A program made the translations under genes and the position numbers. Below, piece after piece: positions 1 through 64,000 of a stretch of 64,000 nt of DNA (position 1 is its first letter; every line of letters starts with the position of its first letter). Where the stretch lies: assembly GCF_011299555.1 (NCBI RefSeq), contig NZ_CP049857.1, forward strand, positions 1,736,001-1,800,000, given 5' to 3'. The notes under the pieces are model-generated. The model searched no databases. It had not been told where the DNA came from and saw only the letters and a program-made list of their open reading frames with translations. The DNA is from Dysgonomonas sp. HDW5A. GTDB taxonomy: Bacteria; Bacteroidota; Bacteroidia; Bacteroidales; Dysgonomonadaceae.

Positions 1-2
1 TA

Positions 3-680
3 AACTTTACCGATAAGCAATTGTCCGTTAAACGGGTTTACGCTAGCCTCTTGTTTTTAGCTTTCGTACTTACATTAGCTACTGCAATTACATATTCTCT
101 TTTATCGAAGCCTGTATTTGTTACCCGATATATGACACCAATTCTAGGTTTACTTTATCTGGGCTTTGCCATTTTTCTGGCTTCATTCGATTGGAAGAAA
201 ACACAGAATAAGGTCGTTCTATTTCTGATGTTCCTTATCCTTGCTTATTTTTCTTTCAATCACTATTCATTGCAATACAGAACGAATCAGTATAATGAAC
301 GGGTACAAGCAAAAATAGTAGATTTTGCAGAGGAAAGACTCGATGATAAAACTGCTTTTGTGTATTCCGATACTCGAAGTTTTTCGATAGCAGCCATACC
401 TTTATTCTTTCCCGATTCAAAACATTATATTCGAATACGATTAACAGGTAAGTACTATAAAAAATATTTAGAAAATTTTAAATCTATTCCTATCTTTGAT
501 TTTGACGATATTGATACTACTTATACCAAAATTTTGGTAGTAAAGAATATCGATAACGATGATTCTTTTATGAAAGTGGAAGAAGATTCGATTGAAATAG
601 TTAAGTACTTCGATATAATCGACAGACAAGATATTGAAGGGCATGTCGTTTACCAGTTGCAGAGAAAGAATAGAAATTAA
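3..680 (+). CDS. C-terminal part of a membrane glycosyltransferase (family 39/PMT-like), cut by window edge
   Basis: The reading frame is open to the left edge, so the true start lies outside the window. The visible part has three hydrophobic segments (about residues 8-27, 36-54 and 65-80 of the visible frame) followed by a soluble tail of about 130 residues. The motif RYMTPILGLLYL resembles the 'RY..P..PLL' segment before the last helices of dolichyl-phosphate-mannose mannosyltransferase-like (GT39/ArnT-type) enzymes, and the tail would be the extracytoplasmic C-terminal domain. These enzymes move sugars from lipid carriers to proteins or lipid A; which substrate applies here cannot be told. 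It ends 65 bp before recG on the same strand. The family call is moderate because the catalytic N-terminal loop is not visible. Confidence 0.5.
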   Translation, partial: NFTDKQLSVKRVYASLLFLAFVLTLATAITYSLLSKPVFVTRYMTPILGLLYLGFAIFLASFDWKKTQNKVVLFLMFLILAYFSFNHYSLQYRTNQYNERVQAKIVDFAEERLDDKTAFVYSDTRSFSIAAIPLFFPDSKHYIRIRLTGKYYKKYLENFKSIPIFDFDDIDTTYTKILVVKNIDNDDSFMKVEEDSIEIVKYFDIIDRQDIEGHVVYQLQRKNRN

Positions 681-745
681 TAATATAGCTGATTGAAGTA
701 CAATTTAGTCAGCAAAACTAAAAAAGTGCTAGACCTCGTTTCATC

Positions 746-2842
746 ATGGCTGATATATCCAATACAGACATAAAATACTTACCCGGAGTTGGACCTAAGA
801 AAGCAGAAATACTTAACAAAGAGATTGATGTTTTTTCGGTTGAAGATCTGTTGCATTATTATCCCTACAAGTACATTGACAGGAGCCGTATCTACTATAT
901 TCACGAAGTAGATGGCAATATGCCTTATATTCAGCTAAAAGGTCGGATAACGGCTTTTGAAACAATGGGAGAAGGTCGAAATAAAAGATTGGTTGCCCAT
1001 TTTACCGATGGGACAGGTTTTATTGATCTGGTTTGGTTTCAAGGAGCACGTTATATAGCCGATAAATACAAGGTAAATCTTACCTATCTGGTTTTTGGAA
1101 AACCAACCGCTTTTGGTAATAAATTCAATATAGCTCATCCTGATATTGAGCCTTATATTGAAGAGAAGGTAGAGCAAACCAATCTGCTTGGGTATTACAA
1201 TACTACAGAGAAGATGAAAACGCATTATCTGAATTCAAAAGCAATTCAAAAGATAATGATGAGTGCATTACCCTCGGCACTGCCTCATGTGGTTGAAACT
1301 CTTCCTCAGTCGATTATTGATACAGCTAAATTATTACCATTAAAAGAAGCAATACGTAATATCCATTTTCCCCTTAACCCTTCCATTCTAAGAGATGCAC
1401 AGTACCGCTTAAAATTTGAGGAGCTATTCTATTTACAACTCAATATTTTAAGATATACTTCCGATAGAAGGGCTAAATTAAAAGGGTTCGTATTTTCTTT
1501 AGTCGGTGATTACTTTAATTCTTTCTACGAAAAGAATCTTCCTTTCGAATTGACTAATGCACAGAAGCGAATTATCAGAGAGATTCGTCAGGATATGGCT
1601 ACAGGAGAGCAAATGAATCGTTTGCTGCAAGGAGATGTGGGTAGTGGAAAAACATTGGTGGCACTTATGATTATGTTGATCGCCATGGGAAATGGCTTTC
1701 AAGCTTCTATGATGGCTCCTACCGAAATTTTGGCTAATCAGCATTTTGCTACTATTCAGGAATTTCTGTTCGGATTAAATATCAATGTTGAACTCCTGAC
1801 AGGTTCCACTAAAAAGAAGAAACGTGAAGAAATTCACTCCCGTCTTTTGACAGGAGATATTCACATTCTTATCGGTACGCATGCGTTGATTGAAGATACT
1901 GTTCAATTCGGTAACTTAGGATTGGTAGTTATCGATGAACAGCACCGTTTTGGAGTGGCTCAAAGAGCAAAATTGTGGACAAAGAATGTAAATCCGCCAC
2001 ATATGTTGGTAATGACGGCAACCCCCATACCCCGTACATTGGCTATGACTGTGTATGGTGATCTGGATGTGTCGGTAATTGACGAGTTACCTCCCGGACG
2101 TAAGCCTATACAAACCATACATCAGTATGATAAAAGACGGGGGGCATTATATAATTCGATCCGCAAACAACTCTCAGAAGGTCGTCAAATATATTTTGTA
2201 TACCCTTTGATCGAAGAAAGTGAGAAAATAGATCTGAAAAACCTCGAAGAAGGGTATGAGCATATTTGCGAAATTTTTCCCGAGTACACAGTTTGTAAAG
2301 TACATGGAAAAATGAAGCCTGCAGAAAAAGATGCCGAGATGGCTCGTTTCGTAAAAAACGAAGCTCAAATTATGGTAGCCACTACGGTTATCGAAGTGGG
2401 TGTAAATGTCCCCAATGCATCGGTTATGGTTATCGAGAGCGCTCAGCGCTTTGGGCTGTCACAGCTGCATCAGTTGAGAGGTCGGGTAGGTAGAGGCGCC
2501 GATCAGTCGTATTGTATCCTTATAACGCCTTATGAGTTGTCGGCAGACTCTCGTAAGCGTATCAATATAATGGTTGAAAGCAATGATGGATTCGAAATTG
2601 CCGAGGCCGATTTAAAACTCAGAGGTCCCGGCGACCTCGAGGGAACACAACAGAGTGGCATTGCTTTTAATTTGAAGATAGCCGACATTGTGAGAGATTC
2701 TCAGATAATGGGATATGCACGTGATGTGGCAAAAGAAGTTATGGATAGCGATCCTACTTTTGAGAAGCCTGAAAACCAGATCCTAAAGAGACAATTACGT
2801 AAATTAGGCGGTAATCGGTATAATTGGGGCTTGATCAGCTAA
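746..2842 (+). CDS. recG: ATP-dependent DNA helicase RecG
   Basis: RecG remodels stalled replication forks and branch-migrates Holliday junctions. The 698-residue length is normal for the family. The N-terminal wedge/OB region (about 1-260) opens with a helix-hairpin-like 'LPGVGPKKAEIL'. The superfamily 2 helicase core follows: Walker A GDVGSGKT (about 295-302), the DEQH box (about 396), motif III TATPIPRT, and motif VI QLRGRVGRG. The C-terminal RecG signature 'ADLKLRGPGDLEGTQQSG' is present. Start ATG at 746 gives the usual N-terminus. The gene stands alone and is followed by a hairpin terminator. No anomalies were seen. Confidence 0.97.
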   Translation: MADISNTDIKYLPGVGPKKAEILNKEIDVFSVEDLLHYYPYKYIDRSRIYYIHEVDGNMPYIQLKGRITAFETMGEGRNKRLVAHFTDGTGFIDLVWFQGARYIADKYKVNLTYLVFGKPTAFGNKFNIAHPDIEPYIEEKVEQTNLLGYYNTTEKMKTHYLNSKAIQKIMMSALPSALPHVVETLPQSIIDTAKLLPLKEAIRNIHFPLNPSILRDAQYRLKFEELFYLQLNILRYTSDRRAKLKGFVFSLVGDYFNSFYEKNLPFELTNAQKRIIREIRQDMATGEQMNRLLQGDVGSGKTLVALMIMLIAMGNGFQASMMAPTEILANQHFATIQEFLFGLNINVELLTGSTKKKKREEIHSRLLTGDIHILIGTHALIEDTVQFGNLGLVVIDEQHRFGVAQRAKLWTKNVNPPHMLVMTATPIPRTLAMTVYGDLDVSVIDELPPGRKPIQTIHQYDKRRGALYNSIRKQLSEGRQIYFVYPLIEESEKIDLKNLEEGYEHICEIFPEYTVCKVHGKMKPAEKDAEMARFVKNEAQIMVATTVIEVGVNVPNASVMVIESAQRFGLSQLHQLRGRVGRGADQSYCILITPYELSADSRKRINIMVESNDGFEIAEADLKLRGPGDLEGTQQSGIAFNLKIADIVRDSQIMGYARDVAKEVMDSDPTFEKPENQILKRQLRKLGGNRYNWGLIS

Positions 2843-2848
2843 TGTAAA

Positions 2849-2883
2849 AAAGAAACAAACCTTTAAGGTTTGCTTCTTTAATT
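2849..2883. terminator. Bidirectional hairpin terminator between recG and the GntR gene
   Basis: A stem of about 13 bp (2849-2862 with 2866-2879, one mismatch) lies just after the recG stop and before the end of the convergent GntR gene. It is A-rich on the left and T-rich on the right, so it can serve both strands. Confidence 0.65.
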
Positions 2884-2916
2884 CTTAATGCATAATAACG
2901 TAATTCTTGTGTCTGT

Positions 2917-3297
2917 TTAAATAAGGCTCGACTCATTAGCTCTTTTATTGCTTTTATATAAGTCTATCAGTTCACCTAATGTTATCTTTAAAGAATTCAT
3001 GGTTGCAAAGAACTCTGGTACTTGATTTTCATAAAATGACCTTCTCATTAGTTCGAGAGCATTCTTGTAAGAATCTTTTGTGAGGAAGAGACCAACACCT
3101 CTTTTTGACATTAAAATATCTTCTGATTGCAAAAGTTCGAGTGAGCGCATCAAGGTATTATGATTTACCTCTAATTCTTTTGCAAGCTCTTTTACGGTAG
3201 GGATTTTAGTTTCTTCTTTCCATTCTTTAGATACTATTCTTTGTGAGATTACATCCACAATTTGTAGATAGATTGGTTTGTTTTTATGAAATTCCAT
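2917..3297 (-). CDS. Short GntR-family transcriptional regulator (YtrA-like)
   Basis: A DNA-binding repressor of 126 residues. The N-terminal winged helix (about 5-75) has the GntR pattern 'IYLQIVDVISQRI..' followed by 'IPTVKELAKELEVNHNTLMRSLELL' and the wing 'RGVGLFLT'. There is only a short helical C-terminus, which places it in the YtrA-type subgroup. Such regulators usually sit in front of an ABC transporter operon that they control; here no transporter is adjacent, since the gene converges on recG and diverges from a flippase-like gene. Targets are therefore unknown. It is probably autoregulated through the 3300-3360 region. Confidence 0.85.
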   Translation of the reverse strand: MEFHKNKPIYLQIVDVISQRIVSKEWKEETKIPTVKELAKELEVNHNTLMRSLELLQSEDILMSKRGVGLFLTKDSYKNALELMRRSFYENQVPEFFATMNSLKITLGELIDLYKSNKRANESSLI

Positions 3298-3325
3298 TGT
3301 GTTGTTAATTTAGAGAGTTACAGTA

Positions 3326-3333
3326 CAAATATA
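3326..3333 (-). promoter_or_regulatory. Candidate -7 box for the GntR gene
   Basis: On the minus strand the sequence reads TATATTTG, a match to the Bacteroidetes -7 consensus TAnnTTTG, about 30 bp upstream of the GntR start. No good -33 TTG lies at the expected spacing, so support is moderate. Confidence 0.4.
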
Positions 3334-3476
3334 GCACTAGTTTTCTATATAAATAGTTTGTTGATTAAAATTTTTGACAATATAAGGATTTTTTAATTGT
3401 AAATAATCTGTTTAATTTCAGAATTTTAGATAAAAACAGCACTCTATATATCTGTAATTTGTTGAGGCGTGTTAAC

Positions 3477-3501
3477 TTTTATCCCTTTTTATCGGATAAA
3501 A
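3477..3501. repeat. 8-bp inverted repeat in the GntR/flippase intergenic region
   Basis: TTTTATCC and GGATAAAA are separated by 9 bp in the 288-bp gap between divergent genes. It could be an operator for either gene; no function can be assigned from sequence. Confidence 0.35.
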
Positions 3502-3585
3502 TTCAAAATGAGTAATTAACATTAGAATCAAGAATTACGAGCGGTTAAATTAACCAATATTAGTAATTCATAATCGAATATAAAT

Positions 3586-4653
3586 ATGACTGAACAGTCA
3601 ACAAAAGTTAGTACCTGGAAAATACTTATACCCACTCTTCTTGGTGTTGGGGTAATTATTTATATGTTTTCAAAAGACTTGTTGGGAGAAGAAAATGCTG
3701 CCCAATTAGCAGAACTTAAAAATATAAGTATTACATGGAATACTGTATTTTGGTTTTTTATAGCCTTGCTTTTGATGGTAGGTCGTGATCTTGGTTTTAC
3801 CATTCGGTATCGATATCTGACCGAAAAGATGCTTTCATGGAAACAATCATTAAAGATAACGTTGCTTGCCGAATTTGGTACGGCGGTAACTCCATCATCG
3901 GTTGGAGGATCGAGTATGGCGGTGCTGTTTTTGTCGAAAGAGAACATACCCGTAGGAAGAAGCACGGCTATGGTTTTTGTAACGATGTTGCTTGATGAAA
4001 TGTTTTTTGTAGTAACCTTCCCTTTATTATTACTATTTGTTCCCGTTGATACATTATTTCCCGAGATTAACACTATACAAATGGGGGTGATTACCTTATT
4101 TATTGCTGCATATATTATAAAGGTGGTGATTTGTATTTGTCTTATCACCGGCCTATTTTTCAAACCTCAAGCGATAAGATGGCTCCTTATCAAAATATTC
4201 AGGTTGCCTTTTCTTCGTCGCTGGTATAGAGGAGCCGTAAAAGCAGGAGATGATCTTATTATCAGTGCCAGAGAAATAAGAGGAAAATCATTCTCTTACT
4301 GGTGGCCCATAATCCTGGCTACAATTCTGTCTTGGTCTTCCCGCTTTTTGGTAGTTAATGCTCTTTTTATGGCATTTTTCTCCGTATCGGATCATATGCT
4401 GATTTTTGCCAGACAATTTGTAATGTGGGTATTGATGATACTTAGCTTTACACCCGGAGCAAGCGGTTTGAGTGAGTTGATATTTAAAAATTATTTAAGT
4501 GCTTTAATCCCGATCTCAGGACTTGTTCCCGTTATCATTGTATTATGGCGATTGTTAAGTTACTATAATTACCTTTTTATCGGAGCTATTCTCGTTCCAC
4601 GCTGGGCAAGTAAAGCTTTTAAGAAAAAAGAAAAAACACAAGAAGTATTATGA
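3586..4653 (+). CDS. LPG-synthase TM-domain / UPF0104 family flippase-like membrane protein
   Basis: A polytopic inner-membrane protein of 355 residues with about eight hydrophobic segments and conserved features of the lysylphosphatidylglycerol synthase transmembrane family (YbhN/MprF-N-like). These are 'EFGTAVTPSSVGGSSMAVLFL' at about 103-123 and 'TPGASGLSEL' at about 297-306. Members are thought to move lipids or lipid-linked sugars across the membrane. There is no synthase (GNAT) domain, so it would not make lysyl-PG. It overlaps the downstream esterase gene by 4 bp (ATGA), so the two are very likely co-transcribed and translationally coupled. The substrate is unknown. Confidence 0.8.
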   Translation: MTEQSTKVSTWKILIPTLLGVGVIIYMFSKDLLGEENAAQLAELKNISITWNTVFWFFIALLLMVGRDLGFTIRYRYLTEKMLSWKQSLKITLLAEFGTAVTPSSVGGSSMAVLFLSKENIPVGRSTAMVFVTMLLDEMFFVVTFPLLLLFVPVDTLFPEINTIQMGVITLFIAAYIIKVVICICLITGLFFKPQAIRWLLIKIFRLPFLRRWYRGAVKAGDDLIISAREIRGKSFSYWWPIILATILSWSSRFLVVNALFMAFFSVSDHMLIFARQFVMWVLMILSFTPGASGLSELIFKNYLSALIPISGLVPVIIVLWRLLSYYNYLFIGAILVPRWASKAFKKKEKTQEVL

Positions 4654-5492
4654 AAAACAAAGTTTCGTACCGTTTTGCTTATGTATTATTACTATTAATC
4701 ATAGGTAACACATTCTCACTATTTTCACAGCAAATAGATACTGTTGAGGTATATAGTCCGAAAATGAATTTGGAGGTGAAGAATGTAATTATTTTACCGG
4801 ATGGATATGATGCTCAATCAGACAAAACATATCCCGTGGTATATCTTCTGCATGGATATGGAGGTAATCATTTATCATGGCTTAAAACTGTAAAACCAAC
4901 CTTGCCTCAATTGGCAACAAAATTGGAGTTTATCATAGTTTGTCCCGATGGAAAGAACAGTTGGTATTGGGATAGTCCGGTGAATCCGAAATCTCAATAC
5001 GATACATATGTCAGTAATGAGTTGGTGAGCTATGTCGATGATCATTATAAAACGATACAATCGCCGAAGGGTAGGGCAATATCGGGTTTTAGTATGGGAG
5101 GGCATGGTGCCTTGTGGTTAACCATACAACATCCTGATGTATTTGGTGTTTGCGGGTCGATGAGTGGTGGAGTAGATATCCGCCCTTTTCCCAACAATTG
5201 GGAAATGTCTAAAGTTATGGGTCGCTACGCCGATAATAAATCTCTTTGGGATGCGAATACTGTCATTACAAATGTCGATAAGCTGGCAGGTATACCTTTG
5301 ATTTTTGATTGTGGTCAGGATGACTTCTTTTTGGAGGTGAATGAAAATCTACATAAACTTCTTTTGACGAAGAAAATTCAACACACTTATATTATGACTT
5401 CGGGTGAACACAATGCTCAATATTGGAATAAGGCGGTAGAATGGCAGTTGGATTTTTTTGCAAAATTCTTTTCTCTTGAAAAAAGTAATTAA
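4650..5492 (+). CDS. Secreted alpha/beta-hydrolase esterase (esterase D / XynC-like)
   Basis: The N-terminus has a signal peptide ('YVLLLLIIGNTFSLFSQ', cleavage about residue 26). The rest is a complete alpha/beta hydrolase: the oxyanion motif 'LLHGYGGNH', the nucleophile elbow GFSMGGHGA (Ser about 152), a candidate Asp in 'DCGQDDFF', and a C-terminal His in 'SGEHNAQYW'. This is the putative esterase family that includes mycolyltransferase Ag85, S-formylglutathione hydrolase and feruloyl/acetyl xylan esterases. A periplasmic or secreted carbohydrate esterase is the likeliest role. The start overlaps the upstream flippase-like gene, which suggests a shared pathway, perhaps removal or transfer of acyl groups on an envelope glycolipid; that link is inference. 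Confidence 0.8.
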   Translation: MKNKVSYRFAYVLLLLIIGNTFSLFSQQIDTVEVYSPKMNLEVKNVIILPDGYDAQSDKTYPVVYLLHGYGGNHLSWLKTVKPTLPQLATKLEFIIVCPDGKNSWYWDSPVNPKSQYDTYVSNELVSYVDDHYKTIQSPKGRAISGFSMGGHGALWLTIQHPDVFGVCGSMSGGVDIRPFPNNWEMSKVMGRYADNKSLWDANTVITNVDKLAGIPLIFDCGQDDFFLEVNENLHKLLLTKKIQHTYIMTSGEHNAQYWNKAVEWQLDFFAKFFSLEKSN

Positions 5493-5520
5493 GTTCTCAG
5501 AACTATTTATTGCTTTGGCT
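5491..5520 (+). repeat. Short hairpin repeat after stop codon (copy A)
   Basis: AGTTC-tca-GAACT directly after the esterase stop, followed by TATTTATTGCTTTGGC. 28 of 30 bases match 32061-32090, which lies just downstream of the M28 peptidase gene. It may be a weak terminator or a mobile mini-repeat. Confidence 0.5.
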
Positions 5521-5524
5521 GTAG

Positions 5525-5582
5525 GAATGAATGAACCTGTGTGTTCACCTATTCAAGGCAGACACATAGATCTGCCCCTACT
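5525..5582. repeat. REP-like palindromic doublet
   Basis: Two adjacent imperfect palindromes: TGAACctgtgtGTTCA (around 5529-5543) and GGCAGAcacatagatCTGCC followed by CCTAC (around 5555-5582). The 3' end GCCCCTAC is the same as in the palindrome at 39214-39270. This layout is that of REP elements mobilised by RAYT (IS200-like) transposases. No RAYT gene is in the window. Confidence 0.5.
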
Positions 5583-5636
5583 AATAAAGATAGATCATTA
5601 ATATCAATCAGTAGCTGGGATTATATGTTCTATTTG

Positions 5637-6080
5637 ATTGTCTTTTTATTCTACGCGCAATCGAAGATTGCTTGTATTCCTTTTGCCCAAATCCGCAAAA
5701 GGAATCAAAAAGGCTTTGTGCTGCGTGGCTCGCCTGTCTGACCTAAAGCTTACAGGCTAAACTAAACCTACTGCCTTACGGCACGTTTAGTTTTACGCCC
5801 GTTTCGCTTGTCAGCCAACGGCTCCGCCACTGATGCACTTGGGCTGACGCACGCAAACAACTTTTGTCCGTCAGGCTCTACGACCTTGGCGGTTGCACGG
5901 GGTACCCGCAGGATGAAAAAAGCGTTAAGAAACAAAAGGATATCGTTCGTTAAATGTTTTCTTTTGTTTTAGCTTTCGAGACCGTAGCGGGTCGGGCAAA
6001 AGGCACAGTCTTGATCTTTTGTTTCGTTTTGCATCAAGGCAAAATGAAAAACAAACCCATAAGGGTGCGTTAGAATAATA
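5637..6080. repeat. Dispersed G+C-rich structured repeat, copy 1
   Basis: About 440 bp, nearly the same as 56277-56657. Line 5821-5880 alone has 34 of 60 G+C, far above the surroundings. It contains several inverted repeats: CCTTTTGC/GCAAAAGG (about 5681-5704), GCCTGT/ACAGGC (about 5732-5757), and TTTGTTTCGTTTTGC/GCAAAATG-AAAAACAAA near 6019-6053. Copy 1 carries about 60 bp (around 5812-5875) missing from copy 2; the missing piece is flanked by the direct repeat GTCAG. Reading frames inside are short and broken between copies, so it is most likely non-coding. Confidence 0.7.
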
Positions 6081-6134
6081 CAACATTAAATATAACAGAT
6101 CAACTACTGATTCGCATCATTAAATATTTTTAAG

Positions 6135-6575
6135 ATGGCTGAACAACAAAAAAAAGAAAAATCTACCACTATTTTAGCATCCAAAACGCGAAAATTGGTG
6201 GTGTCGGAAGATAACGGTAAATGGGGATTTTTAGATCCCGAAACAGGCGAAGCAGTTGTACCGTTTATATATGAATATGCTCATTCTTTCTCAGTAGAAT
6301 TGGCATTGGTTCGATTAAATGGTTGGTGGGGTTATGTAGATAAAACAGGGAGGCTGGTTATTCCGTGTATATATAATCCTGCATGGTCGTTTACCAAAAC
6401 AGGATTGGCTGCAGTATGTATAGAGGGAAAATGCGGTTTTATAGATCAAACAGGTGAAGTTATTATTCCGTTGGTGTATGATGAAGCCCGATATTTTAAT
6501 AAAGACGGTAAGGCAAAGGTAAAGCTGGACGGCGAAACTTTTTTTATAGATCTGAAAGGAAATCGAGTCGAATAG
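6135..6575 (+). CDS. WG-repeat protein
   Basis: A 146-residue protein made of about three WG beta repeats: 'GKWGFLDPETGEAVVPFIYE', 'GWWGYVDKTGRLVIPCIYN' and 'GKCGFIDQTGEVIIPLVYD', spaced by about 45 residues, with a short charged N-terminus. There is no signal peptide or membrane segment, so it is probably cytoplasmic. WG repeats form beta-propeller or solenoid surfaces for binding, and no catalytic residues are expected. It stands alone after repeat copy 1. Partner unknown. Confidence 0.85.
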   Translation: MAEQQKKEKSTTILASKTRKLVVSEDNGKWGFLDPETGEAVVPFIYEYAHSFSVELALVRLNGWWGYVDKTGRLVIPCIYNPAWSFTKTGLAAVCIEGKCGFIDQTGEVIIPLVYDEARYFNKDGKAKVKLDGETFFIDLKGNRVE

Positions 6576-6686
6576 ATGTGAAAAGAAAATGAGTCATACT
6601 TTAGGAGTGTATCGCAGACTTATTTATCTATATAACAAAATATTATAATGAAAAAACAAGACAAAGAGTATAACTACAAAAATGGA

Positions 6687-6805
6687 TGTCACTTTTGTCA
6701 CTTTTGTAATCTTTTTGGGTTTAATTTGTTGATTTACATTATTTTGATTGTTGACAAAAAACTAACGATTTTGTCACCTTTTTGTATATAATTTGTCACC
6801 TTTGT
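6687..6805 (+). promoter_or_regulatory. Cluster of TGTCAC(C/T)TTTGT motifs before the epimerase gene
   Basis: TGTCACTTTTGT at 6687-6698 and again overlapping at 6696-6707, TGTCACCTTTTTGT at about 6772-6785, and TGTCACCTTTGT at 6794-6805, the last 55 bp before the epimerase start. The same 12-mer occurs at 28844-28855. These may be regulator sites or variants of a promoter box; no role is proven. Confidence 0.35.
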
Positions 6806-6859
6806 TTAATCTTTGTACTAATATGTAGATGAAGTGGAATCCTATAAAAAGCAAAAACT

Positions 6860-7885
6860 ATGAATAGAATAGAACTAGTATACTCACCCTATAATTTGAT
6901 GTTGAAATATCCGTTTACGATTTCAACATACTCCCGAACTACAACACCTGTGGTTTTAGTAGAACTACATTATGACGGGTATATTGGTTACGGTGAGGCC
7001 TCTTTACCGCAATATTTGGGTGAAACACAAGAAAGCGTTATCAGTTTTTTGAAGCAGGTCGATTTGACTCAGTTTTCAGATTTATCTGATATTGATACTA
7101 TTTTAGATTATGTCGATCATATTGCTATTGGAAATACAGCAGCAAAAGCCTCGATAGATATAGCATTACATGACTTAATCGGAAAAATAAGAAACCAATC
7201 GTGGCACGATATCTGGAATCTGAATCCGGAAAATACGCCTAATACAACATACACGATTGGTATTGATACGGATGAAATTGTTAGAAAGAAAACATCTGAA
7301 GTGGCTTCCGATTTTAAGATACTCAAAGTCAAATTAGGCGGAAACGATGATAAACGTATGATCGAAGTAATCCGGTCTGTCACAGATCTCCCATTAGCTA
7401 TTGATGCTAACCAGGGATGGAAAGATCGATCTGAAGCATTAGAGATGGTTTACTGGCTGAAAGAACAAGGAGTTGTACTGATAGAACAACCGATGCTTAA
7501 AACCGATTTGGAGGCTAGTGCCTGGCTTACGGCACATAGTCCTTTACCCATTTTTGCCGATGAATCGGTGCAGAGGCTTGCGGATATGGAGAAGATTAAA
7601 GGAGCTTTCTCGGGAATCAATATCAAGCTGATGAAATGTACGGGTATGAATGAGGCTCATAAAATGATAAACCTTGCTCCATCTTTAGGCTTTGATGTTA
7701 TGTTAGGCTGTATGACGGAGACTTCGTGTGCAATATCTGCTGCATCTCAATTATCTCCCGCTGTAAGCTTTGCCGATCTTGATGGTGCTCTACTTATTAC
7801 GAACGATTGTTTTAGAGGAACCTCAATAAAAAACGGGAAGATTATATTAAATAATCTCCCCGGTATAGGTGTCGAAAAAATATAA
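6860..7885 (+). CDS. Dipeptide epimerase (L-Ala-D/L-Glu epimerase type, enolase superfamily)
   Basis: Epimerises dipeptides such as L-Ala-D-Glu released in murein recycling. The protein (341 residues) has the N-terminal capping domain and a mandelate-racemase-type barrel. The catalytic Lys lies in 'LKVKLGG' (about 155-161); metal ligands are in DANQGW, 'LIEQP' and 'FADES'; the second catalytic Lys lies in 'NIKLMKCTG'. The 'GCMTETS' motif near residue 290 is typical of dipeptide epimerases. The gene is monocistronic. The exact dipeptide specificity cannot be read from the sequence. Confidence 0.88.
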   Translation: MNRIELVYSPYNLMLKYPFTISTYSRTTTPVVLVELHYDGYIGYGEASLPQYLGETQESVISFLKQVDLTQFSDLSDIDTILDYVDHIAIGNTAAKASIDIALHDLIGKIRNQSWHDIWNLNPENTPNTTYTIGIDTDEIVRKKTSEVASDFKILKVKLGGNDDKRMIEVIRSVTDLPLAIDANQGWKDRSEALEMVYWLKEQGVVLIEQPMLKTDLEASAWLTAHSPLPIFADESVQRLADMEKIKGAFSGINIKLMKCTGMNEAHKMINLAPSLGFDVMLGCMTETSCAISAASQLSPAVSFADLDGALLITNDCFRGTSIKNGKIILNNLPGIGVEKI

Positions 7886-7926
7886 GATACAGATTAAGTT
7901 CCCTGAAATTAAATATTTTCTTTTAC

Positions 7927-9018
7927 TTAATTAGAATCCTTGTCTCTCATATCTAATAATCTAAAATCGTTGTATCGGATTATTAAATCATCTTTATACT
8001 CAGTTGCTCTAATTAGATTTGCAGTATCGACAGTGGTTTCTTCTGTTTTTTCAAACAAATCACAGGAAATTGTTATCCATCTTAAAGCTTCTTTCAGTTC
8101 ATCAGATAATTCATATGCCAAAGCAATATTATTTGCCAGTCTGGCTTTTTTCTTGATATTTTTTGTTTCTTTCTCATAAGCAGATTTCCATAAAGAAAGA
8201 GCACCTGACCAGTCACTGTTGCTTACCATTTTATTAGCTGCTTTTACATCTCCGAAATACCACCTTAATTCGCTACTCCAATAAGGAGCTAGTGCAGTGG
8301 CTACCTTTTCGGCCATATATTGAGCAGCTACTTTCATCGCTTGCTCTCTGCTGGGAATGGTGTCTGATAATGGAATATCCTCACTGTAGGTCGCGACCCA
8401 GTAAATGCTGTCATTCAGATAAAATGGCGGTGATATGGCTGTTCCTTTATTAGAGTATACTTGAAAGCGTACATCCATTTTCACATCCAGATATTTTATT
8501 GTGGTTCCGAATTCGAAATCATCTTCATTAGAAATTGTGCTGACCAGAAACCGATCTATAGAAATTATAGCATCAGCTTTGTTAGCAATACAAATCTCTT
8601 TGGCAATTGTTGTATCCAAGGGAAATATATCTCTAAAGTCGCCATTTTCTCTTATAGGTTCGTCATAAAAAATAACATCATCGAAATACTCTTTATCGGC
8701 GAGTTCATCGAACAGATTAGCTGCAAGGATATAGTTTACACTGTCTGCATTAACCGATATTTGAGAATTGGTTCTTTTGCCTTTAATATATTCGGCATGC
8801 CCTATATCTTCGGGTTGTGGCATTGTATTATCTACAATCACAATATTATCTATGTGATTGGGTAATGTTATCTGTGCAGGCTTTTCTACATTTACTACCA
8901 ATGTATCCAGACTCGTACAACTCGTTAGCAGGCATAGTCCCGAAAATATCCCCGAATATAAAAATAGTTTGGGGAAGAATGAGGTCATAGACCGGTTTGT
9001 TGTTTTAGTAAGTGTCAT
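7927..9018 (-). CDS. DUF6340-family lipoprotein
   Basis: A 363-residue predicted lipoprotein: a hydrophobic segment ends at the lipobox LTSC (Cys about 34), followed by 'TSLDTLVVNVEKPAQITLP'. An internal ATG at 8988 would give a shorter, more usual signal peptide and may be the true start. The body has the DUF6340 pattern, including 'ALAPYWSSELRWYF', and a TPR-like helical C-terminal part ('AANKMVSNSDWSGALSLWKSAYEKE.. ARLANNIALAYE', about 258-305). Related proteins are anchored in Bacteroidales outer membranes with unknown function. It converges on the epimerase gene. Confidence 0.75.
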   Translation of the reverse strand: MTLTKTTNRSMTSFFPKLFLYSGIFSGLCLLTSCTSLDTLVVNVEKPAQITLPNHIDNIVIVDNTMPQPEDIGHAEYIKGKRTNSQISVNADSVNYILAANLFDELADKEYFDDVIFYDEPIRENGDFRDIFPLDTTIAKEICIANKADAIISIDRFLVSTISNEDDFEFGTTIKYLDVKMDVRFQVYSNKGTAISPPFYLNDSIYWVATYSEDIPLSDTIPSREQAMKVAAQYMAEKVATALAPYWSSELRWYFGDVKAANKMVSNSDWSGALSLWKSAYEKETKNIKKKARLANNIALAYELSDELKEALRWITISCDLFEKTEETTVDTANLIRATEYKDDLIIRYNDFRLLDMRDKDSN

Positions 9019-9210
9019 AAGTAAATTATTTTAGAGCTGAATATTATTAAGAGTAAGTGCTTTTTTACTTCAGTGTTTAAAGTATTTAGTGATATATTTC
9101 TGAACTATAAAAGGTTATATTTGTTATGGTTACCAAAGAAATAAAAAAGGTATGCGACATTAAATACTTTTTATTATCTTCAAATTTAAATTTAATTTTC
9201 GATATAAGAT

Positions 9211-9218
9211 TATATTTG
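9211..9218 (+). promoter_or_regulatory. Candidate -7 box upstream of xseB
   Basis: TATATTTG matches TAnnTTTG 62 bp before the xseB start. A second match lies at 9116-9123. Neither has a clear -33 TTG at the usual spacing. The region also holds two copies of AAATTTAAATTTA (about 9182-9194 and 9227-9239). Confidence 0.35.
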
Positions 9219-9279
9219 TTGGATGTAAATTTAAATTTATCTATGTTTAAACCTCTATTTCAAACAAAATGTTCACAGA

Positions 9280-9477
9280 ATGGCAAAAAAAGATCAATCA
9301 TATACCGATGCAATACAAGAATTGCAGAATATACTCGATAAACTGGAGTCGGGAGACATGGATGTTGATGTATTGACTGAAGAAATAAAAAGAGCCTCCG
9401 CTTTATTGAAACTTTGTAAAGAGAAGCTTTATAAAACAGATGTTGAGATAAAGAAAATATTAGATAATTTAGACTAA
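9280..9477 (+). CDS. xseB: Exodeoxyribonuclease VII small subunit
   Basis: Small subunit of the exonuclease that degrades single-stranded DNA from both ends. The 65 residues match XseB: 'YTDAIQELQNILDKLESGDMDVDVLTEEIKRA..LLKLCKEKL', a two-helix hairpin. It starts the xseB-ispD-HAD operon (11 bp to ispD). The large subunit gene xseA is 13 kb away on the opposite strand (22450-23685), whereas in many bacteria the two are adjacent. The partner protein is present, so the enzyme should assemble. Confidence 0.92.
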   Translation: MAKKDQSYTDAIQELQNILDKLESGDMDVDVLTEEIKRASALLKLCKEKLYKTDVEIKKILDNLD

Positions 9478-9488
9478 AAGATTAATAT

Positions 9489-10151
9489 ATGAATAATGTA
9501 ATTATAGTTGCAGGAGGCAAAGGTTTGCGAATGGGGAGTGAATTACCTAAACAATTTCTAAGTATAGGAAGAAAACCTGTTTTAATGAGAACGATCGAAG
9601 CCTTCTATAATTTCGATAAGTCGATTCGTATTATTCTTGCATTATCTGCGTCTTATCGCGAGCATTGGTCTAAACTTTGTGAGGGCTATGGCTTTCCAGT
9701 GTACCATGAAGTAGTTGATGGTGGAGAAACCCGGTTTCATTCAGTCAAAAATGGCTTAGAACTTGTTGGTGATGGTTTGGTAGCAGTACATGATGCTGTT
9801 CGCCCATTTGCCTCTGTATCGTTATTGAAAAGCTGTTTTGATGCAGCAAAAGAATACAAAGCAGTAGTTCCGGTGCTTGAAGTAATAGATAGTTTGCGAG
9901 AAATTTTCGATGAAAAGGATAGTAAAATAGTAGACCGTTCCAGATTTCGTTTGGTGCAAACACCACAAGTTTTTGATTCTGCTTTATTGAAGAACGCTTA
10001 TGAAGCCGATTTTTCCGAATCTTTTACGGATGATGCTTCTGTTATAGAGTCGTATGGACATTCGATACATTTAGTTGCCGGAGAAAGGATGAATATAAAA
10101 ATAACCACTCCTTTTGATTTAGATTTAGGAGAGGTAATTTTAAGTAAGTAA
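9489..10151 (+). CDS. ispD: 2-C-methyl-D-erythritol 4-phosphate cytidylyltransferase
   Basis: Catalyses CTP + MEP to CDP-ME in the non-mevalonate isoprenoid pathway. The protein (220 residues) has the nucleotidyltransferase signature 'VAGGKGLRMGSELPKQF' (about 7-23), 'VAVHDAVRPF' (about 98-107), and 'TPQVF' with 'TDDASV' in the C-terminal half. Length and motifs are normal. It lies 11 bp after xseB and 5 bp before the HAD gene, so it is operonic. Confidence 0.95.
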   Translation: MNNVIIVAGGKGLRMGSELPKQFLSIGRKPVLMRTIEAFYNFDKSIRIILALSASYREHWSKLCEGYGFPVYHEVVDGGETRFHSVKNGLELVGDGLVAVHDAVRPFASVSLLKSCFDAAKEYKAVVPVLEVIDSLREIFDEKDSKIVDRSRFRLVQTPQVFDSALLKNAYEADFSESFTDDASVIESYGHSIHLVAGERMNIKITTPFDLDLGEVILSK

Positions 10152-10156
10152 GAAAT

Positions 10157-10573
10157 ATGGATATATGTATTGATTTCGACGGAACATGCGTTACGCATGA
10201 ATTTCCACGCATAGGAGAAGATATTGGAGCTGTACCCGTTCTTAAAGAATTGGTTGCAGCCGGACATAAGCTTATTTTATTTACTATGCGCAGCGATCGT
10301 AAAACAAAAAAGAAGGTGGAAGGCGAGATTGTTGTGGTAGAAGAAAATTTTCTGACAGATGCAGTAAATTGGTTTGCCGAAAATGGAATCGCTTTATATG
10401 GTGTGCAGAAAAATCCTAAACAGCGTTTCTGGACGTCTTCTCCTAAAGCTTATGGGCATTTATATATCGATGATGCAAACTTAGGATGCCCCTTAATAGT
10501 TCCAGAGGAGGGCAGACCCTATGTAAATTGGGAAGAAATACGTAGTTTACTGGTGGAAAGGGCGATTTTGTAA
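10157..10573 (+). CDS. HAD-like hydrolase (BT0820-type)
   Basis: A small phosphatase-like protein of 138 residues. Motif I is degenerate, IDFDGTC near the N-terminus, with only the first Asp-x-Asp pair (D6 and D8). Motif II is 'ILFTMRSD' and the last acidic motif is 'LYIDDANLG'. There is no cap domain. It follows ispD by 5 bp, so it is co-transcribed, but a link to isoprenoid synthesis is only guilt by association. Substrate unknown. Confidence 0.8.
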   Translation: MDICIDFDGTCVTHEFPRIGEDIGAVPVLKELVAAGHKLILFTMRSDRKTKKKVEGEIVVVEENFLTDAVNWFAENGIALYGVQKNPKQRFWTSSPKAYGHLYIDDANLGCPLIVPEEGRPYVNWEEIRSLLVERAIL

Positions 10574-10630
10574 TGATTTATAGCTTAGGGTTCATTTTAA
10601 GCATAGATAATGTCTTTTTTGACAAAAGTG

Positions 10631-10664
10631 AATCACTGTTTATTGTTGAACAGTGATTTTTTAT
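10631..10664 (+). terminator. Rho-independent terminator of the xseB-ispD-HAD operon
   Basis: A perfect 10-bp stem AATCACTGTT/AACAGTGATT (10631-10640 with 10649-10658), 8-nt loop, then a T run. Confidence 0.85.
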
Positions 10665-11183
10665 GATCCGTTTATTTACTCTTTTATTTAATTCCTGATG
10701 TAATTTTTCTCTGCTTTATATCTATTTAAATATTTAATTTTGTGAGTTTTTCTGTTTGTCATTTTACCTTATATTTCGGTATTTATGGGTAGTTTTTCTT
10801 CGTCGTATCTTATCTATATAAACTTAATATCTGTTTAATAGTATTGTTGTCTATTTTAGTATATTATATATAATTCTAATAATTAAATATATAGTTTAAT
10901 TTTATATATGATTTAAAAGTTAATTTTTGTTGTTAATTATTCTGATATATAATAGTGTGGTATTTTTCATAGCTACTAGAATTACAATCTCACTTTGATT
11001 AGAGGAAAATTATTTTTAAATGATATTTTTGTGACTTTCCAGTTTGTTCCCACTCCCGATTATTAACAATAAGCTCTGTTGCATTTTGTGTTTTTACTGT
11101 TAATCGAAACTTTTCAATTTTTGTTCTATATAAATAATCTTGAGTTGTATGATTAATATATAAGAGGATACGAAAGTATTTAT
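10665..11183. other. A+T-rich intergenic region without genes
   Basis: About 520 bp between the operon terminator and the rpoN promoter region. No reading frame with coding character, tRNA or clear repeat was seen on either strand. Confidence 0.6.
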
Positions 11184-11191
11184 TATTTTTG
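11184..11191 (+). promoter_or_regulatory. Candidate -7 box for rpoN
   Basis: TATTTTTG matches TAnnTTTG 29 bp before the chosen rpoN ATG. No TTG lies at ideal spacing. Confidence 0.35.
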
Positions 11192-11219
11192 TGTATAATA
11201 TTAATTGTCTAATATAATT

Positions 11220-12680
11220 ATGGCTCTCAAACAACAGCTGCAACAAAAGCAACAACAGCGTTTATCACCCCTACAAATGCAGGTGATAAAGTTGACTGAA
11301 TTGCCCAATGTGGAATTGGAGGAGAGGATCAAACAAGAACTGGTCGATAATCCTGCTTTGGATGAAGGACGTGAAGAGTCTGATGACCCACAGGATATTA
11401 TTGATGACGTCAATTACGAAGATTCGGATAATATAACACAAGAAGATATTGCTCTGGGAGATTACCTTACAGAGGATGATATACCTGATTATCGTTTAAA
11501 TAATTACAGTTCGTCGGATGCAATAGCAAAAGAAGATATACCCTTTTCATCAGCAGAATCTTTACATGAATCGCTGATCGAACAATTAAGGCTTACCGAG
11601 CTGGATGAAGAATCTACAAAGGTTGCCGAATATATAATCGGTAATATCGATGAAAATGGCTATCTTGACAGACCTTTGAGTGCAATCTCTGATGATTTAC
11701 TCTTTCAGCAAAATTTGGATATACCATCTGACCGAATTAAGAAAATTTTGCATGTAATCCAGAATTTTGAACCGGCAGGTATAGGTGCTTGTGATTTACA
11801 GGAATGTCTTTTGCTGCAGTTAAAACGGATGAATGAATCGGATGTTGTTAAGCAAGCAATTACTGTAATTGGAAAATATTTTGATGACTTCTCCAAAAGG
11901 CATTTCGATAAAATAGAAAAGGGTCTCAATATAGATGAGGATGAATTAAAGCAGATTATTCATCTGATAGTAACTCTGAACCCTAAGCCGGGAAATAATT
12001 GGGGTGATGCACTCTCGCTAACGATGAATACGATTATACCCGATTTTATCGTTGAAACCTATAATGGAGAATTATTTCTTAGCCTCAATAATCGCAATAT
12101 CCCCGAATTGAAGGTCAATAAAGATTATTCGGAAATGCTGAGAGGATATTCCGAAAATAAAAAGAGCATGACATCCGAAGCTAAAAATGCAGCTTTGTTT
12201 GTGAAACAGAAGCTCGATTCGGCTCGTTGGTTTATCGATGCTATTAAGCAAAGGCAAGAAACTCTTCAACGTACAATGCAGGCTATTGTAGATCTTCAAT
12301 ATGATTTTTTTCTTACCGGAGATGAATCGAGTTTAAGACCTATGATACTGAAAGATGTGGCAGAATTGGCAGGATATGATATTTCTACCATATCGAGAGT
12401 GAGTAACAGTAAATATGTACAAACTAACTTTGGAATTTATCCTTTGAAATATTTTTTCTCTGAATCGATGCAAAACGATGCCGGAGAAGAGATTTCATCG
12501 AGAGAAGTAAAAGCAATTCTCAGGGAATGTATCGAGAATGAAGATACAAAGAAGCCTTTGACTGATGATAAACTTACGGATATTCTGAAAGAAAAGGGAT
12601 ATGTAATAGCAAGAAGAACGGTAGCAAAGTATCGTGAACAAATGAATATTCCGGTGGCGCGATTGCGGAAAAATATATAA
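11220..12680 (+). CDS. rpoN: RNA polymerase sigma-54 factor
   Basis: Alternative sigma factor that needs AAA+ activators and recognises -24/-12 promoters. ATG at 11220 is chosen over an upstream in-frame TTG because the protein then opens with the typical glutamine-rich region I ('ALKQQLQQKQQQRLSPLQMQ'). Then follow an acidic linker (about 45-105), the core-binding domain, and the DNA-binding part with the helix-turn-helix 'TISRVSNSKYVQTNFGIYPLKYFF' and the RpoN box ARRTVAKYRE near the C-terminus. The length of 486 residues is normal. No activator or modulation gene (raiA/hpf) is adjacent. Confidence 0.96.
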   Translation: MALKQQLQQKQQQRLSPLQMQVIKLTELPNVELEERIKQELVDNPALDEGREESDDPQDIIDDVNYEDSDNITQEDIALGDYLTEDDIPDYRLNNYSSSDAIAKEDIPFSSAESLHESLIEQLRLTELDEESTKVAEYIIGNIDENGYLDRPLSAISDDLLFQQNLDIPSDRIKKILHVIQNFEPAGIGACDLQECLLLQLKRMNESDVVKQAITVIGKYFDDFSKRHFDKIEKGLNIDEDELKQIIHLIVTLNPKPGNNWGDALSLTMNTIIPDFIVETYNGELFLSLNNRNIPELKVNKDYSEMLRGYSENKKSMTSEAKNAALFVKQKLDSARWFIDAIKQRQETLQRTMQAIVDLQYDFFLTGDESSLRPMILKDVAELAGYDISTISRVSNSKYVQTNFGIYPLKYFFSESMQNDAGEEISSREVKAILRECIENEDTKKPLTDDKLTDILKEKGYVIARRTVAKYREQMNIPVARLRKNI

Positions 12681-12771
12681 GGTTTCGGATCTTTCTATGA
12701 ATGATACCGGTGCAATCGGTAATTATTATAGTATTGAGAAATGCAACATTACAGTTGAAATTACTTAAATT

Positions 12772-13416
12772 ATGTGGAGAATAGGACAAAATATAGCAAA
12801 GTTATTTTCAGCGGTTTTTCAACCGCTACTGATGCCGTTTTATAGCTTGGCACTACTGGCTGTGTATACTAACTTTTATCAATTATATGCAGGACAGATT
12901 CTGAGGTTTTTGATACCTACTTTGCTTTTTACCCTGTTAGTGCCTGCTCTGTTTATTTTTGTTTTAAGAAAAATGAGATATATAAGGGATTATAATTTAG
13001 AATATGGTCCTGACCGAACATTACCTTATATGATATTTGTTATATCGAATATAGGTTTGACGTTGTTTTTCTATAATTCAAATGTATTTTACTGGACACT
13101 GGGCTTAATTGCTGCTCCTGTTTTTATAGCATTTGTAGGAATGATTATCAATTTTTTCTGGAAAATAAGTGCCCATATGTTGGGTATAGGCGGATTGGTA
13201 GGGGGAGTGTTATCGGTTTGCTTTAATGTCAAAGGATCTAACCCGATGCTGCTTTTTGCTATCTTATTTGTTTTAGCAGGTCTTTTGGGTGTTTGCCGAC
13301 TATATCTCAGGGCTAATACTGCAGCTCAGGTTTATGTGGGCTTTATAATTGGATTTGTTTTGGCATATGCATCTGTTTTTGGAGGATTGTTGTTGATGCT
13401 TTCTTATTTGAAGTAA
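12772..13416 (+). CDS. Six-helix membrane protein, PAP2-like
   Basis: A very hydrophobic 214-residue protein with about six membrane segments. The stretches 'KISAHMLGIGGLVG' (about 124-137) and 'RLYLRANTAAQVYVGFIIG' (about 181-199) look like the second and third motifs of PAP2-type lipid phosphatases. The second conserved His of the third motif is not obvious, so it may be a diverged, possibly inactive member. It lies between rpoN and purE with 90-100 bp gaps. Function unknown. Confidence 0.6.
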   Translation: MWRIGQNIAKLFSAVFQPLLMPFYSLALLAVYTNFYQLYAGQILRFLIPTLLFTLLVPALFIFVLRKMRYIRDYNLEYGPDRTLPYMIFVISNIGLTLFFYNSNVFYWTLGLIAAPVFIAFVGMIINFFWKISAHMLGIGGLVGGVLSVCFNVKGSNPMLLFAILFVLAGLLGVCRLYLRANTAAQVYVGFIIGFVLAYASVFGGLLLMLSYLK

Positions 13417-13520
13417 GGTCACGCCCTTTTTCAATTAGAAATATAGCAATATCAATACGGATTACTTGATTTAGAATGAAGTTCATTTAGTTTAAATAAA
13501 TATATAATATAGCTTAGTAT

Positions 13521-14027
13521 ATGAAACCACTTGTTGCAATTATCATGGGAAGTACTTCAGATCTTCCGGTAATGGAAAAAGCTGCAAAATTTTTCGATGA
13601 AATGGAGATTCCATTTGAGATAAATGCTTTATCGGCTCACCGTACACCTCAGGAAGTCGAAGTATTTGCGAAAAACGCAAGAGAAAATGGTATTAAAGTA
13701 ATTATTGCTGCTGCTGGTATGGCTGCTCATTTACCGGGTGTAATAGCCTCTATGACTACACTACCTGTAATTGGAGTGCCTATTAATGCTTCATTGGACG
13801 GATTAGATGCCTTATTGGCAATCGTGCAAATGCCTCCCGGAATACCTGTGGCTACTGTTGGGATAAACGGATCGTTGAATGCTGCAATTTTGGCTTTACA
13901 AATTATATCAACGGATAATGCAGAGCTTCAACAAAAATTATCAGCTTACAAGGAAAACCTGAAAAGTAAAATAGTAGAAGCAAATCAAGAATTGTCTGCA
14001 ATTAAATACAAATTTAAAACAAACTAG
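13521..14027 (+). CDS. purE: 5-(carboxyamino)imidazole ribonucleotide mutase
   Basis: Converts N5-CAIR to CAIR in purine synthesis. The 168 residues contain the class I PurE signatures: '[15 protein letters not shown]' (about 7-21), 'SAHRTP' (about 41-46, with the catalytic His), '[12 protein letters not shown]', and 'GVPI' with '[19 protein letters not shown]'. No purK is adjacent. A short hairpin overlapping the stop codon may terminate transcription. Confidence 0.95.
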
Positions 14028-14050
14028 GTCTCAGGCCTAGTTGTTTCTTT
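14024..14050 (+). terminator. Compact hairpin at the purE stop codon
   Basis: CTAGGTC-tca-GGCCTAG (7 bp, one G:T pair) overlaps the stop codon and is followed by TTGTTTCTTTT. It is one of several similar three-base-loop hairpins in this window. Confidence 0.5.
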
Positions 14051-14141
14051 TAGATTGTAACTATATGATTAGTTATACCTAAAGGAATGAATCGGATATT
14101 CACGACTTTAATAATATGTCAAGGAAGTACACAGCGAAAAT

Positions 14142-14747
14142 ATGAGTATAGATGATGTAAAAGCGATCTTAAAAAAAGAAGCTGATGCGATTTTAAATAT
14201 TCCGGTAACTGATGCCTATAATAAGGCAAGTGATTTGATAGTAGACCATGTTCACCGGAAAAAAGGTAAATTAGTGACCAGTGGTATGGGTAAAGCAGGG
14301 CAAATAGCTCAAAATATTGCCACTACTTTCTGTTCTACCGGAACACCGGCTATTTTTTTACATCCAAGTGAGGCACAGCATGGAGATTTGGGAGTTCTTC
14401 AAGAAGATGATATCATCCTTATGATCTCAAATTCAGGAAAAACTCGCGAAATCATCGAACTTATAGGCTTGGCAAGACATTTAAATCCAACCATTCAGTT
14501 TATTGTTATAACAAGTGATCCGGAGAGTGTGTTGGCGCAAGAAGCTGATGTATGTCTTTTGACGGGTAATCCGGCTGAGGTGTGTAAACTTGGACTTACC
14601 CCAACTACTTCAACCACGATGATGACCGTGATAGGTGATATCTTGGTTGTTGATACTATGGATAAAATCGGATTTAATGCTGCCGATTATGCAAAACGCC
14701 ATCACGGCGGATATCTTGGCGATAAATCACGAAGCCTTAGTAAATAG
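14142..14747 (+). CDS. kdsD: Arabinose-5-phosphate isomerase, SIS domain only
   Basis: Interconverts ribulose 5-phosphate and arabinose 5-phosphate, the first step of Kdo synthesis for lipopolysaccharide. The 201 residues form one SIS domain: 'LVTSGMGKAGQIAQNIATTFCSTGTPA' (about 44-70), 'PSEAQHGDLG', 'ISNSGKTREI', and 'GLTPTTSTTMM'. The usual C-terminal CBS pair is absent, as in short KdsD forms found in Bacteroidetes. It is followed by a small hairpin and a T run. Confidence 0.88.
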   Translation: MSIDDVKAILKKEADAILNIPVTDAYNKASDLIVDHVHRKKGKLVTSGMGKAGQIAQNIATTFCSTGTPAIFLHPSEAQHGDLGVLQEDDIILMISNSGKTREIIELIGLARHLNPTIQFIVITSDPESVLAQEADVCLLTGNPAEVCKLGLTPTTSTTMMTVIGDILVVDTMDKIGFNAADYAKRHHGGYLGDKSRSLSK

Positions 14748-14763
14748 GTCACAGACCTTTTTT
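14746..14763 (+). terminator. Compact hairpin terminator after kdsD
   Basis: AGGTC-aca-GACCT then TTTTTT, starting within the stop codon. The stem is short (5 bp) but followed by a good T run. Confidence 0.55.
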
Positions 14764-14809
14764 AGACTAAATAAGTAAAGACGCTATAGTAAGTTTTAAG
14801 TATAAAGAG

Positions 14810-15751
14810 ATGAAAGTATCTGTTTTAATTCCGATGTATAATGCTGAGAAATATATTTCGGCAACTATCGAGAATGTACTGAAACAGACTTGGGCTGATT
14901 TGGAAGTAATTATTGTAGATGACGGTTCCACCGATAATAGTTATGATTTAGCGAAGCAATATGAGTCACCTAATGTTCATATTTATAAACAAGAAAATAA
15001 AGGAGCAAGTGCTGCCCGAAATCTTGCCTTTGAAAAATCGACCGGAGAACTGATCCAATATCTTGATGCCGATGATTTTTTGTCTTACAATAAAATCGAA
15101 GCACAAGTAAAGCTTTATAGCAAAATAAACGATAGAAATGCGATTATTGCATCAGGTATTCTTTTGTTTGATGGTGATTTGATGGATACCATTTGTATTC
15201 CCCATCGACAAATGTCTACTAACTCTTATAATAAGCCGGTTGATTTATTGATTGACATTTGTCGTGAAAAATATATTGTACAATCTAGTATTTGGTTGGT
15301 GCATCGAGATTTGTTAACCAGGGTGGGAGCCTGGAACGAGAAGCTTACTTTAAATGATGATGGCGAATATTTCTTTCGGGTTGTTGCGCAATCTTCGGGT
15401 GTTTACTTCTGTTCTCAAGGAGCAGTTTTTTATAGAAATACGCCGCAAAGTTTAAGTAAACAAGTTTCTCAAAAAGCTATAGAATCTCAGCTATTAGCAA
15501 CTCAGGTTATGACACAGGTTATAACAGGGCTTGAAAACAGCAAACGAGCCAGAGGTGCTTGTGTGAATTTCTATATGCAATATATTACACGTTTTCATAG
15601 TAATTTTTATAACGAGCAGGCGGCAGTAGAAATAAAGAAGCTTGGCTTTAATATTAATACGTTCAAAAAAAGTACTTTGTATAAGATCGCATATGCGATT
15701 CTGGGTCAAAAGTTAATTAAGAAATTATCAAAAATCTATTATAAAGAATAA
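14810..15751 (+). CDS. Family 2 glycosyltransferase
   Basis: A GT-A fold transferase of 313 residues with 'VSVLIPMYNAEKYI' at the N-terminus, 'IIVDDGSTDNS' (about 35-45), and the metal-binding 'QYLDADDFLSYNKI' (about 82-95). A candidate acceptor-base region 'LNDDGEYFFRV' follows near residue 182. There is no membrane segment. It probably adds a sugar to a surface glycan; donor and acceptor are unknown. It follows kdsD with a 62-bp gap. Confidence 0.88.
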   Translation: MKVSVLIPMYNAEKYISATIENVLKQTWADLEVIIVDDGSTDNSYDLAKQYESPNVHIYKQENKGASAARNLAFEKSTGELIQYLDADDFLSYNKIEAQVKLYSKINDRNAIIASGILLFDGDLMDTICIPHRQMSTNSYNKPVDLLIDICREKYIVQSSIWLVHRDLLTRVGAWNEKLTLNDDGEYFFRVVAQSSGVYFCSQGAVFYRNTPQSLSKQVSQKAIESQLLATQVMTQVITGLENSKRARGACVNFYMQYITRFHSNFYNEQAAVEIKKLGFNINTFKKSTLYKIAYAILGQKLIKKLSKIYYKE

Positions 15752-15904
15752 TTGCGAATATTTCGCTGTTTTCTATTAATTGATTAAAATGTAAGTGTTT
15801 AGTGAGATCGTCAGTTTGTGTTGACTATCTTTTCTATACTTATTCAAGCGACAAATAGGTCTAATACTCGAAAAGTGTAATGACCAATTAAATTTATTTT
15901 CGAT

Positions 15905-17002
15905 ATGAAGAAACACTATTTTATGACCCTTGTTATAGGGGCCCTTGGGTGTGCATCTGCTATTTTCGCCCAATCGTCCGCGTTTAAGGGGTTAGAGCAT
16001 CTTTTTACAATGCCCAAAAATTACGTTGCCGGATACACGGCTACACCTCCTGTTATTGATGGTAATATCAATGATCGCGTCTGGCAAAATGCTCAATGGA
16101 GCGAATCTTTTGAGGATATTGAAGGAGATCTTAAACCAAAACCTTATTACGATACGAAAGTGAAAATGCTTTGGGATAGTACCTATTTATATATAGCTGC
16201 AAATCTGGATGATGAAAATGTATGGGCATACCTTACTGAAAGAGATCAGGTAGTCTTTTTCGATAATGATTTTGAGGTTTTTATTAATCCCGTGAATACT
16301 TCACATCAGTACTTCGAATACGAGATTAATGCGTTGAATACGATGTTTGATCTGTTTTTACCGAAGCCATATCGTAGTGGGTCGGGGGCTCTTATCTCGT
16401 GGGATAGCAATCGACTGAAACATGGGGTTCATATATATGGTTCATTGAATGATCCCGGTGATAAGGATAAAGGCTGGACCGTAGAGTTAGCTATTCCTTT
16501 CAGTGATATTACAGTTGCCAATATACCTAATATTCCGAAGAATGGTGATATTTGGCGGATAAACTTCTCACGTGTTCAGTGGGAAACTGAAGTTTCAGGT
16601 GATAAATACGTTAAAAAGTGTGACAGTAATAATAGAGTCTTGCCCGAAAACAATTGGGTGTGGTCTCCACAAGGAATTATTGACATGCATGCTCCTGAAA
16701 GATGGGGTTATCTTCAGTTTTCAACTAATGAACCAGGAACTAAACTTCCCGAATTTGTTTTGCCATATTCCGAATTGCAAAGGCAGTATTTGTGGCTTGT
16801 TTATTACAAACAACGTCAGTATAGAGGTGTAAATGGTAAGTTTGCTAAAAACTTGAAGGAATTGGGTATCTCCGAGAATATTTCGATTGAAGGGAAACAG
16901 AATAAACTAACGATGGAATCGACCTCTTCTCAGTTTTCAGCTATTATATCAGCCGCTGATTCTAAAGAGATACGGATTAACGATGAAGGACTTATACGCT
17001 GA
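15905..17002 (+). CDS. Secreted carbohydrate-binding family 9-like protein
   Basis: Residues 1-22 form a signal peptide ending in AIFAQ. A CBM9-like domain of about 210 residues follows: 'ATPPVIDGNINDRVWQNAQWSESF', 'KVKMLWDSTYLYIAANLDDENVWA', 'DFEVFINP', 'EYEINALNTMFDLF', and 'WTVELAIPFSDI'. The last 100 residues have no known domain. Such proteins bind glycans at the cell surface or periplasm and often sit beside glycosidases. The next gene is a GH10-like hydrolase 70 bp downstream, so the pair probably acts together. Confidence 0.85.
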   Translation: MKKHYFMTLVIGALGCASAIFAQSSAFKGLEHLFTMPKNYVAGYTATPPVIDGNINDRVWQNAQWSESFEDIEGDLKPKPYYDTKVKMLWDSTYLYIAANLDDENVWAYLTERDQVVFFDNDFEVFINPVNTSHQYFEYEINALNTMFDLFLPKPYRSGSGALISWDSNRLKHGVHIYGSLNDPGDKDKGWTVELAIPFSDITVANIPNIPKNGDIWRINFSRVQWETEVSGDKYVKKCDSNNRVLPENNWVWSPQGIIDMHAPERWGYLQFSTNEPGTKLPEFVLPYSELQRQYLWLVYYKQRQYRGVNGKFAKNLKELGISENISIEGKQNKLTMESTSSQFSAIISAADSKEIRINDEGLIR

Positions 17003-17072
17003 CTGTATTTTCCAGATTATTTATTAAACCAACAAAAAGGTCTTGTATCTTAACTATTTAAAAATACCAATC

Positions 17073-18155
17073 ATGAAGAACAGAGATTCTAAATTTTTTA
17101 TAGTTTGCCTTATGGCATTACTATTTACTTTTCCGTCTCAGATATTTGGAAAAGACACTAAAAGTGAAAAATCCCAAACCGAAAAAACTCACAAGTTTTG
17201 GGTTTGGCTTAACCCAAACGATAAAGACACCGATGAAGATCTTGCTATCAGGTATAAAAAATACTACGATGCGGGTATAAAAGGTATCTTTTTTGAAGCG
17301 GATAACGAACGCCATTTTAGAATTGCAAAAGCGCAAGGTTTAGAAACCCACCGATGGATGTGGATTATGAACCGAGGTGAGCAATATGTAAAAGAGAATC
17401 ATCCTGATTGGTATGCGATTAACAGAAAAGGCGAATCTTGTTTCGATCAACCGCCTTATGTAGATTATTACAGATGGCTTTGTCCCTCTCGCCCCGAAGT
17501 AGTTGACTATTTAAAAAAGGACGTTGAACAGGCACTTTCTAAAGATTATGTGGATGGAATTCATTTGGATTATATCCGTTACAGTGATGTTATATTAGCC
17601 GTAAATTTGTGGCAGGTATATGGAATCGTACAGACACAGGAACTTCCTCAATACGATTATTGCTATTGTGATGTTTGTAAGAAAAAATTTCAGGCTGAAT
17701 ATGGTGAAAATATCGATTCTATCGAATATCCTTCTGAAAGCCTGTCGTGGAAAAAATTTAGATACGATGCTGTTACAAATGTAGTGAATGAACTGACTAA
17801 AGTGGCGAAAAGTCATGATAAGGCCATTACAGCAGCGGTATTCCCGACTCCTGATGTGGCAAAAAGGTTGGTGAGACAAGACTGGACTAATTGGGATTTG
17901 ACTGCTATTTATCCAATGATTTATCATGGATTTTATAAAGAGCAAACTCCTTGGATCGGGACTGCTGTAAAAGAAGGTTTGAAAGGTCTTAACGGACGTT
18001 TTCCTCTTTATGCCGGATTATATGTTCCCGATTTTAGAGATAAGAATGACTTGCGTGATGGAATCAGATATGCTTTAGATAGTGGAGCGGCAGGAGTTTC
18101 TATTTTCGGACAGGTTGATGATGAAATGCTGGCTCTTCTTAAAGAATTTAATTAA
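17073..18155 (+). CDS. Secreted GH10-like (GHL10-type) glycoside hydrolase
   Basis: The ATG at 17073 is preferred over an upstream in-frame TTG at 17043 because it places a clean signal peptide at the N-terminus (cleavage about residue 26). The TIM-barrel pattern shows 'AGIKGIFFEADNERHFRIAKAQGLETHRWMWIMNR', 'DGIHLDYIRY' (about 163-172) with candidate catalytic acids, and 'WDLTAIYPMIYHGFY'. It contains a Cys pair motif 'CYCDVCKKKF'. This agrees with the putative glycosyl hydrolase-like 10 family. Substrate unknown. A strong terminator follows. Confidence 0.75.
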   Translation: MKNRDSKFFIVCLMALLFTFPSQIFGKDTKSEKSQTEKTHKFWVWLNPNDKDTDEDLAIRYKKYYDAGIKGIFFEADNERHFRIAKAQGLETHRWMWIMNRGEQYVKENHPDWYAINRKGESCFDQPPYVDYYRWLCPSRPEVVDYLKKDVEQALSKDYVDGIHLDYIRYSDVILAVNLWQVYGIVQTQELPQYDYCYCDVCKKKFQAEYGENIDSIEYPSESLSWKKFRYDAVTNVVNELTKVAKSHDKAITAAVFPTPDVAKRLVRQDWTNWDLTAIYPMIYHGFYKEQTPWIGTAVKEGLKGLNGRFPLYAGLYVPDFRDKNDLRDGIRYALDSGAAGVSIFGQVDDEMLALLKEFN

Positions 18156-18176
18156 GAAATTAAATCTTTAATATAA

Positions 18177-18225
18177 AACGAAAAAAGAGTGTAATACAAT
18201 CAGTATTACACTCTTTTTTCGTTTC
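18177..18225. terminator. Strong bidirectional terminator
   Basis: A perfect stem of about 21 bp (18177-18197 with 18203-18224), A-rich and T-rich at the two ends, between two convergent genes. Confidence 0.92.
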
Positions 18226-18243
18226 CATCGTAGTTAATGGAGA

Positions 18244-19251
18244 CTATATTTTCTTTTTTAGGAATATCAGAAGATTAAACGTTCTATAAAGAACTGATAG
18301 ATTGTAAGAGGCAAATTTAGGCTTCCAGATTTGGTTATACTTCTTTTGAGAGATACAAAGTACAATCCATCTACTCCACAAAAATGCAATGAGAGACGCT
18401 TCGTTGTATTTCTGCTTGTTTTTGTTTGAATCTATTATTTTCCAGAACCAAGAATCTAATTGAGAGTAATCTTCAAATTTCTGTTTTACTACTTCTGTTT
18501 TTGAATCAAACTGCTGAAAAGTTATTTTGTGTAGGTATAATTCTTTTTCCGAAGGTTGAAGTCCTATATTCTGTAATTCCTTACAGATTATCTTGTTTTT
18601 GATATTTTCCTGTATTTGGGAATAGGTCACCGAAACATTGTTCGTATGCCAACGGTATCTCAGTAAATAATCAGGGATATTGGCTATTTTATAATTATTG
18701 GCAATTCTGCACCAAAGTTCATAATCTTCCGCATGCTTATATTGGGGATCGAAGTAATTATTTTTCAAAACCTCTCTCCGAAACATCATACTTGGGTGTA
18801 TAAATGGAACCGAGAAAAGCAGATTTATCTGGAGAAAATCATTTGTTTGAAGGTTTAAAATCTTACCTGTTTCATTGTTATTCTCATCAATCACTTTTGC
18901 GTATGATCCGCACATCGCATACTCCTTATTTTCTGCGAGAAAAGCAAGCTGAATTTTAAACCGGTCTTTTTCAGAAATATCATCTGCATCCATACGGGCA
19001 ATATAATCTCCTGTACAAATATCTATTCCTTTATTAAGAGTTGAGATTAACCCTATATTCTGGTCGTTTCTGTGATATTGAATCCGTTTATCAGTATATG
19101 ATTGGATGATATTTTCGGAGGAGTCGGTCGACCCATCGTTAATGATAAGCAATTCCCAGTCAGTAAAACTTTGCTGAATAATACTATCAATGGCTTCACG
19201 CAGATATTTTTCTGTGTTGAATACGGGCATTATGATAGATAATTTGGGCAT
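18244..19251 (-). CDS. Family 2 glycosyltransferase
   Basis: 335 residues, GT-A fold: 'LSIIMPVFNTEKYLREAIDSI' at the N-terminus, 'LLIINDGSTDSSENI' (about 34-48), 'YIARMDADDISEKDRF' (about 84-99), then 'HAEDYELWCRIA' near residue 167. It sits 21 bp downstream of the fucosyltransferase gene, so both are in one minus-strand unit. Likely role: assembly of a fucosylated surface polysaccharide or glycan. Donor unknown. Confidence 0.87.
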   Translation of the reverse strand: MPKLSIIMPVFNTEKYLREAIDSIIQQSFTDWELLIINDGSTDSSENIIQSYTDKRIQYHRNDQNIGLISTLNKGIDICTGDYIARMDADDISEKDRFKIQLAFLAENKEYAMCGSYAKVIDENNNETGKILNLQTNDFLQINLLFSVPFIHPSMMFRREVLKNNYFDPQYKHAEDYELWCRIANNYKIANIPDYLLRYRWHTNNVSVTYSQIQENIKNKIICKELQNIGLQPSEKELYLHKITFQQFDSKTEVVKQKFEDYSQLDSWFWKIIDSNKNKQKYNEASLIAFLWSRWIVLCISQKKYNQIWKPKFASYNLSVLYRTFNLLIFLKKKI

Positions 19252-19272
19252 ATATTGTTTTAAATAACTGTT

Positions 19273-20145
19273 TTATAAAGTGATCCATTCTTTAGGTAAA
19301 AAACCATCAGGATATATTCCAGTATCGCCTTTATACCATTTTTGAGGGGCTACTACCAATTTGCTCGGATTGTTGTTGAGCCATGCCGCCCACCAACTGA
19401 ACGAGCTATTTGCAATAATGTTGTGTTTGCATAAACTCATAAGTTGCATGTCTCTGTAACTATCCTCATTCATGTTCCAATCAATGAACTCATGGTTGAA
19501 CTTTGACAGATCCAGATTTGTCTTAACCCACTCAATTCCATCAGAAAAGATAAAGAAATAAGAGCTATCGATTTGAGATGTAATATATTCTATTGCCTTT
19601 TTATAATATGATAAATCTAAAACCGGCAAATTAGAGTTGTTATTTATATAGTCGCCTCTTCGTATATGGATAGATACCGAGGTCATTTGCTCTATCTTGT
19701 AGCGTATTTTATCGTTTTCTCCGCTTAGTGGTGATCTGAACGTAAAATCTACTTTTAATTGCTCTGAGATCCCTTTAAAATAGTTTTCATTTTGAAAATA
19801 GCCGAAAAGAGTCGTATTCTTCGATAGTAATTCAAATCTTTTATCGTAGTACTGTGCCTTTTCATCACGAAATATACCGAATTTATCAAGAAATGAATGC
19901 CCTATAGTCTTTGAACGGATAGCTCCGAATACTTTAATTGCTATTTTGTTCAGTATTGATTGGCTGATAGGAGCTTCAATGTTAAAAACAGAAAGTTCGT
20001 AACTTCTAATTGTTGCTTTTGTTTTTTTCTGAAGTAGGTATAAATCAACGAATAGGTCGGTGTCGTAACGCATGGATAAAGCTCGCCCGGCAGCATATTC
20101 AAACATTTGATTTCCTAATCCTCCCGAAAGAATGAGTTTTATCAT
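19273..20145 (-). CDS. Alpha-1,2-fucosyltransferase-like GT11
   Basis: 290 residues with the GT11 motifs: 'GGLGNQMFEYAAGRAL' (about 8-23), 'SIHIRRGDYIN' (about 156-166, the GDP-fucose-binding HxRRGD), and 'NSSFSWWAAWLN' (about 245-256). It transfers fucose from GDP-fucose to galactose-type acceptors. It is first in the minus-strand pair, upstream of the GT2. The region upstream is a long A+T-rich gap. GDP-fucose synthesis genes are not in the window. Confidence 0.9.
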   Translation of the reverse strand: MIKLILSGGLGNQMFEYAAGRALSMRYDTDLFVDLYLLQKKTKATIRSYELSVFNIEAPISQSILNKIAIKVFGAIRSKTIGHSFLDKFGIFRDEKAQYYDKRFELLSKNTTLFGYFQNENYFKGISEQLKVDFTFRSPLSGENDKIRYKIEQMTSVSIHIRRGDYINNNSNLPVLDLSYYKKAIEYITSQIDSSYFFIFSDGIEWVKTNLDLSKFNHEFIDWNMNEDSYRDMQLMSLCKHNIIANSSFSWWAAWLNNNPSKLVVAPQKWYKGDTGIYPDGFLPKEWITL

Positions 20146-20938
20146 CGAATAATTTTATTTCATTATTTAAAGTTTAAGACTTCCTATTCGTCTATTTGGA
20201 AGAATGTCTTAATGATTTGCAAATCAATACGCTTTGTTTAGACCTTTATATTTATTTGTTTTCAAAGATAAAAAGAAATTGGAATATAAGAATTGTAATT
20301 TTTGAGATATTTTTTCTTTTTCCTTTCCTGACTGTTCAGGTTATAAATTTATTATTTTCGTTTATATTTATCGTTGATTTTATTGGTTGTTTAATAGTTT
20401 TAATTTATTGATTATTTTTTGCTGTAAAGACTTATTTTTCGACTTATAATTATCTAAAATAATTATTCTATATTTCCTTATTTCATTTATAATTTCTAAA
20501 ATTAGATTTTATTTAAGAATAATCATTGTTTATAATGCCTTTTTTATCTCAAATGAATTTTTAATATTTAAGTTAAATATATTATATAAGTATTCTTATA
20601 TAGAATGTTATATTAGTTAGTATTTTATAAAAGAAATGTTTATGTTAAATATAGTATTTACTATAAAGTTAAATAAGGTATAATATTATAATAATATATA
20701 GTGCTATAAATATTTTTATTTTATTGAGGCAATCAATATTTTAAAATTTATTTTTTTATTAATTTTCTATTTAGAAAACTATCTATTAAATATGGATATA
20801 TAAATATTCTACATTCTACTTTCAAAAAGCTCTTGTTTAACTTTAATTATTGAAGCTGTTTTTTATATTTTGATTCTTTTTATTAGAAATGATTCCTGCT
20901 AAAATTCTTCTGATTTTAAAAGAAAAGATTAATTACTC
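20146..20938. other. A+T-rich gene desert upstream of the flippase
   Basis: About 790 bp, extremely A+T-rich, between divergent polysaccharide genes. No coding frame with conserved character, tRNA or clear inverted repeat was seen. It may hold promoters for both sides. Confidence 0.6.
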
Positions 20939-20967
20939 TTTGCGTTTGGGTTGTTTTTTTACCTTTG
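20939..20967 (+). promoter_or_regulatory. Candidate promoter of the flippase gene
   Basis: TTTG at 20939-20942 and TACCTTTG at 20960-20967, 17 bp apart and 34 bp before the start codon. The spacing is slightly short for the Bacteroidetes consensus. Confidence 0.45.
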
Positions 20968-21000
20968 TTTTTTTAAACTATTTGATAGAACATCGCAATT

Positions 21001-22440
21001 ATGGCTAAAACGTTAAAAGATCAGACGGTTTCAGCTCTTTTTTGGAACTTTATGGATAAGGGGGGACAACAGATTTTTCAATTTGTGTTCATTTTTGTGC
21101 TTGCAAGACTCCTTAGTCCCGATGAATTCGGTTTAATTGCTGTATTGACTATTTTTACTACTGTTGCTAATATATTGCAGGAGAGTGGCTTTTCATCTGC
21201 CCTTATTCGAAAGTCGGATGTTGATGAAACTGATTATGCATCTATCTTCTATTTTAATGTCTCCATAAGTGTAATTATATACATACTCTTTTTCCTATTT
21301 GCTCCTGTCATTGCTAATTTCTACCATAAGCCGGAGCTTCTAACATTATCTCGCTTTTTATTTCTAGCATTCTTTTTTAATGCTTTAGGTGTTGTTCAGA
21401 ATGTGCATTTGATCCGAGAGATGAATTTTCGTGTTAATACGCAGGTTTCTCTTATTGCTGTTGTGGTATCGGGTGTTATTGCCATTGTGATGGCATATCG
21501 CGGATATGGAGTATGGAGTTTGGCTGTCCAACAGGTGATTCAAGCTTTTTTACGTTCGCTTCTGTTGTGGCTTTTTGTAAGATGGTATCCTAAAGCCCGA
21601 TTTAGCTTTGTAAGAATCCGTTCTATGTTTTCATATAGTGGAAAGTTGCTTCTAAACTCTTTATTTAATCAAATTATTGCAAATATCTATCCATTGGTAA
21701 TAGGTAAACGATTTTCGTTCTCAGATGCTGGTTTCTATTCGCAAGCTCGCAAGTTGAACGAGATACCTCAGTCAGTTATTGCTTCTACTTTACAAGGTGT
21801 CGCGTTTCCTCTGCTAAATAAATTTGATGATTTAAAACGGAAAAAGCGTATTTTCAGGAAAATTGTACGTGTAGTAAGCTTCGTGTGTTTTCCGATAGCT
21901 ATATTTACTATTATTGCGGCGGAACCGATTGTTTTGATCGTTTTGCAGGAGAAATTTCGAGGTGTGATTCCTCTTCTTCGAATATTGGTCGTAGGAGGAT
22001 CCGTTTTTCCACTACTTTATATATTATCCTCTTTATTGCAATCATTAGGAAAGTCGGGATTATTACTGACCATTGAGTTTATACGTAACGTCCTCTCGGT
22101 ATTGGTAATACTTATAACGGTAAACTATGGTGTGAATGCTGTTGTTATGGGTGCGAGCTTTGTGCTTATTTTGTCTTTTGTCATTTGTTATTATATAACA
22201 GGAAAGTGTATAGATTATACTTTGACCGAGGTATTTAAAGATATTTATCCATATATAGTTATTGCCTTAATATCTTATGTGCCTGTTCATTTTTTGTCGT
22301 ATATCATAAACAGTATGCTTCTTCTTGTCATTTTCCAATCATTAATAGGTACTGTTATATACTTGGCTCTTTTGAAAATGTTTGGTTCGAAGGTAATGGA
22401 CGATTTTCTTCGGATAATCAGGCGTAAACCTTTCCATTGA
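21001..22440 (+). CDS. Polysaccharide flippase (Wzx/MOP superfamily)
   Basis: 479 residues with about 12-14 predicted membrane helices. The N-terminus 'QTVSALFWNFMDKGGQQIFQFVFIFVLARLLSPDEFGLIAVL' is typical of lipopolysaccharide/capsule exporters (polysaccharide synthesis family), as is 'ESGFSSALIRK'. It would flip undecaprenyl-linked oligosaccharide across the inner membrane. Neighbouring glycosyltransferases on the other strand fit a surface-glycan locus, although no polymerase or chain-length gene is visible. Confidence 0.88.
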   Translation: MAKTLKDQTVSALFWNFMDKGGQQIFQFVFIFVLARLLSPDEFGLIAVLTIFTTVANILQESGFSSALIRKSDVDETDYASIFYFNVSISVIIYILFFLFAPVIANFYHKPELLTLSRFLFLAFFFNALGVVQNVHLIREMNFRVNTQVSLIAVVVSGVIAIVMAYRGYGVWSLAVQQVIQAFLRSLLLWLFVRWYPKARFSFVRIRSMFSYSGKLLLNSLFNQIIANIYPLVIGKRFSFSDAGFYSQARKLNEIPQSVIASTLQGVAFPLLNKFDDLKRKKRIFRKIVRVVSFVCFPIAIFTIIAAEPIVLIVLQEKFRGVIPLLRILVVGGSVFPLLYILSSLLQSLGKSGLLLTIEFIRNVLSVLVILITVNYGVNAVVMGASFVLILSFVICYYITGKCIDYTLTEVFKDIYPYIVIALISYVPVHFLSYIINSMLLLVIFQSLIGTVIYLALLKMFGSKVMDDFLRIIRRKPFH

Positions 22441-22449
22441 TTGATCGCT

Positions 22450-23685
22450 TCACTTTACTTCAGAAACTACGTCTCCATCGTAGAACCGGTTGGTAATTGT
22501 ATCTCCCTCCTTCAGTTCTAGTGAGCTTTTTACAATTTTATTATTTCTTATAGTCAGTGTATATCCTTTTTTGAGGATGTTTTCGGGGGAAATAAGTTTT
22601 AGGAATTGTTCTTTGTTAGTTAATCTATGCTTTTCTTCCTGAATGACTCTTTTTGTGGCATTCTTCAACCTCTCTGTAAATGTGTTGATCTTGTTTAGTT
22701 GATCCTTTGTGTTATCCTTTATTATATAGGAAAAATGAGTGGCTAATGTATTTAGAAATACCGTTTCTTCCGTCAATTTCCGATTTGTGGATGTAATGAT
22801 GGATTCTTGTAATTCATACATGACTATAGCTGCTGATTGTATCCTTTTTATCAGAAATTCGGCAACCGCTGTAGGTGTTTTTGCTCGTGTATGTGCTACA
22901 ATATCCAAGACTGTATCATCTCGTTCATGACCTATTCCTGTAATGATGGGTAAAGGAAATTGGGCACAGTTGGCAGCCAGAAGATACGAATCGAAACTGC
23001 TAAGTTCCGAAGTTGCACCTCCTCCTCTTATTATAATTACAGCGTCAAACTTATCAACATGTTCGTAGATTCGGTCAAGTGCCGATATAATTGATTCTTC
23101 GGTTCTTTCGCCTTGCATGATTGCCGGAAATAAATGCGCATAAAATACGAATCCATCGGTGTTATTTTCCAATTGATTACAGAAGTCCTCATATCCTGCA
23201 GCCGTAGGTGATGATATTACAGCTATGCGATTGGTGACGGTTGGTAACTCTAATTCTTTATTAAGAGTAAGTACGCCTTCTTCTTCGAGTTGTTTTAAAA
23301 TTAAGGCTCTGTTACGAGCCTGATCACCTAGCGTATATGTCGGATCAATATTATGCACATTGAGGCTATATCCATACAATTCGTGAAATTCAACACTTAC
23401 TTGTACCAGAACTTTTAGTCCGGAGCTAAAAGCCTGCCCTGTTTCCGATTCGAAATATGCTTTCAGTAATCTGAAAACATTGGCCCAAATGCTTCCTCGT
23501 GCCTTTGCTATGATATTGCGATTTTTGCTGTCTTTCTCGATGAATTCGAGATAACAGTGACCATTTTGTGCGACTCTGACATCACTCATCTCGGCACGAA
23601 TCCAGAATGATTGAGTGAACGTATTGGCTATAACGCCTCTGACCAGATTGTTTAGCTCGTATAAAGAAATTACAGCTTGTTCCAT
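22450..23685 (-). CDS. xseA: Exodeoxyribonuclease VII large subunit
   Basis: Catalytic subunit of ExoVII. 411 residues: an N-terminal OB-fold domain (about 1-105, 'SFWIRAEMSDVRVAQNGHCYLEFIEKD'), then the catalytic domain with 'ISSPTAAGYEDFCNQL' (about 155-170), 'IIRGGGATSELSSFDSYLLA' (about 218-237), and 'GIGHERDDTVLDIVAHTRAKTPTAVAE' (about 248-274). A coiled-coil region and C-terminal 'GYTLTIRNNKIVKS' follow. It lies downstream of the subtilase gene on the same strand (93-bp gap). The small subunit gene is at 9280, on the other strand. Confidence 0.95.
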   Translation of the reverse strand: MEQAVISLYELNNLVRGVIANTFTQSFWIRAEMSDVRVAQNGHCYLEFIEKDSKNRNIIAKARGSIWANVFRLLKAYFESETGQAFSSGLKVLVQVSVEFHELYGYSLNVHNIDPTYTLGDQARNRALILKQLEEEGVLTLNKELELPTVTNRIAVISSPTAAGYEDFCNQLENNTDGFVFYAHLFPAIMQGERTEESIISALDRIYEHVDKFDAVIIIRGGGATSELSSFDSYLLAANCAQFPLPIITGIGHERDDTVLDIVAHTRAKTPTAVAEFLIKRIQSAAIVMYELQESIITSTNRKLTEETVFLNTLATHFSYIIKDNTKDQLNKINTFTERLKNATKRVIQEEKHRLTNKEQFLKLISPENILKKGYTLTIRNNKIVKSSLELKEGDTITNRFYDGDVVSEVK

Positions 23686-23778
23686 TGGAATGTGATCTTT
23701 AAGTAACGGTAAGTGTATAAAGTAACCTATTTAATGATAACATTATACTGTCCAAAGTAATAAAAAAGGATTGAAACC

Positions 23779-25398
23779 TTAGAATATAATTTTATACGAC
23801 TCTTTTACTCCTATTCCTGAGATGGCTATGATTTTTACGTGTTTGGGATAATCCGGCAAGTAAAAGCTTTGTTCTTGTTCACGAAGCGTGTCTGTCATTA
23901 TTACTTTCCCATCGAGAGTAAGTACTCTGATTGTGTATGTGCTATTGATAGTTTCTCTGTTTTTCAAGACACTAAAATGACCGATGCTATCGGACTTTAT
24001 CTGAAATAAAGGTTCTTTATTTAGAACTTCATCTTCTATTCCACTTGGAGTATTTCCTGCCAGTAAAAAAGCAGTCTTCATATTTGGGATACCATACCCG
24101 TATACCCCGTCAGGGGTTGCATATCTATCGGAAGATTTTCTAATAATATCGAGCAATTCAAGGTTGGTTAGATTCGGAGCTGATTGCCATAAACAGGCAG
24201 CAAGCCCCGACATAATAGGGCCTGAAAATGATGTGCCGTTTGCGAGATCTACTTCTCCTGTACTTGCTATTACTGCTGTTGAGAACCCTACGGCTACAAC
24301 ATCCGGCTTTATTCTGCCGTCTGCCGTTAGTCCTCTCGAGCTGAAATAAGCTATAGTAGAGTCTCTGGCTATTGCTCCTACAGTGAGCACATTTGCAGCA
24401 TCGGACGGAAATGCAATTTTTCCCCAAATATTTGCACCATCATTGCCGGCGCTTACTTCTACGAATATTCCCTTGGATGCGGCCATATTGGCTGCTCTTG
24501 TTATATACGCGGTCTTTCCGTCAAGTTGTTCATGCGTATAGCTTTTTGCCGGAGCATTAAATGTATGATAGCCGAGTGACGCATTTATAATATCGACTCC
24601 TATACTGTCGGCATATTCGGCGGCGGCAGCCCAGTAATCTTCTTCAATCGGGAATTCTGACCGGCTGTCTTCTGAGCGTAATAGCCAGTATTTAGCTTCC
24701 GGAGCCGTTCCTACGAAAATATTAGGGCGATTCGAAGCCAATACAGATAATACCTTTAAACCATGATCGCTGCTTTCAAAGATATTATTCCCATTAAAGA
24801 CAAAGTCTTTAACCCCTTTTATGGAAACATTGTCAAGAAGTAAAATCTCCTTTAGGTTTGTAAACCCGGCATCGATAACAGCTATTTCCATTCCTTTACC
24901 TTTGTAGCCTTCTTTATGGAGAAAGTCCCCATTCACCGTTTTTATTTGAACATCTCCGTATCCATATTCGTCTTTCGGTTTTTCTACAAGTCGTTTGCTT
25001 CTGGGTAATTCTTTTACAGTTGTCCGCGCGGTGTCCCCTTTCCAAACAAAGGTGGTGCTGTCAACGAAATCGAGGTTGTTTATCTTATCAACAAATAGGC
25101 TGTCGGCACAATAGATACTGACAGTTTTAAGCCACTTACTTTTAGCCACTACAGTGCATCCCAGCTTTTCTATTGCGTTGATATATGTCGATGAAATCGG
25201 CAAATCGGAATTGTCGATACTTATGTTTTGTCTTTTTCGGCGTTCAATAGCTCGTTTCGAAAGGAACTTTTCAGGCTTGTCTATTGTATAGTTGGTTTGT
25301 CCTTTGTCCTTAAGATGTATTCTGAACATATAGCCTTCTGAGGCAAATGTATTTAAGTTACATAGTGTAAATATGATTAGAAATATATATTTAGCCAT
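23779..25398 (-). CDS. Secreted subtilisin-like serine peptidase (S8)
   Basis: 539 residues: signal peptide (about 1-19), a propeptide-like region, and a peptidase S8 domain with the triad Asp in AVIDAGF (about 175), His in 'SDHGLKVLS' (about 212) and Ser in NGTSFSGP (about 389). The C-terminal 75 residues resemble a type 9 secretion sorting domain ('YTIRVLTLDGKVI..'), but the usual closing motif is weak. Likely a periplasmic or surface protease. It sits upstream of xseA, possibly in the same transcript. There is no matching regulator. Confidence 0.88.
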   Translation of the reverse strand: MAKYIFLIIFTLCNLNTFASEGYMFRIHLKDKGQTNYTIDKPEKFLSKRAIERRKRQNISIDNSDLPISSTYINAIEKLGCTVVAKSKWLKTVSIYCADSLFVDKINNLDFVDSTTFVWKGDTARTTVKELPRSKRLVEKPKDEYGYGDVQIKTVNGDFLHKEGYKGKGMEIAVIDAGFTNLKEILLLDNVSIKGVKDFVFNGNNIFESSDHGLKVLSVLASNRPNIFVGTAPEAKYWLLRSEDSRSEFPIEEDYWAAAAEYADSIGVDIINASLGYHTFNAPAKSYTHEQLDGKTAYITRAANMAASKGIFVEVSAGNDGANIWGKIAFPSDAANVLTVGAIARDSTIAYFSSRGLTADGRIKPDVVAVGFSTAVIASTGEVDLANGTSFSGPIMSGLAACLWQSAPNLTNLELLDIIRKSSDRYATPDGVYGYGIPNMKTAFLLAGNTPSGIEDEVLNKEPLFQIKSDSIGHFSVLKNRETINSTYTIRVLTLDGKVIMTDTLREQEQSFYLPDYPKHVKIIAISGIGVKESYKIIF

Positions 25399-25590
25399 AC
25401 GTAGTGGAGATATTTGATCTTGTATTAATTATTTACCAAGTGTATTTATATCAAGATTCTTAATTTATATTATAATTAGAACAAATATATGGATGATTCG
25501 TAAGATCGCCAAACTTTGAGTTTTAGATGAGAATAATTATGATTATCTTGCGGGCTTGTTTTAAGGTCACAGAACTGATTCAGATTCTAT

Positions 25591-27444
25591 ATGAAAGATT
25601 TTTTACGTATTCTTCGTCGATTTATTCCTCCTTACAAGAAAGAACTCATACTGAGTTTTATTTTTAATATTTTGTCGGCATTAATGAATGTGCTATCATT
25701 TGCCTTGATAGTGCCTATTCTTAATATTCTTTTTAAAATTAATGAGGATAAATATGAGTTTATGCCTTGGATTAAAGCTGATGCAACAACCTTGATGCAA
25801 AAGATCGAATCTATCGTAGATGTTGCCCAAAATAACTTTTATTATTTAAGTACGACTTATATTGAACAATACGGTGCGTCTAACACCTTACTGATACTGG
25901 CTTTGTCATTGGTTGTGATGACTCTTGTTAAGACAGGTGTTACTTATTTGAGTTCTTTTTTCCTTATTCCTATACGAACGGGTGTGGTACGTGATATTCG
26001 AAATCAAATAAATGATAAGATATTGTCTCTACCCCTGTCTTTTTTCTCAGAAGAGAGAAAAGGGGATATAATCGGTCGTATGACCGGTGACGTTGGTGAA
26101 GTGGAGAACTCCATTATGAGTTCTTTAGATATGCTTTTCAAAAACCCGATTCTGATTTTGGTATATTTTACCACGATGTTGGTTATTAGCTGGCAACTGA
26201 CCATTTTTGTGTTGGTACTTCTCCCTGTATCCGGATTTATAATGGGTAGAGTAGGGAAGACTTTAAAACGTCAGTCTAAAGAGGCTCAGGAAAAATGGGG
26301 CGAATTAATGGCACAAATTGAAGAGACATTAGGTGGACTACGCATTATCAAAGCTTTTAATGCTGAAAGAAAAGTAGAAGACCGATTCCATAAAGAAGGA
26401 GACGAACTTCGCAGAATGTCAAACCGGATCAATCGTCGTCAGCAATTGGCACATCCTATGAGTGAATTTCTAGGTACGGCAACTATTGCAGTCGTTCTGT
26501 GGTATGGTGGCAATCTTATTTTAGGACATGATGCCTCTATTACAGCATCCAGTTTTATGTTTTATCTAGTTATGTTTTACAGTATCATAAATCCTGCTAA
26601 AGAGTTCTCCAAGTCAGCTTATGCCATACAGAAAGGATTGGCCTCTATGGAGCGAATAGATAAAATACTGGGAGCTAAAAGTAATATCGTTGATCCCGAA
26701 AACCCTGTACAACTTTCTTTTAATAAAGAAATTGAATATAGAAATATTTGGTTTAAATATCAGAATAACTGGGTATTGCAGGACATCAATCTGGTTATAC
26801 CTAAAGGAAAAACAATTGCTCTTGTGGGACAGTCGGGATCAGGTAAATCTACTATGGTCGATCTGCTTCCACGCTTCTATGACGTTGATAAGGGTGAAAT
26901 CTTAATTGATGGAGTTAACGTTAAGAATGCCAAAGTAGTAGACCTGCGTTCATTGATGGGAAATGTAAATCAAGAAGCAATCTTATTTAATGATACATTC
27001 TTCAATAATATTTCTTTTGGTGTAGAAAATGCTACGCTGGATCAGGTAATAGAAGCTGCCAAGATTGCTAATGCACATGATTTTATCAGTGCTACGGAAA
27101 ATGGTTATGAAACCAATATCGGAGATCGTGGAGGAAAGCTTTCGGGAGGACAACGTCAACGTGTGAGCATTGCCCGTGCTATCTTAAAGAACCCACAGAT
27201 ACTTATTTTGGATGAGGCAACTTCGGCACTGGATACCGAATCGGAAAGACTGGTACAGGAAGCTCTCGAAAACCTCATGCGTAACCGTACTACCATTGTC
27301 ATTGCCCACCGCTTATCTACCATAAAAACCGCCGATGAAATCTGTGTAATGCACGAAGGGCGAATTGTAGAAAGAGGTCATCACGATGAATTGTATAACC
27401 TGAGTGGTTATTATCGAAAACTATGCGATATGCAGCAGTTCTAA
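25591..27444 (+). CDS. ABC exporter, MsbA-like (fused TM and ATPase domains)
   Basis: 617 residues, half-transporter that would act as a homodimer. Six membrane helices lie in about 20-350. The nucleotide-binding domain has Walker A GQSGSGKS (about 411-418), signature LSGGQRQRVS, Walker B 'ILILDEATSALD', and switch His in 'IVIAHRLST'. The closest types are lipid A/lipid flippases and multidrug exporters, and the substrate cannot be told apart. It is a single gene with a terminator downstream. Confidence 0.92.
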   Translation: MKDFLRILRRFIPPYKKELILSFIFNILSALMNVLSFALIVPILNILFKINEDKYEFMPWIKADATTLMQKIESIVDVAQNNFYYLSTTYIEQYGASNTLLILALSLVVMTLVKTGVTYLSSFFLIPIRTGVVRDIRNQINDKILSLPLSFFSEERKGDIIGRMTGDVGEVENSIMSSLDMLFKNPILILVYFTTMLVISWQLTIFVLVLLPVSGFIMGRVGKTLKRQSKEAQEKWGELMAQIEETLGGLRIIKAFNAERKVEDRFHKEGDELRRMSNRINRRQQLAHPMSEFLGTATIAVVLWYGGNLILGHDASITASSFMFYLVMFYSIINPAKEFSKSAYAIQKGLASMERIDKILGAKSNIVDPENPVQLSFNKEIEYRNIWFKYQNNWVLQDINLVIPKGKTIALVGQSGSGKSTMVDLLPRFYDVDKGEILIDGVNVKNAKVVDLRSLMGNVNQEAILFNDTFFNNISFGVENATLDQVIEAAKIANAHDFISATENGYETNIGDRGGKLSGGQRQRVSIARAILKNPQILILDEATSALDTESERLVQEALENLMRNRTTIVIAHRLSTIKTADEICVMHEGRIVERGHHDELYNLSGYYRKLCDMQQF

Positions 27445-27488
27445 AAAAATAGTACAGCTATAATATATAGATACAATCAATAATTGAT

Positions 27489-27520
27489 AGGCAAAGGAAT
27501 CCGTTCTTTTGCCTTTTCTT
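27489..27520 (+). terminator. Rho-independent terminator after the ABC exporter
   Basis: An 11-bp stem AGGCAAAGGAA/TTCTTTTGCCT (27489-27499 with 27504-27514) with one G:T pair and a 4-nt loop, then a T-rich tract. Confidence 0.75.
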
Positions 27521-27586
27521 TGCACCCATTCTGAATATTATTTAGAATCATTCTATTTGTAAATATAACTTAAACTATTGTATAAT

Positions 27587-28618
27587 ATGCAACTGTACAA
27601 TTTGATGAGTGCTGACGAAAGAGCTAAATTGATAGATGAAGCCGGAGTTCAGCGTCTTACCCTTTCCTTTTATGCCTATGCGCATATAGCCGATCCGCAA
27701 GCTTTTAGAGATGACTTGTTTCTTGAGTGGTCAAAACTGGATGTCCTCGGACGTATCTATGTAGCCGAAGAAGGCATCAATGCCCAACTATCTTTACCTG
27801 CGGCAAATATGGCGGCTTTCAAGAGCTATCTGGATACTTATCCTTTTATGAAAGATATTCGCTTGAATGTGGCTGTTGAACATGATAATAAATCATTCTT
27901 GAAACTGACTATCAAAGTTCGTGAGAAGATAGTAGCCGATGGGCTTAACGACGATACATTTGATGTTACCGACATAGGTGTGCATCTTAAAGCCAAAGAA
28001 TTTCATGAAATGATGGCCGATCCCAATACCGTGGTGCTGGATATGCGTAATCATTACGAAAGCGAAGTCGGTCATTTCGAAGGAGCGGTAACGCCTGACG
28101 TAACTACTTTCAGAGAATCCCTGCCTATTATCGACAAGATGCTCGAAGAGCATAAAGAAGACAAAAACCTCTTGATGTATTGTACAGGCGGTATTCGCTG
28201 CGAAAAAGCAAGTGCCTACTTTAAACACAAGGGCTTTAAAAATGTCTATCAACTCGAAGGTGGAATAATTGAGTACACAAGACAAGTAAAAGCCGAAGGC
28301 TTGGAAAGTAAATTCATCGGTAAAAACTTTGTGTTCGACAATCGCTTAGGCGAACGTATCACCGAAGATATCATTGCCCATTGCCATCAATGCGGTAAAC
28401 CCTGCGATACCCATACCAATTGTGCTAACGAAGGTTGTCACCTTTTGTTTATACAATGTCCCGAATGTGCCGAGTCGATGAAAGGATGTTGTTGCAACGA
28501 TTGCAAAGACATAGTTATGTTGCCCGAAGAACAACAAAAAGCACTTCGCAAAGGCAGGCGTAACGATGCCATGATTTTTAGAAAAGGAAAATCCCAAAGC
28601 TTATTTATATCTAAATAA
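27587..28618 (+). CDS. trhO: tRNA uridine(34) hydroxylase
   Basis: Rhodanese-family enzyme of the YceA/TrhO group that hydroxylates U34 of certain tRNAs using oxygen. ATG at 27587 is chosen over an in-frame TTG at 27578. 343 residues: N-terminal acylphosphatase-like domain ('GRIYVAEEGINAQLSLP'), a rhodanese domain with 'VLDMRNHYESEVGHFEGAVTPDVTTF' and the active-site loop 'CTGGIRCEKAS' (about 206), and a C-terminal Cys-rich region ('CHQCGKPCDTHTNC... CPECAESMKGCC'). Single gene with a hairpin terminator. Confidence 0.92.
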   Translation: MQLYNLMSADERAKLIDEAGVQRLTLSFYAYAHIADPQAFRDDLFLEWSKLDVLGRIYVAEEGINAQLSLPAANMAAFKSYLDTYPFMKDIRLNVAVEHDNKSFLKLTIKVREKIVADGLNDDTFDVTDIGVHLKAKEFHEMMADPNTVVLDMRNHYESEVGHFEGAVTPDVTTFRESLPIIDKMLEEHKEDKNLLMYCTGGIRCEKASAYFKHKGFKNVYQLEGGIIEYTRQVKAEGLESKFIGKNFVFDNRLGERITEDIIAHCHQCGKPCDTHTNCANEGCHLLFIQCPECAESMKGCCCNDCKDIVMLPEEQQKALRKGRRNDAMIFRKGKSQSLFISK

Positions 28619-28646
28619 CAAGCCAAAGATAATAATTGCATAAGAT

Positions 28647-28697
28647 AACAAAGGTGACAAGCGTAACGCTCGATTGTCACTTTTGTTGTTTTGTTAA
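28647..28697 (+). terminator. Hairpin terminator after trhO
   Basis: A 14-bp stem AACAAAGGTGACAA/TTGTCACTTTTGTT (28647-28660 with 28674-28687, one G:T), with an inner GCGtaaCGC hairpin in the loop, then T-rich sequence. The arms contain the TGTCACYTTTGT motif seen before the epimerase gene. Confidence 0.7.
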
Positions 28698-28833
28698 GTT
28701 GTTGTTTGACAGTGTTTAAATGCCTAAAACATTACAAAAATGACAAATATTACATTCGTAATCCGTTTTGTTTGTTGGTTTATTGTAAGTTGTTTGTTGT
28801 TAATGTTTTAATCTGTTTTTTTTGACTAAAACA

Positions 28834-28855
28834 TGACACTTGGTGTCACCTTTGT
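28834..28855. promoter_or_regulatory. TGACAC-ttg-GTGTCA palindrome with TGTCACCTTTGT motif
   Basis: An inverted repeat at 28834-28848 overlapping TGTCACCTTTGT at 28844-28855, just beyond the 3' end of the 173-residue minus-strand gene. It may be an operator or part of a terminator; role unknown. Confidence 0.35.
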
Positions 28856-28934
28856 TATCTTCTTGTTCCTGTTTTGTAACTTTATTTCAACTTGCTTCAA
28901 AGATCGCTTCATGATATAGATAAACTGTATTTTC

Positions 28935-29456
28935 CTATTTGAATATGTCTTTGAGCCGACTCCAAAAACTCTTTTTTGTATGTGGGTTTGCCAAGTTATG
29001 ATTATCAATTTCTTGATCTATTGTATTTTTGTTCTCTTGTCTCTTTAACTCTTCAAGAAATTGGGAGGCGTCTTCAATCAGCATCTCTCTTGTATATTTC
29101 ATTTGGTCGTCCATATAATAAATCAATGCTCTGCTTTGATCTATTAGTGCAATAGATATGAGTCCAATACAAAGTCCTGCCGCAAAATCTGATCCCCAAA
29201 TAAATGAAATTGCGGAATCTTCATTTGTCAAGTCTTTTTGAATCCAATTTTCATCAATTTCATCTACATTGGCAAGATAAGTTTCAAAATAGGTCTGGTG
29301 TCCATTAATGCTACAACTGAGTCCCTCTTCATCGATTTTTTTATCAAGATTTTCACCTATTTTGAAGTCGTAACCCATATTTTGGATAGTTTCCTGAAGT
29401 TGTCTGTTCGTTGGTATTTCTGCTTTTCTTAAAAAAGCCATTTGAGTCATTGACAT
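28935..29456 (-). CDS. Uncharacterised protein with one hydrophobic segment
   Basis: 173 residues, family not recognised. The N-terminal part is acidic and soluble, followed by one hydrophobic stretch ('FAAGLCIGLISIALI', about 91-105) and a charged helical C-terminus ending 'KSFWSRLKDIFK', which may be amphipathic. There is no signal peptide. An ATG two codons into the protein is an equally good start. It is flanked by trhO (convergent) and mltF (divergent). No function is proposed. Confidence 0.65.
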   Translation of the reverse strand: MSMTQMAFLRKAEIPTNRQLQETIQNMGYDFKIGENLDKKIDEEGLSCSINGHQTYFETYLANVDEIDENWIQKDLTNEDSAISFIWGSDFAAGLCIGLISIALIDQSRALIYYMDDQMKYTREMLIEDASQFLEELKRQENKNTIDQEIDNHNLANPHTKKSFWSRLKDIFK

Positions 29457-29538
29457 AATAATAGTTTATTTAAATAATTAGGATAGGTGTTATGCTTTTA
29501 TTGTAAAGGTAAATAATATTTTCTTCGATTACTTAAAC

Positions 29539-29570
29539 TTGAAATTATGGTCTAAAAAATAGTATATTTG
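29539..29570 (+). promoter_or_regulatory. Promoter of mltF
   Basis: TTG at 29539-29541 and TATATTTG at 29563-29570, 21 bp apart, 31 bp before the start codon. This is a good match to the Bacteroidetes consensus. Confidence 0.55.
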
Positions 29571-29601
29571 CCCCTAAAATATACACTATAAGCTAGATAT
29601 A

Positions 29602-30984
29602 ATGTCGAGGATTAGCTGTTTTGTTATCTTGATTGGTATTATTGCAATGTTTGGCAGCTGTGCCGAAAAGAAACTGCAAACCCGTGATTTTGAAGAAATA
29701 AAACAATCGGGCGAATTAACCATTATTACCTTAAGTAGTTCTACGTCCTATTTTATCTACAAAGATGAGCCGATGGGTTATGACTATGATCTGGCAAAAG
29801 ATTTTTGCGATCATTACGGTCTGAAATTAAATGTAAAAGTAGCGGAGAATTCTACCCGCCTACTTGAAATGCTCGAAAATGGAGAAGGAGACCTCATAAC
29901 CAGCCCTATCTCTGTTCAGAATGAGCTGAAAGATTCTATTTTATATTGCGGATTAGAGCAAGTATCTCATCAGGTATTAGTCCAAAGAACCAATAAAAAA
30001 GACTCGATGGTTACCGATGTTACTCAACTGATCGGAAAAGAAGTTTATATTAAACACAATACAAAATACCACAAGCGTCTACTCAATTTAGATGCCGAAC
30101 TCGGAAATGGTATCATCATCAAAGATGTAGAGAAGGATACGGTTACAGTAGAAGACCTTATCGAAATGGTCGCTCAAAAAAGAATCGATTATACTGTGGC
30201 AGATGAATACATTGCAAAACTCAACAAAACCTATTATCGCAATATTGATGTGTCTATGGCTCTTAGCTTCGAGCAGCGTTCTTCGTGGGCGGTTCGTAAA
30301 GACACACCCGAATTGGCAAAAGCATTAGATGAATGGTTTGCTGATAATAGTAAAACCCGTGAATATAAATCGATCTTGAAAAAATACTTTGAGTTAAGTA
30401 AACAACCCGATTTTGACGCCAATGTTTTAGTAAACTTACCGAAAGGAAGTGTTTCTCTTTATGATGCCCTTTTCAAAAAATATGCCGCTGTTTCGGGCTA
30501 TGACTGGCATCTATTAGCATCGGTTGCTTATCAGGAATCACGTTTCAAACCCGAAGTTGCTTCGTGGGCGGGTGCAGTAGGATTAATGGGGTTAATGCCC
30601 CGTACTGCCCAAGTCTTCGGTGTGTCGGGTGATGAACTTAAAAATCCCGAACTCAGTATAAAGGTAGGAGCCGAATTAATAAGTAAACTGGATGATATGT
30701 TTGCAAAAGTTCCCGACTCCGAACAACGCCTTAAGTTTATATTGGCAGCTTATAATGGAGGAAATGGACATGTTACCGATGCTCAGGCGTTGGCTCGAAA
30801 ATACAAGGATAACCCGTATGTATGGGATGGGCATGTCGAAAAATACATTGAATTGAAAAGTAAACCCGAATATTATAATGATTCTGTCTGCAAAAACGGT
30901 TACCTTAGAGGGTCGGAAGTGGTAAAGTATGTAAAACAAGTTACCGCTAATCGCGAGAGATTTAAATCTATTGAAACTAAGTAA
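29602..30984 (+). CDS. mltF: Membrane-bound lytic murein transglycosylase F-like lipoprotein
   Basis: Cleaves peptidoglycan between MurNAc and GlcNAc. 460 residues: lipobox GSC (Cys about 20), a periplasmic binding-protein fold (SBP family 3, about 35-265, 'GYDYDLAKDFCDHYGLKLNVKV'), and a C-terminal SLT domain with the catalytic Glu in 'VAYQESRF' (about 313) followed by 'GAVGLMGLMPRTAQ' and 'FILAAYNGGNGHV'. The architecture is that of MltF, which is allosterically controlled by peptide binding. It lies 66 bp upstream of the M28 peptidase gene, with a short hairpin between them. Confidence 0.93.
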   Translation: MSRISCFVILIGIIAMFGSCAEKKLQTRDFEEIKQSGELTIITLSSSTSYFIYKDEPMGYDYDLAKDFCDHYGLKLNVKVAENSTRLLEMLENGEGDLITSPISVQNELKDSILYCGLEQVSHQVLVQRTNKKDSMVTDVTQLIGKEVYIKHNTKYHKRLLNLDAELGNGIIIKDVEKDTVTVEDLIEMVAQKRIDYTVADEYIAKLNKTYYRNIDVSMALSFEQRSSWAVRKDTPELAKALDEWFADNSKTREYKSILKKYFELSKQPDFDANVLVNLPKGSVSLYDALFKKYAAVSGYDWHLLASVAYQESRFKPEVASWAGAVGLMGLMPRTAQVFGVSGDELKNPELSIKVGAELISKLDDMFAKVPDSEQRLKFILAAYNGGNGHVTDAQALARKYKDNPYVWDGHVEKYIELKSKPEYYNDSVCKNGYLRGSEVVKYVKQVTANRERFKSIETK

Positions 30985-31005
30985 GGTCATGCAGACCTGT
31001 TTTTG
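30984..31005 (+). terminator. Compact hairpin after mltF
   Basis: AGGTC-atgca-GACCT starting in the stop codon, then GTTTTTG. The stem is short, so it is a weak or regulatory terminator. Confidence 0.4.
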
Positions 31006-31050
31006 TTGTATTTAGGGATGAAATTTATTTGTCCCGATAATTTGTGTATC

Positions 31051-32049
31051 ATGAAAATTTATTTGTCGATCTTTTTATTAAGTATTTCATTAGGGTCTAT
31101 TTTTGCTCAAAAACCCGTTGAGAAAGGTCTGAACTCAATCACCGAAAGAGATGCGAAAGCCTCTGTCGGCTTTTTGGCAAGCGATGCCCTTCAAGGGCGT
31201 GGAGCAGGAGCTTTAGGAGGAGAAATAGCATCCGAATATCTGGCTTCATACCTAACCTCTTTAGGGATTCAACCTTTAGGCGATACTTATTTTCAGCCTT
31301 TTGAAGCATATAGCGAAGACTTTAAACAAAAGAAAAGATATCAGGTAAATCCCGATTCGATAGCTAAATATAAACAGGGTGTACACAGGGTACTGAATCT
31401 TAGAAATGTGCTGGGAATGATTCCCGGTGTCAATACAAATGAATATGTAATAGTGGGTGCCCACTTCGATCATTTAGGGATGGATCCTAATTTAGTGGGC
31501 GATCAGATATACAATGGTGCAGATGATAACGCTTCGGGAGTATCGGCAGTAATGCAGATAGCAAAAGCTTTTGTTGAAAGCGGTGTTCAGCCTCAACGAA
31601 ATGTGATTTTTGCATTCTGGGATGGCGAAGAAGAAGGATTATTAGGCTCGCGATACTTTGTCCAGAACTGTTCCTTTATCAATCAGGTAAAAGGATATCT
31701 AAATTTCGACATGATAGGTCGTAATACAGACGAAACCAATCCCACTCATGTAGTTTATTTCTATACGGAAGCAAATCCCGCTTTCGGGCAATGGCTCAAA
31801 GATGACATTCAAAAATACAATCTGCAATTGAATCCCAAGTATCATCCGTGGGATAATCCGGTTGGAGGAAGCGATAACGGTTCGTTTGCTAAAGCCGGCG
31901 TTCCTATTATCTGGTATCATACCGATGGGCATCCCGATTATCACAAACCCAGTGATGAGGCTTCGAAAATAAACTGGAAAAAGTTAGTTGAGATAACCAA
32001 AGCTTCTTATTTGAACTCGTGGAATCTCGCAAACGAAAAAACATATTAA
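31051..32049 (+). CDS. Secreted M28-family zinc aminopeptidase
   Basis: ATG at 31051 is preferred to an upstream in-frame TTG because a signal peptide begins there (cleavage about residue 20, 'GSIFAQ'). 332 residues. The M28 metal-binding pattern is complete: 'VGAHFDHLG', 'GADDNASGVSAV', 'DGEEEGLLGSRYF' (catalytic Glu pair), 'NFDMIGRN', and the last His in 'YHKPSDEASKI'. A role in degrading peptides in the periplasm or outside the cell is likely. It follows mltF on the same strand. Confidence 0.9.
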   Translation: MKIYLSIFLLSISLGSIFAQKPVEKGLNSITERDAKASVGFLASDALQGRGAGALGGEIASEYLASYLTSLGIQPLGDTYFQPFEAYSEDFKQKKRYQVNPDSIAKYKQGVHRVLNLRNVLGMIPGVNTNEYVIVGAHFDHLGMDPNLVGDQIYNGADDNASGVSAVMQIAKAFVESGVQPQRNVIFAFWDGEEEGLLGSRYFVQNCSFINQVKGYLNFDMIGRNTDETNPTHVVYFYTEANPAFGQWLKDDIQKYNLQLNPKYHPWDNPVGGSDNGSFAKAGVPIIWYHTDGHPDYHKPSDEASKINWKKLVEITKASYLNSWNLANEKTY

Positions 32050-32060
32050 AGCCACAAGGT

Positions 32061-32090
32061 AAGTTCGCAGAACTATTTATTGCTTTGGCA
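32061..32090 (+). repeat. Short hairpin repeat (copy B)
   Basis: AGTTC-gca-GAACT followed by TATTTATTGCTTTGGC, 28 of 30 bases the same as 5491-5520, again just after a gene. Confidence 0.5.
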
Positions 32091-32159
32091 AGTTAAAAGT
32101 AATAGGTAGTTATGATTTTAAAATGTGTTATTAAATAGTTGCTTTCACTTAGTAGTACA

Positions 32160-33143
32160 ATGGAATTCAGAAAAAAGGTAGAAGTGCCGAAATCGGAATT
32201 AAGAATTACCCATCAAACCAAGATGGTTTTGTTCGGGTCTTGTTTTGCCGAAAATATAGGTAAACAGCTTCTCGAAAATAAATTTCCCGTCAATGTAAAC
32301 CCCTTTGGAGTTCTTTACAATCCGGCTTCTATATCTCAGGCAATAAAATTGTTACAGGAAAATAAGGTTTTTACAGAGGAAGATATCTTCCTCAATCAAG
32401 GAGTTTTCCGTACCTATTTTCATCATAGCCAGTTTTCGAGTGCCGATAAAGATAAATTCCTGCAAACGATAAATGAAAAAAGAGACAAAGCATCTGCCGA
32501 TTTAAGAGAAGCCGAAGTACTTCTTATCACTTTCGGGACAGCGTATGTGTTTAACCTCAAAGAAACTGCTCAGGTTGTTGCCAATTGTCATAAACAGCCC
32601 TCTCATATTTTTAATCGAAATAAACTTTCTGTATCGGAAATTGTTTCTTCTTGGACTGAACTTATAGAAGAGTCTATAAGGATTAATCCCGATCTGAAAA
32701 TCGTATTCACAGTAAGTCCTATACGCCATTGGAAAGACGGAGCTCACAACAATCAATTGAGTAAAGCTACATTGCTTTTAGCAATGGATGAGCTGGTAAA
32801 TAAATTCCCGAATTTGTACTACTTTCCCTCCTACGAAATAGTGTTGGACGAATTGAGGGATTATAGGTTTTACAGCGAAGATATGATTCATCCCAATGAT
32901 ATAGCTATACGATATATTTGGGAAATTTTCAGTGATACATATTTCGAGGAAGAAACTAAAAAACTATGTGGTCAATGGCAGAATATAGCTCGGGCAATTG
33001 CCCATCGTCCTTTTAATGAGGATACTGAGGAGCATAAACAATTTTTAAAACAAACTTTGTTAAAGCTCCAATCTATCCGAAATAATTATCCTTACTTTGA
33101 TTGCGAAAACGAACTTCTACTGCTGGAGAGTAAGCTTTCTTGA
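32160..33143 (+). CDS. GSCFA-domain protein
   Basis: ATG at 32160 is the natural start; an in-frame TTG lies 21 bp upstream. 327 residues with the name-giving motif 'VLFGSCFAENIG' (about 24-35) and 'NPFGVLYNPASI', then 'LITFGTAYVF', 'FTVSPIRHWKDG' and 'DMIHPNDIAIRYIWE'. The fold is SGNH-hydrolase-like: Ser of GSCF and the Asp-x-x-His 'DMIHP' fit a catalytic arrangement. The true substrate is not known. It lies 110 bp before murF-alr, a neighbourhood that hints at a cell-wall role. Confidence 0.88.
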   Translation: MEFRKKVEVPKSELRITHQTKMVLFGSCFAENIGKQLLENKFPVNVNPFGVLYNPASISQAIKLLQENKVFTEEDIFLNQGVFRTYFHHSQFSSADKDKFLQTINEKRDKASADLREAEVLLITFGTAYVFNLKETAQVVANCHKQPSHIFNRNKLSVSEIVSSWTELIEESIRINPDLKIVFTVSPIRHWKDGAHNNQLSKATLLLAMDELVNKFPNLYYFPSYEIVLDELRDYRFYSEDMIHPNDIAIRYIWEIFSDTYFEEETKKLCGQWQNIARAIAHRPFNEDTEEHKQFLKQTLLKLQSIRNNYPYFDCENELLLLESKLS

Positions 33144-33253
33144 AGGAGCAATAGCAACTAAAAGAGTGTTGATTATAGATCAATTGATTACATGCTTTGG
33201 TTAAGCAGAATTAAAGAAATAAAAGGGTTTCGAACCCACAACTAAAAATAGAA

Positions 33254-35725
33254 ATGGCATACTCTATCTCTGAAATAGCAAAGGTCTTAAAAATAAAAGA
33301 TATCCATAATCCCGATTCGTCTATCACACATTTGCTTACTGATAGCCGAGAGGTGTTTAATCCCGAACAGACACTGTTCTTTGCACTGAAAACTCCCAAT
33401 AACGATGGGCATAAATTTGTAGACGAACTTTACATTCTGGGAGTGCGTAACTTTGTTGTGCAGACCATACTTCCCGAATGGAAGAACCTCAAAGGTATTA
33501 ACCTGCTCCATGTAAAAGACTCTTTGCTGGCTTTGCAGAAGGTGGCTACTTTTCATCGCGAACATTTCAAAATACCCGTAATAGCCATAACTGGCAGTAA
33601 TGGTAAGACCATTGTTAAGGAGTGGATTTATCAAATGCTCGGCTCAGAGAAAAATATTACACGGTCGCCCCGAAGTTATAACTCACAATTGGGAGTGCCT
33701 TTGTCGGTTTGGCAATTGAATGAAAATTCGGAGCTGGGACTTTTCGAAGCCGGTATCTCTATGCCCAATGAAATGACCCGCTTGCAAAAAATAATACAGC
33801 CGACCATCGGAGTATTTACCAATATTGGAGATGCACATCAGGAAAACTTTAGGGATCTGAAGCAAAAATGCCTCGAGAAATTAGAGTTATTTGTCAATTG
33901 CGATGTTATAATTTGTGAAGAGGGTAATAAACTTCTTGATGAATGTCTGGAGGCTACCTGCCTTTCTCAAAAAAGCTTTACCTGGTCTTATAACAATCGG
34001 TCGACCAGTCCTTTGCTTATTCTCAAAGTAGAGAAGCTCGAAACAAAATCGCTTATTACCTATTCTTTTCTCGGTTTGCCTTTTACTGTAGATTTGCCAT
34101 TTACGGACGATGCTTCTATCGAAAATGTAACCAGCAGCATAGCAGTAGCTTTGTATCTGACTACATCTATCGAAACAATAAAAGAAAAGGTCAAAGAGCT
34201 TGAGCCCGTTGCCATGCGTCTGGATGTGCGTAGAGGGAAGAACAACAATATAATTGTCAACGATACATACAATTCGGACATTAATTCGCTGAAAATTGCC
34301 TTGTCTTTTTTAGGACAACAATCCGCTGAAGATTCTCCAAAACGTACACTTATTCTTTCCGATATATTGCAGTCGGGTTTTTCGGATGAGGCACTTTATC
34401 AGTCTGTTTCCGATTTAGCCGATTCAGCTAATATTGGTCGTATTATCGGTATAGGTCATCACATATCCGATCAGCAGAAATTATTTGCCAATATTCCGCA
34501 TATATTCTTCGATTCAACAGAAGATTTTATCAGTTCGGGAATCTGGAATGAGTTTCACGAAGAAACAATTCTTTTGAAAGGCTCGCGTCACTTTGAATTC
34601 GAACGAATAACCGAGCTTATTGAGCAAAAGAACCACGAAACAGTATTGGATATTAATCTGGATGCTATACTTCATAACTATAAGTTCTATCGCTCGCGGA
34701 TGAATCCCCAAACGAAAATCATCTGCATGGTTAAAGCAGACGCTTACGGTTCGGGTTCGGAAGAAGTTGCCAAGATACTTCAATATCACAAATGCGATTA
34801 TTTTGCTGTTGCCATTGCCGAAGAAGGAGTAATTCTGAGAAAAGCGGGAATAAAGACTCCCATAATTGTACTTAACCCCGAAGTCGCAGGTTTTAATCAG
34901 TTATTCGAATCGTATCTAGAGCCCGAAGTCTATAATTTCAGAATTTTGGATGCCTTTATAAAAGAAGCACAACGCAGAGGAATTTCTGATTTTCCGATTC
35001 ATATAAAAATGGATACAGGCATGCATCGTCTGGGCTTTACCGAAGAAGATCTGCCTTTATTGCTCGATCGTTTGAAGTCTCAGCAAGCTTTGAAAGTAAA
35101 ATCGACTTTCTCGCATTTGGCAGCAAGCGAAAGCTGGGCATTTGATGATTTTACTACAGAACAAATTTCACTTTTCAAGAAACTGGCTTCTACATTGCAA
35201 AGCGGTTTGGATTACCCTATTTGGCGTCATATTCTTAATTCGGCAGGAATAGAACGTTTCCCCGAGGAGCAAATGGATATGGTACGTTTAGGCATTAGTC
35301 TCTATGGTGTAAGTGCCAGTGGGCAAGATGGCTTGCGTAATGTTTGTACTTTAAAGACAACTATCCTGCAAATAAAGCACCTCAAAAAAGGCGAAACCGT
35401 AGGCTACGGTAGGAGAGGACAGCTCGATCATGATGCCTCTATAGCTACTATTCGTATCGGGTATGCAGATGGGGTGAGTCGTCAATTTGGCAATAACACA
35501 GGACATGTGCTTGTAAAAGGCAATTTAGTGCCGATTATTGGAAATATTTGCATGGACTTGTCGATGATAGAAATTACAGGACTCGATATTAAAGAAGGAG
35601 ATGAAGTGGTTATTTTTGGCGATCAACTATCGGTTATTGATCAGGCAAAGAAAATAAATACAATTCCGTATGAGATATTAACTTCAGTATCAGCTAGAGT
35701 TCGGAAAATTTATTTCAGAGAATAA
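33254..35725 (+). CDS. Bifunctional UDP-MurNAc-tripeptide:D-Ala-D-Ala ligase / alanine racemase
   Basis: 823 residues, a MurF-Alr fusion known from Bacteroidetes. MurF part (about 1-450): 'AITGSNGKTIVKEWI' P-loop (about 113-127), 'EAGISMPNEM', 'NIGDAHQENF', and 'NDTYNSD'. Alr part (about 460-823): 'LDINLDAILHNYKFYRS', the PLP lysine in 'CMVKADAYGSGS' (about 496), 'IKMDTGMHRLGF', 'RLGISLYGV', and the second catalytic Tyr region 'GYGRRG' with 'IGYADGVSR'. One protein thus supplies D-alanine and joins D-Ala-D-Ala to the murein precursor. A strong terminator follows. Confidence 0.96.
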   Translation: MAYSISEIAKVLKIKDIHNPDSSITHLLTDSREVFNPEQTLFFALKTPNNDGHKFVDELYILGVRNFVVQTILPEWKNLKGINLLHVKDSLLALQKVATFHREHFKIPVIAITGSNGKTIVKEWIYQMLGSEKNITRSPRSYNSQLGVPLSVWQLNENSELGLFEAGISMPNEMTRLQKIIQPTIGVFTNIGDAHQENFRDLKQKCLEKLELFVNCDVIICEEGNKLLDECLEATCLSQKSFTWSYNNRSTSPLLILKVEKLETKSLITYSFLGLPFTVDLPFTDDASIENVTSSIAVALYLTTSIETIKEKVKELEPVAMRLDVRRGKNNNIIVNDTYNSDINSLKIALSFLGQQSAEDSPKRTLILSDILQSGFSDEALYQSVSDLADSANIGRIIGIGHHISDQQKLFANIPHIFFDSTEDFISSGIWNEFHEETILLKGSRHFEFERITELIEQKNHETVLDINLDAILHNYKFYRSRMNPQTKIICMVKADAYGSGSEEVAKILQYHKCDYFAVAIAEEGVILRKAGIKTPIIVLNPEVAGFNQLFESYLEPEVYNFRILDAFIKEAQRRGISDFPIHIKMDTGMHRLGFTEEDLPLLLDRLKSQQALKVKSTFSHLAASESWAFDDFTTEQISLFKKLASTLQSGLDYPIWRHILNSAGIERFPEEQMDMVRLGISLYGVSASGQDGLRNVCTLKTTILQIKHLKKGETVGYGRRGQLDHDASIATIRIGYADGVSRQFGNNTGHVLVKGNLVPIIGNICMDLSMIEITGLDIKEGDEVVIFGDQLSVIDQAKKINTIPYEILTSVSARVRKIYFRE

Positions 35726-35753
35726 TAGACTGTATTACACATACATTCGAAAG

Positions 35754-35797
35754 AATCGCCACTGCTTTAAATCAATTTTTTAAAGCAGTGGCGATTT
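35754..35797. terminator. Strong hairpin terminator
   Basis: Near-perfect stem of about 17-18 bp built on CACTGCTTTAAA/TTTAAAGCAGTG, extended by GC-rich ends, between convergent murF-alr and the barrel gene. T-rich on the right. Confidence 0.88.
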
Positions 35798-35826
35798 TCG
35801 TATAGCAATGTTTAAGCAATTTTTCT

Positions 35827-36393
35827 TTAGAAGATATATCCAACACCAAATCTCAGATTTGAGATTTTAGCACTACGATCTTCATAATAGTTATCATAGC
35901 CTCTCAGACCTTTTTTATAGTTCGTATATATATTTATTTTCTTGATTCTATAAGAAACTTCAAATTGCATACCTAAATCGATTCTATTTTCTGCATCAAA
36001 CTTTATATTCTGCTTATCGGAAGAACCTGACTCATTATCTCTGCTTCCTGATATCGCATATGCTATATAGGGACCAGTTTTTAAAGACAATCCTTTAATA
36101 AAGCCATTAGAGATTGTATATTTAGCCAATACAGGAAGTTCAATATACGAGAGGCTTAAATTATAGAAATATTGGGCATGATGGGCACCTTCCTTCGAAA
36201 ACAAAAGCCCTGGTTCCATTGAGAAATTATCATTAATATTAAACCCGTACATAACTCCAAAATGATAGCTTAACCTATTACTTGCTAAATAATTAGTCAA
36301 AGTAGATGAGCCAAGACCGCCTCTCACTTCAATTTGCGAAAAGAGACATACGGGAATCAATAAAAACAAATATAAGCTAAGAATTTTCTTCAT
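35827..36393 (-). CDS. Outer-membrane beta-barrel protein
   Basis: 188 residues with a signal peptide (cleavage about residue 19, 'VCLFSQ') and the alternating pattern of an eight-strand barrel: 'VRGGLGSSTLT', 'LSYHFGVMYGFNINDNFSMEPGLLFSKEG', 'YIELPVLAKYTIS', 'LSLKTGPYIAYAI', and a C-terminal 'LRFGVGYIF' ending in Phe, as expected for BAM recognition. Belongs to the outer-membrane beta-barrel (porin-like) group of Bacteroidetes. Function unknown. Confidence 0.85.
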   Translation of the reverse strand: MKKILSLYLFLLIPVCLFSQIEVRGGLGSSTLTNYLASNRLSYHFGVMYGFNINDNFSMEPGLLFSKEGAHHAQYFYNLSLSYIELPVLAKYTISNGFIKGLSLKTGPYIAYAISGSRDNESGSSDKQNIKFDAENRIDLGMQFEVSYRIKKINIYTNYKKGLRGYDNYYEDRSAKISNLRFGVGYIF

Positions 36394-36594
36394 TTGAATA
36401 AGATATTAAAAAGATAAGGGTAAATAAATAGTGAAAAATGTGTTTTTTTCATACTTCCTTTAATTTAATTAAAGAATGTGCAAGCCTGAGAATGTATGTA
36501 AATATAGAAAGAAAACCTGATAGTTTGTTCTCCTTAATTAATCCCTTCTTTTAACTCAATTTAAATATTCCTAGCCAAAAGAGGTATTTAAGTG

Positions 36595-36625
36595 TTGTAT
36601 ATGTAGTCTAAACAATGTATTTTTG
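36595..36625 (+). promoter_or_regulatory. Promoter of the efflux operon
   Basis: TTG at 36595-36597 and TATTTTTG at 36618-36625, 20 bp apart, a good Bacteroidetes promoter. It is overlapped and followed by two copies of GTCTAAACAA. Confidence 0.55.
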
Positions 36626-36647
36626 CCTCAATTTATTGTCTAAACAA
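36604..36647. promoter_or_regulatory. Direct-repeat operator-like sites at the efflux promoter
   Basis: GTCTAAACAA occurs at 36606-36615 (in the promoter spacer) and 36638-36647 (near the expected start of transcription). The second is part of the palindrome TTGTCTAAACAA (36636-36647), which fits the same TTGnnTAnnCAA pattern as the sites around marR at 41.7-42.3 kb. Confidence 0.45.
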
Positions 36648-36768
36648 CTAAGTGGGTTGGTTTTTATTTATTGCATTGGTAAGTATTTCTATAAAAGTTA
36701 ATTATAATTAGAAATAGTATGCAATAAATGTTTTACTTTACGTTACCTATTTAAAATGTACACAACAC

Positions 36769-38190
36769 ATGAGTAAAAGAAATTTTCTCTGGATTTTGTT
36801 TTGCGTTGGAGCCTTAAGCAGCAATATATCAGCACAAAGAACACTAAGTCTTGAGGATGCCCGAAATCTGGCAATCCAGAATAATAAACATCTGAAGATG
36901 GCTTCCGAAGAAGAAAAGGTGGCCTTTTATGAAAAGAAGGAGGCTTATTTAAAGTATTTTCCTAAATTTTCGATTGACGGACTTTATATTCGAAATCAAA
37001 AGAATCTAAACTTGATAGGCTCCTCGGCTATTCCGGGATCTATTACCCTTCCCGATTTGTCAGGTTTAGGAATCCCTATTCCTCCCGGAACTCAGGTTCC
37101 CATCCCTCAGGAGTTTTCCGATAAAATACGATCTATAGGTGAGGTCGATATAAAAAACATCTGGCTGGGTGCTATATCGTTAACCCAACCTCTGTTTATG
37201 GGTGGACGCATTGTCGCTTATAATGATATAATGAAAAATGCTCAGGAGTTGGCAAAGTCAAAAAAAGATACTGAGCTTCAAGATGTTATTGCCGAACTGG
37301 ATGCTTCTTACTGGCAGATTGTCTCTTTAGCATACAAAAAAGATCTTGCCGAATCGTACCTCAAACTATTGCAAAAAATGCATTCTGATATCAGCATAAT
37401 GGAATCGGAAGGGGTTGCTACGAAAGCAGATGTATTATCGGTATTGGTCAAAGAGAATGAGGCAGATATGACCTTAACAAAGGTTGAGAATGGATTGAGT
37501 TTGGCCCGAATGTTTTTTAATCAGTTGTGTGGGCTTGAAATCGAAGATAAGATAGCATTAGCAGATGAAAATAGAGAAATGCTGATTTCGACAGAAGCTC
37601 CCGTTGCTCCTTCGATTGAAGAAGCATTTCTGAACCGACCCGAAATAAAGAGTCTGGAGCTGGCAACCAAGATATATAAAGGCAAAGAAAAAATTGAGAG
37701 AGCCGAATTTTTACCCGAACTAGGCTTAATTGCAGCATATACATGGACTAATCCCAATGGTTTCGATGGTCTCCAAAATACATTTGGCGGAATGTGGAAT
37801 GTAGGAATAAAGCTTAGCGTACCGCTTAATTTTATGTCGAGTTCTGCGAAGCTGAGTGCTGCAAAAGCTCAAACCCGAATTCAGGAATATCGAGTGGAGG
37901 AGGCGAAAGAAAAAATCGAACTCCAAATCAATCAATCGGCTTTTAAATTGAATGAAGCTCACAAGAGGTATGTCTCTTCAGAGAAGAATATGGAAAAAGC
38001 CAATGAAAATCTTAGATATGCTACCGTTGGTTTCGAAGAGGGAGTTATCCCTGCATCCGATGTCTTGGCTGCAAATGCCGCATGGCTATCGGCACACTCT
38101 GAAATGATAGACTCACAAATTGATGTGAAGCTATGCAACGTATACTTAAATAAAGCATTGGGTAGAAGTTTAACCGATATAAAACAGTAA
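36769..38190 (+). CDS. TolC-family outer-membrane efflux protein
   Basis: 473 residues with a signal peptide (cleavage about residue 22, 'NISAQ'). The body has two OEP repeats of long helices. The first contains 'LSLEDARNLAIQNNKHLKMASEEEKVAFYEKKEAYLKYFP', and the second 'KIERAEFLPELGLIAAYTW' and 'VEEAKEKIELQINQSAFKLNEAHKRY'. It forms the outer-membrane duct of a tripartite exporter. First gene of an operon with hlyD-like and two permease genes. Confidence 0.92.
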   Translation: MSKRNFLWILFCVGALSSNISAQRTLSLEDARNLAIQNNKHLKMASEEEKVAFYEKKEAYLKYFPKFSIDGLYIRNQKNLNLIGSSAIPGSITLPDLSGLGIPIPPGTQVPIPQEFSDKIRSIGEVDIKNIWLGAISLTQPLFMGGRIVAYNDIMKNAQELAKSKKDTELQDVIAELDASYWQIVSLAYKKDLAESYLKLLQKMHSDISIMESEGVATKADVLSVLVKENEADMTLTKVENGLSLARMFFNQLCGLEIEDKIALADENREMLISTEAPVAPSIEEAFLNRPEIKSLELATKIYKGKEKIERAEFLPELGLIAAYTWTNPNGFDGLQNTFGGMWNVGIKLSVPLNFMSSSAKLSAAKAQTRIQEYRVEEAKEKIELQINQSAFKLNEAHKRYVSSEKNMEKANENLRYATVGFEEGVIPASDVLAANAAWLSAHSEMIDSQIDVKLCNVYLNKALGRSLTDIKQ

Positions 38191-38221
38191 AACAGGTTTG
38201 TTACCTTAAACAAGATAGAAT

Positions 38222-39211
38222 ATGAGTAGAGAAGATAATAAATCAGGATCAAAACTTATTCCGATTCTCGGTTTTGCAGCAGTTATAATTGCTGTTGCCA
38301 TATATGGTTTCTTTTTTCTGAATCAGGAAGACAATACATTGCAGGGGGAAGCTGAGGTTACCGAAGTACGTATTTCGAGTAAAGTGCCCGGTCGTATCGA
38401 AAAATTCTTTGTAGAAGAAGGCGATTCTGTTCGTAGAGGCGATACTCTCGCTATACTAAGTGCCCCCGATGTGTATGCTAAACTGTCGCAAGCTACTGCT
38501 GCCGAACAAGGAGCTGCTGCACAAAGTAACAAAGCTCAAAAAGGAGCCAGAGTGGAGCAGATTAATAGTGCTTATGAAATGTGGCAAAAAGCAAAAGTAG
38601 GAGTCGACATAGCTCAGAAGTCTTTTACACGTGTTCAGAATCTCTATAATAAAGGAGTAACAACCGCTCAGAAACGAGATGAGGCAGAAGCAAATTATAA
38701 TGCAGCCGTGGCTACCGAAAAAGCGGCTAAATCTCAATATGATATGGCGAAAAACGGAGCCGAACGTGAGGATAAAGAGGCAGCATTGGCTATGCTAAAC
38801 AGAGCTAAAGGTGCTGTTGCTGAAGTTGATTCTTACATTACCGAAACATATCTTATTTCGCCTGTTGACGGACGTGTTTCAGAACGATTCCCTAATGTGG
38901 GAGAATTGGTTGGCACAGGCGCACCTATTATGAATGTCACTGATCTTTCTAAAAAATGGGGAACTTTCAATGTGAGAGAAGATCGTTTGGAAGATTTCAA
39001 AATCGGACAAACCCTCACAGCTTTTGTTCCTGCTATAAATAAGGAAGTAAAGCTAAAAGTATATTATATGAAAGATCTGGGTTCATACGCTGCATGGAAG
39101 GCAACTAAAACCACAGGAGGGTATGATCGTAAAACATTTGAAATAAGAGGTCACTTTGTCGAAAATCAGCCGGATATTTTACCCGGAATGTCACTTATAA
39201 TAAAAGAATAG
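38222..39211 (+). CDS. HlyD-family membrane fusion protein
   Basis: 329 residues: one N-terminal membrane anchor (about 13-32), a split biotinyl-lipoyl domain ('RISSKVPGRIEKFFVEEGDSVRRGDTLAIL', about 48-77), an Ala-rich coiled-coil hairpin (about 85-190), and the return barrel 'LISPVDGRVSERFPNVGELVGTG'. It is the periplasmic adaptor between TolC and the inner-membrane permeases. It lies 31 bp after the TolC gene. A palindromic REP-like element separates it from the next gene. Confidence 0.92.
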   Translation: MSREDNKSGSKLIPILGFAAVIIAVAIYGFFFLNQEDNTLQGEAEVTEVRISSKVPGRIEKFFVEEGDSVRRGDTLAILSAPDVYAKLSQATAAEQGAAAQSNKAQKGARVEQINSAYEMWQKAKVGVDIAQKSFTRVQNLYNKGVTTAQKRDEAEANYNAAVATEKAAKSQYDMAKNGAEREDKEAALAMLNRAKGAVAEVDSYITETYLISPVDGRVSERFPNVGELVGTGAPIMNVTDLSKKWGTFNVREDRLEDFKIGQTLTAFVPAINKEVKLKVYYMKDLGSYAAWKATKTTGGYDRKTFEIRGHFVENQPDILPGMSLIIKE

Positions 39212-39213
39212 AA

Positions 39214-39270
39214 GTAGGGGCGTATTGCATACGCCCGAAAAATAAATGGGCGTATGCAATACGCCCCTAC
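39214..39270. repeat. REP-like perfect inverted repeat inside the efflux operon
   Basis: Two 23-bp arms (39214-39236 and 39248-39270) are exact reverse complements with an 11-nt spacer. Each arm is itself nearly palindromic around GGGCGTAT...ATACGCCC, and the outer ends read GTAGGGG and CCCCTAC. This is the form of a REP doublet (BIME) moved by RAYT transposases. In RNA it would fold into one strong hairpin between the hlyD-like and permease genes. Confidence 0.75.
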
Positions 39271-39285
39271 AACACTAAATAAAGA

Positions 39286-40455
39286 ATGGCTTCAGAAAAA
39301 GGTATGTGGGTAGTATTCATAAGGGAATGGAAACGTATATTATCTTCCAAAATATGTATTTGGGGGATGATTATAGCTCCATTGCTTACTTTTGGGTTGC
39401 TTATGTATATGATGAATGCCGGTTTACCGACTCAAATTCCTATTGCGGTAGTAGATTTAGATAATTCTGCCACTTCACGATCATTAGTTCGTCAATTGGA
39501 TGCCTTTGCTAAAACGGATATTAAATTTAAAAGCCTTTCTTTTAAAGAAGCACGTACCGAAATGCAGCGGGGACAAGTATATGGCATATTTACGATTCCA
39601 CGTAATTTTGCAAAAGATGCCGTTTCGGGCAATCGTCCCAAAATAGTATTTTATACCAATAATGCTTTCCTTATATCGGGTTCACTGCTGTTTCAGGATA
39701 TGAAGACGATCAGTGTATTGGCTTCTGCCTCGGTTGGTCTTCGGATGGGTGAAGCCAAAGGATATACTCAGGGGCAATTAATGCCTATATTGCAGCCGAT
39801 AAGTATAGAAGCTCATCCTATAGGAAATCCAAGCCTTAATTATTCAGTATACTTGAATAATGTGCTTACTCCCGGTATTATCTTTCTGATCTTGGCGATG
39901 TTTACTATTTCGAGTTTCGGATCAGAAGTGAAGATGGGTACCGGACGACAGTTTCTTGATTTAGCCGGAGGCTCTACGGTGAAAGCTGTTTTTGGGAAAA
40001 TATTACCTTACACGATTCTGTTTTTTATATTGTCCCTCTTTTTCATGTCGATACTTTACAAATACAATAATTTTCCGTTAAACTCAGGTTTCTTTCCTAT
40101 GTGTTTTGCTTACCTGTGTCTGATATTATCGGCTCAGGGATTTGGATTGATGCTGCTGGCTGTTTTCGGAAATTACCGCCTGTCGTTGAGTGCTGCCAGT
40201 TTGCTGGGGATGATTTCGTTTTCGATAACAGGATTCTCCTTCCCGTCGATAGCGATGAGTCCGGTTCTTTATGGACTAAGCTTTTTGTTTCCGCTCCGCC
40301 ATTTTTTCTTGATCTATATCGATCAGGCACTTAATGGAATAGCATGGCAATATTCGGCTTACCACTATGCCGCTCTACTTGGATTTTTCCTTTTAGGATT
40401 AATATGTATGGGGCGGATTAGAAACTTTATGTACGAAAATGTATACGAAGAATGA
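39286..40455 (+). CDS. ABC-2 type permease (first of two)
   Basis: 389 residues: an N-terminal helix ('ICIWGMIIAPLLTFGLLMYMM'), a large periplasmic domain (about 50-200), and five C-terminal helices (about 205-380), the YhhJ/ABC-2 architecture. It overlaps the second permease by 4 bp. No ATP-binding subunit is encoded in the operon, so either a distant ATPase serves it or transport runs otherwise. Together with TolC and HlyD proteins it would form a tripartite exporter. Confidence 0.88.
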   Translation: MASEKGMWVVFIREWKRILSSKICIWGMIIAPLLTFGLLMYMMNAGLPTQIPIAVVDLDNSATSRSLVRQLDAFAKTDIKFKSLSFKEARTEMQRGQVYGIFTIPRNFAKDAVSGNRPKIVFYTNNAFLISGSLLFQDMKTISVLASASVGLRMGEAKGYTQGQLMPILQPISIEAHPIGNPSLNYSVYLNNVLTPGIIFLILAMFTISSFGSEVKMGTGRQFLDLAGGSTVKAVFGKILPYTILFFILSLFFMSILYKYNNFPLNSGFFPMCFAYLCLILSAQGFGLMLLAVFGNYRLSLSAASLLGMISFSITGFSFPSIAMSPVLYGLSFLFPLRHFFLIYIDQALNGIAWQYSAYHYAALLGFFLLGLICMGRIRNFMYENVYEE

Positions 40456-41672
40456 AAAAACTACTGCTTGATATATATTATGTGTGGCTAAGCGAATTGA
40501 AGGTAGTCTTTCGCGATCCGGCGGTAGTTCTGCTGTTTCTGATTGTTCCGCTTGCCTATCCGGTGTTATATGCCTTTTTGTATAATAATGAAACTGTTCA
40601 TGAAGTAAAAGTTGTTGTAGTAGACGAATCTAATACAACTCTTTCTCGTGAATTCACCCGAAAAGTGGACGGTGCTGCCGATGTAAATGTAGTTGCACAT
40701 GTCTCCAATATGGAAGATGCCCGCGAGGCTTTAAGACGTAAAGAGGCTTATGGAATTATTTATATCCCTAAATCATTCAGTACCAATTTGAATAGGGCAG
40801 AGCAAACTTCTGTATTAGTTTACTCCGATATGAGCAGTATGCTTTTTTATAAAGCCATGTTGCTGACCTGTACGGAAGTATCTTTGGAGATGGGAGCAAA
40901 TATTCGTGTAAATGATATGGGGCATGGTACACAGGAGCAGGATGCTTCGACTATGAAGGCTGTCGACTATGAATGGATATCTTTATATAATGTGTCTAAT
41001 GGTTTTGCCAGTTTCCTGGTTCCGGCTATTCTTATATTGGTTATTCAGCAAACCCTTCTGTTAGGAGTAGGAACCCTTGTGGGTACGCATAACGATAAGA
41101 AACGTTTTACGGTTGCCTCACATACCGGAGACGGGCGAAATGTTCATCCGTTGAAGCTGACTATCGGAAAAGCATTCTGTTACAGTACGCTTTATATCGT
41201 TACATCAGCCTGGGTACTGAGGGTAGTTCCCTATTTGTTTCATCTGCCTCAGGTAGGCGATCCGCTAACAATAGCTGTATTTCTCTTTCCGTTTATACTG
41301 GCTGCAACCTTCTTTGCGATGACTCTTTCGTACTTCTGTTCTCAGCGTGAATTTGTGATGCTGCTAGTTGTATTTACCAGTGTACCCTTTCTGTTTATGT
41401 CGGGTATTTCATGGCCTTGGGTATCTATACCTCCTATGCTGAAAGCAGTTGCTTATATATTGCCGTCAACACCCGGTATACATGGTTTTGTGAGTATTAA
41501 TACCATGGGAGCCTCTCTAACCGATGTTTGGTTCGAATTCGTAGTACTGTGGGTGCAGGTTATCTTCTATTGCGTAGCTGCAACTGCCATGTATTATTGG
41601 TGGATAGATAATTACGATCCTAAATATAAAGGAAAACACCCTTCTATAAGTAAATTCTCAGATCATATTTAG
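40452..41672 (+). CDS. ABC-2 type permease (second of two)
   Basis: 406 residues, same layout as its neighbour: N-terminal helix ('VVLLFLIVPLAYPVLYAFL'), periplasmic domain with 'VVVVDESNTTLSREFTRKVDGAADV', then five to six helices, including 'LVPAILILVIQQTLLLGVGTLVG' and 'MLLVVFTSVPFLFMSGISWPW'. The ATG overlaps the upstream stop (ATGA), so translation is coupled. The two permeases probably form a heterodimer. A terminator follows. Confidence 0.88.
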   Translation: MKKLLLDIYYVWLSELKVVFRDPAVVLLFLIVPLAYPVLYAFLYNNETVHEVKVVVVDESNTTLSREFTRKVDGAADVNVVAHVSNMEDAREALRRKEAYGIIYIPKSFSTNLNRAEQTSVLVYSDMSSMLFYKAMLLTCTEVSLEMGANIRVNDMGHGTQEQDASTMKAVDYEWISLYNVSNGFASFLVPAILILVIQQTLLLGVGTLVGTHNDKKRFTVASHTGDGRNVHPLKLTIGKAFCYSTLYIVTSAWVLRVVPYLFHLPQVGDPLTIAVFLFPFILAATFFAMTLSYFCSQREFVMLLVVFTSVPFLFMSGISWPWVSIPPMLKAVAYILPSTPGIHGFVSINTMGASLTDVWFEFVVLWVQVIFYCVAATAMYYWWIDNYDPKYKGKHPSISKFSDHI

Positions 41673-41690
41673 ACTTGTTTCTATCATATA

Positions 41691-41740
41691 GCCAACTTAA
41701 AAGTCAAGTATTGAACTCTTAAGTTGGCAGATTATTTTTT
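41691..41740 (+). terminator. Terminator of the efflux operon
   Basis: A 10-bp stem GCCAACTTAA/TTAAGTTGGC (41691-41700 with 41719-41728), 18-nt loop, then a long T run. Confidence 0.8.
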
Positions 41741-41744
41741 TTTA

Positions 41745-41764
41745 ACTATTGATTAGTCAATAGT
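41745..41764. promoter_or_regulatory. MarR-type operator overlapping the marR promoter
   Basis: Perfect 20-bp palindrome ACTATTGA-TTAG-TCAATAGT. Its core TTGATTAGTCAA (41749-41760) occurs again as the exact reverse complement at 42241-42252. Confidence 0.65.
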
Positions 41765-41778
41765 TTTTCATATTTTTG
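41749..41778 (+). promoter_or_regulatory. Promoter of marR
   Basis: TTG at 41749-41751, 19-bp spacer, TATTTTTG at 41771-41778, 18 bp before the start codon. The -33 element lies inside the palindromic operator, so bound regulator would block polymerase. Confidence 0.65.
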
Positions 41779-41795
41779 CAAAAAGCATATTGATT

Positions 41796-42221
41796 ATGGA
41801 TAGTCTGTATTCACTCGGATTTTTATTAAACAGAGCTTCGTTCTCATTGGATAAAATGTTGAGAGTTGAGCTTAAACGTAATAACTTAGAATTGCCTCAC
41901 TCGCAATTTATCGTATTGCGTTGCTTGTACTATAAAGATGGATTGAATCAGCAGGAGATAGCGACTTTGCTTTGCAAGGATGCAGCTGCGATAAAACGTA
42001 CTATTGATAATCTCGAAGACAGAGGCTTGGTGTCCCGTGTGCATGTTTCGCAGAGAGAAAACTCGATCCGGATTACAGAGGACGGAAAAAACTTGATGCC
42101 TTTGGCTCTCAAGTGTGGTGATTTAGCTCTCGATAAAGTGCTGAAAGATATAGAGACAGACGATTATGAACTACTCAAACAATTACTGCATCGTATTTAT
42201 TTGAATGCTGAACAAACTTGA
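41796..42221 (+). CDS. MarR-family transcriptional regulator
   Basis: 141 residues; ATG at 41796 is preferred over an in-frame TTG at 41790. The winged helix shows 'LPHSQFIVLRCLYYKDGLNQQEIATLLCKDAAAIKRTIDNLEDRGLVSRV' and the wing 'SQRENSIRITEDGKNL'. MarR dimers bind palindromes and respond to small ligands. Matching palindromes lie at its own promoter and before the next gene, and a related one at the efflux promoter, so it probably controls itself, the small membrane protein and possibly the upstream exporter. Confidence 0.9.
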   Translation: MDSLYSLGFLLNRASFSLDKMLRVELKRNNLELPHSQFIVLRCLYYKDGLNQQEIATLLCKDAAAIKRTIDNLEDRGLVSRVHVSQRENSIRITEDGKNLMPLALKCGDLALDKVLKDIETDDYELLKQLLHRIYLNAEQT

Positions 42222-42240
42222 TATTTTTTTACTGCAAATA

Positions 42241-42252
42241 TTGACTAATCAA
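42241..42252. promoter_or_regulatory. Second MarR-type operator
   Basis: TTGACTAATCAA, the exact reverse complement of the core at 41749-41760, lies 16 bp before the start of the next gene. Confidence 0.6.
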
Positions 42253-42268
42253 TTATTGAAATCTGGAT

Positions 42269-42766
42269 ATGAAAAAATTAGGATCAAAAGGACTTAAAGT
42301 ATTAAAAACACTTCACCTCATATTTGCCATGGTATGGACTGCCGGAGCAATTGCCATGGTATTAATCACTTTTTTGATAAAAGCCCAGTCGGGAGATGAA
42401 CTGCATGTAAAATACAGTATACTGCTTTTGATTGATAACTGGCTTATAATTACAGGAGCAATGACCAGTTTGGTTATTGGTATTGTGTACGGAGTATTTA
42501 CCAACTGGGGTTTCTTTAAACAGCGATGGATTGTGGTGAAGTGGATAATTACCGTAGCACAAATATTATTCGGGACATTTGCCTATCATCCATGGCTTAC
42601 CAGAAATCTGGAAATTATAGGTGAATTGAAAGAACAGGCTGTGTACCATACTGAATTTATGGCTAATAACAGATGTATGGAAATCAGTGGTTTTTTTCAG
42701 TCTGGCTTGCTGTTGTTTATGATTGTAATTTCTGTTTTCAAACCGTGGAAGGCTAAAAAGCGTTAG
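42269..42766 (+). CDS. Four-helix inner-membrane protein (DUF2269/CopD-like)
   Basis: 165 residues with four hydrophobic segments (about 13-34, 46-72, 84-102, 137-156). The first begins with a His ('KTLHLIFAMVWTAGAIAMV'), as in haem- or metal-associated CopD/DUF2269-type proteins. It lies 47 bp after marR with a MarR-like operator between. Its role, perhaps in stress response linked to the exporter, is inference. Confidence 0.6.
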   Translation: MKKLGSKGLKVLKTLHLIFAMVWTAGAIAMVLITFLIKAQSGDELHVKYSILLLIDNWLIITGAMTSLVIGIVYGVFTNWGFFKQRWIVVKWIITVAQILFGTFAYHPWLTRNLEIIGELKEQAVYHTEFMANNRCMEISGFFQSGLLLFMIVISVFKPWKAKKR

Positions 42767-42786
42767 ACTTAATTGATTCTATATAT

Positions 42787-42826
42787 AAATAAAGAGCTCA
42801 CAGAATGTGAGCTCTTTATTTGTTTT
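42787..42826. terminator. Strong bidirectional terminator
   Basis: A perfect 16-bp stem (42787-42802 with 42806-42821) with a GAA loop and T-rich right end, between convergent genes. Confidence 0.9.
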
Positions 42827-42850
42827 AATATACTGAAAAGGTATAATGCC

Positions 42851-45136
42851 TTAATGTTTGAACCAGCTGTCCGGGATATCTTGTATGCCGCCTCCGTTTA
42901 TGCTGTACTGAAGTTTAAGAGTATAACCACCTCCGCCTTCAAGAAAATCGATTTGGAAAGGATGCATACCTTTTTCCAGAGCTATTTGTCCGCTTTTCAT
43001 TACAGCAGAATGTTGTCCGTCATTATCGACAACAGGTTCTCCTGCAATATATAATACACCTCCATCATCACAATTGAAGAAGAAGCTGTAAGTTCCGGTT
43101 TCAGGAACATCAATATATCCATTGAATTTTAAACCGAATGAATTGGTTTCTTTGGGAGCTTTGATATTGGTAACTACGAATGTTTCATCAGGAGTACCTT
43201 GTATTTCCGATGTGTTTTTGTAATACTTATCGAAGAAACCGCAAAGAAGCCCTTGCAATGGGTTTTCTACAAGTACCGCCTTCTTTAAAGTAGAAGGTTT
43301 GAAGTTTAAAGTATATATCTCACCTCTTACGCCGCTTGAGCTGAATAGAGCCATTTTAAGTAGTGTAGGTTGAGATATTGTAAGTGGTTGCAGTAACTTG
43401 GCCGAATTGACAGTTGGCGTGCTGCCATCGGTCGTATAATGTATAGTCATGCCGGCAAGTGGACTCTGTACAAAAAAGTCTGTCGCATCAATAAATACAT
43501 TTTCTTGAGCAAAACCTTCAATATCGGGCAGCCTGTAATTTACACCCATAGCATCCAGTCTTGGATACTGTTTTAATAAGCGTTGAGAAAAATCATCGAA
43601 TCTGCTTGTGCTGTTTGTCCATACACGTTCGGCCAGTGCAATCATACGAGGATACATCTGAAACTCGGCTTGTTGTTCTGACGGGATCATTTCTGTCCAT
43701 AAATTGGCCTGAGCTCCTTTTATGAGATGCGCTTTGTCTGCAGGTACATCACTTGGAATAACCTCCATGTGATAAACATTATTTACGCTGATATTATTAT
43801 TTACATAATCGAAGTACAGAGGATTGGTTGGAGTCATAATAACTTCACTGTTTCCTAATACTGCTTTTTTTGGTGAGTCTTTTACCCAGCCTCTCCAATA
43901 CATTACTGTAACATTTGGGTTTGTTCCTCCATCAAGAATCTCATCCCAGGCAATTATTTTTTTGCCATGTGCTTCAACAAACTCTTGCATTTCATGTACG
44001 AAATGGCTTTGCAGCTTTTCTACATCCTCAATGTTATTAGCTTTCATAAACTCTTTACATAATGGAGAATCTTTCCACGACTTTTTGTCAACCTCATCTG
44101 CTCCTATATGTATATATTTTGATGGAAATAGATCTATAACTTCCTGTAATACATCTTTAGTAAAAGTATAAGCCTCTTCTTTGCAGGCACAAACCGGTGT
44201 GGAAAAAAGTTCTCCCCACTCTGATTTTTCTCCCTCAATAAGATACGGATATGCATTTATAGCCGCCATCATATGGCCGGGAACATCTATTTCGGGAATA
44301 ATTTCTATGTGTTTCGATTGTGCATAAGCTATAAGATCTTTCATTTCTTCCTGAGTATAGAACCCACCATAAACGGTTTTACCATCTTTTTCATGAATAA
44401 AACGAGGGTCTATTTTGAAATTTGGATTCTCTTCCGCTTTTTTCATGCAAGCAGAATCTTGATTGTTGAAAGTACGCCAAGCCCCTTCATTGGTAAGTTT
44501 GGGGTACTTTTTTATCTCAAGACGCCATCCTTGGTCATCAGTTAAATGTAGATGAAATTTATTGAATTTGTAAAGAGACAATCTGTCGATATGTTTCTTC
44601 AAGTAGTCAAGTGTGAAAAAATGGCGTGATACATCCAGATGCATTCCTCTCCAATCAAAAGCAGGGCTATCCTCTATCCGAAGGCTTGGGATCGAAGCAG
44701 ATGCGGGTACATTATAACTCGCCGATTCAATATTTGCAGGCAGTAATTGTCTGAGAGTTTGTAATGCATTGAATGCTCCATGTCCGTCACTCGCTAAGAT
44801 TTCAATTCTGTTGGGACTAACATTCAGAATATATGCCTCGGCTTTTTCCAATTGAGAACTGTATTTTATCTCGATCACATTTTTAGAACCTTTTTTAACA
44901 ATGGGAATGTTTTTTCCGATAGCCGATTTTAGCAGCTCCTGTAAATAAGTGGCTTCATTGTTAAATTTGTCCATATCTGAAACGACAATTTTAGTCTTAT
45001 CGTTGATGACAAAATTTCCATTATCTATTTTAATATTCGAAGGGTAGGGAATAAGAGGTAATTCTTGTGCATTCGAATTTTGTGCACAAAGAATAAATCC
45101 ACTTATCAAAAGTAAAAACACGTAAAACTTTTTCAT
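42851..45136 (-). CDS. Secreted beta-N-acetylhexosaminidase (GH20) with PA14 domain
   Basis: 761 residues: signal peptide (cleavage about residue 23), GH20b N-terminal domain (about 25-150), and the GH20 catalytic barrel (about 155-500) with 'KFHLHLTDDQGWRLEIKKYP' and the catalytic Asp-Glu pair in 'HIGADEVDK' (about 345). A chitobiase-C-like segment ('IHYTTDGSTPTVNS') and a PA14 domain ('TGTYSFFFNCDDGGVLYIAGE.. LEKGMHPFQIDF', about 650-755) follow. It removes terminal GlcNAc/GalNAc from host or fungal glycans in the periplasm or at the surface. It diverges from the GH3 gene. Confidence 0.94.
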   Translation of the reverse strand: MKKFYVFLLLISGFILCAQNSNAQELPLIPYPSNIKIDNGNFVINDKTKIVVSDMDKFNNEATYLQELLKSAIGKNIPIVKKGSKNVIEIKYSSQLEKAEAYILNVSPNRIEILASDGHGAFNALQTLRQLLPANIESASYNVPASASIPSLRIEDSPAFDWRGMHLDVSRHFFTLDYLKKHIDRLSLYKFNKFHLHLTDDQGWRLEIKKYPKLTNEGAWRTFNNQDSACMKKAEENPNFKIDPRFIHEKDGKTVYGGFYTQEEMKDLIAYAQSKHIEIIPEIDVPGHMMAAINAYPYLIEGEKSEWGELFSTPVCACKEEAYTFTKDVLQEVIDLFPSKYIHIGADEVDKKSWKDSPLCKEFMKANNIEDVEKLQSHFVHEMQEFVEAHGKKIIAWDEILDGGTNPNVTVMYWRGWVKDSPKKAVLGNSEVIMTPTNPLYFDYVNNNISVNNVYHMEVIPSDVPADKAHLIKGAQANLWTEMIPSEQQAEFQMYPRMIALAERVWTNSTSRFDDFSQRLLKQYPRLDAMGVNYRLPDIEGFAQENVFIDATDFFVQSPLAGMTIHYTTDGSTPTVNSAKLLQPLTISQPTLLKMALFSSSGVRGEIYTLNFKPSTLKKAVLVENPLQGLLCGFFDKYYKNTSEIQGTPDETFVVTNIKAPKETNSFGLKFNGYIDVPETGTYSFFFNCDDGGVLYIAGEPVVDNDGQHSAVMKSGQIALEKGMHPFQIDFLEGGGGYTLKLQYSINGGGIQDIPDSWFKH

Positions 45137-45254
45137 GATTGGTAAATAGGTTTATAGTATGATTATGTAAATATACGATTTTTGCCCAAAAGGCAGACTT
45201 AACTATATCGGTCTTTTGATTTTTATAGTTAGTGTTATTTTGACAAATAATCAA

Positions 45255-45262
45255 TATATTTG
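45255..45262 (+). promoter_or_regulatory. Candidate -7 box for the GH3 gene
   Basis: TATATTTG 46 bp before the start codon. No clear -33 element at the right distance. Confidence 0.35.
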
Positions 45263-45307
45263 AAGTCCGAATAGTCAAATGTTACACTATATAAAATATT
45301 AATATCG

Positions 45308-47542
45308 ATGAAAAAAACATTCGCAACAGCTTTTGTTATGGCGTCGGCCGTTTTAAACCTGATGGCTCAAAATCCGGCGATAGAAAAACGGGTAGATGAC
45401 CTGCTTAAACAAATGACGCTCGAAGAGAAGGTCGGACAATTGAATCAGTATACAGGAGATTGGTCTGCTGCTACAGGTCCTATTACTAAAGATGGTGATA
45501 AACAAAATCAAATTCGCACAGGACAGATTGGTTCTATGCTGAATGTAAAAGGAGTGGAGCATACACGCCAGTGTCAGGAAATGGCAATGCAATCGAGATT
45601 GAAAATTCCATTGCTTTTCGGACAAGATGTAATTCATGGTTATAAAACAACATTCCCTATTCCATTAGCAGAAGCTGCCAGTTGGGATCTGGATGCAATT
45701 GAGCTGGGGTCACGTATTGCTGCTGTGGAAGCTGCCGCAAGTGGGATACACTGGACTTTTGCTCCTATGGTTGATATCAGTCGCGATCCTCGTTGGGGAC
45801 GTGTGATGGAAGGAGCAGGAGAAGACCCTTATCTGGGTTCGTTGATTGCTAAGGCAAGAGTTAAAGGCTTTCAGGGCGAAAAGCTCGGCGAAACGAATAG
45901 TGTAATGGCTTGTGCCAAACATTTTGCAGCCTATGGTGCTGCTGTTGGCGGACGCGATTATAACTCGGTTGATATGAGTGACCGTATGCTTTGGGAAGTA
46001 TACCTTCCTCCCTTTAAAGCGGCTTTGGATGCGGGAGCTGCTACCTTTATGAATTCATTTAATGACCTCAATGGTGTTCCTGCAACAGGTAATGCCTACT
46101 TGTTACGCGATATTCTCAAAGGTAAATGGGGCTTTACAGGCTTTGTTGTATCGGATTGGGGATCGGTTGGAGAAATGATACCTCATGGTTTTGTAAAAGA
46201 TGGAAAAGACGCAGCTTTAGTAGCTCTTACCGCAGGGAGCGATATGGATATGGAGAGCAGATGCTACAAAAATAACTTGGCTGATCTGGTTAAAGAGAAA
46301 AAGGTAGACATTGCTTTGGTTGATGATGCGGTAAGACGTATTTTATACAAGAAATTTGAATTGGGTTTATTCGAAGATCCTTATAAATATAGTGATCTTA
46401 AAAGAGAAAAAAGGGAACTTAACAACCCCGAGCATACTAAAGCTGCCAGAGAAATAGGAGCTAAAAGTATTGTACTATTGAAAAACGAAAATAATGTTTT
46501 GCCTCTGTCTAAAGAAACTAAAACAATTGCTTTTATAGGACCTTTAGTAAAAGAGTACAGACAAAATCTAGGTTTCTGGTCAGTGGAACTGGATGATGTA
46601 GACTATGATAAATTTATAGTATCTCAATGGGATGGGCTTCAAAATAAAGTGGGTAAGACCTCGAAGTTGCTTTATGCTAAAGGCTGCGAAATAGAAGGTG
46701 ACGACAAAAGCGGATTTGCAGAAGCTGTATCAATAGCTAATCAAGCCGATGTGGTAATACTAAGTATCGGTGAAAGACGTGATATGAGTGGTGAGGCAAA
46801 AAGTCGTAGCGATATTAGCCTTCCCGGAGTTCAGGAAGAGTTGGTAAAAGCTATCCAAGCCACAGGAAAGCCTGTAGTTGTTTTAATTAATGCAGGTCGT
46901 CCGTTGGTGTTTAATTGGACTGCCGATAATGTTCCCGCTATTCTTTATACATGGTGGTTAGGATCAGAGGCAGGTAACTCTATTGCAGATGTATTGTTTG
47001 GAGATGTAAATCCTTCGGCTAAATTACCTATGACTTTTCCTCGATCGGTGGGTCAGATACCTATTTATCACAGTTACTTTAATACAGGTAGACCTGCGAA
47101 AAATGAGAATGACCTGAATTATGTATCAGCATATATTGATTTGCCTAATTCTCCTAAATTTCCTTTCGGATACGGACTGAGCTATACAACATTCGGATAT
47201 TCCGATTTGAAACTATCTAAAAAACAAATCAAAAAAGGTGAAACTATCGAAGTTACTGCCCGTATAACCAATACCGGAAAATATGCAGGTGAAGAGGTTG
47301 TACAATTGTATCTACGAGATAGGGTAGGATCGGTTGTTAGACCTGTGAAAGAATTGAAAGGCTTTGAAAAGATAAAATTAAATGCAGGAGAGAGCAAAAC
47401 GGTGACTTTTGTTATTGATAACGAAAAACTATCTTTCTACAATCAAAAGCTGGAATTTGATTCAGAACCGGGCGAATTTGATCTTATGATTGGTTCATCG
47501 GCTGAAGACATCAGATTGAAGTCAGAATTTGAACTGCTTTGA
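45308..47542 (+). CDS. bglX: Periplasmic beta-glucosidase (GH3)
   Basis: 744 residues: signal peptide (cleavage about residue 20, 'LNLMAQ'), and a GH3 N-terminal barrel with 'MTLEEKVGQLNQY', 'DPRWGRVMEGAGEDPYLGS', 'ACAKHFAAYGA' and the nucleophile Asp in 'FVVSDWGSV' (about 283). The GH3 C-terminal domain (about 375-600, 'SIVLLKNENNVLPLSK') and a fibronectin III-like domain (about 650-740, 'TNTGKYAGEEVVQLYLRD') complete it. The architecture is that of BglX. It hydrolyses beta-linked gluco-oligosaccharides. It is divergent from the GH20 gene and followed by a terminator. Confidence 0.93.
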   Translation: MKKTFATAFVMASAVLNLMAQNPAIEKRVDDLLKQMTLEEKVGQLNQYTGDWSAATGPITKDGDKQNQIRTGQIGSMLNVKGVEHTRQCQEMAMQSRLKIPLLFGQDVIHGYKTTFPIPLAEAASWDLDAIELGSRIAAVEAAASGIHWTFAPMVDISRDPRWGRVMEGAGEDPYLGSLIAKARVKGFQGEKLGETNSVMACAKHFAAYGAAVGGRDYNSVDMSDRMLWEVYLPPFKAALDAGAATFMNSFNDLNGVPATGNAYLLRDILKGKWGFTGFVVSDWGSVGEMIPHGFVKDGKDAALVALTAGSDMDMESRCYKNNLADLVKEKKVDIALVDDAVRRILYKKFELGLFEDPYKYSDLKREKRELNNPEHTKAAREIGAKSIVLLKNENNVLPLSKETKTIAFIGPLVKEYRQNLGFWSVELDDVDYDKFIVSQWDGLQNKVGKTSKLLYAKGCEIEGDDKSGFAEAVSIANQADVVILSIGERRDMSGEAKSRSDISLPGVQEELVKAIQATGKPVVVLINAGRPLVFNWTADNVPAILYTWWLGSEAGNSIADVLFGDVNPSAKLPMTFPRSVGQIPIYHSYFNTGRPAKNENDLNYVSAYIDLPNSPKFPFGYGLSYTTFGYSDLKLSKKQIKKGETIEVTARITNTGKYAGEEVVQLYLRDRVGSVVRPVKELKGFEKIKLNAGESKTVTFVIDNEKLSFYNQKLEFDSEPGEFDLMIGSSAEDIRLKSEFELL

Positions 47543-47561
47543 TCAGTTGGATATGGAAAAA

Positions 47562-47597
47562 AGAAAAAGTCTGAAGATATCTTCAGACTTTTTCTCT
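47562..47597. terminator. Terminator after bglX and the tRNA-Asn genes
   Basis: A palindrome of about 34 bp centred on GAAGATATCTTC, with arms AGAAAAAGTCTGAAGAT and its complement, T-rich on the right. It can end transcription of both bglX and the minus-strand tRNAs. Confidence 0.88.
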
Positions 47598-47602
47598 TTT
47601 TG

Positions 47603-47676
47603 CTCTCCCTCTTGGACTTGAACCAAGGACCCTCTGATTAACAGTCAGATGCTCTAACCAACTGAGCTAAGGAAGA
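47603..47676 (-). tRNA. tRNA-Asn (GUU), distal copy
   Basis: 74 nt, reading on the minus strand. Acceptor stem TCTTCCT/AGGGAGA (one G:U pair), D arm with AGCTCAGTTGGTTAGAGC, anticodon stem-loop CTGACTGTTAATCAG giving GTT, and T arm CTTGG-TTCAAGT-CCAAG. CCA is not encoded. It is the same as the copy 32 bp away. Confidence 0.97.
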
Positions 47677-47708
47677 GTATAAACTCTTAGATAATACAAT
47701 AAAAAAAG

Positions 47709-47782
47709 CTCTCCCTCTTGGACTTGAACCAAGGACCCTCTGATTAACAGTCAGATGCTCTAACCAACTGAGCTAAGGAAGA
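47709..47782 (-). tRNA. tRNA-Asn (GUU), proximal copy
   Basis: 74 nt with the same sequence as the copy at 47603-47676; the two are separated by 32 bp and likely share a transcript ending at the 47.57 kb hairpin. CCA is not encoded. Confidence 0.97.
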
Positions 47783-47846
47783 ATGTTTTTTTGTTGCTTT
47801 TCTCCAAAAGCGTAGCAAAAGTAGGGCTTATTTCCGAATTATGCAA

Positions 47847-47854
47847 TATCTTTG
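47847..47854 (+). promoter_or_regulatory. Candidate -7 box of the PfkB kinase gene
   Basis: TATCTTTG 18 bp before the chosen ATG; it would give a very short leader. No clear -33 TTG. Confidence 0.35.
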
Positions 47855-47872
47855 CATGAAAATTTAAGAAAA

Positions 47873-48844
47873 ATGAAGGTATTAGGAATGGGAAACGCCT
47901 TAGTGGACGTTTTAGCATTGATAGACAACGATATTCTATTAGAAGAATTGGGGCTTCCAAAAGGAAGTATGCAGTTAATTGATGAGGCAAAAAAAGAATC
48001 TTTGCATCTAGCAATGGCTGACAGAGAAAAATTTGTGGCTTCGGGAGGTTCTGCCTCTAATACAATAAATGGTCTTGCCCGCCTCGATATTGCAACCGGT
48101 TTTATCGGACGTGTAGGTAAAGATTTCTACGGAACCTATTATAAACACGATCTTGACAAATGTAAAGTAACATCACATCTGATTATAACCGATGATGAAG
48201 CTTCGGGTATTGCAACTACATTTGTTTCGAAAGACGGACAACGTACTTTCGGTACTTTCTTAGGTGCAGCTGCAGGGTTAACTGCTGAGGACTTGAAAGA
48301 ATCGGATTTTGTAGGATATGACTATTTCTACATTGAAGGATATTTAGTTCAAAATCTCGATTTGATTCGCAAAGCTATAACATTGGCTAAAGAAGCAGGA
48401 TTGAAAGTTGTTCTGGATATGGCAAGTTATAATGTAGTAGAAGCTAGTCGTGATTTTCTGCTTGAGATTATTCCTAACTATATAGATATTGTTTTTGCTA
48501 ACGAAGAAGAAGCCGAAGCATTATTTAATTTGGATGCAGAGCAATCATTAGACCTTTTGGCAAACGATGTGGAGATTGCTATCGTGAAAGTAGGAGAGAA
48601 AGGTTCATGGATAAAGAGAGGCGACGAAAAAATATTTGTGCCTGCTTTGAAAGTAAACTGCATTGATACTACCGGAGCCGGTGATTTGTATGCTGCCGGA
48701 TTTTTATATGGTTTGATTAAAAATCAATCTTTGGAGAAAAGCGGAGAAATGGGTACATTACTTGCCGGAAACGTAATACAGGTAGTAGGTCCTAAAATGG
48801 ATGACGCCAAATGGGATGAGCTGATTATTGAGTTAGCGAAATAA
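47873..48844 (+). CDS. PfkB-family sugar/nucleoside kinase
   Basis: ATG at 47873 gives the usual start 'KVLGMGNALVDVLA'; an in-frame TTG lies 21 bp upstream. 323 residues of ribokinase fold: 'VASGGSASNTINGLARL' (about 52-68), the 'GFIGRVGKDFYG' motif, and the catalytic 'DTTGAGDLYAAGFLYG' (about 264-279, with the base Asp). The pattern 'NALVDVLALID' and 'SGGSASNT' is close to adenosine kinase-like members, but the substrate cannot be fixed from sequence. Confidence 0.88.
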   Translation: MKVLGMGNALVDVLALIDNDILLEELGLPKGSMQLIDEAKKESLHLAMADREKFVASGGSASNTINGLARLDIATGFIGRVGKDFYGTYYKHDLDKCKVTSHLIITDDEASGIATTFVSKDGQRTFGTFLGAAAGLTAEDLKESDFVGYDYFYIEGYLVQNLDLIRKAITLAKEAGLKVVLDMASYNVVEASRDFLLEIIPNYIDIVFANEEEAEALFNLDAEQSLDLLANDVEIAIVKVGEKGSWIKRGDEKIFVPALKVNCIDTTGAGDLYAAGFLYGLIKNQSLEKSGEMGTLLAGNVIQVVGPKMDDAKWDELIIELAK

Positions 48845-48888
48845 GTTTTAAGCGAAATATTTTTTACTTATATATAATAAAAGGGGGA

Positions 48889-48908
48889 AGGAATTTCTCC
48901 TTTTTTTG
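48889..48908 (+). terminator. Hairpin terminator after the PfkB gene
   Basis: Imperfect stem AAAAGG..GAA / TTTC.CCTTTT followed by a T run. Confidence 0.55.
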
Positions 48909-48936
48909 TTTCTGTAATGAGGGAAGGGTATAAAGC

Positions 48937-49003
48937 AAAAAAAGGTTGTCATCACGACAACCAATCTTCATTGTTAACCTTAAATCTAATACCATGAAAA
49001 ACA
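48937..49003 (-). ncRNA. Candidate small RNA with own promoter and terminator
   Basis: On the minus strand a -7 box TATATTTG (49009-49016) is followed by about 45 nt without a gene and then the hairpin GGTTGTC-gtgat-GACAACC (48944-48962) and TTTTTTT. This gives a transcript of about 65-70 nt. It starts near 49003, in the gap between the PfkB and rmuC genes. A related family of paralogous small RNAs with such an end is known in Bacteroides, but the relation is from memory and not checked. Confidence 0.55.
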
Positions 49004-49008
49004 CAGTA

Positions 49009-49016
49009 CAAATATA
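49009..49016 (-). promoter_or_regulatory. -7 box of the candidate small RNA
   Basis: TATATTTG on the minus strand, an exact TAnnTTTG match. The -33 region is A+T-rich without a clean TTG. Confidence 0.5.
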
Positions 49017-49075
49017 ATGGCTTTTATGTTATAAAACATACTTATAGATCATTATTTTGTCGTCATTAATGTTAT

Positions 49076-50338
49076 TTAACGATTTTCGGTGTTTGGAAGC
49101 TCTTTTTGAGGCTTTATTCCTAGTTCCTTTAACATTTCTGCTTGCCTTATTAAGTTTCCGTTACCATCTTTGAGTTGTATAAAAGCTTTATCGTAGCTTT
49201 TTTGTGTACGGTCTATATTCTTTCCTATTTCTTGAAGGGTCTCTACAAATCCTGCGAATTTATCATATAAAATAGCACCACGTTTTGCTATTTCCTGAGC
49301 GTTACGGCTCTGTGCTTCTCTTTTCCAAAGGTCGGCCACTACTTTAAGCGATGCGATGAGATTGGTAGGACTGATTAGCAAGATGCGCTTGCGGTAAGCA
49401 TAATCCCAAAGCCCCGAATCTAATTGCATAGCCAATATATAAGCCGGCTCGTTGGGAATGAACATCATGACAAAATCCAGAGATTCGATATAATCCTGAT
49501 ACGCCTTACTGCTAAGTTCATCAATATGTTTCTTGATGGAGATAATATGCTCTTTCTCGGCAATAATTCTCATCTCATCCGTATCAGCCTCTACATATCT
49601 GATATAGCCATTGAGAGAAACTTTGGAGTCTATTACAATTTTTCGACCACCCGGATATAGAATAACAATATCGGGTTGAAGAGCTTTATTTTCACTATTC
49701 AGTATCTTTTGCCCGTTTTCGTCGGTAAGCATATCCTGCGAGAAATACTCCTCCCCCTTCTTTAAGCCCGATTTTTCGAGTATAGACTCTAATATCATTT
49801 CACCCCAATTGCCTTGTATTTTATTATTTCCTTTGAGAGCCTTAGTCAGATTATTGGCATCTTCACTGATCTGATGATTGAGTACTACCAGTTCGCGGAT
49901 ACGTTCTTCGAGCGAGAAACGTTGTTTCGATTCTTTGTCATAAGTTTCTTCTACTTTCGTTTTGAATTCTGTTAATTTCTCACCTAAAGGCTTTAATATC
50001 GATTCCATATTCAACCTGTTGATGTCAGTGAAACGGCTCGATTTTTCTTCCAGAATCTGATTGGCTAATATCTGGAAATCCTTATTCAGTTGTTCCCTTG
50101 TATTTATAAGTTCCGATTGTTGATGCTTTAGTTGCTCTTCTTTGGCTTGAAGATTAGCTTTTAGGTTTGCCGATTCGTGTACCGCCTCAAGTTGTTTAGT
50201 CTGTAAGTTGGCTACCTCCGAGTTGAGGTGTTGATTTACACTCTTTAACTCCTTTATCTCTTGTTTTCCGGTAGAATATATCCACCAAATAATAAAAATA
50301 GAAAAAACTACAATTATTGTGATATAAATAAACTCCAT
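49076..50338 (-). CDS. rmuC: DNA recombination protein RmuC
   Basis: 420 residues: one N-terminal membrane helix (about 3-20), a long coiled coil (about 25-150, Gln/Glu/Lys-rich), and the RmuC core (about 165-375) with 'NNKIQGNWGEMILESILEKSGLKKGEEY', 'QPDIVILYPGGRKIVIDSKVSLNGY', and 'MFIPNEPAYILAMQ'. The core is a PD-(D/E)xK-like nuclease fold that limits recombination at inverted repeats. Single gene, divergent from the small peptidase gene. Confidence 0.93.
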   Translation of the reverse strand: MEFIYITIIVVFSIFIIWWIYSTGKQEIKELKSVNQHLNSEVANLQTKQLEAVHESANLKANLQAKEEQLKHQQSELINTREQLNKDFQILANQILEEKSSRFTDINRLNMESILKPLGEKLTEFKTKVEETYDKESKQRFSLEERIRELVVLNHQISEDANNLTKALKGNNKIQGNWGEMILESILEKSGLKKGEEYFSQDMLTDENGQKILNSENKALQPDIVILYPGGRKIVIDSKVSLNGYIRYVEADTDEMRIIAEKEHIISIKKHIDELSSKAYQDYIESLDFVMMFIPNEPAYILAMQLDSGLWDYAYRKRILLISPTNLIASLKVVADLWKREAQSRNAQEIAKRGAILYDKFAGFVETLQEIGKNIDRTQKSYDKAFIQLKDGNGNLIRQAEMLKELGIKPQKELPNTENR

Positions 50339-50470
50339 GGCACTTTTTTTGTTCTAATCTATATGTTGAAAATTATAGGCAAAGGTAATAAGTATAGAGG
50401 AGTAAGCGTTTAATGCAACAGAATTTAATTACAACCGTCTGCTGTATTCATGCTTGCCGAGGTAATAAAT

Positions 50471-50483
50471 AGGTCTGTGACCT
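50471..50483. repeat. Compact AGGTC-tgt-GACCT hairpin
   Basis: Same form as the hairpins after kdsD and mltF, but here in the gap between divergent genes. Confidence 0.4.
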
Positions 50484-50503
50484 GAAAGATCCTTTATTGT
50501 GAT

Positions 50504-50511
50504 TACTTTTG
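50504..50511 (+). promoter_or_regulatory. Candidate -7 box of the small peptidase gene
   Basis: TACTTTTG 18 bp before the ATG; no clear -33. Confidence 0.35.
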
Positions 50512-50528
50512 TTTCAAATTAGCTGTTG

Positions 50529-50870
50529 ATGAAGATATATTATAGTAACTATTTTCCACCTAAAGGTTTTGCCGCAATTAATCTGTTTGGCATTATAATC
50601 GGGCGGAAAGAATATGGCAGTTTGTCAAAGTATGAACTGAATCACGAAAAAATACATTCCAGACAAATAATAGAGATGCTATGGGTCTTTTTTTATTTAA
50701 TTTATCTTCTTGAATGGCTTTTTCGTTTGATTCAATATCGTGACAGAGTTGCAGCATATTATAATATCTCGTTTGAAAGAGAAGCGTATGATAATGATAC
50801 AAATCTTAATTATCTGGACAATAGAAAATGGTATGCATTTTTAAATTATATGTATAAAAAAGAAAGGTAG
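50529..50870 (+). CDS. Small predicted zinc metallopeptidase-like protein
   Basis: 113 residues from ATG at 50529 (an in-frame TTG lies just before). The sequence 'LNHEKIHSRQIIEMLWVFFYLIYLLEWLF' contains an HExxH motif (H38-E-K-I-H in 'NHEKIHSRQ'), next to a hydrophobic stretch. A candidate third ligand Glu lies about 45 residues later in 'YYNISFEREAYDND'. This is the gluzincin-like pattern in a minimal membrane-associated form. It ends 8 bp before the msrBA gene, so it is probably co-transcribed. Proteolytic activity is inferred from motifs only. Confidence 0.65.
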   Translation: MKIYYSNYFPPKGFAAINLFGIIIGRKEYGSLSKYELNHEKIHSRQIIEMLWVFFYLIYLLEWLFRLIQYRDRVAAYYNISFEREAYDNDTNLNYLDNRKWYAFLNYMYKKER

Positions 50871-50877
50871 GTAAACC

Positions 50878-51843
50878 ATGTCAAACTCAAATAAACGTGT
50901 AAATACGATTTTAAAATATGCAATTGCACTGGCTTGTTTCATGACGATGCAGGTTTCGTGTGCACAAAAAAACGAAAATTTAAAACAAGACAATATGAAT
51001 TATAATAAATTGACCTCCGAAGAAGAGCGGGTGATTATCCATAAAGGAACCGAGTATCCTTATAGCGGTGAATATGTAAATAATAAACAATCGGGAACAT
51101 ATGTTTGTAAAAGATGCGATGCGCCTCTTTATAAATCGGCTGATAAGTTTGATTCACATTGTGGTTGGCCGTCTTTTGACGACGAAATTCCCGGAGCCGT
51201 AAAACGGGTTCCCGATGCGGATGGTATGCGTACCGAGATCATCTGTACCAATTGCGGTGCCCATCTCGGACACGTATTTCTTGGCGAAGGTTTTACCGCA
51301 AAAGAGACTCGTCATTGTGTAAACTCTATTTCTCTGAAGTTTATCCCTGATGTAAATAAAAATATCCGTAAAGCATACTTTGCTTCGGGCTGTTTCTGGG
51401 GAACAGAATACTATTTTATGAAAGCCAAAGGAGTAAAACATACCAACGTCGGTTTTATGGGCGGGCATATAGATCATCCTACATATGAACAGGTTTGTAC
51501 AGGAAAAACAGGACATCTCGAGCTGACAGAGGTTGAATATGATAGTAAGCAAACCACTTATGATGAAATGGTGAAACTATTCTTCGAAACTCACGATTTT
51601 ACGCAAACTAATGGGCAAGGACCGGATATTGGTTCTCAATATCTATCTTGTATATTTTATAGCAATGAAGAAGAGAAAGAAATTGCTCAGAAATACATTG
51701 CAATACTAGAGAGTAAAGGCTTTAAAGTAGCTACTATGTTGAAACCCGTATCTACCTTCTGGAAGGCAGAAGATTACCATCAACAGTACTACGAGCATAA
51801 AGGAACAACTCCCTATTGCCATTCTTATAAAAAAATATTTTAA
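50878..51843 (+). CDS. Bifunctional methionine sulfoxide reductase B/A, exported
   Basis: 321 residues with an N-terminal signal ending in a lipobox-like QVSC (Cys about 28), so likely a lipoprotein. MsrB part first (about 43-160): zinc Cys pairs 'CKRCD' and 'CTNCGAHLGHVF', catalytic Cys in 'RHCVNSISLKF'. MsrA part second (about 163-321): 'YFASGCFWGTEYYF', 'VGFMGGHIDHPTYEQVCTGKTGHLE', and 'DFTQTNGQGPDIGSQYLS'. It repairs both R- and S-methionine sulfoxide in envelope proteins. Upstream partner gene is the small peptidase. Confidence 0.93.
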   Translation: MSNSNKRVNTILKYAIALACFMTMQVSCAQKNENLKQDNMNYNKLTSEEERVIIHKGTEYPYSGEYVNNKQSGTYVCKRCDAPLYKSADKFDSHCGWPSFDDEIPGAVKRVPDADGMRTEIICTNCGAHLGHVFLGEGFTAKETRHCVNSISLKFIPDVNKNIRKAYFASGCFWGTEYYFMKAKGVKHTNVGFMGGHIDHPTYEQVCTGKTGHLELTEVEYDSKQTTYDEMVKLFFETHDFTQTNGQGPDIGSQYLSCIFYSNEEEKEIAQKYIAILESKGFKVATMLKPVSTFWKAEDYHQQYYEHKGTTPYCHSYKKIF

Positions 51844-52050
51844 TAATGTGTTGACTACTAGATGATTGATGTTTTTGTTTGCTTGGAGTGTTTTTATATT
51901 ACAACAATCCCATTATTTTTGTGATTCGTTATAATGCATAATAAGCAAATAAAAGCATATAATGAACTATTTAGGAGCTGACAACCCAGGGGTGTAATAG
52001 CTGCCAAAGTATGAAGATGTGATTAAACGGTAAAACTAAAAATAAAGATT

Positions 52051-52563
52051 ATGTTGAAAACTATTTTATCTGTATCCGGTAAACCGGGATTATTTAGACT
52101 CGTGTCAAATGCTAAGAATATGGTTATTGTTGAGTCATTAACAGATAAAAGAAGACTTCCTATCTATGCAAGAGATAAGGTTGTTTCTTTAGGTGATATT
52201 GCAATGTATACCGATGAGGGAGAAGTTCCTTTGAGTGAAGTATTGACCAAGATTCAAGTGAAAGAGAATGGAGCACAAGCTTCTGTCGCTACTAACTCTA
52301 AACCTGACGTATTAAAGAAATATTTCGCAGAGATACTACCTACTTATGACAGAGATAGAGTTTATGATACCGATATCAAGAAATTGATCAGCTGGTACAA
52401 CCTTTTATCTGCTGCAGGAATCGCTTTTGCAAGTGAAGAAGAAGCCGCTACCCCTGAAGTAAATGAAGAAGCTCCGGTTGCCGAAGTTGCCGCTAAAGAA
52501 GAAGAGGCTCCTCAAGAAGAAAAACCAAAACGTAAGCCAAGAGCAAAAAAAGAGGATAAATAA
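52051..52563 (+). CDS. DUF5606-family protein
   Basis: 170 residues. The first 75 match DUF5606: 'MLKTILSVSGKPGLFRLVSNAKNMVIVESLTDKRRLPIYARDKVVSLGDIAMYTDEGEVPLSEVLTKI'. A helical middle follows ('VLKKYFAEILPTYDRDRVYDTDIKKLISWYNLLSAAGI', about 91-130), then a low-complexity Glu/Lys/Ala/Pro tail ending 'KPKRKPRAKKEDK' that could bind nucleic acid. Function unknown but the family is widespread in Bacteroidetes. Cytoplasmic, single gene. Confidence 0.88.
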   Translation: MLKTILSVSGKPGLFRLVSNAKNMVIVESLTDKRRLPIYARDKVVSLGDIAMYTDEGEVPLSEVLTKIQVKENGAQASVATNSKPDVLKKYFAEILPTYDRDRVYDTDIKKLISWYNLLSAAGIAFASEEEAATPEVNEEAPVAEVAAKEEEAPQEEKPKRKPRAKKEDK

Positions 52564-52651
52564 GGTTGCAAACCTTTATCCTGTATTTATCTTGCTTAAG
52601 ATTGATATAATGAGAAGTCGCTGTCTAACTTTAGATGGCGACTTTTTTTAT
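52562..52651 (+). terminator. Tandem hairpins after the DUF5606 gene
   Basis: AAGGTT-gca-AACCTT at 52562-52576 at the stop codon, then a second stem AAGTCGC/GCGACTT (52615-52621 with 52638-52644) with inner TCTAA/TTAGA and a run of seven T. The second is the true terminator. Confidence 0.75.
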
Positions 52652-52746
52652 GTAACAAAGGCTAGAGATTTTGTATAAAGATACTGCACACGAATGTCTT
52701 TTTTCTTAACTTTAGCTTATCATTTAACTGACTAACATTTTTTATT

Positions 52747-53277
52747 ATGAAAGCTAACGCAGAAGAAACCTTGCTTGTCAAAAGGATACGGCTACTTATA
52801 ATCTTTTTTATTTTTGCACTTATAGTTTCCGGTATAACCGCTTTTCCTTTGGAAACCGAAATGAGAATAGCTTGTGATATATTAGGAATATCACAGACTG
52901 CCCCTGTAGAAAATTATACGGGACTGCATTATTGGATTGCGAAAGTAAACAACGCTTTGGTGAATACAAATCGCGATTACCCTTTCCTTGCCTATGGTTA
53001 CGATTGGCTGGCATTTGCTCACATTGTTATTGCTGTCGCATTCATAGGGCTTTATAGGAAGCCTGTTCAGAATATATGGATTGTCTATTTTGCAATGATT
53101 GCGTGTGTGGGTATTATCCCATTAGCTTTGATTTGTGGCGAAATCAGGCAGATTCCCATTTATTGGCGATTGATAGATTGTTCTTTTGGTGTATTTGGCA
53201 TTATTCCTCTGTATATTCTCCATATTTATATAAAGAGGCTGGAGACTTTAATGGGGTATGAGGAAAGGAAATACTGA
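52747..53277 (+). CDS. Uncharacterised four-helix membrane protein
   Basis: 176 residues with about four membrane segments (about 13-32, 77-96, 101-125, 139-160). Not recognised. The loop between helices 1 and 2 is about 45 residues long, with 'YTGLHYWIAKVNNALVNTNRDYPFLAYGYDW'. A perfect palindromic terminator directly follows. No functional hint from the neighbours. Confidence 0.65.
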   Translation: MKANAEETLLVKRIRLLIIFFIFALIVSGITAFPLETEMRIACDILGISQTAPVENYTGLHYWIAKVNNALVNTNRDYPFLAYGYDWLAFAHIVIAVAFIGLYRKPVQNIWIVYFAMIACVGIIPLALICGEIRQIPIYWRLIDCSFGVFGIIPLYILHIYIKRLETLMGYEERKY

Positions 53278-53320
53278 GATTATGGCTGCAATATTAATAT
53301 TGCAGCCATAATCGCTTTTA
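53278..53320 (+). terminator. Palindromic terminator
   Basis: Perfect 36-bp palindrome 53278-53313 around AATATTAATATT, overlapping the stop region, then GCTTTTA. It lies between convergent genes. Confidence 0.8.
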
Positions 53321-53360
53321 ATGAGCCACTCTTACAGATGATGTTGATTAAGAAGTAAGA

Positions 53361-54530
53361 TCAATCCTTGTATGCAGATACCCGGGTTATACTTTGGATG
53401 GTAATTGTAAGTCTTACATCGGTAGTTAACAGTATATTATATCCGCTTCCGGTACCTAACGGAGGAGGAAGACTTGCCTGATCTGCAATGGTAATGAAGT
53501 TTAGTGTAAAATTTGCACTGGTAGTATTTGTCTGGCATGGAACATATTGCTGTATTATAAAGCCTGAAATTGGATTTGTCATGCGGACAGTAATAAAGCC
53601 ACCTGTACCCGATGGTTTATCTGCGAATGTTGCGTTGATACGCCATGTGTGAACTTGACCTATAACAGAGTTTTCTACAAATGTAGTGTTGCTATTATAT
53701 GTACTTACTATATTGGCATCTGTAATAGGCGGTGTTATGTTTTCAGGCCAAAATGCAAAAGGTCTGGCAAGAGGTGTGGTGTAATTTATATACTTATATG
53801 AACCGAGTTCCGCGTTTGTGAAGGCTATTACAGGTTTGTTATTTGCATTTCCGCTTGAACCGTCTATCCTTACTACACCTTCATTTTTGCCTCCAAAGCT
53901 ATTTGAAGCAATAGTTTGCCATGTTGTGCCATCATAATATTCGAGAGTATTAGTGGTAGTATTAAACCTTATCATACCTTTAAAAGGAGTTTCACCCACG
54001 ATGGGTGGTGTTACAATGTCTTTTCTTAAAGAGTATACCGAGCGTTTTTTTACTATTCCACTAGCATCGATTGAAACAAGGCTATCTGTGGTGGTTCCTG
54101 AGGATAAACCTTGAATCCGAATCGGATTACTTAAATCAAATATATGAAGTTTATTTGTCGGAATATTAGTTCCTATACCCACATTTCCCATCTGGTATAT
54201 ATTTTCTGTATTTGAGTCTGCTTTGTTGGTTGTCCCCGATACCATCCAAGGCTCTAATTGAGGGTTTTTCCAAGCTGTTCCATCAAAATACTCAACATAG
54301 TTATTGGTGGAGTTGTAAATTATCATACCGGCTTTAGGCAGGACAACATTGGTTGCTGGGTTAATGTTTCGAGGGAGTATTATTGCCGAATTAGAAGAGA
54401 CAACGTCAAGAACTCCTTCCGGATTTGTTGTGTTGATACCGACTGTACCTTGAGAATGTATGAAGCAGTTGGCTGTATTAATTGTAAACAGCATAACAAG
54501 AACTGCTGTTCGAGCTGTTAAGTGTGGCAT
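53361..54530 (-). CDS. Secreted surface protein with repeated 'GINT..P' modules
   Basis: 389 residues with a signal peptide (cleavage about residue 26). It contains two copies of a short module: 'KAGMIIYNSTNNYVEYFDGTAWKN' (about 66-89) and 'KGMIRFNTTTNTLEYYDGTTWQT' (about 183-205), plus 'VGINTTNPEGVLDV' and 'VGIGTNIPTNKLHI', which recall tail-fibre-like and surface proteins of Bacteroidetes. The C-terminal 180 residues are beta-rich. Probable adhesin or surface-layer-like role; not proven. Confidence 0.75.
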   Translation of the reverse strand: MPHLTARTAVLVMLFTINTANCFIHSQGTVGINTTNPEGVLDVVSSNSAIILPRNINPATNVVLPKAGMIIYNSTNNYVEYFDGTAWKNPQLEPWMVSGTTNKADSNTENIYQMGNVGIGTNIPTNKLHIFDLSNPIRIQGLSSGTTTDSLVSIDASGIVKKRSVYSLRKDIVTPPIVGETPFKGMIRFNTTTNTLEYYDGTTWQTIASNSFGGKNEGVVRIDGSSGNANNKPVIAFTNAELGSYKYINYTTPLARPFAFWPENITPPITDANIVSTYNSNTTFVENSVIGQVHTWRINATFADKPSGTGGFITVRMTNPISGFIIQQYVPCQTNTTSANFTLNFITIADQASLPPPLGTGSGYNILLTTDVRLTITIQSITRVSAYKD

Positions 54531-54669
54531 ATTGTAAAAATGTTTGTGTTATTGTACTACAAAATAATATATTTTTATTTTTATTTCAAAATAAAAATAT
54601 ATAAAAAACATTTGTATTCCGTTAAATATTAAGAGTGTAGCTTTGGATTTACAAACAATTCGGTCTGTA

Positions 54670-54963
54670 TCACTTACTTTTTTCTATCCTCTTTACTATG
54701 TCCTTAAGTCCGTCTAGTGTATCGGCTTTGTAGAAAGTGTTTTTATATTCTATAAGTGCAGTAAGCTCACTTCTGGAAGTGTCGGAAGTAAATAGCTCCC
54801 AAAATTCAACATTTAAAGCATTAGCTATCTTTTCTAGTGTTTCAATAGTGGGATTACCATTGACATTTCGAGTGAGAGTATTTGGTGTAATATTAAGACT
54901 ATTCGCTAACTGCTCCATTGTTAATCCTTTGTCTTTGCAAATTTCTTTTACTCGTAGATTCAT
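54670..54963 (-). CDS. XRE-family helix-turn-helix regulator
   Basis: 97 residues with an HTH of Cro/C1 type in about 2-58: 'RVKEICKDKGLTMEQLANSLNITPNTLTRNVNGNPTIETLEKIANALNV'. The remaining C-terminus is short, charged, and could serve dimerisation. Likely autoregulated: inverted repeats lie upstream. It may also act on the divergent gene at 55139. Function otherwise unknown. Confidence 0.88.
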   Translation of the reverse strand: MNLRVKEICKDKGLTMEQLANSLNITPNTLTRNVNGNPTIETLEKIANALNVEFWELFTSDTSRSELTALIEYKNTFYKADTLDGLKDIVKRIEKSK

Positions 54964-54987
54964 TATTGTATACTAAATGTTTAATTA

Positions 54988-54995
54988 CAAATATA
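54988..54995 (-). promoter_or_regulatory. -7 box of the XRE gene
   Basis: TATATTTG on the minus strand, 25-32 bp before the start codon. Confidence 0.45.
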
Positions 54996-55000
54996 ATGAT

Positions 55001-55018
55001 TATACGTGAAATTGTATA
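55001..55018. promoter_or_regulatory. Candidate XRE operator
   Basis: Inverted repeat TATAC-n8-GTATA, close to the XRE promoter and 70 bp before the -33 of the divergent gene. Confidence 0.35.
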
Positions 55019-55066
55019 TTTAATTATTTGTTATTCATTATGATGTATATTTCGTTCTCTTTTTTC

Positions 55067-55096
55067 TTGTTTAATTTGCATTTTAGTGTATATTTG
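55067..55096 (+). promoter_or_regulatory. Promoter of the 55139 gene
   Basis: TTG at 55067-55069, 19-bp spacer, TATATTTG at 55089-55096, 43 bp before the start codon. Confidence 0.55.
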
Positions 55097-55138
55097 TATT
55101 GTCAAATCTAATAGTATAATGTATATAAATGTAAAAGC

Positions 55139-55513
55139 ATGGAAACAAAAGAATTCGATTTTAATAACTCCCACCGAAAATTTGTAAATAATACGCAGCA
55201 GTACCATCGGCGGCAGGCAATTTATATTGATAAAGATGATTTCTGTAATGAGGTCGAAAATCGGGTTGCTGTTTTAGGACAGTTGAGCGATTTGCTTTCT
55301 TATATTTCGGGCAAATCGTATTGCCTGATAAATGTATTTTCAAATTCCTTGAAAAATGCTCCAGGAGGTTCTTTGCTAATAGATAAGGAGGTCGAATTAT
55401 TTACTGATGTTATCTCATCTCTTCTGAATTTGATGAGCTACAGGGAGGATATTCGTAAATGGTGTTATGAACTTCTTGTAGAACAGAAGCATCTTAAAGA
55501 TCTTCACAAATAG
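55139..55513 (+). CDS. Uncharacterised small cytoplasmic protein
   Basis: 124 residues, not recognised. It is probably helical ('AVLGQLSDLLSYISGKSYCLINVFSNSLKNAPGGSLL', 'VELFTDVISSLLNLMSYREDIRKWCYELLVEQKHLKDL'), soluble, without a signal peptide. It is divergently transcribed from the XRE gene with a good promoter, an arrangement usual for a regulator and its target. Confidence 0.6.
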   Translation: METKEFDFNNSHRKFVNNTQQYHRRQAIYIDKDDFCNEVENRVAVLGQLSDLLSYISGKSYCLINVFSNSLKNAPGGSLLIDKEVELFTDVISSLLNLMSYREDIRKWCYELLVEQKHLKDLHK

Positions 55514-55603
55514 CAACCGAATAAAAGAGTGTGGCAAAAGTTGCAGAGGATTTTTTCGTATTTTAGCAGAAAATAAGGTTTCATAAACTAAAAAAACACA
55601 ATA

Positions 55604-56236
55604 ATGAAAAGAATTTTGATTTGTTCAATACTATCTCTTATGGCAATTACTCTGTTTGGACAATCAGAAGTAGTTGTTCCGGCTTTCGATGATACCTATA
55701 GTGAATATGTAAAGAAGCTCGAATCGGGCAATACAGATATCGATTATCAGGATTTCAGATTTAGCTTTATGAAGAGTAAGCAGTTTAAGATAGCATCCCA
55801 GAAATTAAAAGATATCAGCCAATTGAAAAATGCGATGTCTGAACAAATGGATCAGCTGAATTATGATGGGATAATCTCATTGGCAAAGCAAATATTAAGT
55901 ATCGACTATACCAATATGATGGCGCATAAAATATTAAGTCAGACTTATGATATGATGGAAGATGCTGATAATTCGGAAAAATACGATACTATCGGAATGG
56001 GATTATTGAAATCTATTATTCAGAATGGAGATGGTAAGTCGTGTGAAACGGCATGGCCTGTGATTCAAGTTTCAGAAGAATATTTTATTTTGGAAATGCT
56101 TGGTGTAGAGGTCAAACAGCAAAGTATTATAAACAGTAAAGGACTATGCGACAGGATGGATGTGACCGATGAAGGTGTGCCTGCAACTTACTATTTTGAT
56201 ATAAGTAAAATTTTTGAGAACCGCGATAAATACTGA
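55604..56236 (+). CDS. DUF4919-family secreted protein
   Basis: 210 residues with a signal peptide (cleavage about residue 20, 'ITLFGQ'). The body fits DUF4919: 'TDIDYQDFRFSFMKSKQF', 'YDGIISLAKQILSIDYTNMMAHKILSQTY', 'GLLKSIIQNGDGKSCETAWPVIQVSEEYFILEMLGVEVKQQSI', 'DRMDVT...TYYFDISKIF'. The middle looks TPR-like. The protein is periplasmic or lipid-free secreted; function unknown. Repeat copy 2 lies just downstream. Confidence 0.82.
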   Translation: MKRILICSILSLMAITLFGQSEVVVPAFDDTYSEYVKKLESGNTDIDYQDFRFSFMKSKQFKIASQKLKDISQLKNAMSEQMDQLNYDGIISLAKQILSIDYTNMMAHKILSQTYDMMEDADNSEKYDTIGMGLLKSIIQNGDGKSCETAWPVIQVSEEYFILEMLGVEVKQQSIINSKGLCDRMDVTDEGVPATYYFDISKIFENRDKY

Positions 56237-56276
56237 GTAAAGAGTAGTTGGTCTGTTATGTTTAATGTTCAATTAA

Positions 56277-56657
56277 ATTGTCTTTTACTACGCGCAATCG
56301 AAGATTGCTTGTATTCCTTTTGCCCAAATTCGCAAAAGGAATCAAAAAGGCTTTGTGCTGCGTGGATCGCCTGTCTGACCTAAAGCTTACAGGCTAAACT
56401 AAACCTACTGCCTGTCGGCACGTTTAATTTTACGCCTGCTTCGCTTGTCAGGCTTCCCGACCTTGACGGTTGCACGGGGTACCCGCAGGGCGAATGAAAG
56501 CGTTAAGAAACAAAAGGATTTCAATAATAAATGTTTTTCTTTTGTTTTAGCTTTCGAGTCCGTAGCGGGTCGGGCAAAAGGTACAGTCTTGATCTTTTGT
56601 TTCGTTTTGCATCAAGGCAAAATGAAAAACAAACCCAAAGGGTGCGTTAGAATAATT
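56277..56657. repeat. Dispersed G+C-rich structured repeat, copy 2
   Basis: About 380 bp matching 5637-6080 with few substitutions, minus about 60 bp between the direct repeats GTCAG. The inverted repeats CCTTTTGC/GCAAAAGG (one loop base changed), GCCTGT/ACAGGC and the TTTCGTTTTGC/GCAAAATGAAA hairpin are kept. Both copies lie just after a plus-strand gene. Short frames inside are not preserved between copies. Confidence 0.7.
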
Positions 56658-56864
56658 GAACATATAGTCCCAACTGCTGATTGACATTCGTTATTAAGTT
56701 AATCTTCAAAATTTCATATAAATATGGTGCTAGTCTTCAAAACCATATTCAAGCCATAAAGAAAGGATATAAAGAAGCCTGAGAACTTATATATGAGATG
56801 TTCCTCTGATGCTCAACCGGTCATACAAAGAGAAGAATTGGTATAATCAAGGTCTATTTTAACT

Positions 56865-57419
56865 TTATAAGTCTCTTTTATTTTTGATATTTGAAATATT
56901 ATCATTTATAAGGTAACAATAATGATAATAGTGATATTGCAATGACTGCTGTTTTTTTACGCCCTTGTGTTGTATGGAAACAGGTTCTTTAATGTCATCA
57001 ATTCCCAATCCATGCACTTCCTGACGGCGAAATCTTTGGATTATTTCCCAGTGAGCCATATCTATATAAATAATATATGCCGATTCGGAAACAACCAATG
57101 AAGAGCCACTGCCAATAACAATAGCTGAACCGCTGTATTTGTTAATTTCGAGTTTCGCTTTTTCAAGTTTCTCTTTATCAGAGTAATCAATCAGTGATAA
57201 GTTGGTTACATATCCAAACAGAATATCCTTTGTCATGAACCTCTCTGTCATTTTTAATACTTCAGATTCTGACTTAAATATATCTCTAGTATTGTATAAT
57301 AGCCCCAGAGTGATTTTAGTGACTTGAGAGATAATTTCTTCTTCTATTACGCCTGAATATAATTCAATAGCTATTATAGAGTAAGTCTTTGTCAACTCCT
57401 TTAATTTGCTTAGGATATC
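56865..57419 (-). pseudogene. Remnant of a large mannose-6-phosphate isomerase-type gene (kinase-like N-terminal domain)
   Basis: A 176-residue frame starting at a TTG (57395) has a readable extension upstream to 57419 ('GWHDILSKLKE') but no Met, as it runs into a stop. The segments 'LTKTYSIIAIELYSGV', 'ERFMTKDILFGYVTNLSLIDY', 'SAIVIGSGSSLV' and 'DMAHWEIIQRFRRQEVHGLGIDD' match, from my memory of the family, the kinase-like domain fused to class I mannose-6-phosphate isomerase in Bacteroidetes. After 'SIQHKGVKK' the match stops and the reading is low-complexity. Both ends are missing, and the gene beside it encodes a GntR regulator, its usual partner. Confidence 0.5.
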
Positions 57420-57606
57420 GTGCCATCCATCTTAGTCGATGGGAATTTTTCATAATTATATTTTTTCATTTTCTTTATAAATAGTATTTGAATATATAAT
57501 TAATGTTCGTACATTTATTATATGTTCAAATGTATTTTTTTATTTGTCGGATATTTTTTGTAATCTTTTTTATTTATTAACTTTGAAGTCTAAATTCACA
57601 AAGCTA

Positions 57607-58335
57607 ATGAAACTAGAAATTAACCATAAAAGCTCAATACCACTCCATCAGCAAGCAGAAGAGCTTCTTCGAAAGATGATCGAACAAGAAGATTATAAAA
57701 ATGGAAAGTTGTTACCTAATGAAGTGACATTGTCCGAACAATTAAAAATTTCTAGAAATACATTAAGGCAAGCTATTAACAAACTCGTTTTTGAAGGTTC
57801 GCTTTCTCGTAAAAAAGGATATGGAACTAAAGTTGTGCGTAAGGGTGTTGCAAGTGGTATAAAAAATTGGCTCAGTTTTTCTCAAGAGATGAAAATGTTG
57901 GGAATAGAGGTTCGGAACTTTGAGCTGCACCTGAGTTATAAAAAGGCTACAGACGAAATTGCTAACTTTTTTAATATTGAAGCTAACGAAAGGTGCCTGA
58001 CGCTAGAGCGTGTAAGAGGAAATCAGGAGTATCCTTTTGTGTATTTTATCTCTTACTTTAGTCCTCAGATATCATTAGATAGTGATTGTAATTTTAATCG
58101 CCCATTATACGAGTTGCTCGAAAAAGACCTTAATATTATAGTGAAAACTTCAAAAGAAGAGATTTCGGCATCGCTGGCAAATGACTTTATTTCAGAGAAA
58201 TTGGACATTAAGCCGCATGATCCTATACTTATACGTAAACGATTTGTGTATGATGTAAATGATGTGCCAATTGAATACAATGTGGGTTACTATAGGGCTG
58301 ACAGTTTTACGTATACTATTGAAGCTCAAAGATAA
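57607..58335 (+). CDS. GntR-family regulator with UTRA domain
   Basis: 242 residues from ATG at 57607 (the frame is open further upstream, but that N-terminus lacks homology). Winged helix: 'IPLHQQAEELLRKMIEQEDYKNGKLLPNEVTLSEQLKISRNTLRQAINKLVFEGSLSRKKGYGTKVV'. The UTRA effector domain follows (about 90-240, 'LTLERVRGNQEYPFVYFISYFSP', 'DPILIRKRFVYDVNDVPIEYNVGYYRAD'). HutC-type regulators sense sugar phosphates or amino sugars. The likely former target is the eroded gene on the other side of the intergenic region. Confidence 0.88.
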   Translation: MKLEINHKSSIPLHQQAEELLRKMIEQEDYKNGKLLPNEVTLSEQLKISRNTLRQAINKLVFEGSLSRKKGYGTKVVRKGVASGIKNWLSFSQEMKMLGIEVRNFELHLSYKKATDEIANFFNIEANERCLTLERVRGNQEYPFVYFISYFSPQISLDSDCNFNRPLYELLEKDLNIIVKTSKEEISASLANDFISEKLDIKPHDPILIRKRFVYDVNDVPIEYNVGYYRADSFTYTIEAQR

Positions 58336-58451
58336 ATTTCTGGTGGTAGAGTTGGTAGGTTTATCGGATGATTCATTCTTTAATAAATTTGCAGAAATGT
58401 AGATCGGAGAATTAATAGTCTTTTTTACTATTTGTTGTGCAAATCAATAAA

Positions 58452-58496
58452 AGAAAAAACTCTAACCGATTGATGAATCAATGATTAGAGTTTTTC
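58452..58496 (-). terminator. Terminator of the ancestral tRNA-Leu locus
   Basis: Hairpin AAAACTCTAA..ATTGAT-tc-ATCAAT..TTAGAGTTTT with A- and T-rich flanks, reading downstream of the tRNA fragment on the minus strand. Confidence 0.7.
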
Positions 58497-58500
58497 TTAG

Positions 58501-58557
58501 TACTCGGAGCGGGACTTGAACCCGCACAACCTAATGGTCACAAGATTTTAAGTCTTG
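58501..58557 (-). other. 3' fragment of tRNA-Leu (UAA): integration-site scar
   Basis: 57 nt on the minus strand. It has the anticodon stem-loop CAAGA-CTTAAAA-TCTTG (anticodon TAA), variable arm, T arm GCGGG-TTCAAGT-CCCGC, and the acceptor 3' strand TCCGAGT plus discriminator A. The D arm and the 5' acceptor strand are absent: upstream sequence on this strand is unrelated. Such a half tRNA is what site-specific integration of a mobile element into a tRNA 3' end leaves at the far end of the element. The intact tRNA-Leu should lie beyond the right edge of the window, on the minus strand. Confidence 0.7.
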
Positions 58558-58807
58558 TATTTGTTATATGATTATCAGTAGATTACTGTATATCTGTGAG
58601 CAGTCTGTGAACGAACGCCTTTTACCCTATAAATTTACAAAATTAAAACTGATCGTCGGCATCATTAAATACCTTTTTTTGTTGATTTAATTGTTAAATC
58701 TTTTATTTCGTAAACATATTATGTGCAGATAATAACGAATAAAAGATATTAAGAAAGTAGTTAAAATCAAAAACATATTTATTTGCATTTGAATAAAATA
58801 TATCCTG

Positions 58808-59749
58808 TTATTCCACTATCTTCCAATATCCGCTTCGGGCTGAACCATTGCGAACAATAACACCTTCTTTCGTCAACTTTTGCAAATGATACTTAGCACC
58901 ATCAGGCGTTAAACCCAATGCACCCGCTAATTCGTTACGGGTTATTTTAGGATTATTGAGTATTTGTGCCAAAATCCTATCACGCATAGTTTGTGGTGTG
59001 TTTTGTTCAGTAGCTAACGTTTCATCAATCACGCCCAAAATAAACTCTATGAAAGGCGTACAACCATTTTCACCGCCACTTATAGCAATAGCATGATAAT
59101 ATTCTTTCCTGTACTTATAAACGATATTTTCAATCGGCAGATTCTTAAAGATAGAACGCCATTTACTTAATATCAGCGTCTGCCAAAGTCGCCCAGTACG
59201 CCCGTTGCCATCCGAAAAAGGATGAATAAATTCAAATTCGTAATGAAATACACAACTCTTTATCAATGGGTGTTCTTCGGTTTCATTCAACCAGTCGAAC
59301 AATTCTTGTATCAAATGGGGTACTCTTTCAGCAGGCGGAGCATAATGGACAATCTCTTCGCCCGAAGCAACCCCGACACCCTGCGTCCTGAAACGTCCTG
59401 CATCGTCAATTAAGCCCCCTTCCATTGCAAGGTGGGCTTTCAATAGGTCGTTAATGCTATTCGGGTTTAACTCATCAAGCATTTGATAAGCTTTAATAGC
59501 ATTGCGTACCTCCTGAACCTCATTTATCGGCGCAATAACAGGTTTTCCTTCCAATATAGCCGTGATTTGATCGGTAGTCAATGTGTTACCTTCAATGGCA
59601 AGCGAACCCTGAATTGTTTTGATCCTGTTTATCCTGTGAAGTCGTAAATCTTCATAGACATAAAAACTACCTATTGCTTCGCTTATTTTAGAAACAAGAC
59701 TAACAATTTTTGCAGTTATTTTATATGGCGGAACGTATGACATAATCAT
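58808..59749 (-). CDS. Fic-family AMPylation protein with C-terminal winged helix
   Basis: 313 residues. The inhibitory helix motif SLAIEGN (about 49-55, pattern [S/T]xxxE[G/N]) precedes the Fic domain, whose catalytic loop is HPFSDGNGRTGR (176-187) with all active residues intact. The C-terminal 75 residues form a winged helix ('NPKITRNELAGALGLTPDGAKYHLQKLTKEGVIVRNGSARSGYW'). Class II Fic proteins transfer AMP to target proteins when the inhibitory Glu is released, and the DNA-binding tail suggests autoregulation. First gene inside the island edge. Confidence 0.92.
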   Translation of the reverse strand: MIMSYVPPYKITAKIVSLVSKISEAIGSFYVYEDLRLHRINRIKTIQGSLAIEGNTLTTDQITAILEGKPVIAPINEVQEVRNAIKAYQMLDELNPNSINDLLKAHLAMEGGLIDDAGRFRTQGVGVASGEEIVHYAPPAERVPHLIQELFDWLNETEEHPLIKSCVFHYEFEFIHPFSDGNGRTGRLWQTLILSKWRSIFKNLPIENIVYKYRKEYYHAIAISGGENGCTPFIEFILGVIDETLATEQNTPQTMRDRILAQILNNPKITRNELAGALGLTPDGAKYHLQKLTKEGVIVRNGSARSGYWKIVE

Positions 59750-60358
59750 ACAAAAATAGAGATTATTTTTGATTAGGGTAGTTTATTGGGTAGATTTTTA
59801 TCCAAAGACTACCCTAAACAAACTATCTACATACAGCGAACCCTTTTCCACCATATTTATATATAGTTGATTAAAAAATAAAGAAAAACAAGGGTTAAAT
59901 TATAATCGACCGATTTTTTACACCCTTTTTGCTTCCATAACAAGCTGTTTTTCAAAATCTTCAGAGTTCAACACATACGCTTTCCACGACGACCTTACTT
60001 TTGTGCACTTTCGTGATATGGTGTTGCCTGTTGTCGGTTCGTGAGACAGAGCAGGACATTTGTAAGGGTGTTGCCACTCGGATTGCTGCTAATTCAGTAA
60101 CAGCCACGTTCTAATTATCTCCCCAGAACTTTTGACTAAGAGGGTGTCCTTTTCGTAATCTTTTGTAATTTGAATATCAGCAGCGTAGATATATTTTGGC
60201 TGATATTTTTAGTATTTTGCGGTATATAAATGTAGTAATAAAAAATGTGGTACGCAAACAATCACGCACACAGTCGATAAAGGTAAACATTTAAAGGACG
60301 CAATTCTCTCCAATTCAGCTCTGTATAAGGGATAAAAGGGTGGTATAAAGGGTGGCAG
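59750..60358. other. Gap with possible coding remnants
   Basis: About 610 bp without an intact gene. On the minus strand 59918-60088 is an open stretch of about 56 codons without a start ('KCPALSHEPTTGNTIS..' in one frame), ending in TAA. A second frame is open for a similar length. It may be the decayed end of a mobilisation or recombinase gene; neither is recognised. Confidence 0.35.
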
Positions 60359-60763
60359 TTAGTCCAGACGATTGGCAAAAAAACCGAAATATTTGTCGCC
60401 TTCCCTTTCAAAATACATGATAAAAGACGAGCATAATTTCCACCTTTTCGCATTCGGGCAATACTCAAAAAGCTTGTTGCATAATTCAAGATATGTGCCA
60501 ACCTCATCTATACTATCAAAATGCACATAGCACACATCACAGTTCCCGACTTCATCAAAATAACATACCAATGTACCCTTATCACCCCGAACCTCTAAAA
60601 CATCTTCGTGTACATTATCTTTTTGGTGGTAATAACGCATCTCACAATAACTATTATTCGGAAATAGCCCTATTATCAACTCTTTCGAGCAATTCAGAAC
60701 CGCATTGCCATAACTCACAAAGTTGATAAAATTAGCTTTTACTGTTGGACTTATATTTTGCAT
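60359..60763 (-). CDS. Uncharacterised small protein
   Basis: 134 residues, soluble, not recognised. It is rich in aromatic residues and Cys ('EMRYYHQKDNVHEDVLEVRGDKGTLVCYFDEVGNCDVCYVHFDSIDEVGTYLELCNKLFEYCP'). There is no signal or membrane segment. Codon and amino-acid use look like real coding sequence. It lies between the Fic gene and an XRE regulator on the opposite strand. Confidence 0.6.
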   Translation of the reverse strand: MQNISPTVKANFINFVSYGNAVLNCSKELIIGLFPNNSYCEMRYYHQKDNVHEDVLEVRGDKGTLVCYFDEVGNCDVCYVHFDSIDEVGTYLELCNKLFEYCPNAKRWKLCSSFIMYFEREGDKYFGFFANRLD

Positions 60764-60866
60764 CGTGTTTTTTATTTACAAAAATCCGACAATCAGGCTG
60801 TATATTCTAAACCTTTTTGTTCTAAAGCAAGAACATTATTATAGTAAAATATATCGCCGATGTTTT

Positions 60867-60882
60867 TATTTTTGTATTTTTG
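60867..60882 (+). promoter_or_regulatory. Candidate -7 boxes of the XRE/methyltransferase operon
   Basis: TATTTTTG at 60867-60874 and again at 60875-60882, 36-43 bp before the XRE start. No -33 TTG at ideal spacing. Confidence 0.35.
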
Positions 60883-60917
60883 ATAGATAAACAATTTTCG
60901 TGAAAAATTAAATAAAT

Positions 60918-61313
60918 ATGGATACAGCTTTCGAAACCAAAAAGCGCAATGACGGATACAGTGTAAAACGCCTACGCGAAATTCTTGGCAAAAAACAAGA
61001 AACTTTAGCCGAACAACTTGGAGTGTCGCAACGTACTATTTCTAAGCTCGAAAGTAAAGAGATTATTGAAGATGAAATGCTTGATAAAATAGCTGAAGCT
61101 TTAAATATTTCGACTGATACTATTAAAAATTTTAGCGAAGAAGGAGTAGTAAATATTATTGCTAACACATTTCAAGATGAAGCGGTTAGTTATGCTGTTC
61201 ATTATAAATGTACATTTAATCCGCTCGACAAAGTTGTAGAACTTTATGAACGTATGCTTCAAACAGAACGAGAAAAAGTCGCCCTACTTGAAGAAGTGCT
61301 TAAAAAGAAATAA
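60918..61313 (+). CDS. XRE-family regulator of the methyltransferase locus
   Basis: 131 residues. HTH in about 14-70: 'SVKRLREILGKKQETLAEQLGVSQRTISKLESKEIIEDEMLDKIAEALNIS'. A C-terminal coiled coil ('VELYERMLQTEREKVALLEEVLKKK') suits dimerisation. It precedes the DNA methyltransferase gene by 69 bp on the same strand. Controller proteins of this type time expression in restriction-modification loci. Confidence 0.88.
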   Translation: MDTAFETKKRNDGYSVKRLREILGKKQETLAEQLGVSQRTISKLESKEIIEDEMLDKIAEALNISTDTIKNFSEEGVVNIIANTFQDEAVSYAVHYKCTFNPLDKVVELYERMLQTEREKVALLEEVLKKK

Positions 61314-61382
61314 ACTAAATACAACAATAGCAATATAAAAAGCTCTCTCCTAAAAAGATAGGGCTTATTTTATCTTAACAAT

Positions 61383-63314
61383 ATGGACGGTAAAAGCTTA
61401 GATATAGTACAAGACAATATAGAAAAACTAAAACAACTGTTCCCTAACATCTTTTCGGAGGGTAAGATTGACTTTGCCCGATTGAAACAGGAATTAGGCG
61501 AAGACGTATTGACAAAAGGCGAACACTACGAATTATCGTGGGCAGGAAAAAGTGAAGCACGCCTCGAAATACAAAAGCGAACCACCGCCACACTTATTCC
61601 CGACAAGGAAGGAAGCGTTGATTTCGACACGGCACAAAATATATTTATCGAAGGCGAAAACCTCGAAACCCTGCGTGTATTGCAGCAATCGTATTTCGGA
61701 CGTGTGAAGATGATATACATCGACCCGCCTTACAACACGGGTAACGATAGTTTTGTATATCCTGACGACTATAGCGAACGTCGCGACGATTATCAGAAGC
61801 GTACCAATATAATTGACGAAGAAGGCTACCTGAACAAGCAAGACCTTTGGCGCAAAAACACCAAAGAAAACGGACAATATCATTCAGCTTGGCTTTCGAT
61901 GATGTATCCTCGCCTTTACATTGCCCGCAATCTATTGCGCGAAGATGGGGTTATTTTTATCTCTATTGGTGAAGATGAAATTTCAAATATAAAGTTACTT
62001 TGTGATGAAATATTTGGTGAAGAAAATTGTATTACAATATTTTCTCGTCTTATGAAGTCTGGAGGTGCAAAAGGACGATTTATAACTCCGAATATAGATT
62101 ATATTCTTGCTTATACTAAGAATATCTTATTGACAAATGATTTTAGAAGTATCTTAAAAGAAGACCAAATTGAACGTTACTATAATAAAACAGAAATATC
62201 AGGGGCAAGGGAAGGTCAGGTTTATGGAGAAGAGAGGCTCTATAAAGCAAGTCTTGACCCAAGAGCTAACCAGAGATATTGGATAAAATGCCCTGATGGC
62301 ACATTTGTAATTCCTCCAGGAGTAAGTTTCCCTGAAAGATTAGAAGAAGGAGAAAAAATCGCTCCCACATCAGAGGATGGGGTTTGGAAGTGGATTTATG
62401 ACCGTTATAAATCAGAATATAATTTAAATAATATTGTATTTAAAGAAACTTCTACATCGGCTCTTATTGATTCAACAGGTAAACAATCAAAATGGAATAT
62501 TTATAATAAATTATGGTTAGAAGAACAAAAAGAAAAAGGAGTAGTTCCGTCTAATTTTATAAGTGAATTTGAGAATCGTCAAAGTGCGAAAGAACTGAAA
62601 GACCTTGAAATACCTTTTGATTTTGCAAAGCCAAAAGATTTAATAAAATATTTACTCCAAATCTCTAAAACAGATGAAGATGCTTTAATCCTTGACTTCT
62701 TTGCAGGTAGTGGTACAACAGCACAAGCCGTAATGGAACTGAACGAAGAAGACGGAGGTAATCGTCGCTTTATCTGTGTACAAATGCCCGAATTGTTGGA
62801 AGAAAAAGACGAGGCTTACAAAGCAGGCTACCGCACTATTGCCGATATTTGCAAAGAACGTATCCATCGCAGTATTGCCAAAATAGAAAAAGAGCGCGAG
62901 GGCAAATTGGAGTTCGAAACCAAACAAAAACTCGCCTTTGCCGCTTACAAGCTTAAACCAAGCAATTTCAAAATATGGCAATCCGATGCCGACAAAATGG
63001 ATTTGGCACAACAGCTTATCGACTTTACCCAGTCGGAACGTGCCGAAAGCCTACCGCAAAATATGCTGATAGAACTTTTGCTCAAAAACGAAAAAGAAGC
63101 CCTTACCATCAATTACTCTTTTGAGGATGGCTTCTACAAAACTCAGAAAACATGGTTCTGTTTCGAAGCATACGTCAAGCAACAAAAAGAGCTGCTCACA
63201 GCAGGCAAGCCACAAGAAGTGATATACCTCAATTCGTGCTTCACGTCGGACGAAGATTTGACTAACCTCAAACTCGAATTGCAGGAAAACAATATTAAAC
63301 TGACATTGGTATGA
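61383..63314 (+). CDS. mod: Type III-like DNA adenine methyltransferase (Mod)
   Basis: 643 residues, beta-class order: motif IV '[11 protein letters not shown]' (about 111-121) comes before the target-recognition region, and motif I '[14 protein letters not shown]' (about 438-451) follows it. N6-adenine methylation is expected. The C-terminal part contains '[21 protein letters not shown]', typical of Mod subunits of type III restriction-modification systems. The centre (about 200-435) differs in base composition from both flanks. The stop overlaps the start of the AAA ATPase gene by 4 bp. The res helicase-nuclease is expected downstream, outside the window. Confidence 0.9.
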
Positions 63315-64000
63315 TAAACAATATACAGATAGAAAACTATAAGTCTATCCGTGAGCTTAATCTCGATATGAAGCCAATCAACGTATTGATAGGCTCTAAC
63401 GGTGCGGGTAAAAGTAATTTTATCAGCTTCTTCAAGTTTTTGAAAGCAATCTACGACCGCAATCTGCAAATCCATGTTGCAGAAGAAGGTAGTAGCGAAG
63501 ATATATTGCATTTTGGTTCTAAAGTATCGGAATATGTGTGGGGATGGATAGAGTTTGATAGTGTTACTCCGACAACAAATGCTTATTCTTTTCGTTTAAA
63601 ACCAGATTCAGATAGTGATTTTTATTTTGACCGTGAAGCAATTGCATTTCATGACAAAGTAAGATATTCTGAACCTTATATTGATACAATCGGAGTAGGA
63701 GGGCATAACGAAAGTTTTCTTCCTAAAAGTACTAATTCTATTGCAGGACATGTAAGAAAATATATGAAGTCTTTTCGTGTATTTCATTTCCATGATACCA
63801 GTAAGACATCAAAATTGCGTAAACCAGCACAATTAAACGATAACGATTTCCTTCGCGAAGATGGTTCTAACCTACCCGCTTTTCTCTATTGGATGCAGGA
63901 AAAGCACCCCAAAGATTTCAAGAAAATAGAAATGGTGGTGCGTTCGGTTGCTCCCTACTTTGATAGCTTCAACCTTGCACCCGATAAACTAAACGAAGAC
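63311..64000 (+). CDS. AAA-family ATPase (AAA_21/OLD-like), cut by window edge
   Basis: The gene starts at ATG 63311, overlapping the methyltransferase stop (ATGA). 230 codons are visible. Residues 1-20 form the '[27 protein letters not shown]' start typical of RecF/OLD-like ATPases, with Walker A GSNGAGKS (28-35). Further on is '[20 protein letters not shown]'. The signature and Walker B lie beyond the window. ATPases of this class often pair with a nuclease or restriction subunit in defence loci. Coupled translation with mod supports a joint complex, which is inference. Confidence 0.88.

Follow-up and report, generated by a model that had tools for sequence, protein, structure and literature searches.

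A half tRNA-Leu(UAA) gene in Dysgonomonas sp. HDW5A is the far attachment scar of a 12,442-bp element, possibly a minimal phage satellite with defence cargo

PICI and SaPI, as portrayed in an excerpt of one source, are characterized by a specific attachment site, the lack of structural genes, a size near 15 kb, an XRE-type regulator and accessory genes; a terminase small subunit is sometimes present, the attachment sites are not those of prophages, and further marks are an own primase/rep with an origin, an xis gene with divergent regulators, and phage-dependent induction and packaging (PMC6092414). The PICMI, minimalist satellites of Vibrionaceae, are described in part of another source as needing int, AlpA and a primase, lying beside fis and being without terS, with very few genes of their own and with defence cargo (PMC10803314). 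LoVEphage, the type member of its phage family, is reported, in a section of a third source, from about 8% of gut viromes (PMC12629997).

Here, a 12,442-bp element of Dysgonomonas sp. HDW5A is described, the left part of which lies in the window, i.e., the whole stretch of 64,000 nucleotides that was analysed (positions 1,736,001 to 1,800,000 of contig NZ_CP049857.1). It is read as a minimal phage satellite with defence cargo, with a probability of roughly 55%. The element resembles PICI in its specific attachment site, its size (near 15 kb), the absence of recognised structural genes among ten scanned proteins, the XRE-type regulator, the terminase-small-like gene and the accessory genes, but differs from them in having no recognised xis, primase, rep or divergent regulators among these proteins, in its Bacteroidota host and in the position of the terminase-like gene beside the integrase. 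The element would work like a PICI; filing it as one was rejected because neither a primase/rep nor an xis of its own was recognised and because its transfer is a prediction. With PICMI it shares the very few own genes and the defence cargo (for PICMI, as the excerpted source has it; PMC10803314), but it sits at a tRNA site, has a terminase-small-like gene and no recognised AlpA or primase, and it was not filed there either because the set of int, AlpA, primase and fis was not found. tRNA-anchored defence islands likewise have an integrase located at the 3' end of a tRNA, a direct repeat and restriction-modification cargo, to which the element adds the terminase-like gene and a cis block common to phages. 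Among the matches listed from the open-licence PMC literature, no terminase-bearing satellite was found for Dysgonomonas or Bacteroidota, which is not proof of absence.

The half tRNA at 58500..58557 (minus strand) corresponds to positions 27-84 of tRNA-Leu(UAA); it lacks the first base of the anticodon stem on the 5' side, starts with the second and stops at the 3' end. The original prediction held in every point that could be checked; the length it gave, 57 nt, has to be corrected to 58 nt. The 5' half is indeed missing: no complete tRNA was called by ARAGORN at 58.5 kb, and the remainder of the tRNA-Leu gene is absent there. To the right of the window, an intact minus-strand tRNA-Leu(UAA) gene had been expected, and it was found at genome positions 1806942-1807025 (minus strand; 70942-71025 when the window numbering is continued) with tRNA-Gly(GCC) as its neighbour on the same strand. 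It contains the same 58 bp. The two copies (window 58500-58557 and genome 1806942-1806999) are 100% identical (E 1.7e-23 for the second copy), are spaced by 12,442 bp, and represent the only two occurrences in the single-contig genome (4,298,355 bp, 99.9% complete). A tyrosine integrase of 413 aa lies 153 bp from the intact gene (genome 1805547-1806788), just where one had been foreseen. A signature of the tRNA 3' end, defined as 29 nt of the T-arm and acceptor with at most two mismatches, is present in 79 of 101 family genomes and is duplicated only in the window's genome. That the half tRNA is real, and not a product of chance, is confirmed.

It is virtually certain that a 12,442-bp element is inserted in the tRNA-Leu(UAA) gene and that the half tRNA is its far attachment scar. 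Followed in minus-strand direction, tRNA-Gly and the intact tRNA-Leu come first, then the integrase and the rest of the element, and after these the displaced part of the tRNA with the old terminator and the chromosome. The features are listed below in window numbering, which is continued beyond position 64000 for those outside the window.

58455..58492, minus strand: displaced native tRNA-Leu(UAA) terminator on the chromosomal side of the junction, matched behind the tRNA in 4 of 29 loci
58500..58557, minus strand: displaced 3' part of tRNA-Leu(UAA), the 58-bp direct repeat at the far end of the element, recognised by identity to the intact gene
58500..64000, no strand: left part of the element, which is bounded by the 58-bp copies and continues to genome position 1806941 (70941 in window numbering)
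58808..59749, minus strand: Fic, 313 aa (Pfam Fic 2.3e-21, PADLOC SoFic 1.8e-45)
59940..60150, no strand: conserved non-coding block of about 205 bp with a structured core at about 59960-60083, common to a second element and three prophages
60359..60763, minus strand: 134-aa ORF, no family match above the cut-off
60918..61313, plus strand: XRE/Cro-type regulator, 131 aa (Pfam HTH_3 2e-13)
61383..63314, plus strand: type III DNA methyltransferase, mod (PADLOC MTase_III 3.9e-165, Pfam N6_N4_Mtase 1.3e-29)
63311..64402, plus strand, crossing the window end at 64000: HEC-01A AAA ATPase, 363 aa (PADLOC HEC-01A 2.5e-148)
64399-65091, plus strand, outside the window: HEC-01B, DUF4276 (PADLOC 6.2e-57)
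65088-67871, plus strand, outside the window: type III res (PADLOC REase_III 1.5e-270)
67874-68527, plus strand, outside the window: PDC-S57, T5orf172/GIY-YIG protein
69049-69513, minus strand, outside the window: small-terminase-like protein, 154 aa
69547-70788, minus strand, outside the window: tyrosine integrase, 413 aa (Pfam Phage_int_SAM_5 2.8e-6, PHROG integrase 1.2e-9)
70942-71025, minus strand, outside the window: intact tRNA-Leu(UAA)

Comparison with relatives that lack the island, which had been proposed as a check, revealed the empty site in 4 of 29 tRNA-Leu(UAA) loci, one in the same genus as the window (G002) and three in another genus (G014, G029 and G031). In these four, the sequence directly behind the intact tRNA agrees with the displaced terminator at 33-34 of 38 bases, and the terminator stem differs from theirs by paired (compensatory) changes. 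Behind the intact tRNA-Leu(UAA) of the window's genome there is a different hairpin, and the related element of G014 has this hairpin after its tRNA as well. Joining the two flanks computationally restores a normal tRNA-Leu. Recombination by the tyrosine integrase at the anticodon stem of tRNA-Leu(UAA) would have inserted the element. As the repeats and the empty sites show, the element's own copy of the 3' part, together with its own terminator hairpin, completes the working tRNA next to the integrase, while the original 3' part and its terminator were displaced to the opposite end. To the left of the junction lies a GntR gene (57544-58335) with homologues in three other genomes of the genus. 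The left flank was considered as conserved synteny and rejected, as the GntR homologue is always on another contig than tRNA-Leu(UAA) in these three genomes; conserved synteny across this point, which would have spoken against an insertion, was thus not found, and the chromosome on the left side appears to be rearranged too. Two tandem tRNA-Asn(GTT) genes are also present in the window, at 47602-47782 on the minus strand.

Everything between the two copies is accessory, as had been supposed for the region to the right of the half tRNA. From left to right, the element holds Fic, the non-coding block, the 134-aa ORF, the XRE gene, mod, HEC-01A, HEC-01B, res, the T5orf172/GIY-YIG gene, the 154-aa protein gene and the integrase. 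In ten of its proteins (short ORFs were left out of the scan), no structural, lytic, large-terminase, replication or relaxase gene product and no xis, primase, rep or AlpA was recognised, and the regulators amount to the one XRE gene, which is 31-34% identical to XRE ORFs of two related prophages. Both mod and res of a type III restriction-modification system are present, and HEC-01, i.e., the ATPase HEC-01A followed by the DUF4276 protein HEC-01B, is embedded between them (61383-67871), the four genes being joined by 4-bp overlaps. HEC-01A and HEC-01B are adjacent in all 24 loci found in 295 genomes of the order, but have mod before and res behind in only two of these, that of the window and that of G281, so HEC-01 can be regarded as a pair that travels and has moved into type III operons in these two cases at least. 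Judging from family membership, protection of the host from other phages would be the task of Fic and of the restriction-modification/HEC-01 cassette.

Relatives of the integrase (E 1e-25 or better) were detected in 12 of 101 family genomes. Both ends could be located in three sister places, where each displaced tRNA part begins in the anticodon stem and the repeats run from tRNA positions 24-29 to the 3' end.

G014 (Dysgonomonas sp. UBA5412), tRNA-Gly(UCC): sister element of 3,792 bp (3.8 kb)
G001 (Dysgonomonas alginatilytica, the window's genus), tRNA-Leu(UAG): sister element, a prophage of about 44.7 kb
G001, tRNA-Asp: sister element, a prophage of about 71.5 kb

In this small sample, the two small elements use tRNA-Leu(UAA) and tRNA-Gly(UCC), and the two bounded prophages use tRNA-Asp and tRNA-Leu(UAG). 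For the integrase relative of G017 (Dysgonomonas sp. 25), no second tRNA copy was found in the 80 kb joined. The box in which tyrosine recombinases usually carry the first catalytic Arg reads G-M/I-N-T-V/I-D-L, without Arg, in the five closest integrases aligned, and R333, H357 and Y367 are kept in all six aligned integrases. IntDOT of Bacteroides is likewise without that Arg. Searches of genome contigs and viral contigs with the integrase gave no confirmed match. The genes of the 3.8-kb element are limited to the integrase, the 154-aa protein (83% identical) and Fic (91% identical). Compared with it, the window's element has about 8.7 kb extra between the terminase-like gene and the block, consisting of the 134-aa ORF, the XRE gene and the whole restriction cassette, which was therefore either gained in one element or lost in the other. 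Pairwise dN/dS against the 3.8-kb element was 0.049 for Fic (dS 1.08) and 0.052 for the 154-aa protein (dS 2.40), values that are rough because synonymous sites are near saturation; dS of the integrase was saturated. By this measure, the 154-aa protein appears to be kept under purifying selection.

Relatives of the 154-aa protein occur in 9 of 101 family genomes, while in the order sample, which has few genomes of the window's family, it was found only in the window's genome (1 of 393). Two of 11 family members matched PHROG 51, terminase small subunit (5.5e-8 and 0.018), and the window's own protein gave no significant family match. The AlphaFold2 model, made with 11 sequences (mean pLDDT 77), shows an N-terminal helical domain and long helices. 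Among the best 50 of 210 viral fold matches of this model, 20 were named terminase small subunit, the top match having an E of 4.5e-3 and a TM of about 0.3-0.4. In the PDB fold search the NV1 small terminase ranked 9th (E 3.9), and PDB sequence searches gave one weak chance match and otherwise none. A Y-x-P-L-C-x-x-C motif near the C-terminus is present in 11 of 11 aligned rows, two LoVEphage-type proteins included. Based on these resemblances at family and fold level, the 154-aa protein may be a small terminase. Its two halves differ in conservation. Comparison with the phage protein of G001:C4 gives an identity of 37% (23/63) for residues 8-70 and of 83% (54/65) for residues 82-146, a split that none of 5000 column shuffles reproduced; against the G017 protein, the corresponding values are 37% for the N-terminus and 80% for the C-terminus. 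Between the proteins of the two small elements, the N-terminus is 86% and the C-terminus 91% identical. Such a split is as expected for a protein whose C-terminus binds a partner common to element and phage and whose N-terminus recognises a different DNA in each. The simple rule that the C-terminus tracks the large terminase is opposed by G029, where the C-terminus is only 28-31% identical and the large terminase 80%, and by G001:C20, where the copy is cut short after 132 residues. Members of the family were also observed beside an integrase, an HTH_17 gene and an AAA gene in G003 (L084 8843-14257) and in G031, Dysgonomonas sp. Marseille-P4361 (L078 9820-15926); the ends of these two elements were looked for and not found. 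In the G003 element, whose member has a PHROG 51 match, a type I restriction methylase and a specificity gene are nearby.

The tRNA-Asp element of G001 is a prophage, in which PHROGs recognise a large terminase and the portal, major head and tape-measure proteins. Relatives of its large terminase were found in the second G001 prophage (85%), G017 (89%), G029 (80%) and, weakly, G081 (27%), and none in the window's genome or seven other genomes searched; a prophage of LoVEphage-like type was not found in the window's genome. The large terminase and a 154-aa relative occur together in all four prophages. An arrangement with the two genes adjoining was rejected, as they are about 8-20 kb apart, and the 154-aa homologues are often beside a RepL-like gene. 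The PHROG scan of the G001:C4 prophage covered 18 of 91 counted ORFs, so that a second small terminase is possible there. In a phage collection of 50,697 records, the 154-aa protein matched six (E 0.01 or better). The closest large terminase (53.6%) occurs in seven records, namely all of these six and an 8.3-kb fragment. LoVEphage and Bacteroides phage BI-TP1 share with the Dysgonomonas sequences a homologue of the 154-aa protein, about 40% identical over the C-terminal 51 residues, and a large terminase 53.6% identical to that of the Dysgonomonas prophage, but they are complete 71-kb phages, and a search of stretches of BI-TP1 did not reveal the block. BI-TP1 has 102 annotated features, and a terminase small subunit is not among them. 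An unannotated 188-aa protein of BI-TP1 and LoVEphage (L164 11617-12183, L165 8617-9183) carries the C-terminal signature of the 154-aa family and, by this signature, is a candidate small terminase of the LoVEphage group; a PHROG terminase match was not found for it.

The block of about 205 bp upstream of Fic was detected in five places in 101 family genomes (E 0.001 or better), namely both small elements and the prophages G001:C4 (81%), G017 (78%) and G001:C20 (71%), and not in G029. In the three prophages it lies between a tape-measure-type gene and a gene of 158-173 aa; its neighbours in the 3.8-kb element are the terminase-like gene on one side and Fic on the other. Two-base insertions disrupt reading frames in it. 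The consensus fold, which was derived from and scored on the same five related sequences, has 39 pairs, 8 of them with two-sided changes; shuffled alignments give 2.5 +/- 1.3 and slid ones 0-2. With 7 vs. 2.6 in shuffles, the result for the reverse strand is similar, so the fold does not fix the strand of the block. Further pair types showed no excess, being reached by 127 and 304 of 500 shuffles. Rfam gave no match in the core and three weak matches to animal RNA families outside it, which were below the cut-offs and taken as chance. A covariance model recovered the block only in the five known places among 40 sources and, in a class sample with few genomes of the window's family and stricter filters, only in the window's genome (1 of 395). 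The block was matched neither in a pattern scan of viral contigs nor in a distant search of the phage collection. Downstream of the 154-aa gene, the window's element and G001:C4 share a second stretch (68 bp, 81%). The block may serve as a signal for packaging or replication, or as an RNA acting with it.

The reading of the element as a satellite is favoured by several lines of evidence: no structural or large-terminase gene in ten scanned proteins, a block common to phages, relatives of the 154-aa protein in prophages with a large terminase and their co-occurrence in phage records, PHROG and viral-fold matches of the family to small terminase, a dN/dS of 0.05, and the split in identity between the N- and C-terminus of the 154-aa protein when set against that of G001:C4. 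It is disfavoured by the missing significant family match of the window's own protein and the weak fold matches, by the distance of 8-20 kb between the prophage gene and the large terminase and its frequent place by a RepL-like gene, by the G029 and G001:C20 exceptions, by the unrecognised xis, primase and rep, and by the lack of such a prophage in the window's genome; it is weakened by the further pair types of the block fold that do not exceed shuffles. As a satellite, the element would reside in the host chromosome by means of its integrase and attachment site. The small-terminase-like protein would combine a C-terminal part as in related phages with a differing N-terminal, DNA-recognising part and, together with the shared block, would admit the element's DNA to the particles of a LoVEphage-like phage, the presumed helper. 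As no xis, primase or rep was recognised, the element would depend on the helper or the host for its excision and replication. A more far-reaching proposal, which is offered tentatively, is that of an undescribed Bacteroidota family of minimal satellites of LoVEphage-like phages, in which a mosaic small terminase (helper-type C-terminus, own N-terminus) and a structured RNA or DNA site of about 120-200 nt common to the helper (possibly a packaging RNA or packaging site) might redirect packaging, with exchangeable defence cassettes between the terminase-like gene and Fic.

Three other explanations were considered. An immobile prophage remnant, in other words a tRNA-integrated defence island in which most phage genes were lost, the integrase and the terminase-like gene were left by chance and the defence genes were kept by selection on the host, is rather unlikely: the integrase, terminase-like protein, XRE gene and block all have counterparts in prophages, genes for replication or excision were not recognised and no helper is in the genome, but integrase, terminase-like gene, block and Fic recur together in a second element, at a different tRNA in another Dysgonomonas, which, with a rough dN/dS of about 0.05 for two of the genes, speaks for a unit that is maintained and moves, and all listed genes are open. 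Less probable still is a mobilisable element that travels by conjugation via a resident conjugative element and uses the terminase-like protein as a regulator or replication accessory. Integrases of the element's kind are common in Bacteroidota mobile elements, the prophage homologues of the 154-aa protein adjoin a RepL-like gene, and in several other family genomes a member of the 154-aa family is carried by elements that have an integrase, an HTH_17 gene and an AAA gene; against this, no relaxase was recognised among the ten scanned proteins, and a link to phages is indicated by the shared block and by the co-occurrence with a single group of large terminases. A chance match, a tRNA pseudogene without an element, or an assembly error, for which no supporting point was found, is next to impossible given the exact 58-bp repeat stopping at the tRNA 3' end, the integrase at the predicted place, the empty sites in relatives and three sister elements of the same anatomy.

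Beyond what had been predicted, the terminase-like protein, the shared block and the related prophages came to light. With them, a half tRNA becomes a bounded mobile element, and a restriction-modification island is tied to the LoVEphage family. If the satellite reading is true, a candidate small terminase would be named for LoVEphage-like phages, the shared block would be a candidate packaging signal, and elements of this kind would provide a route for the spread of defence systems in Bacteroidota.
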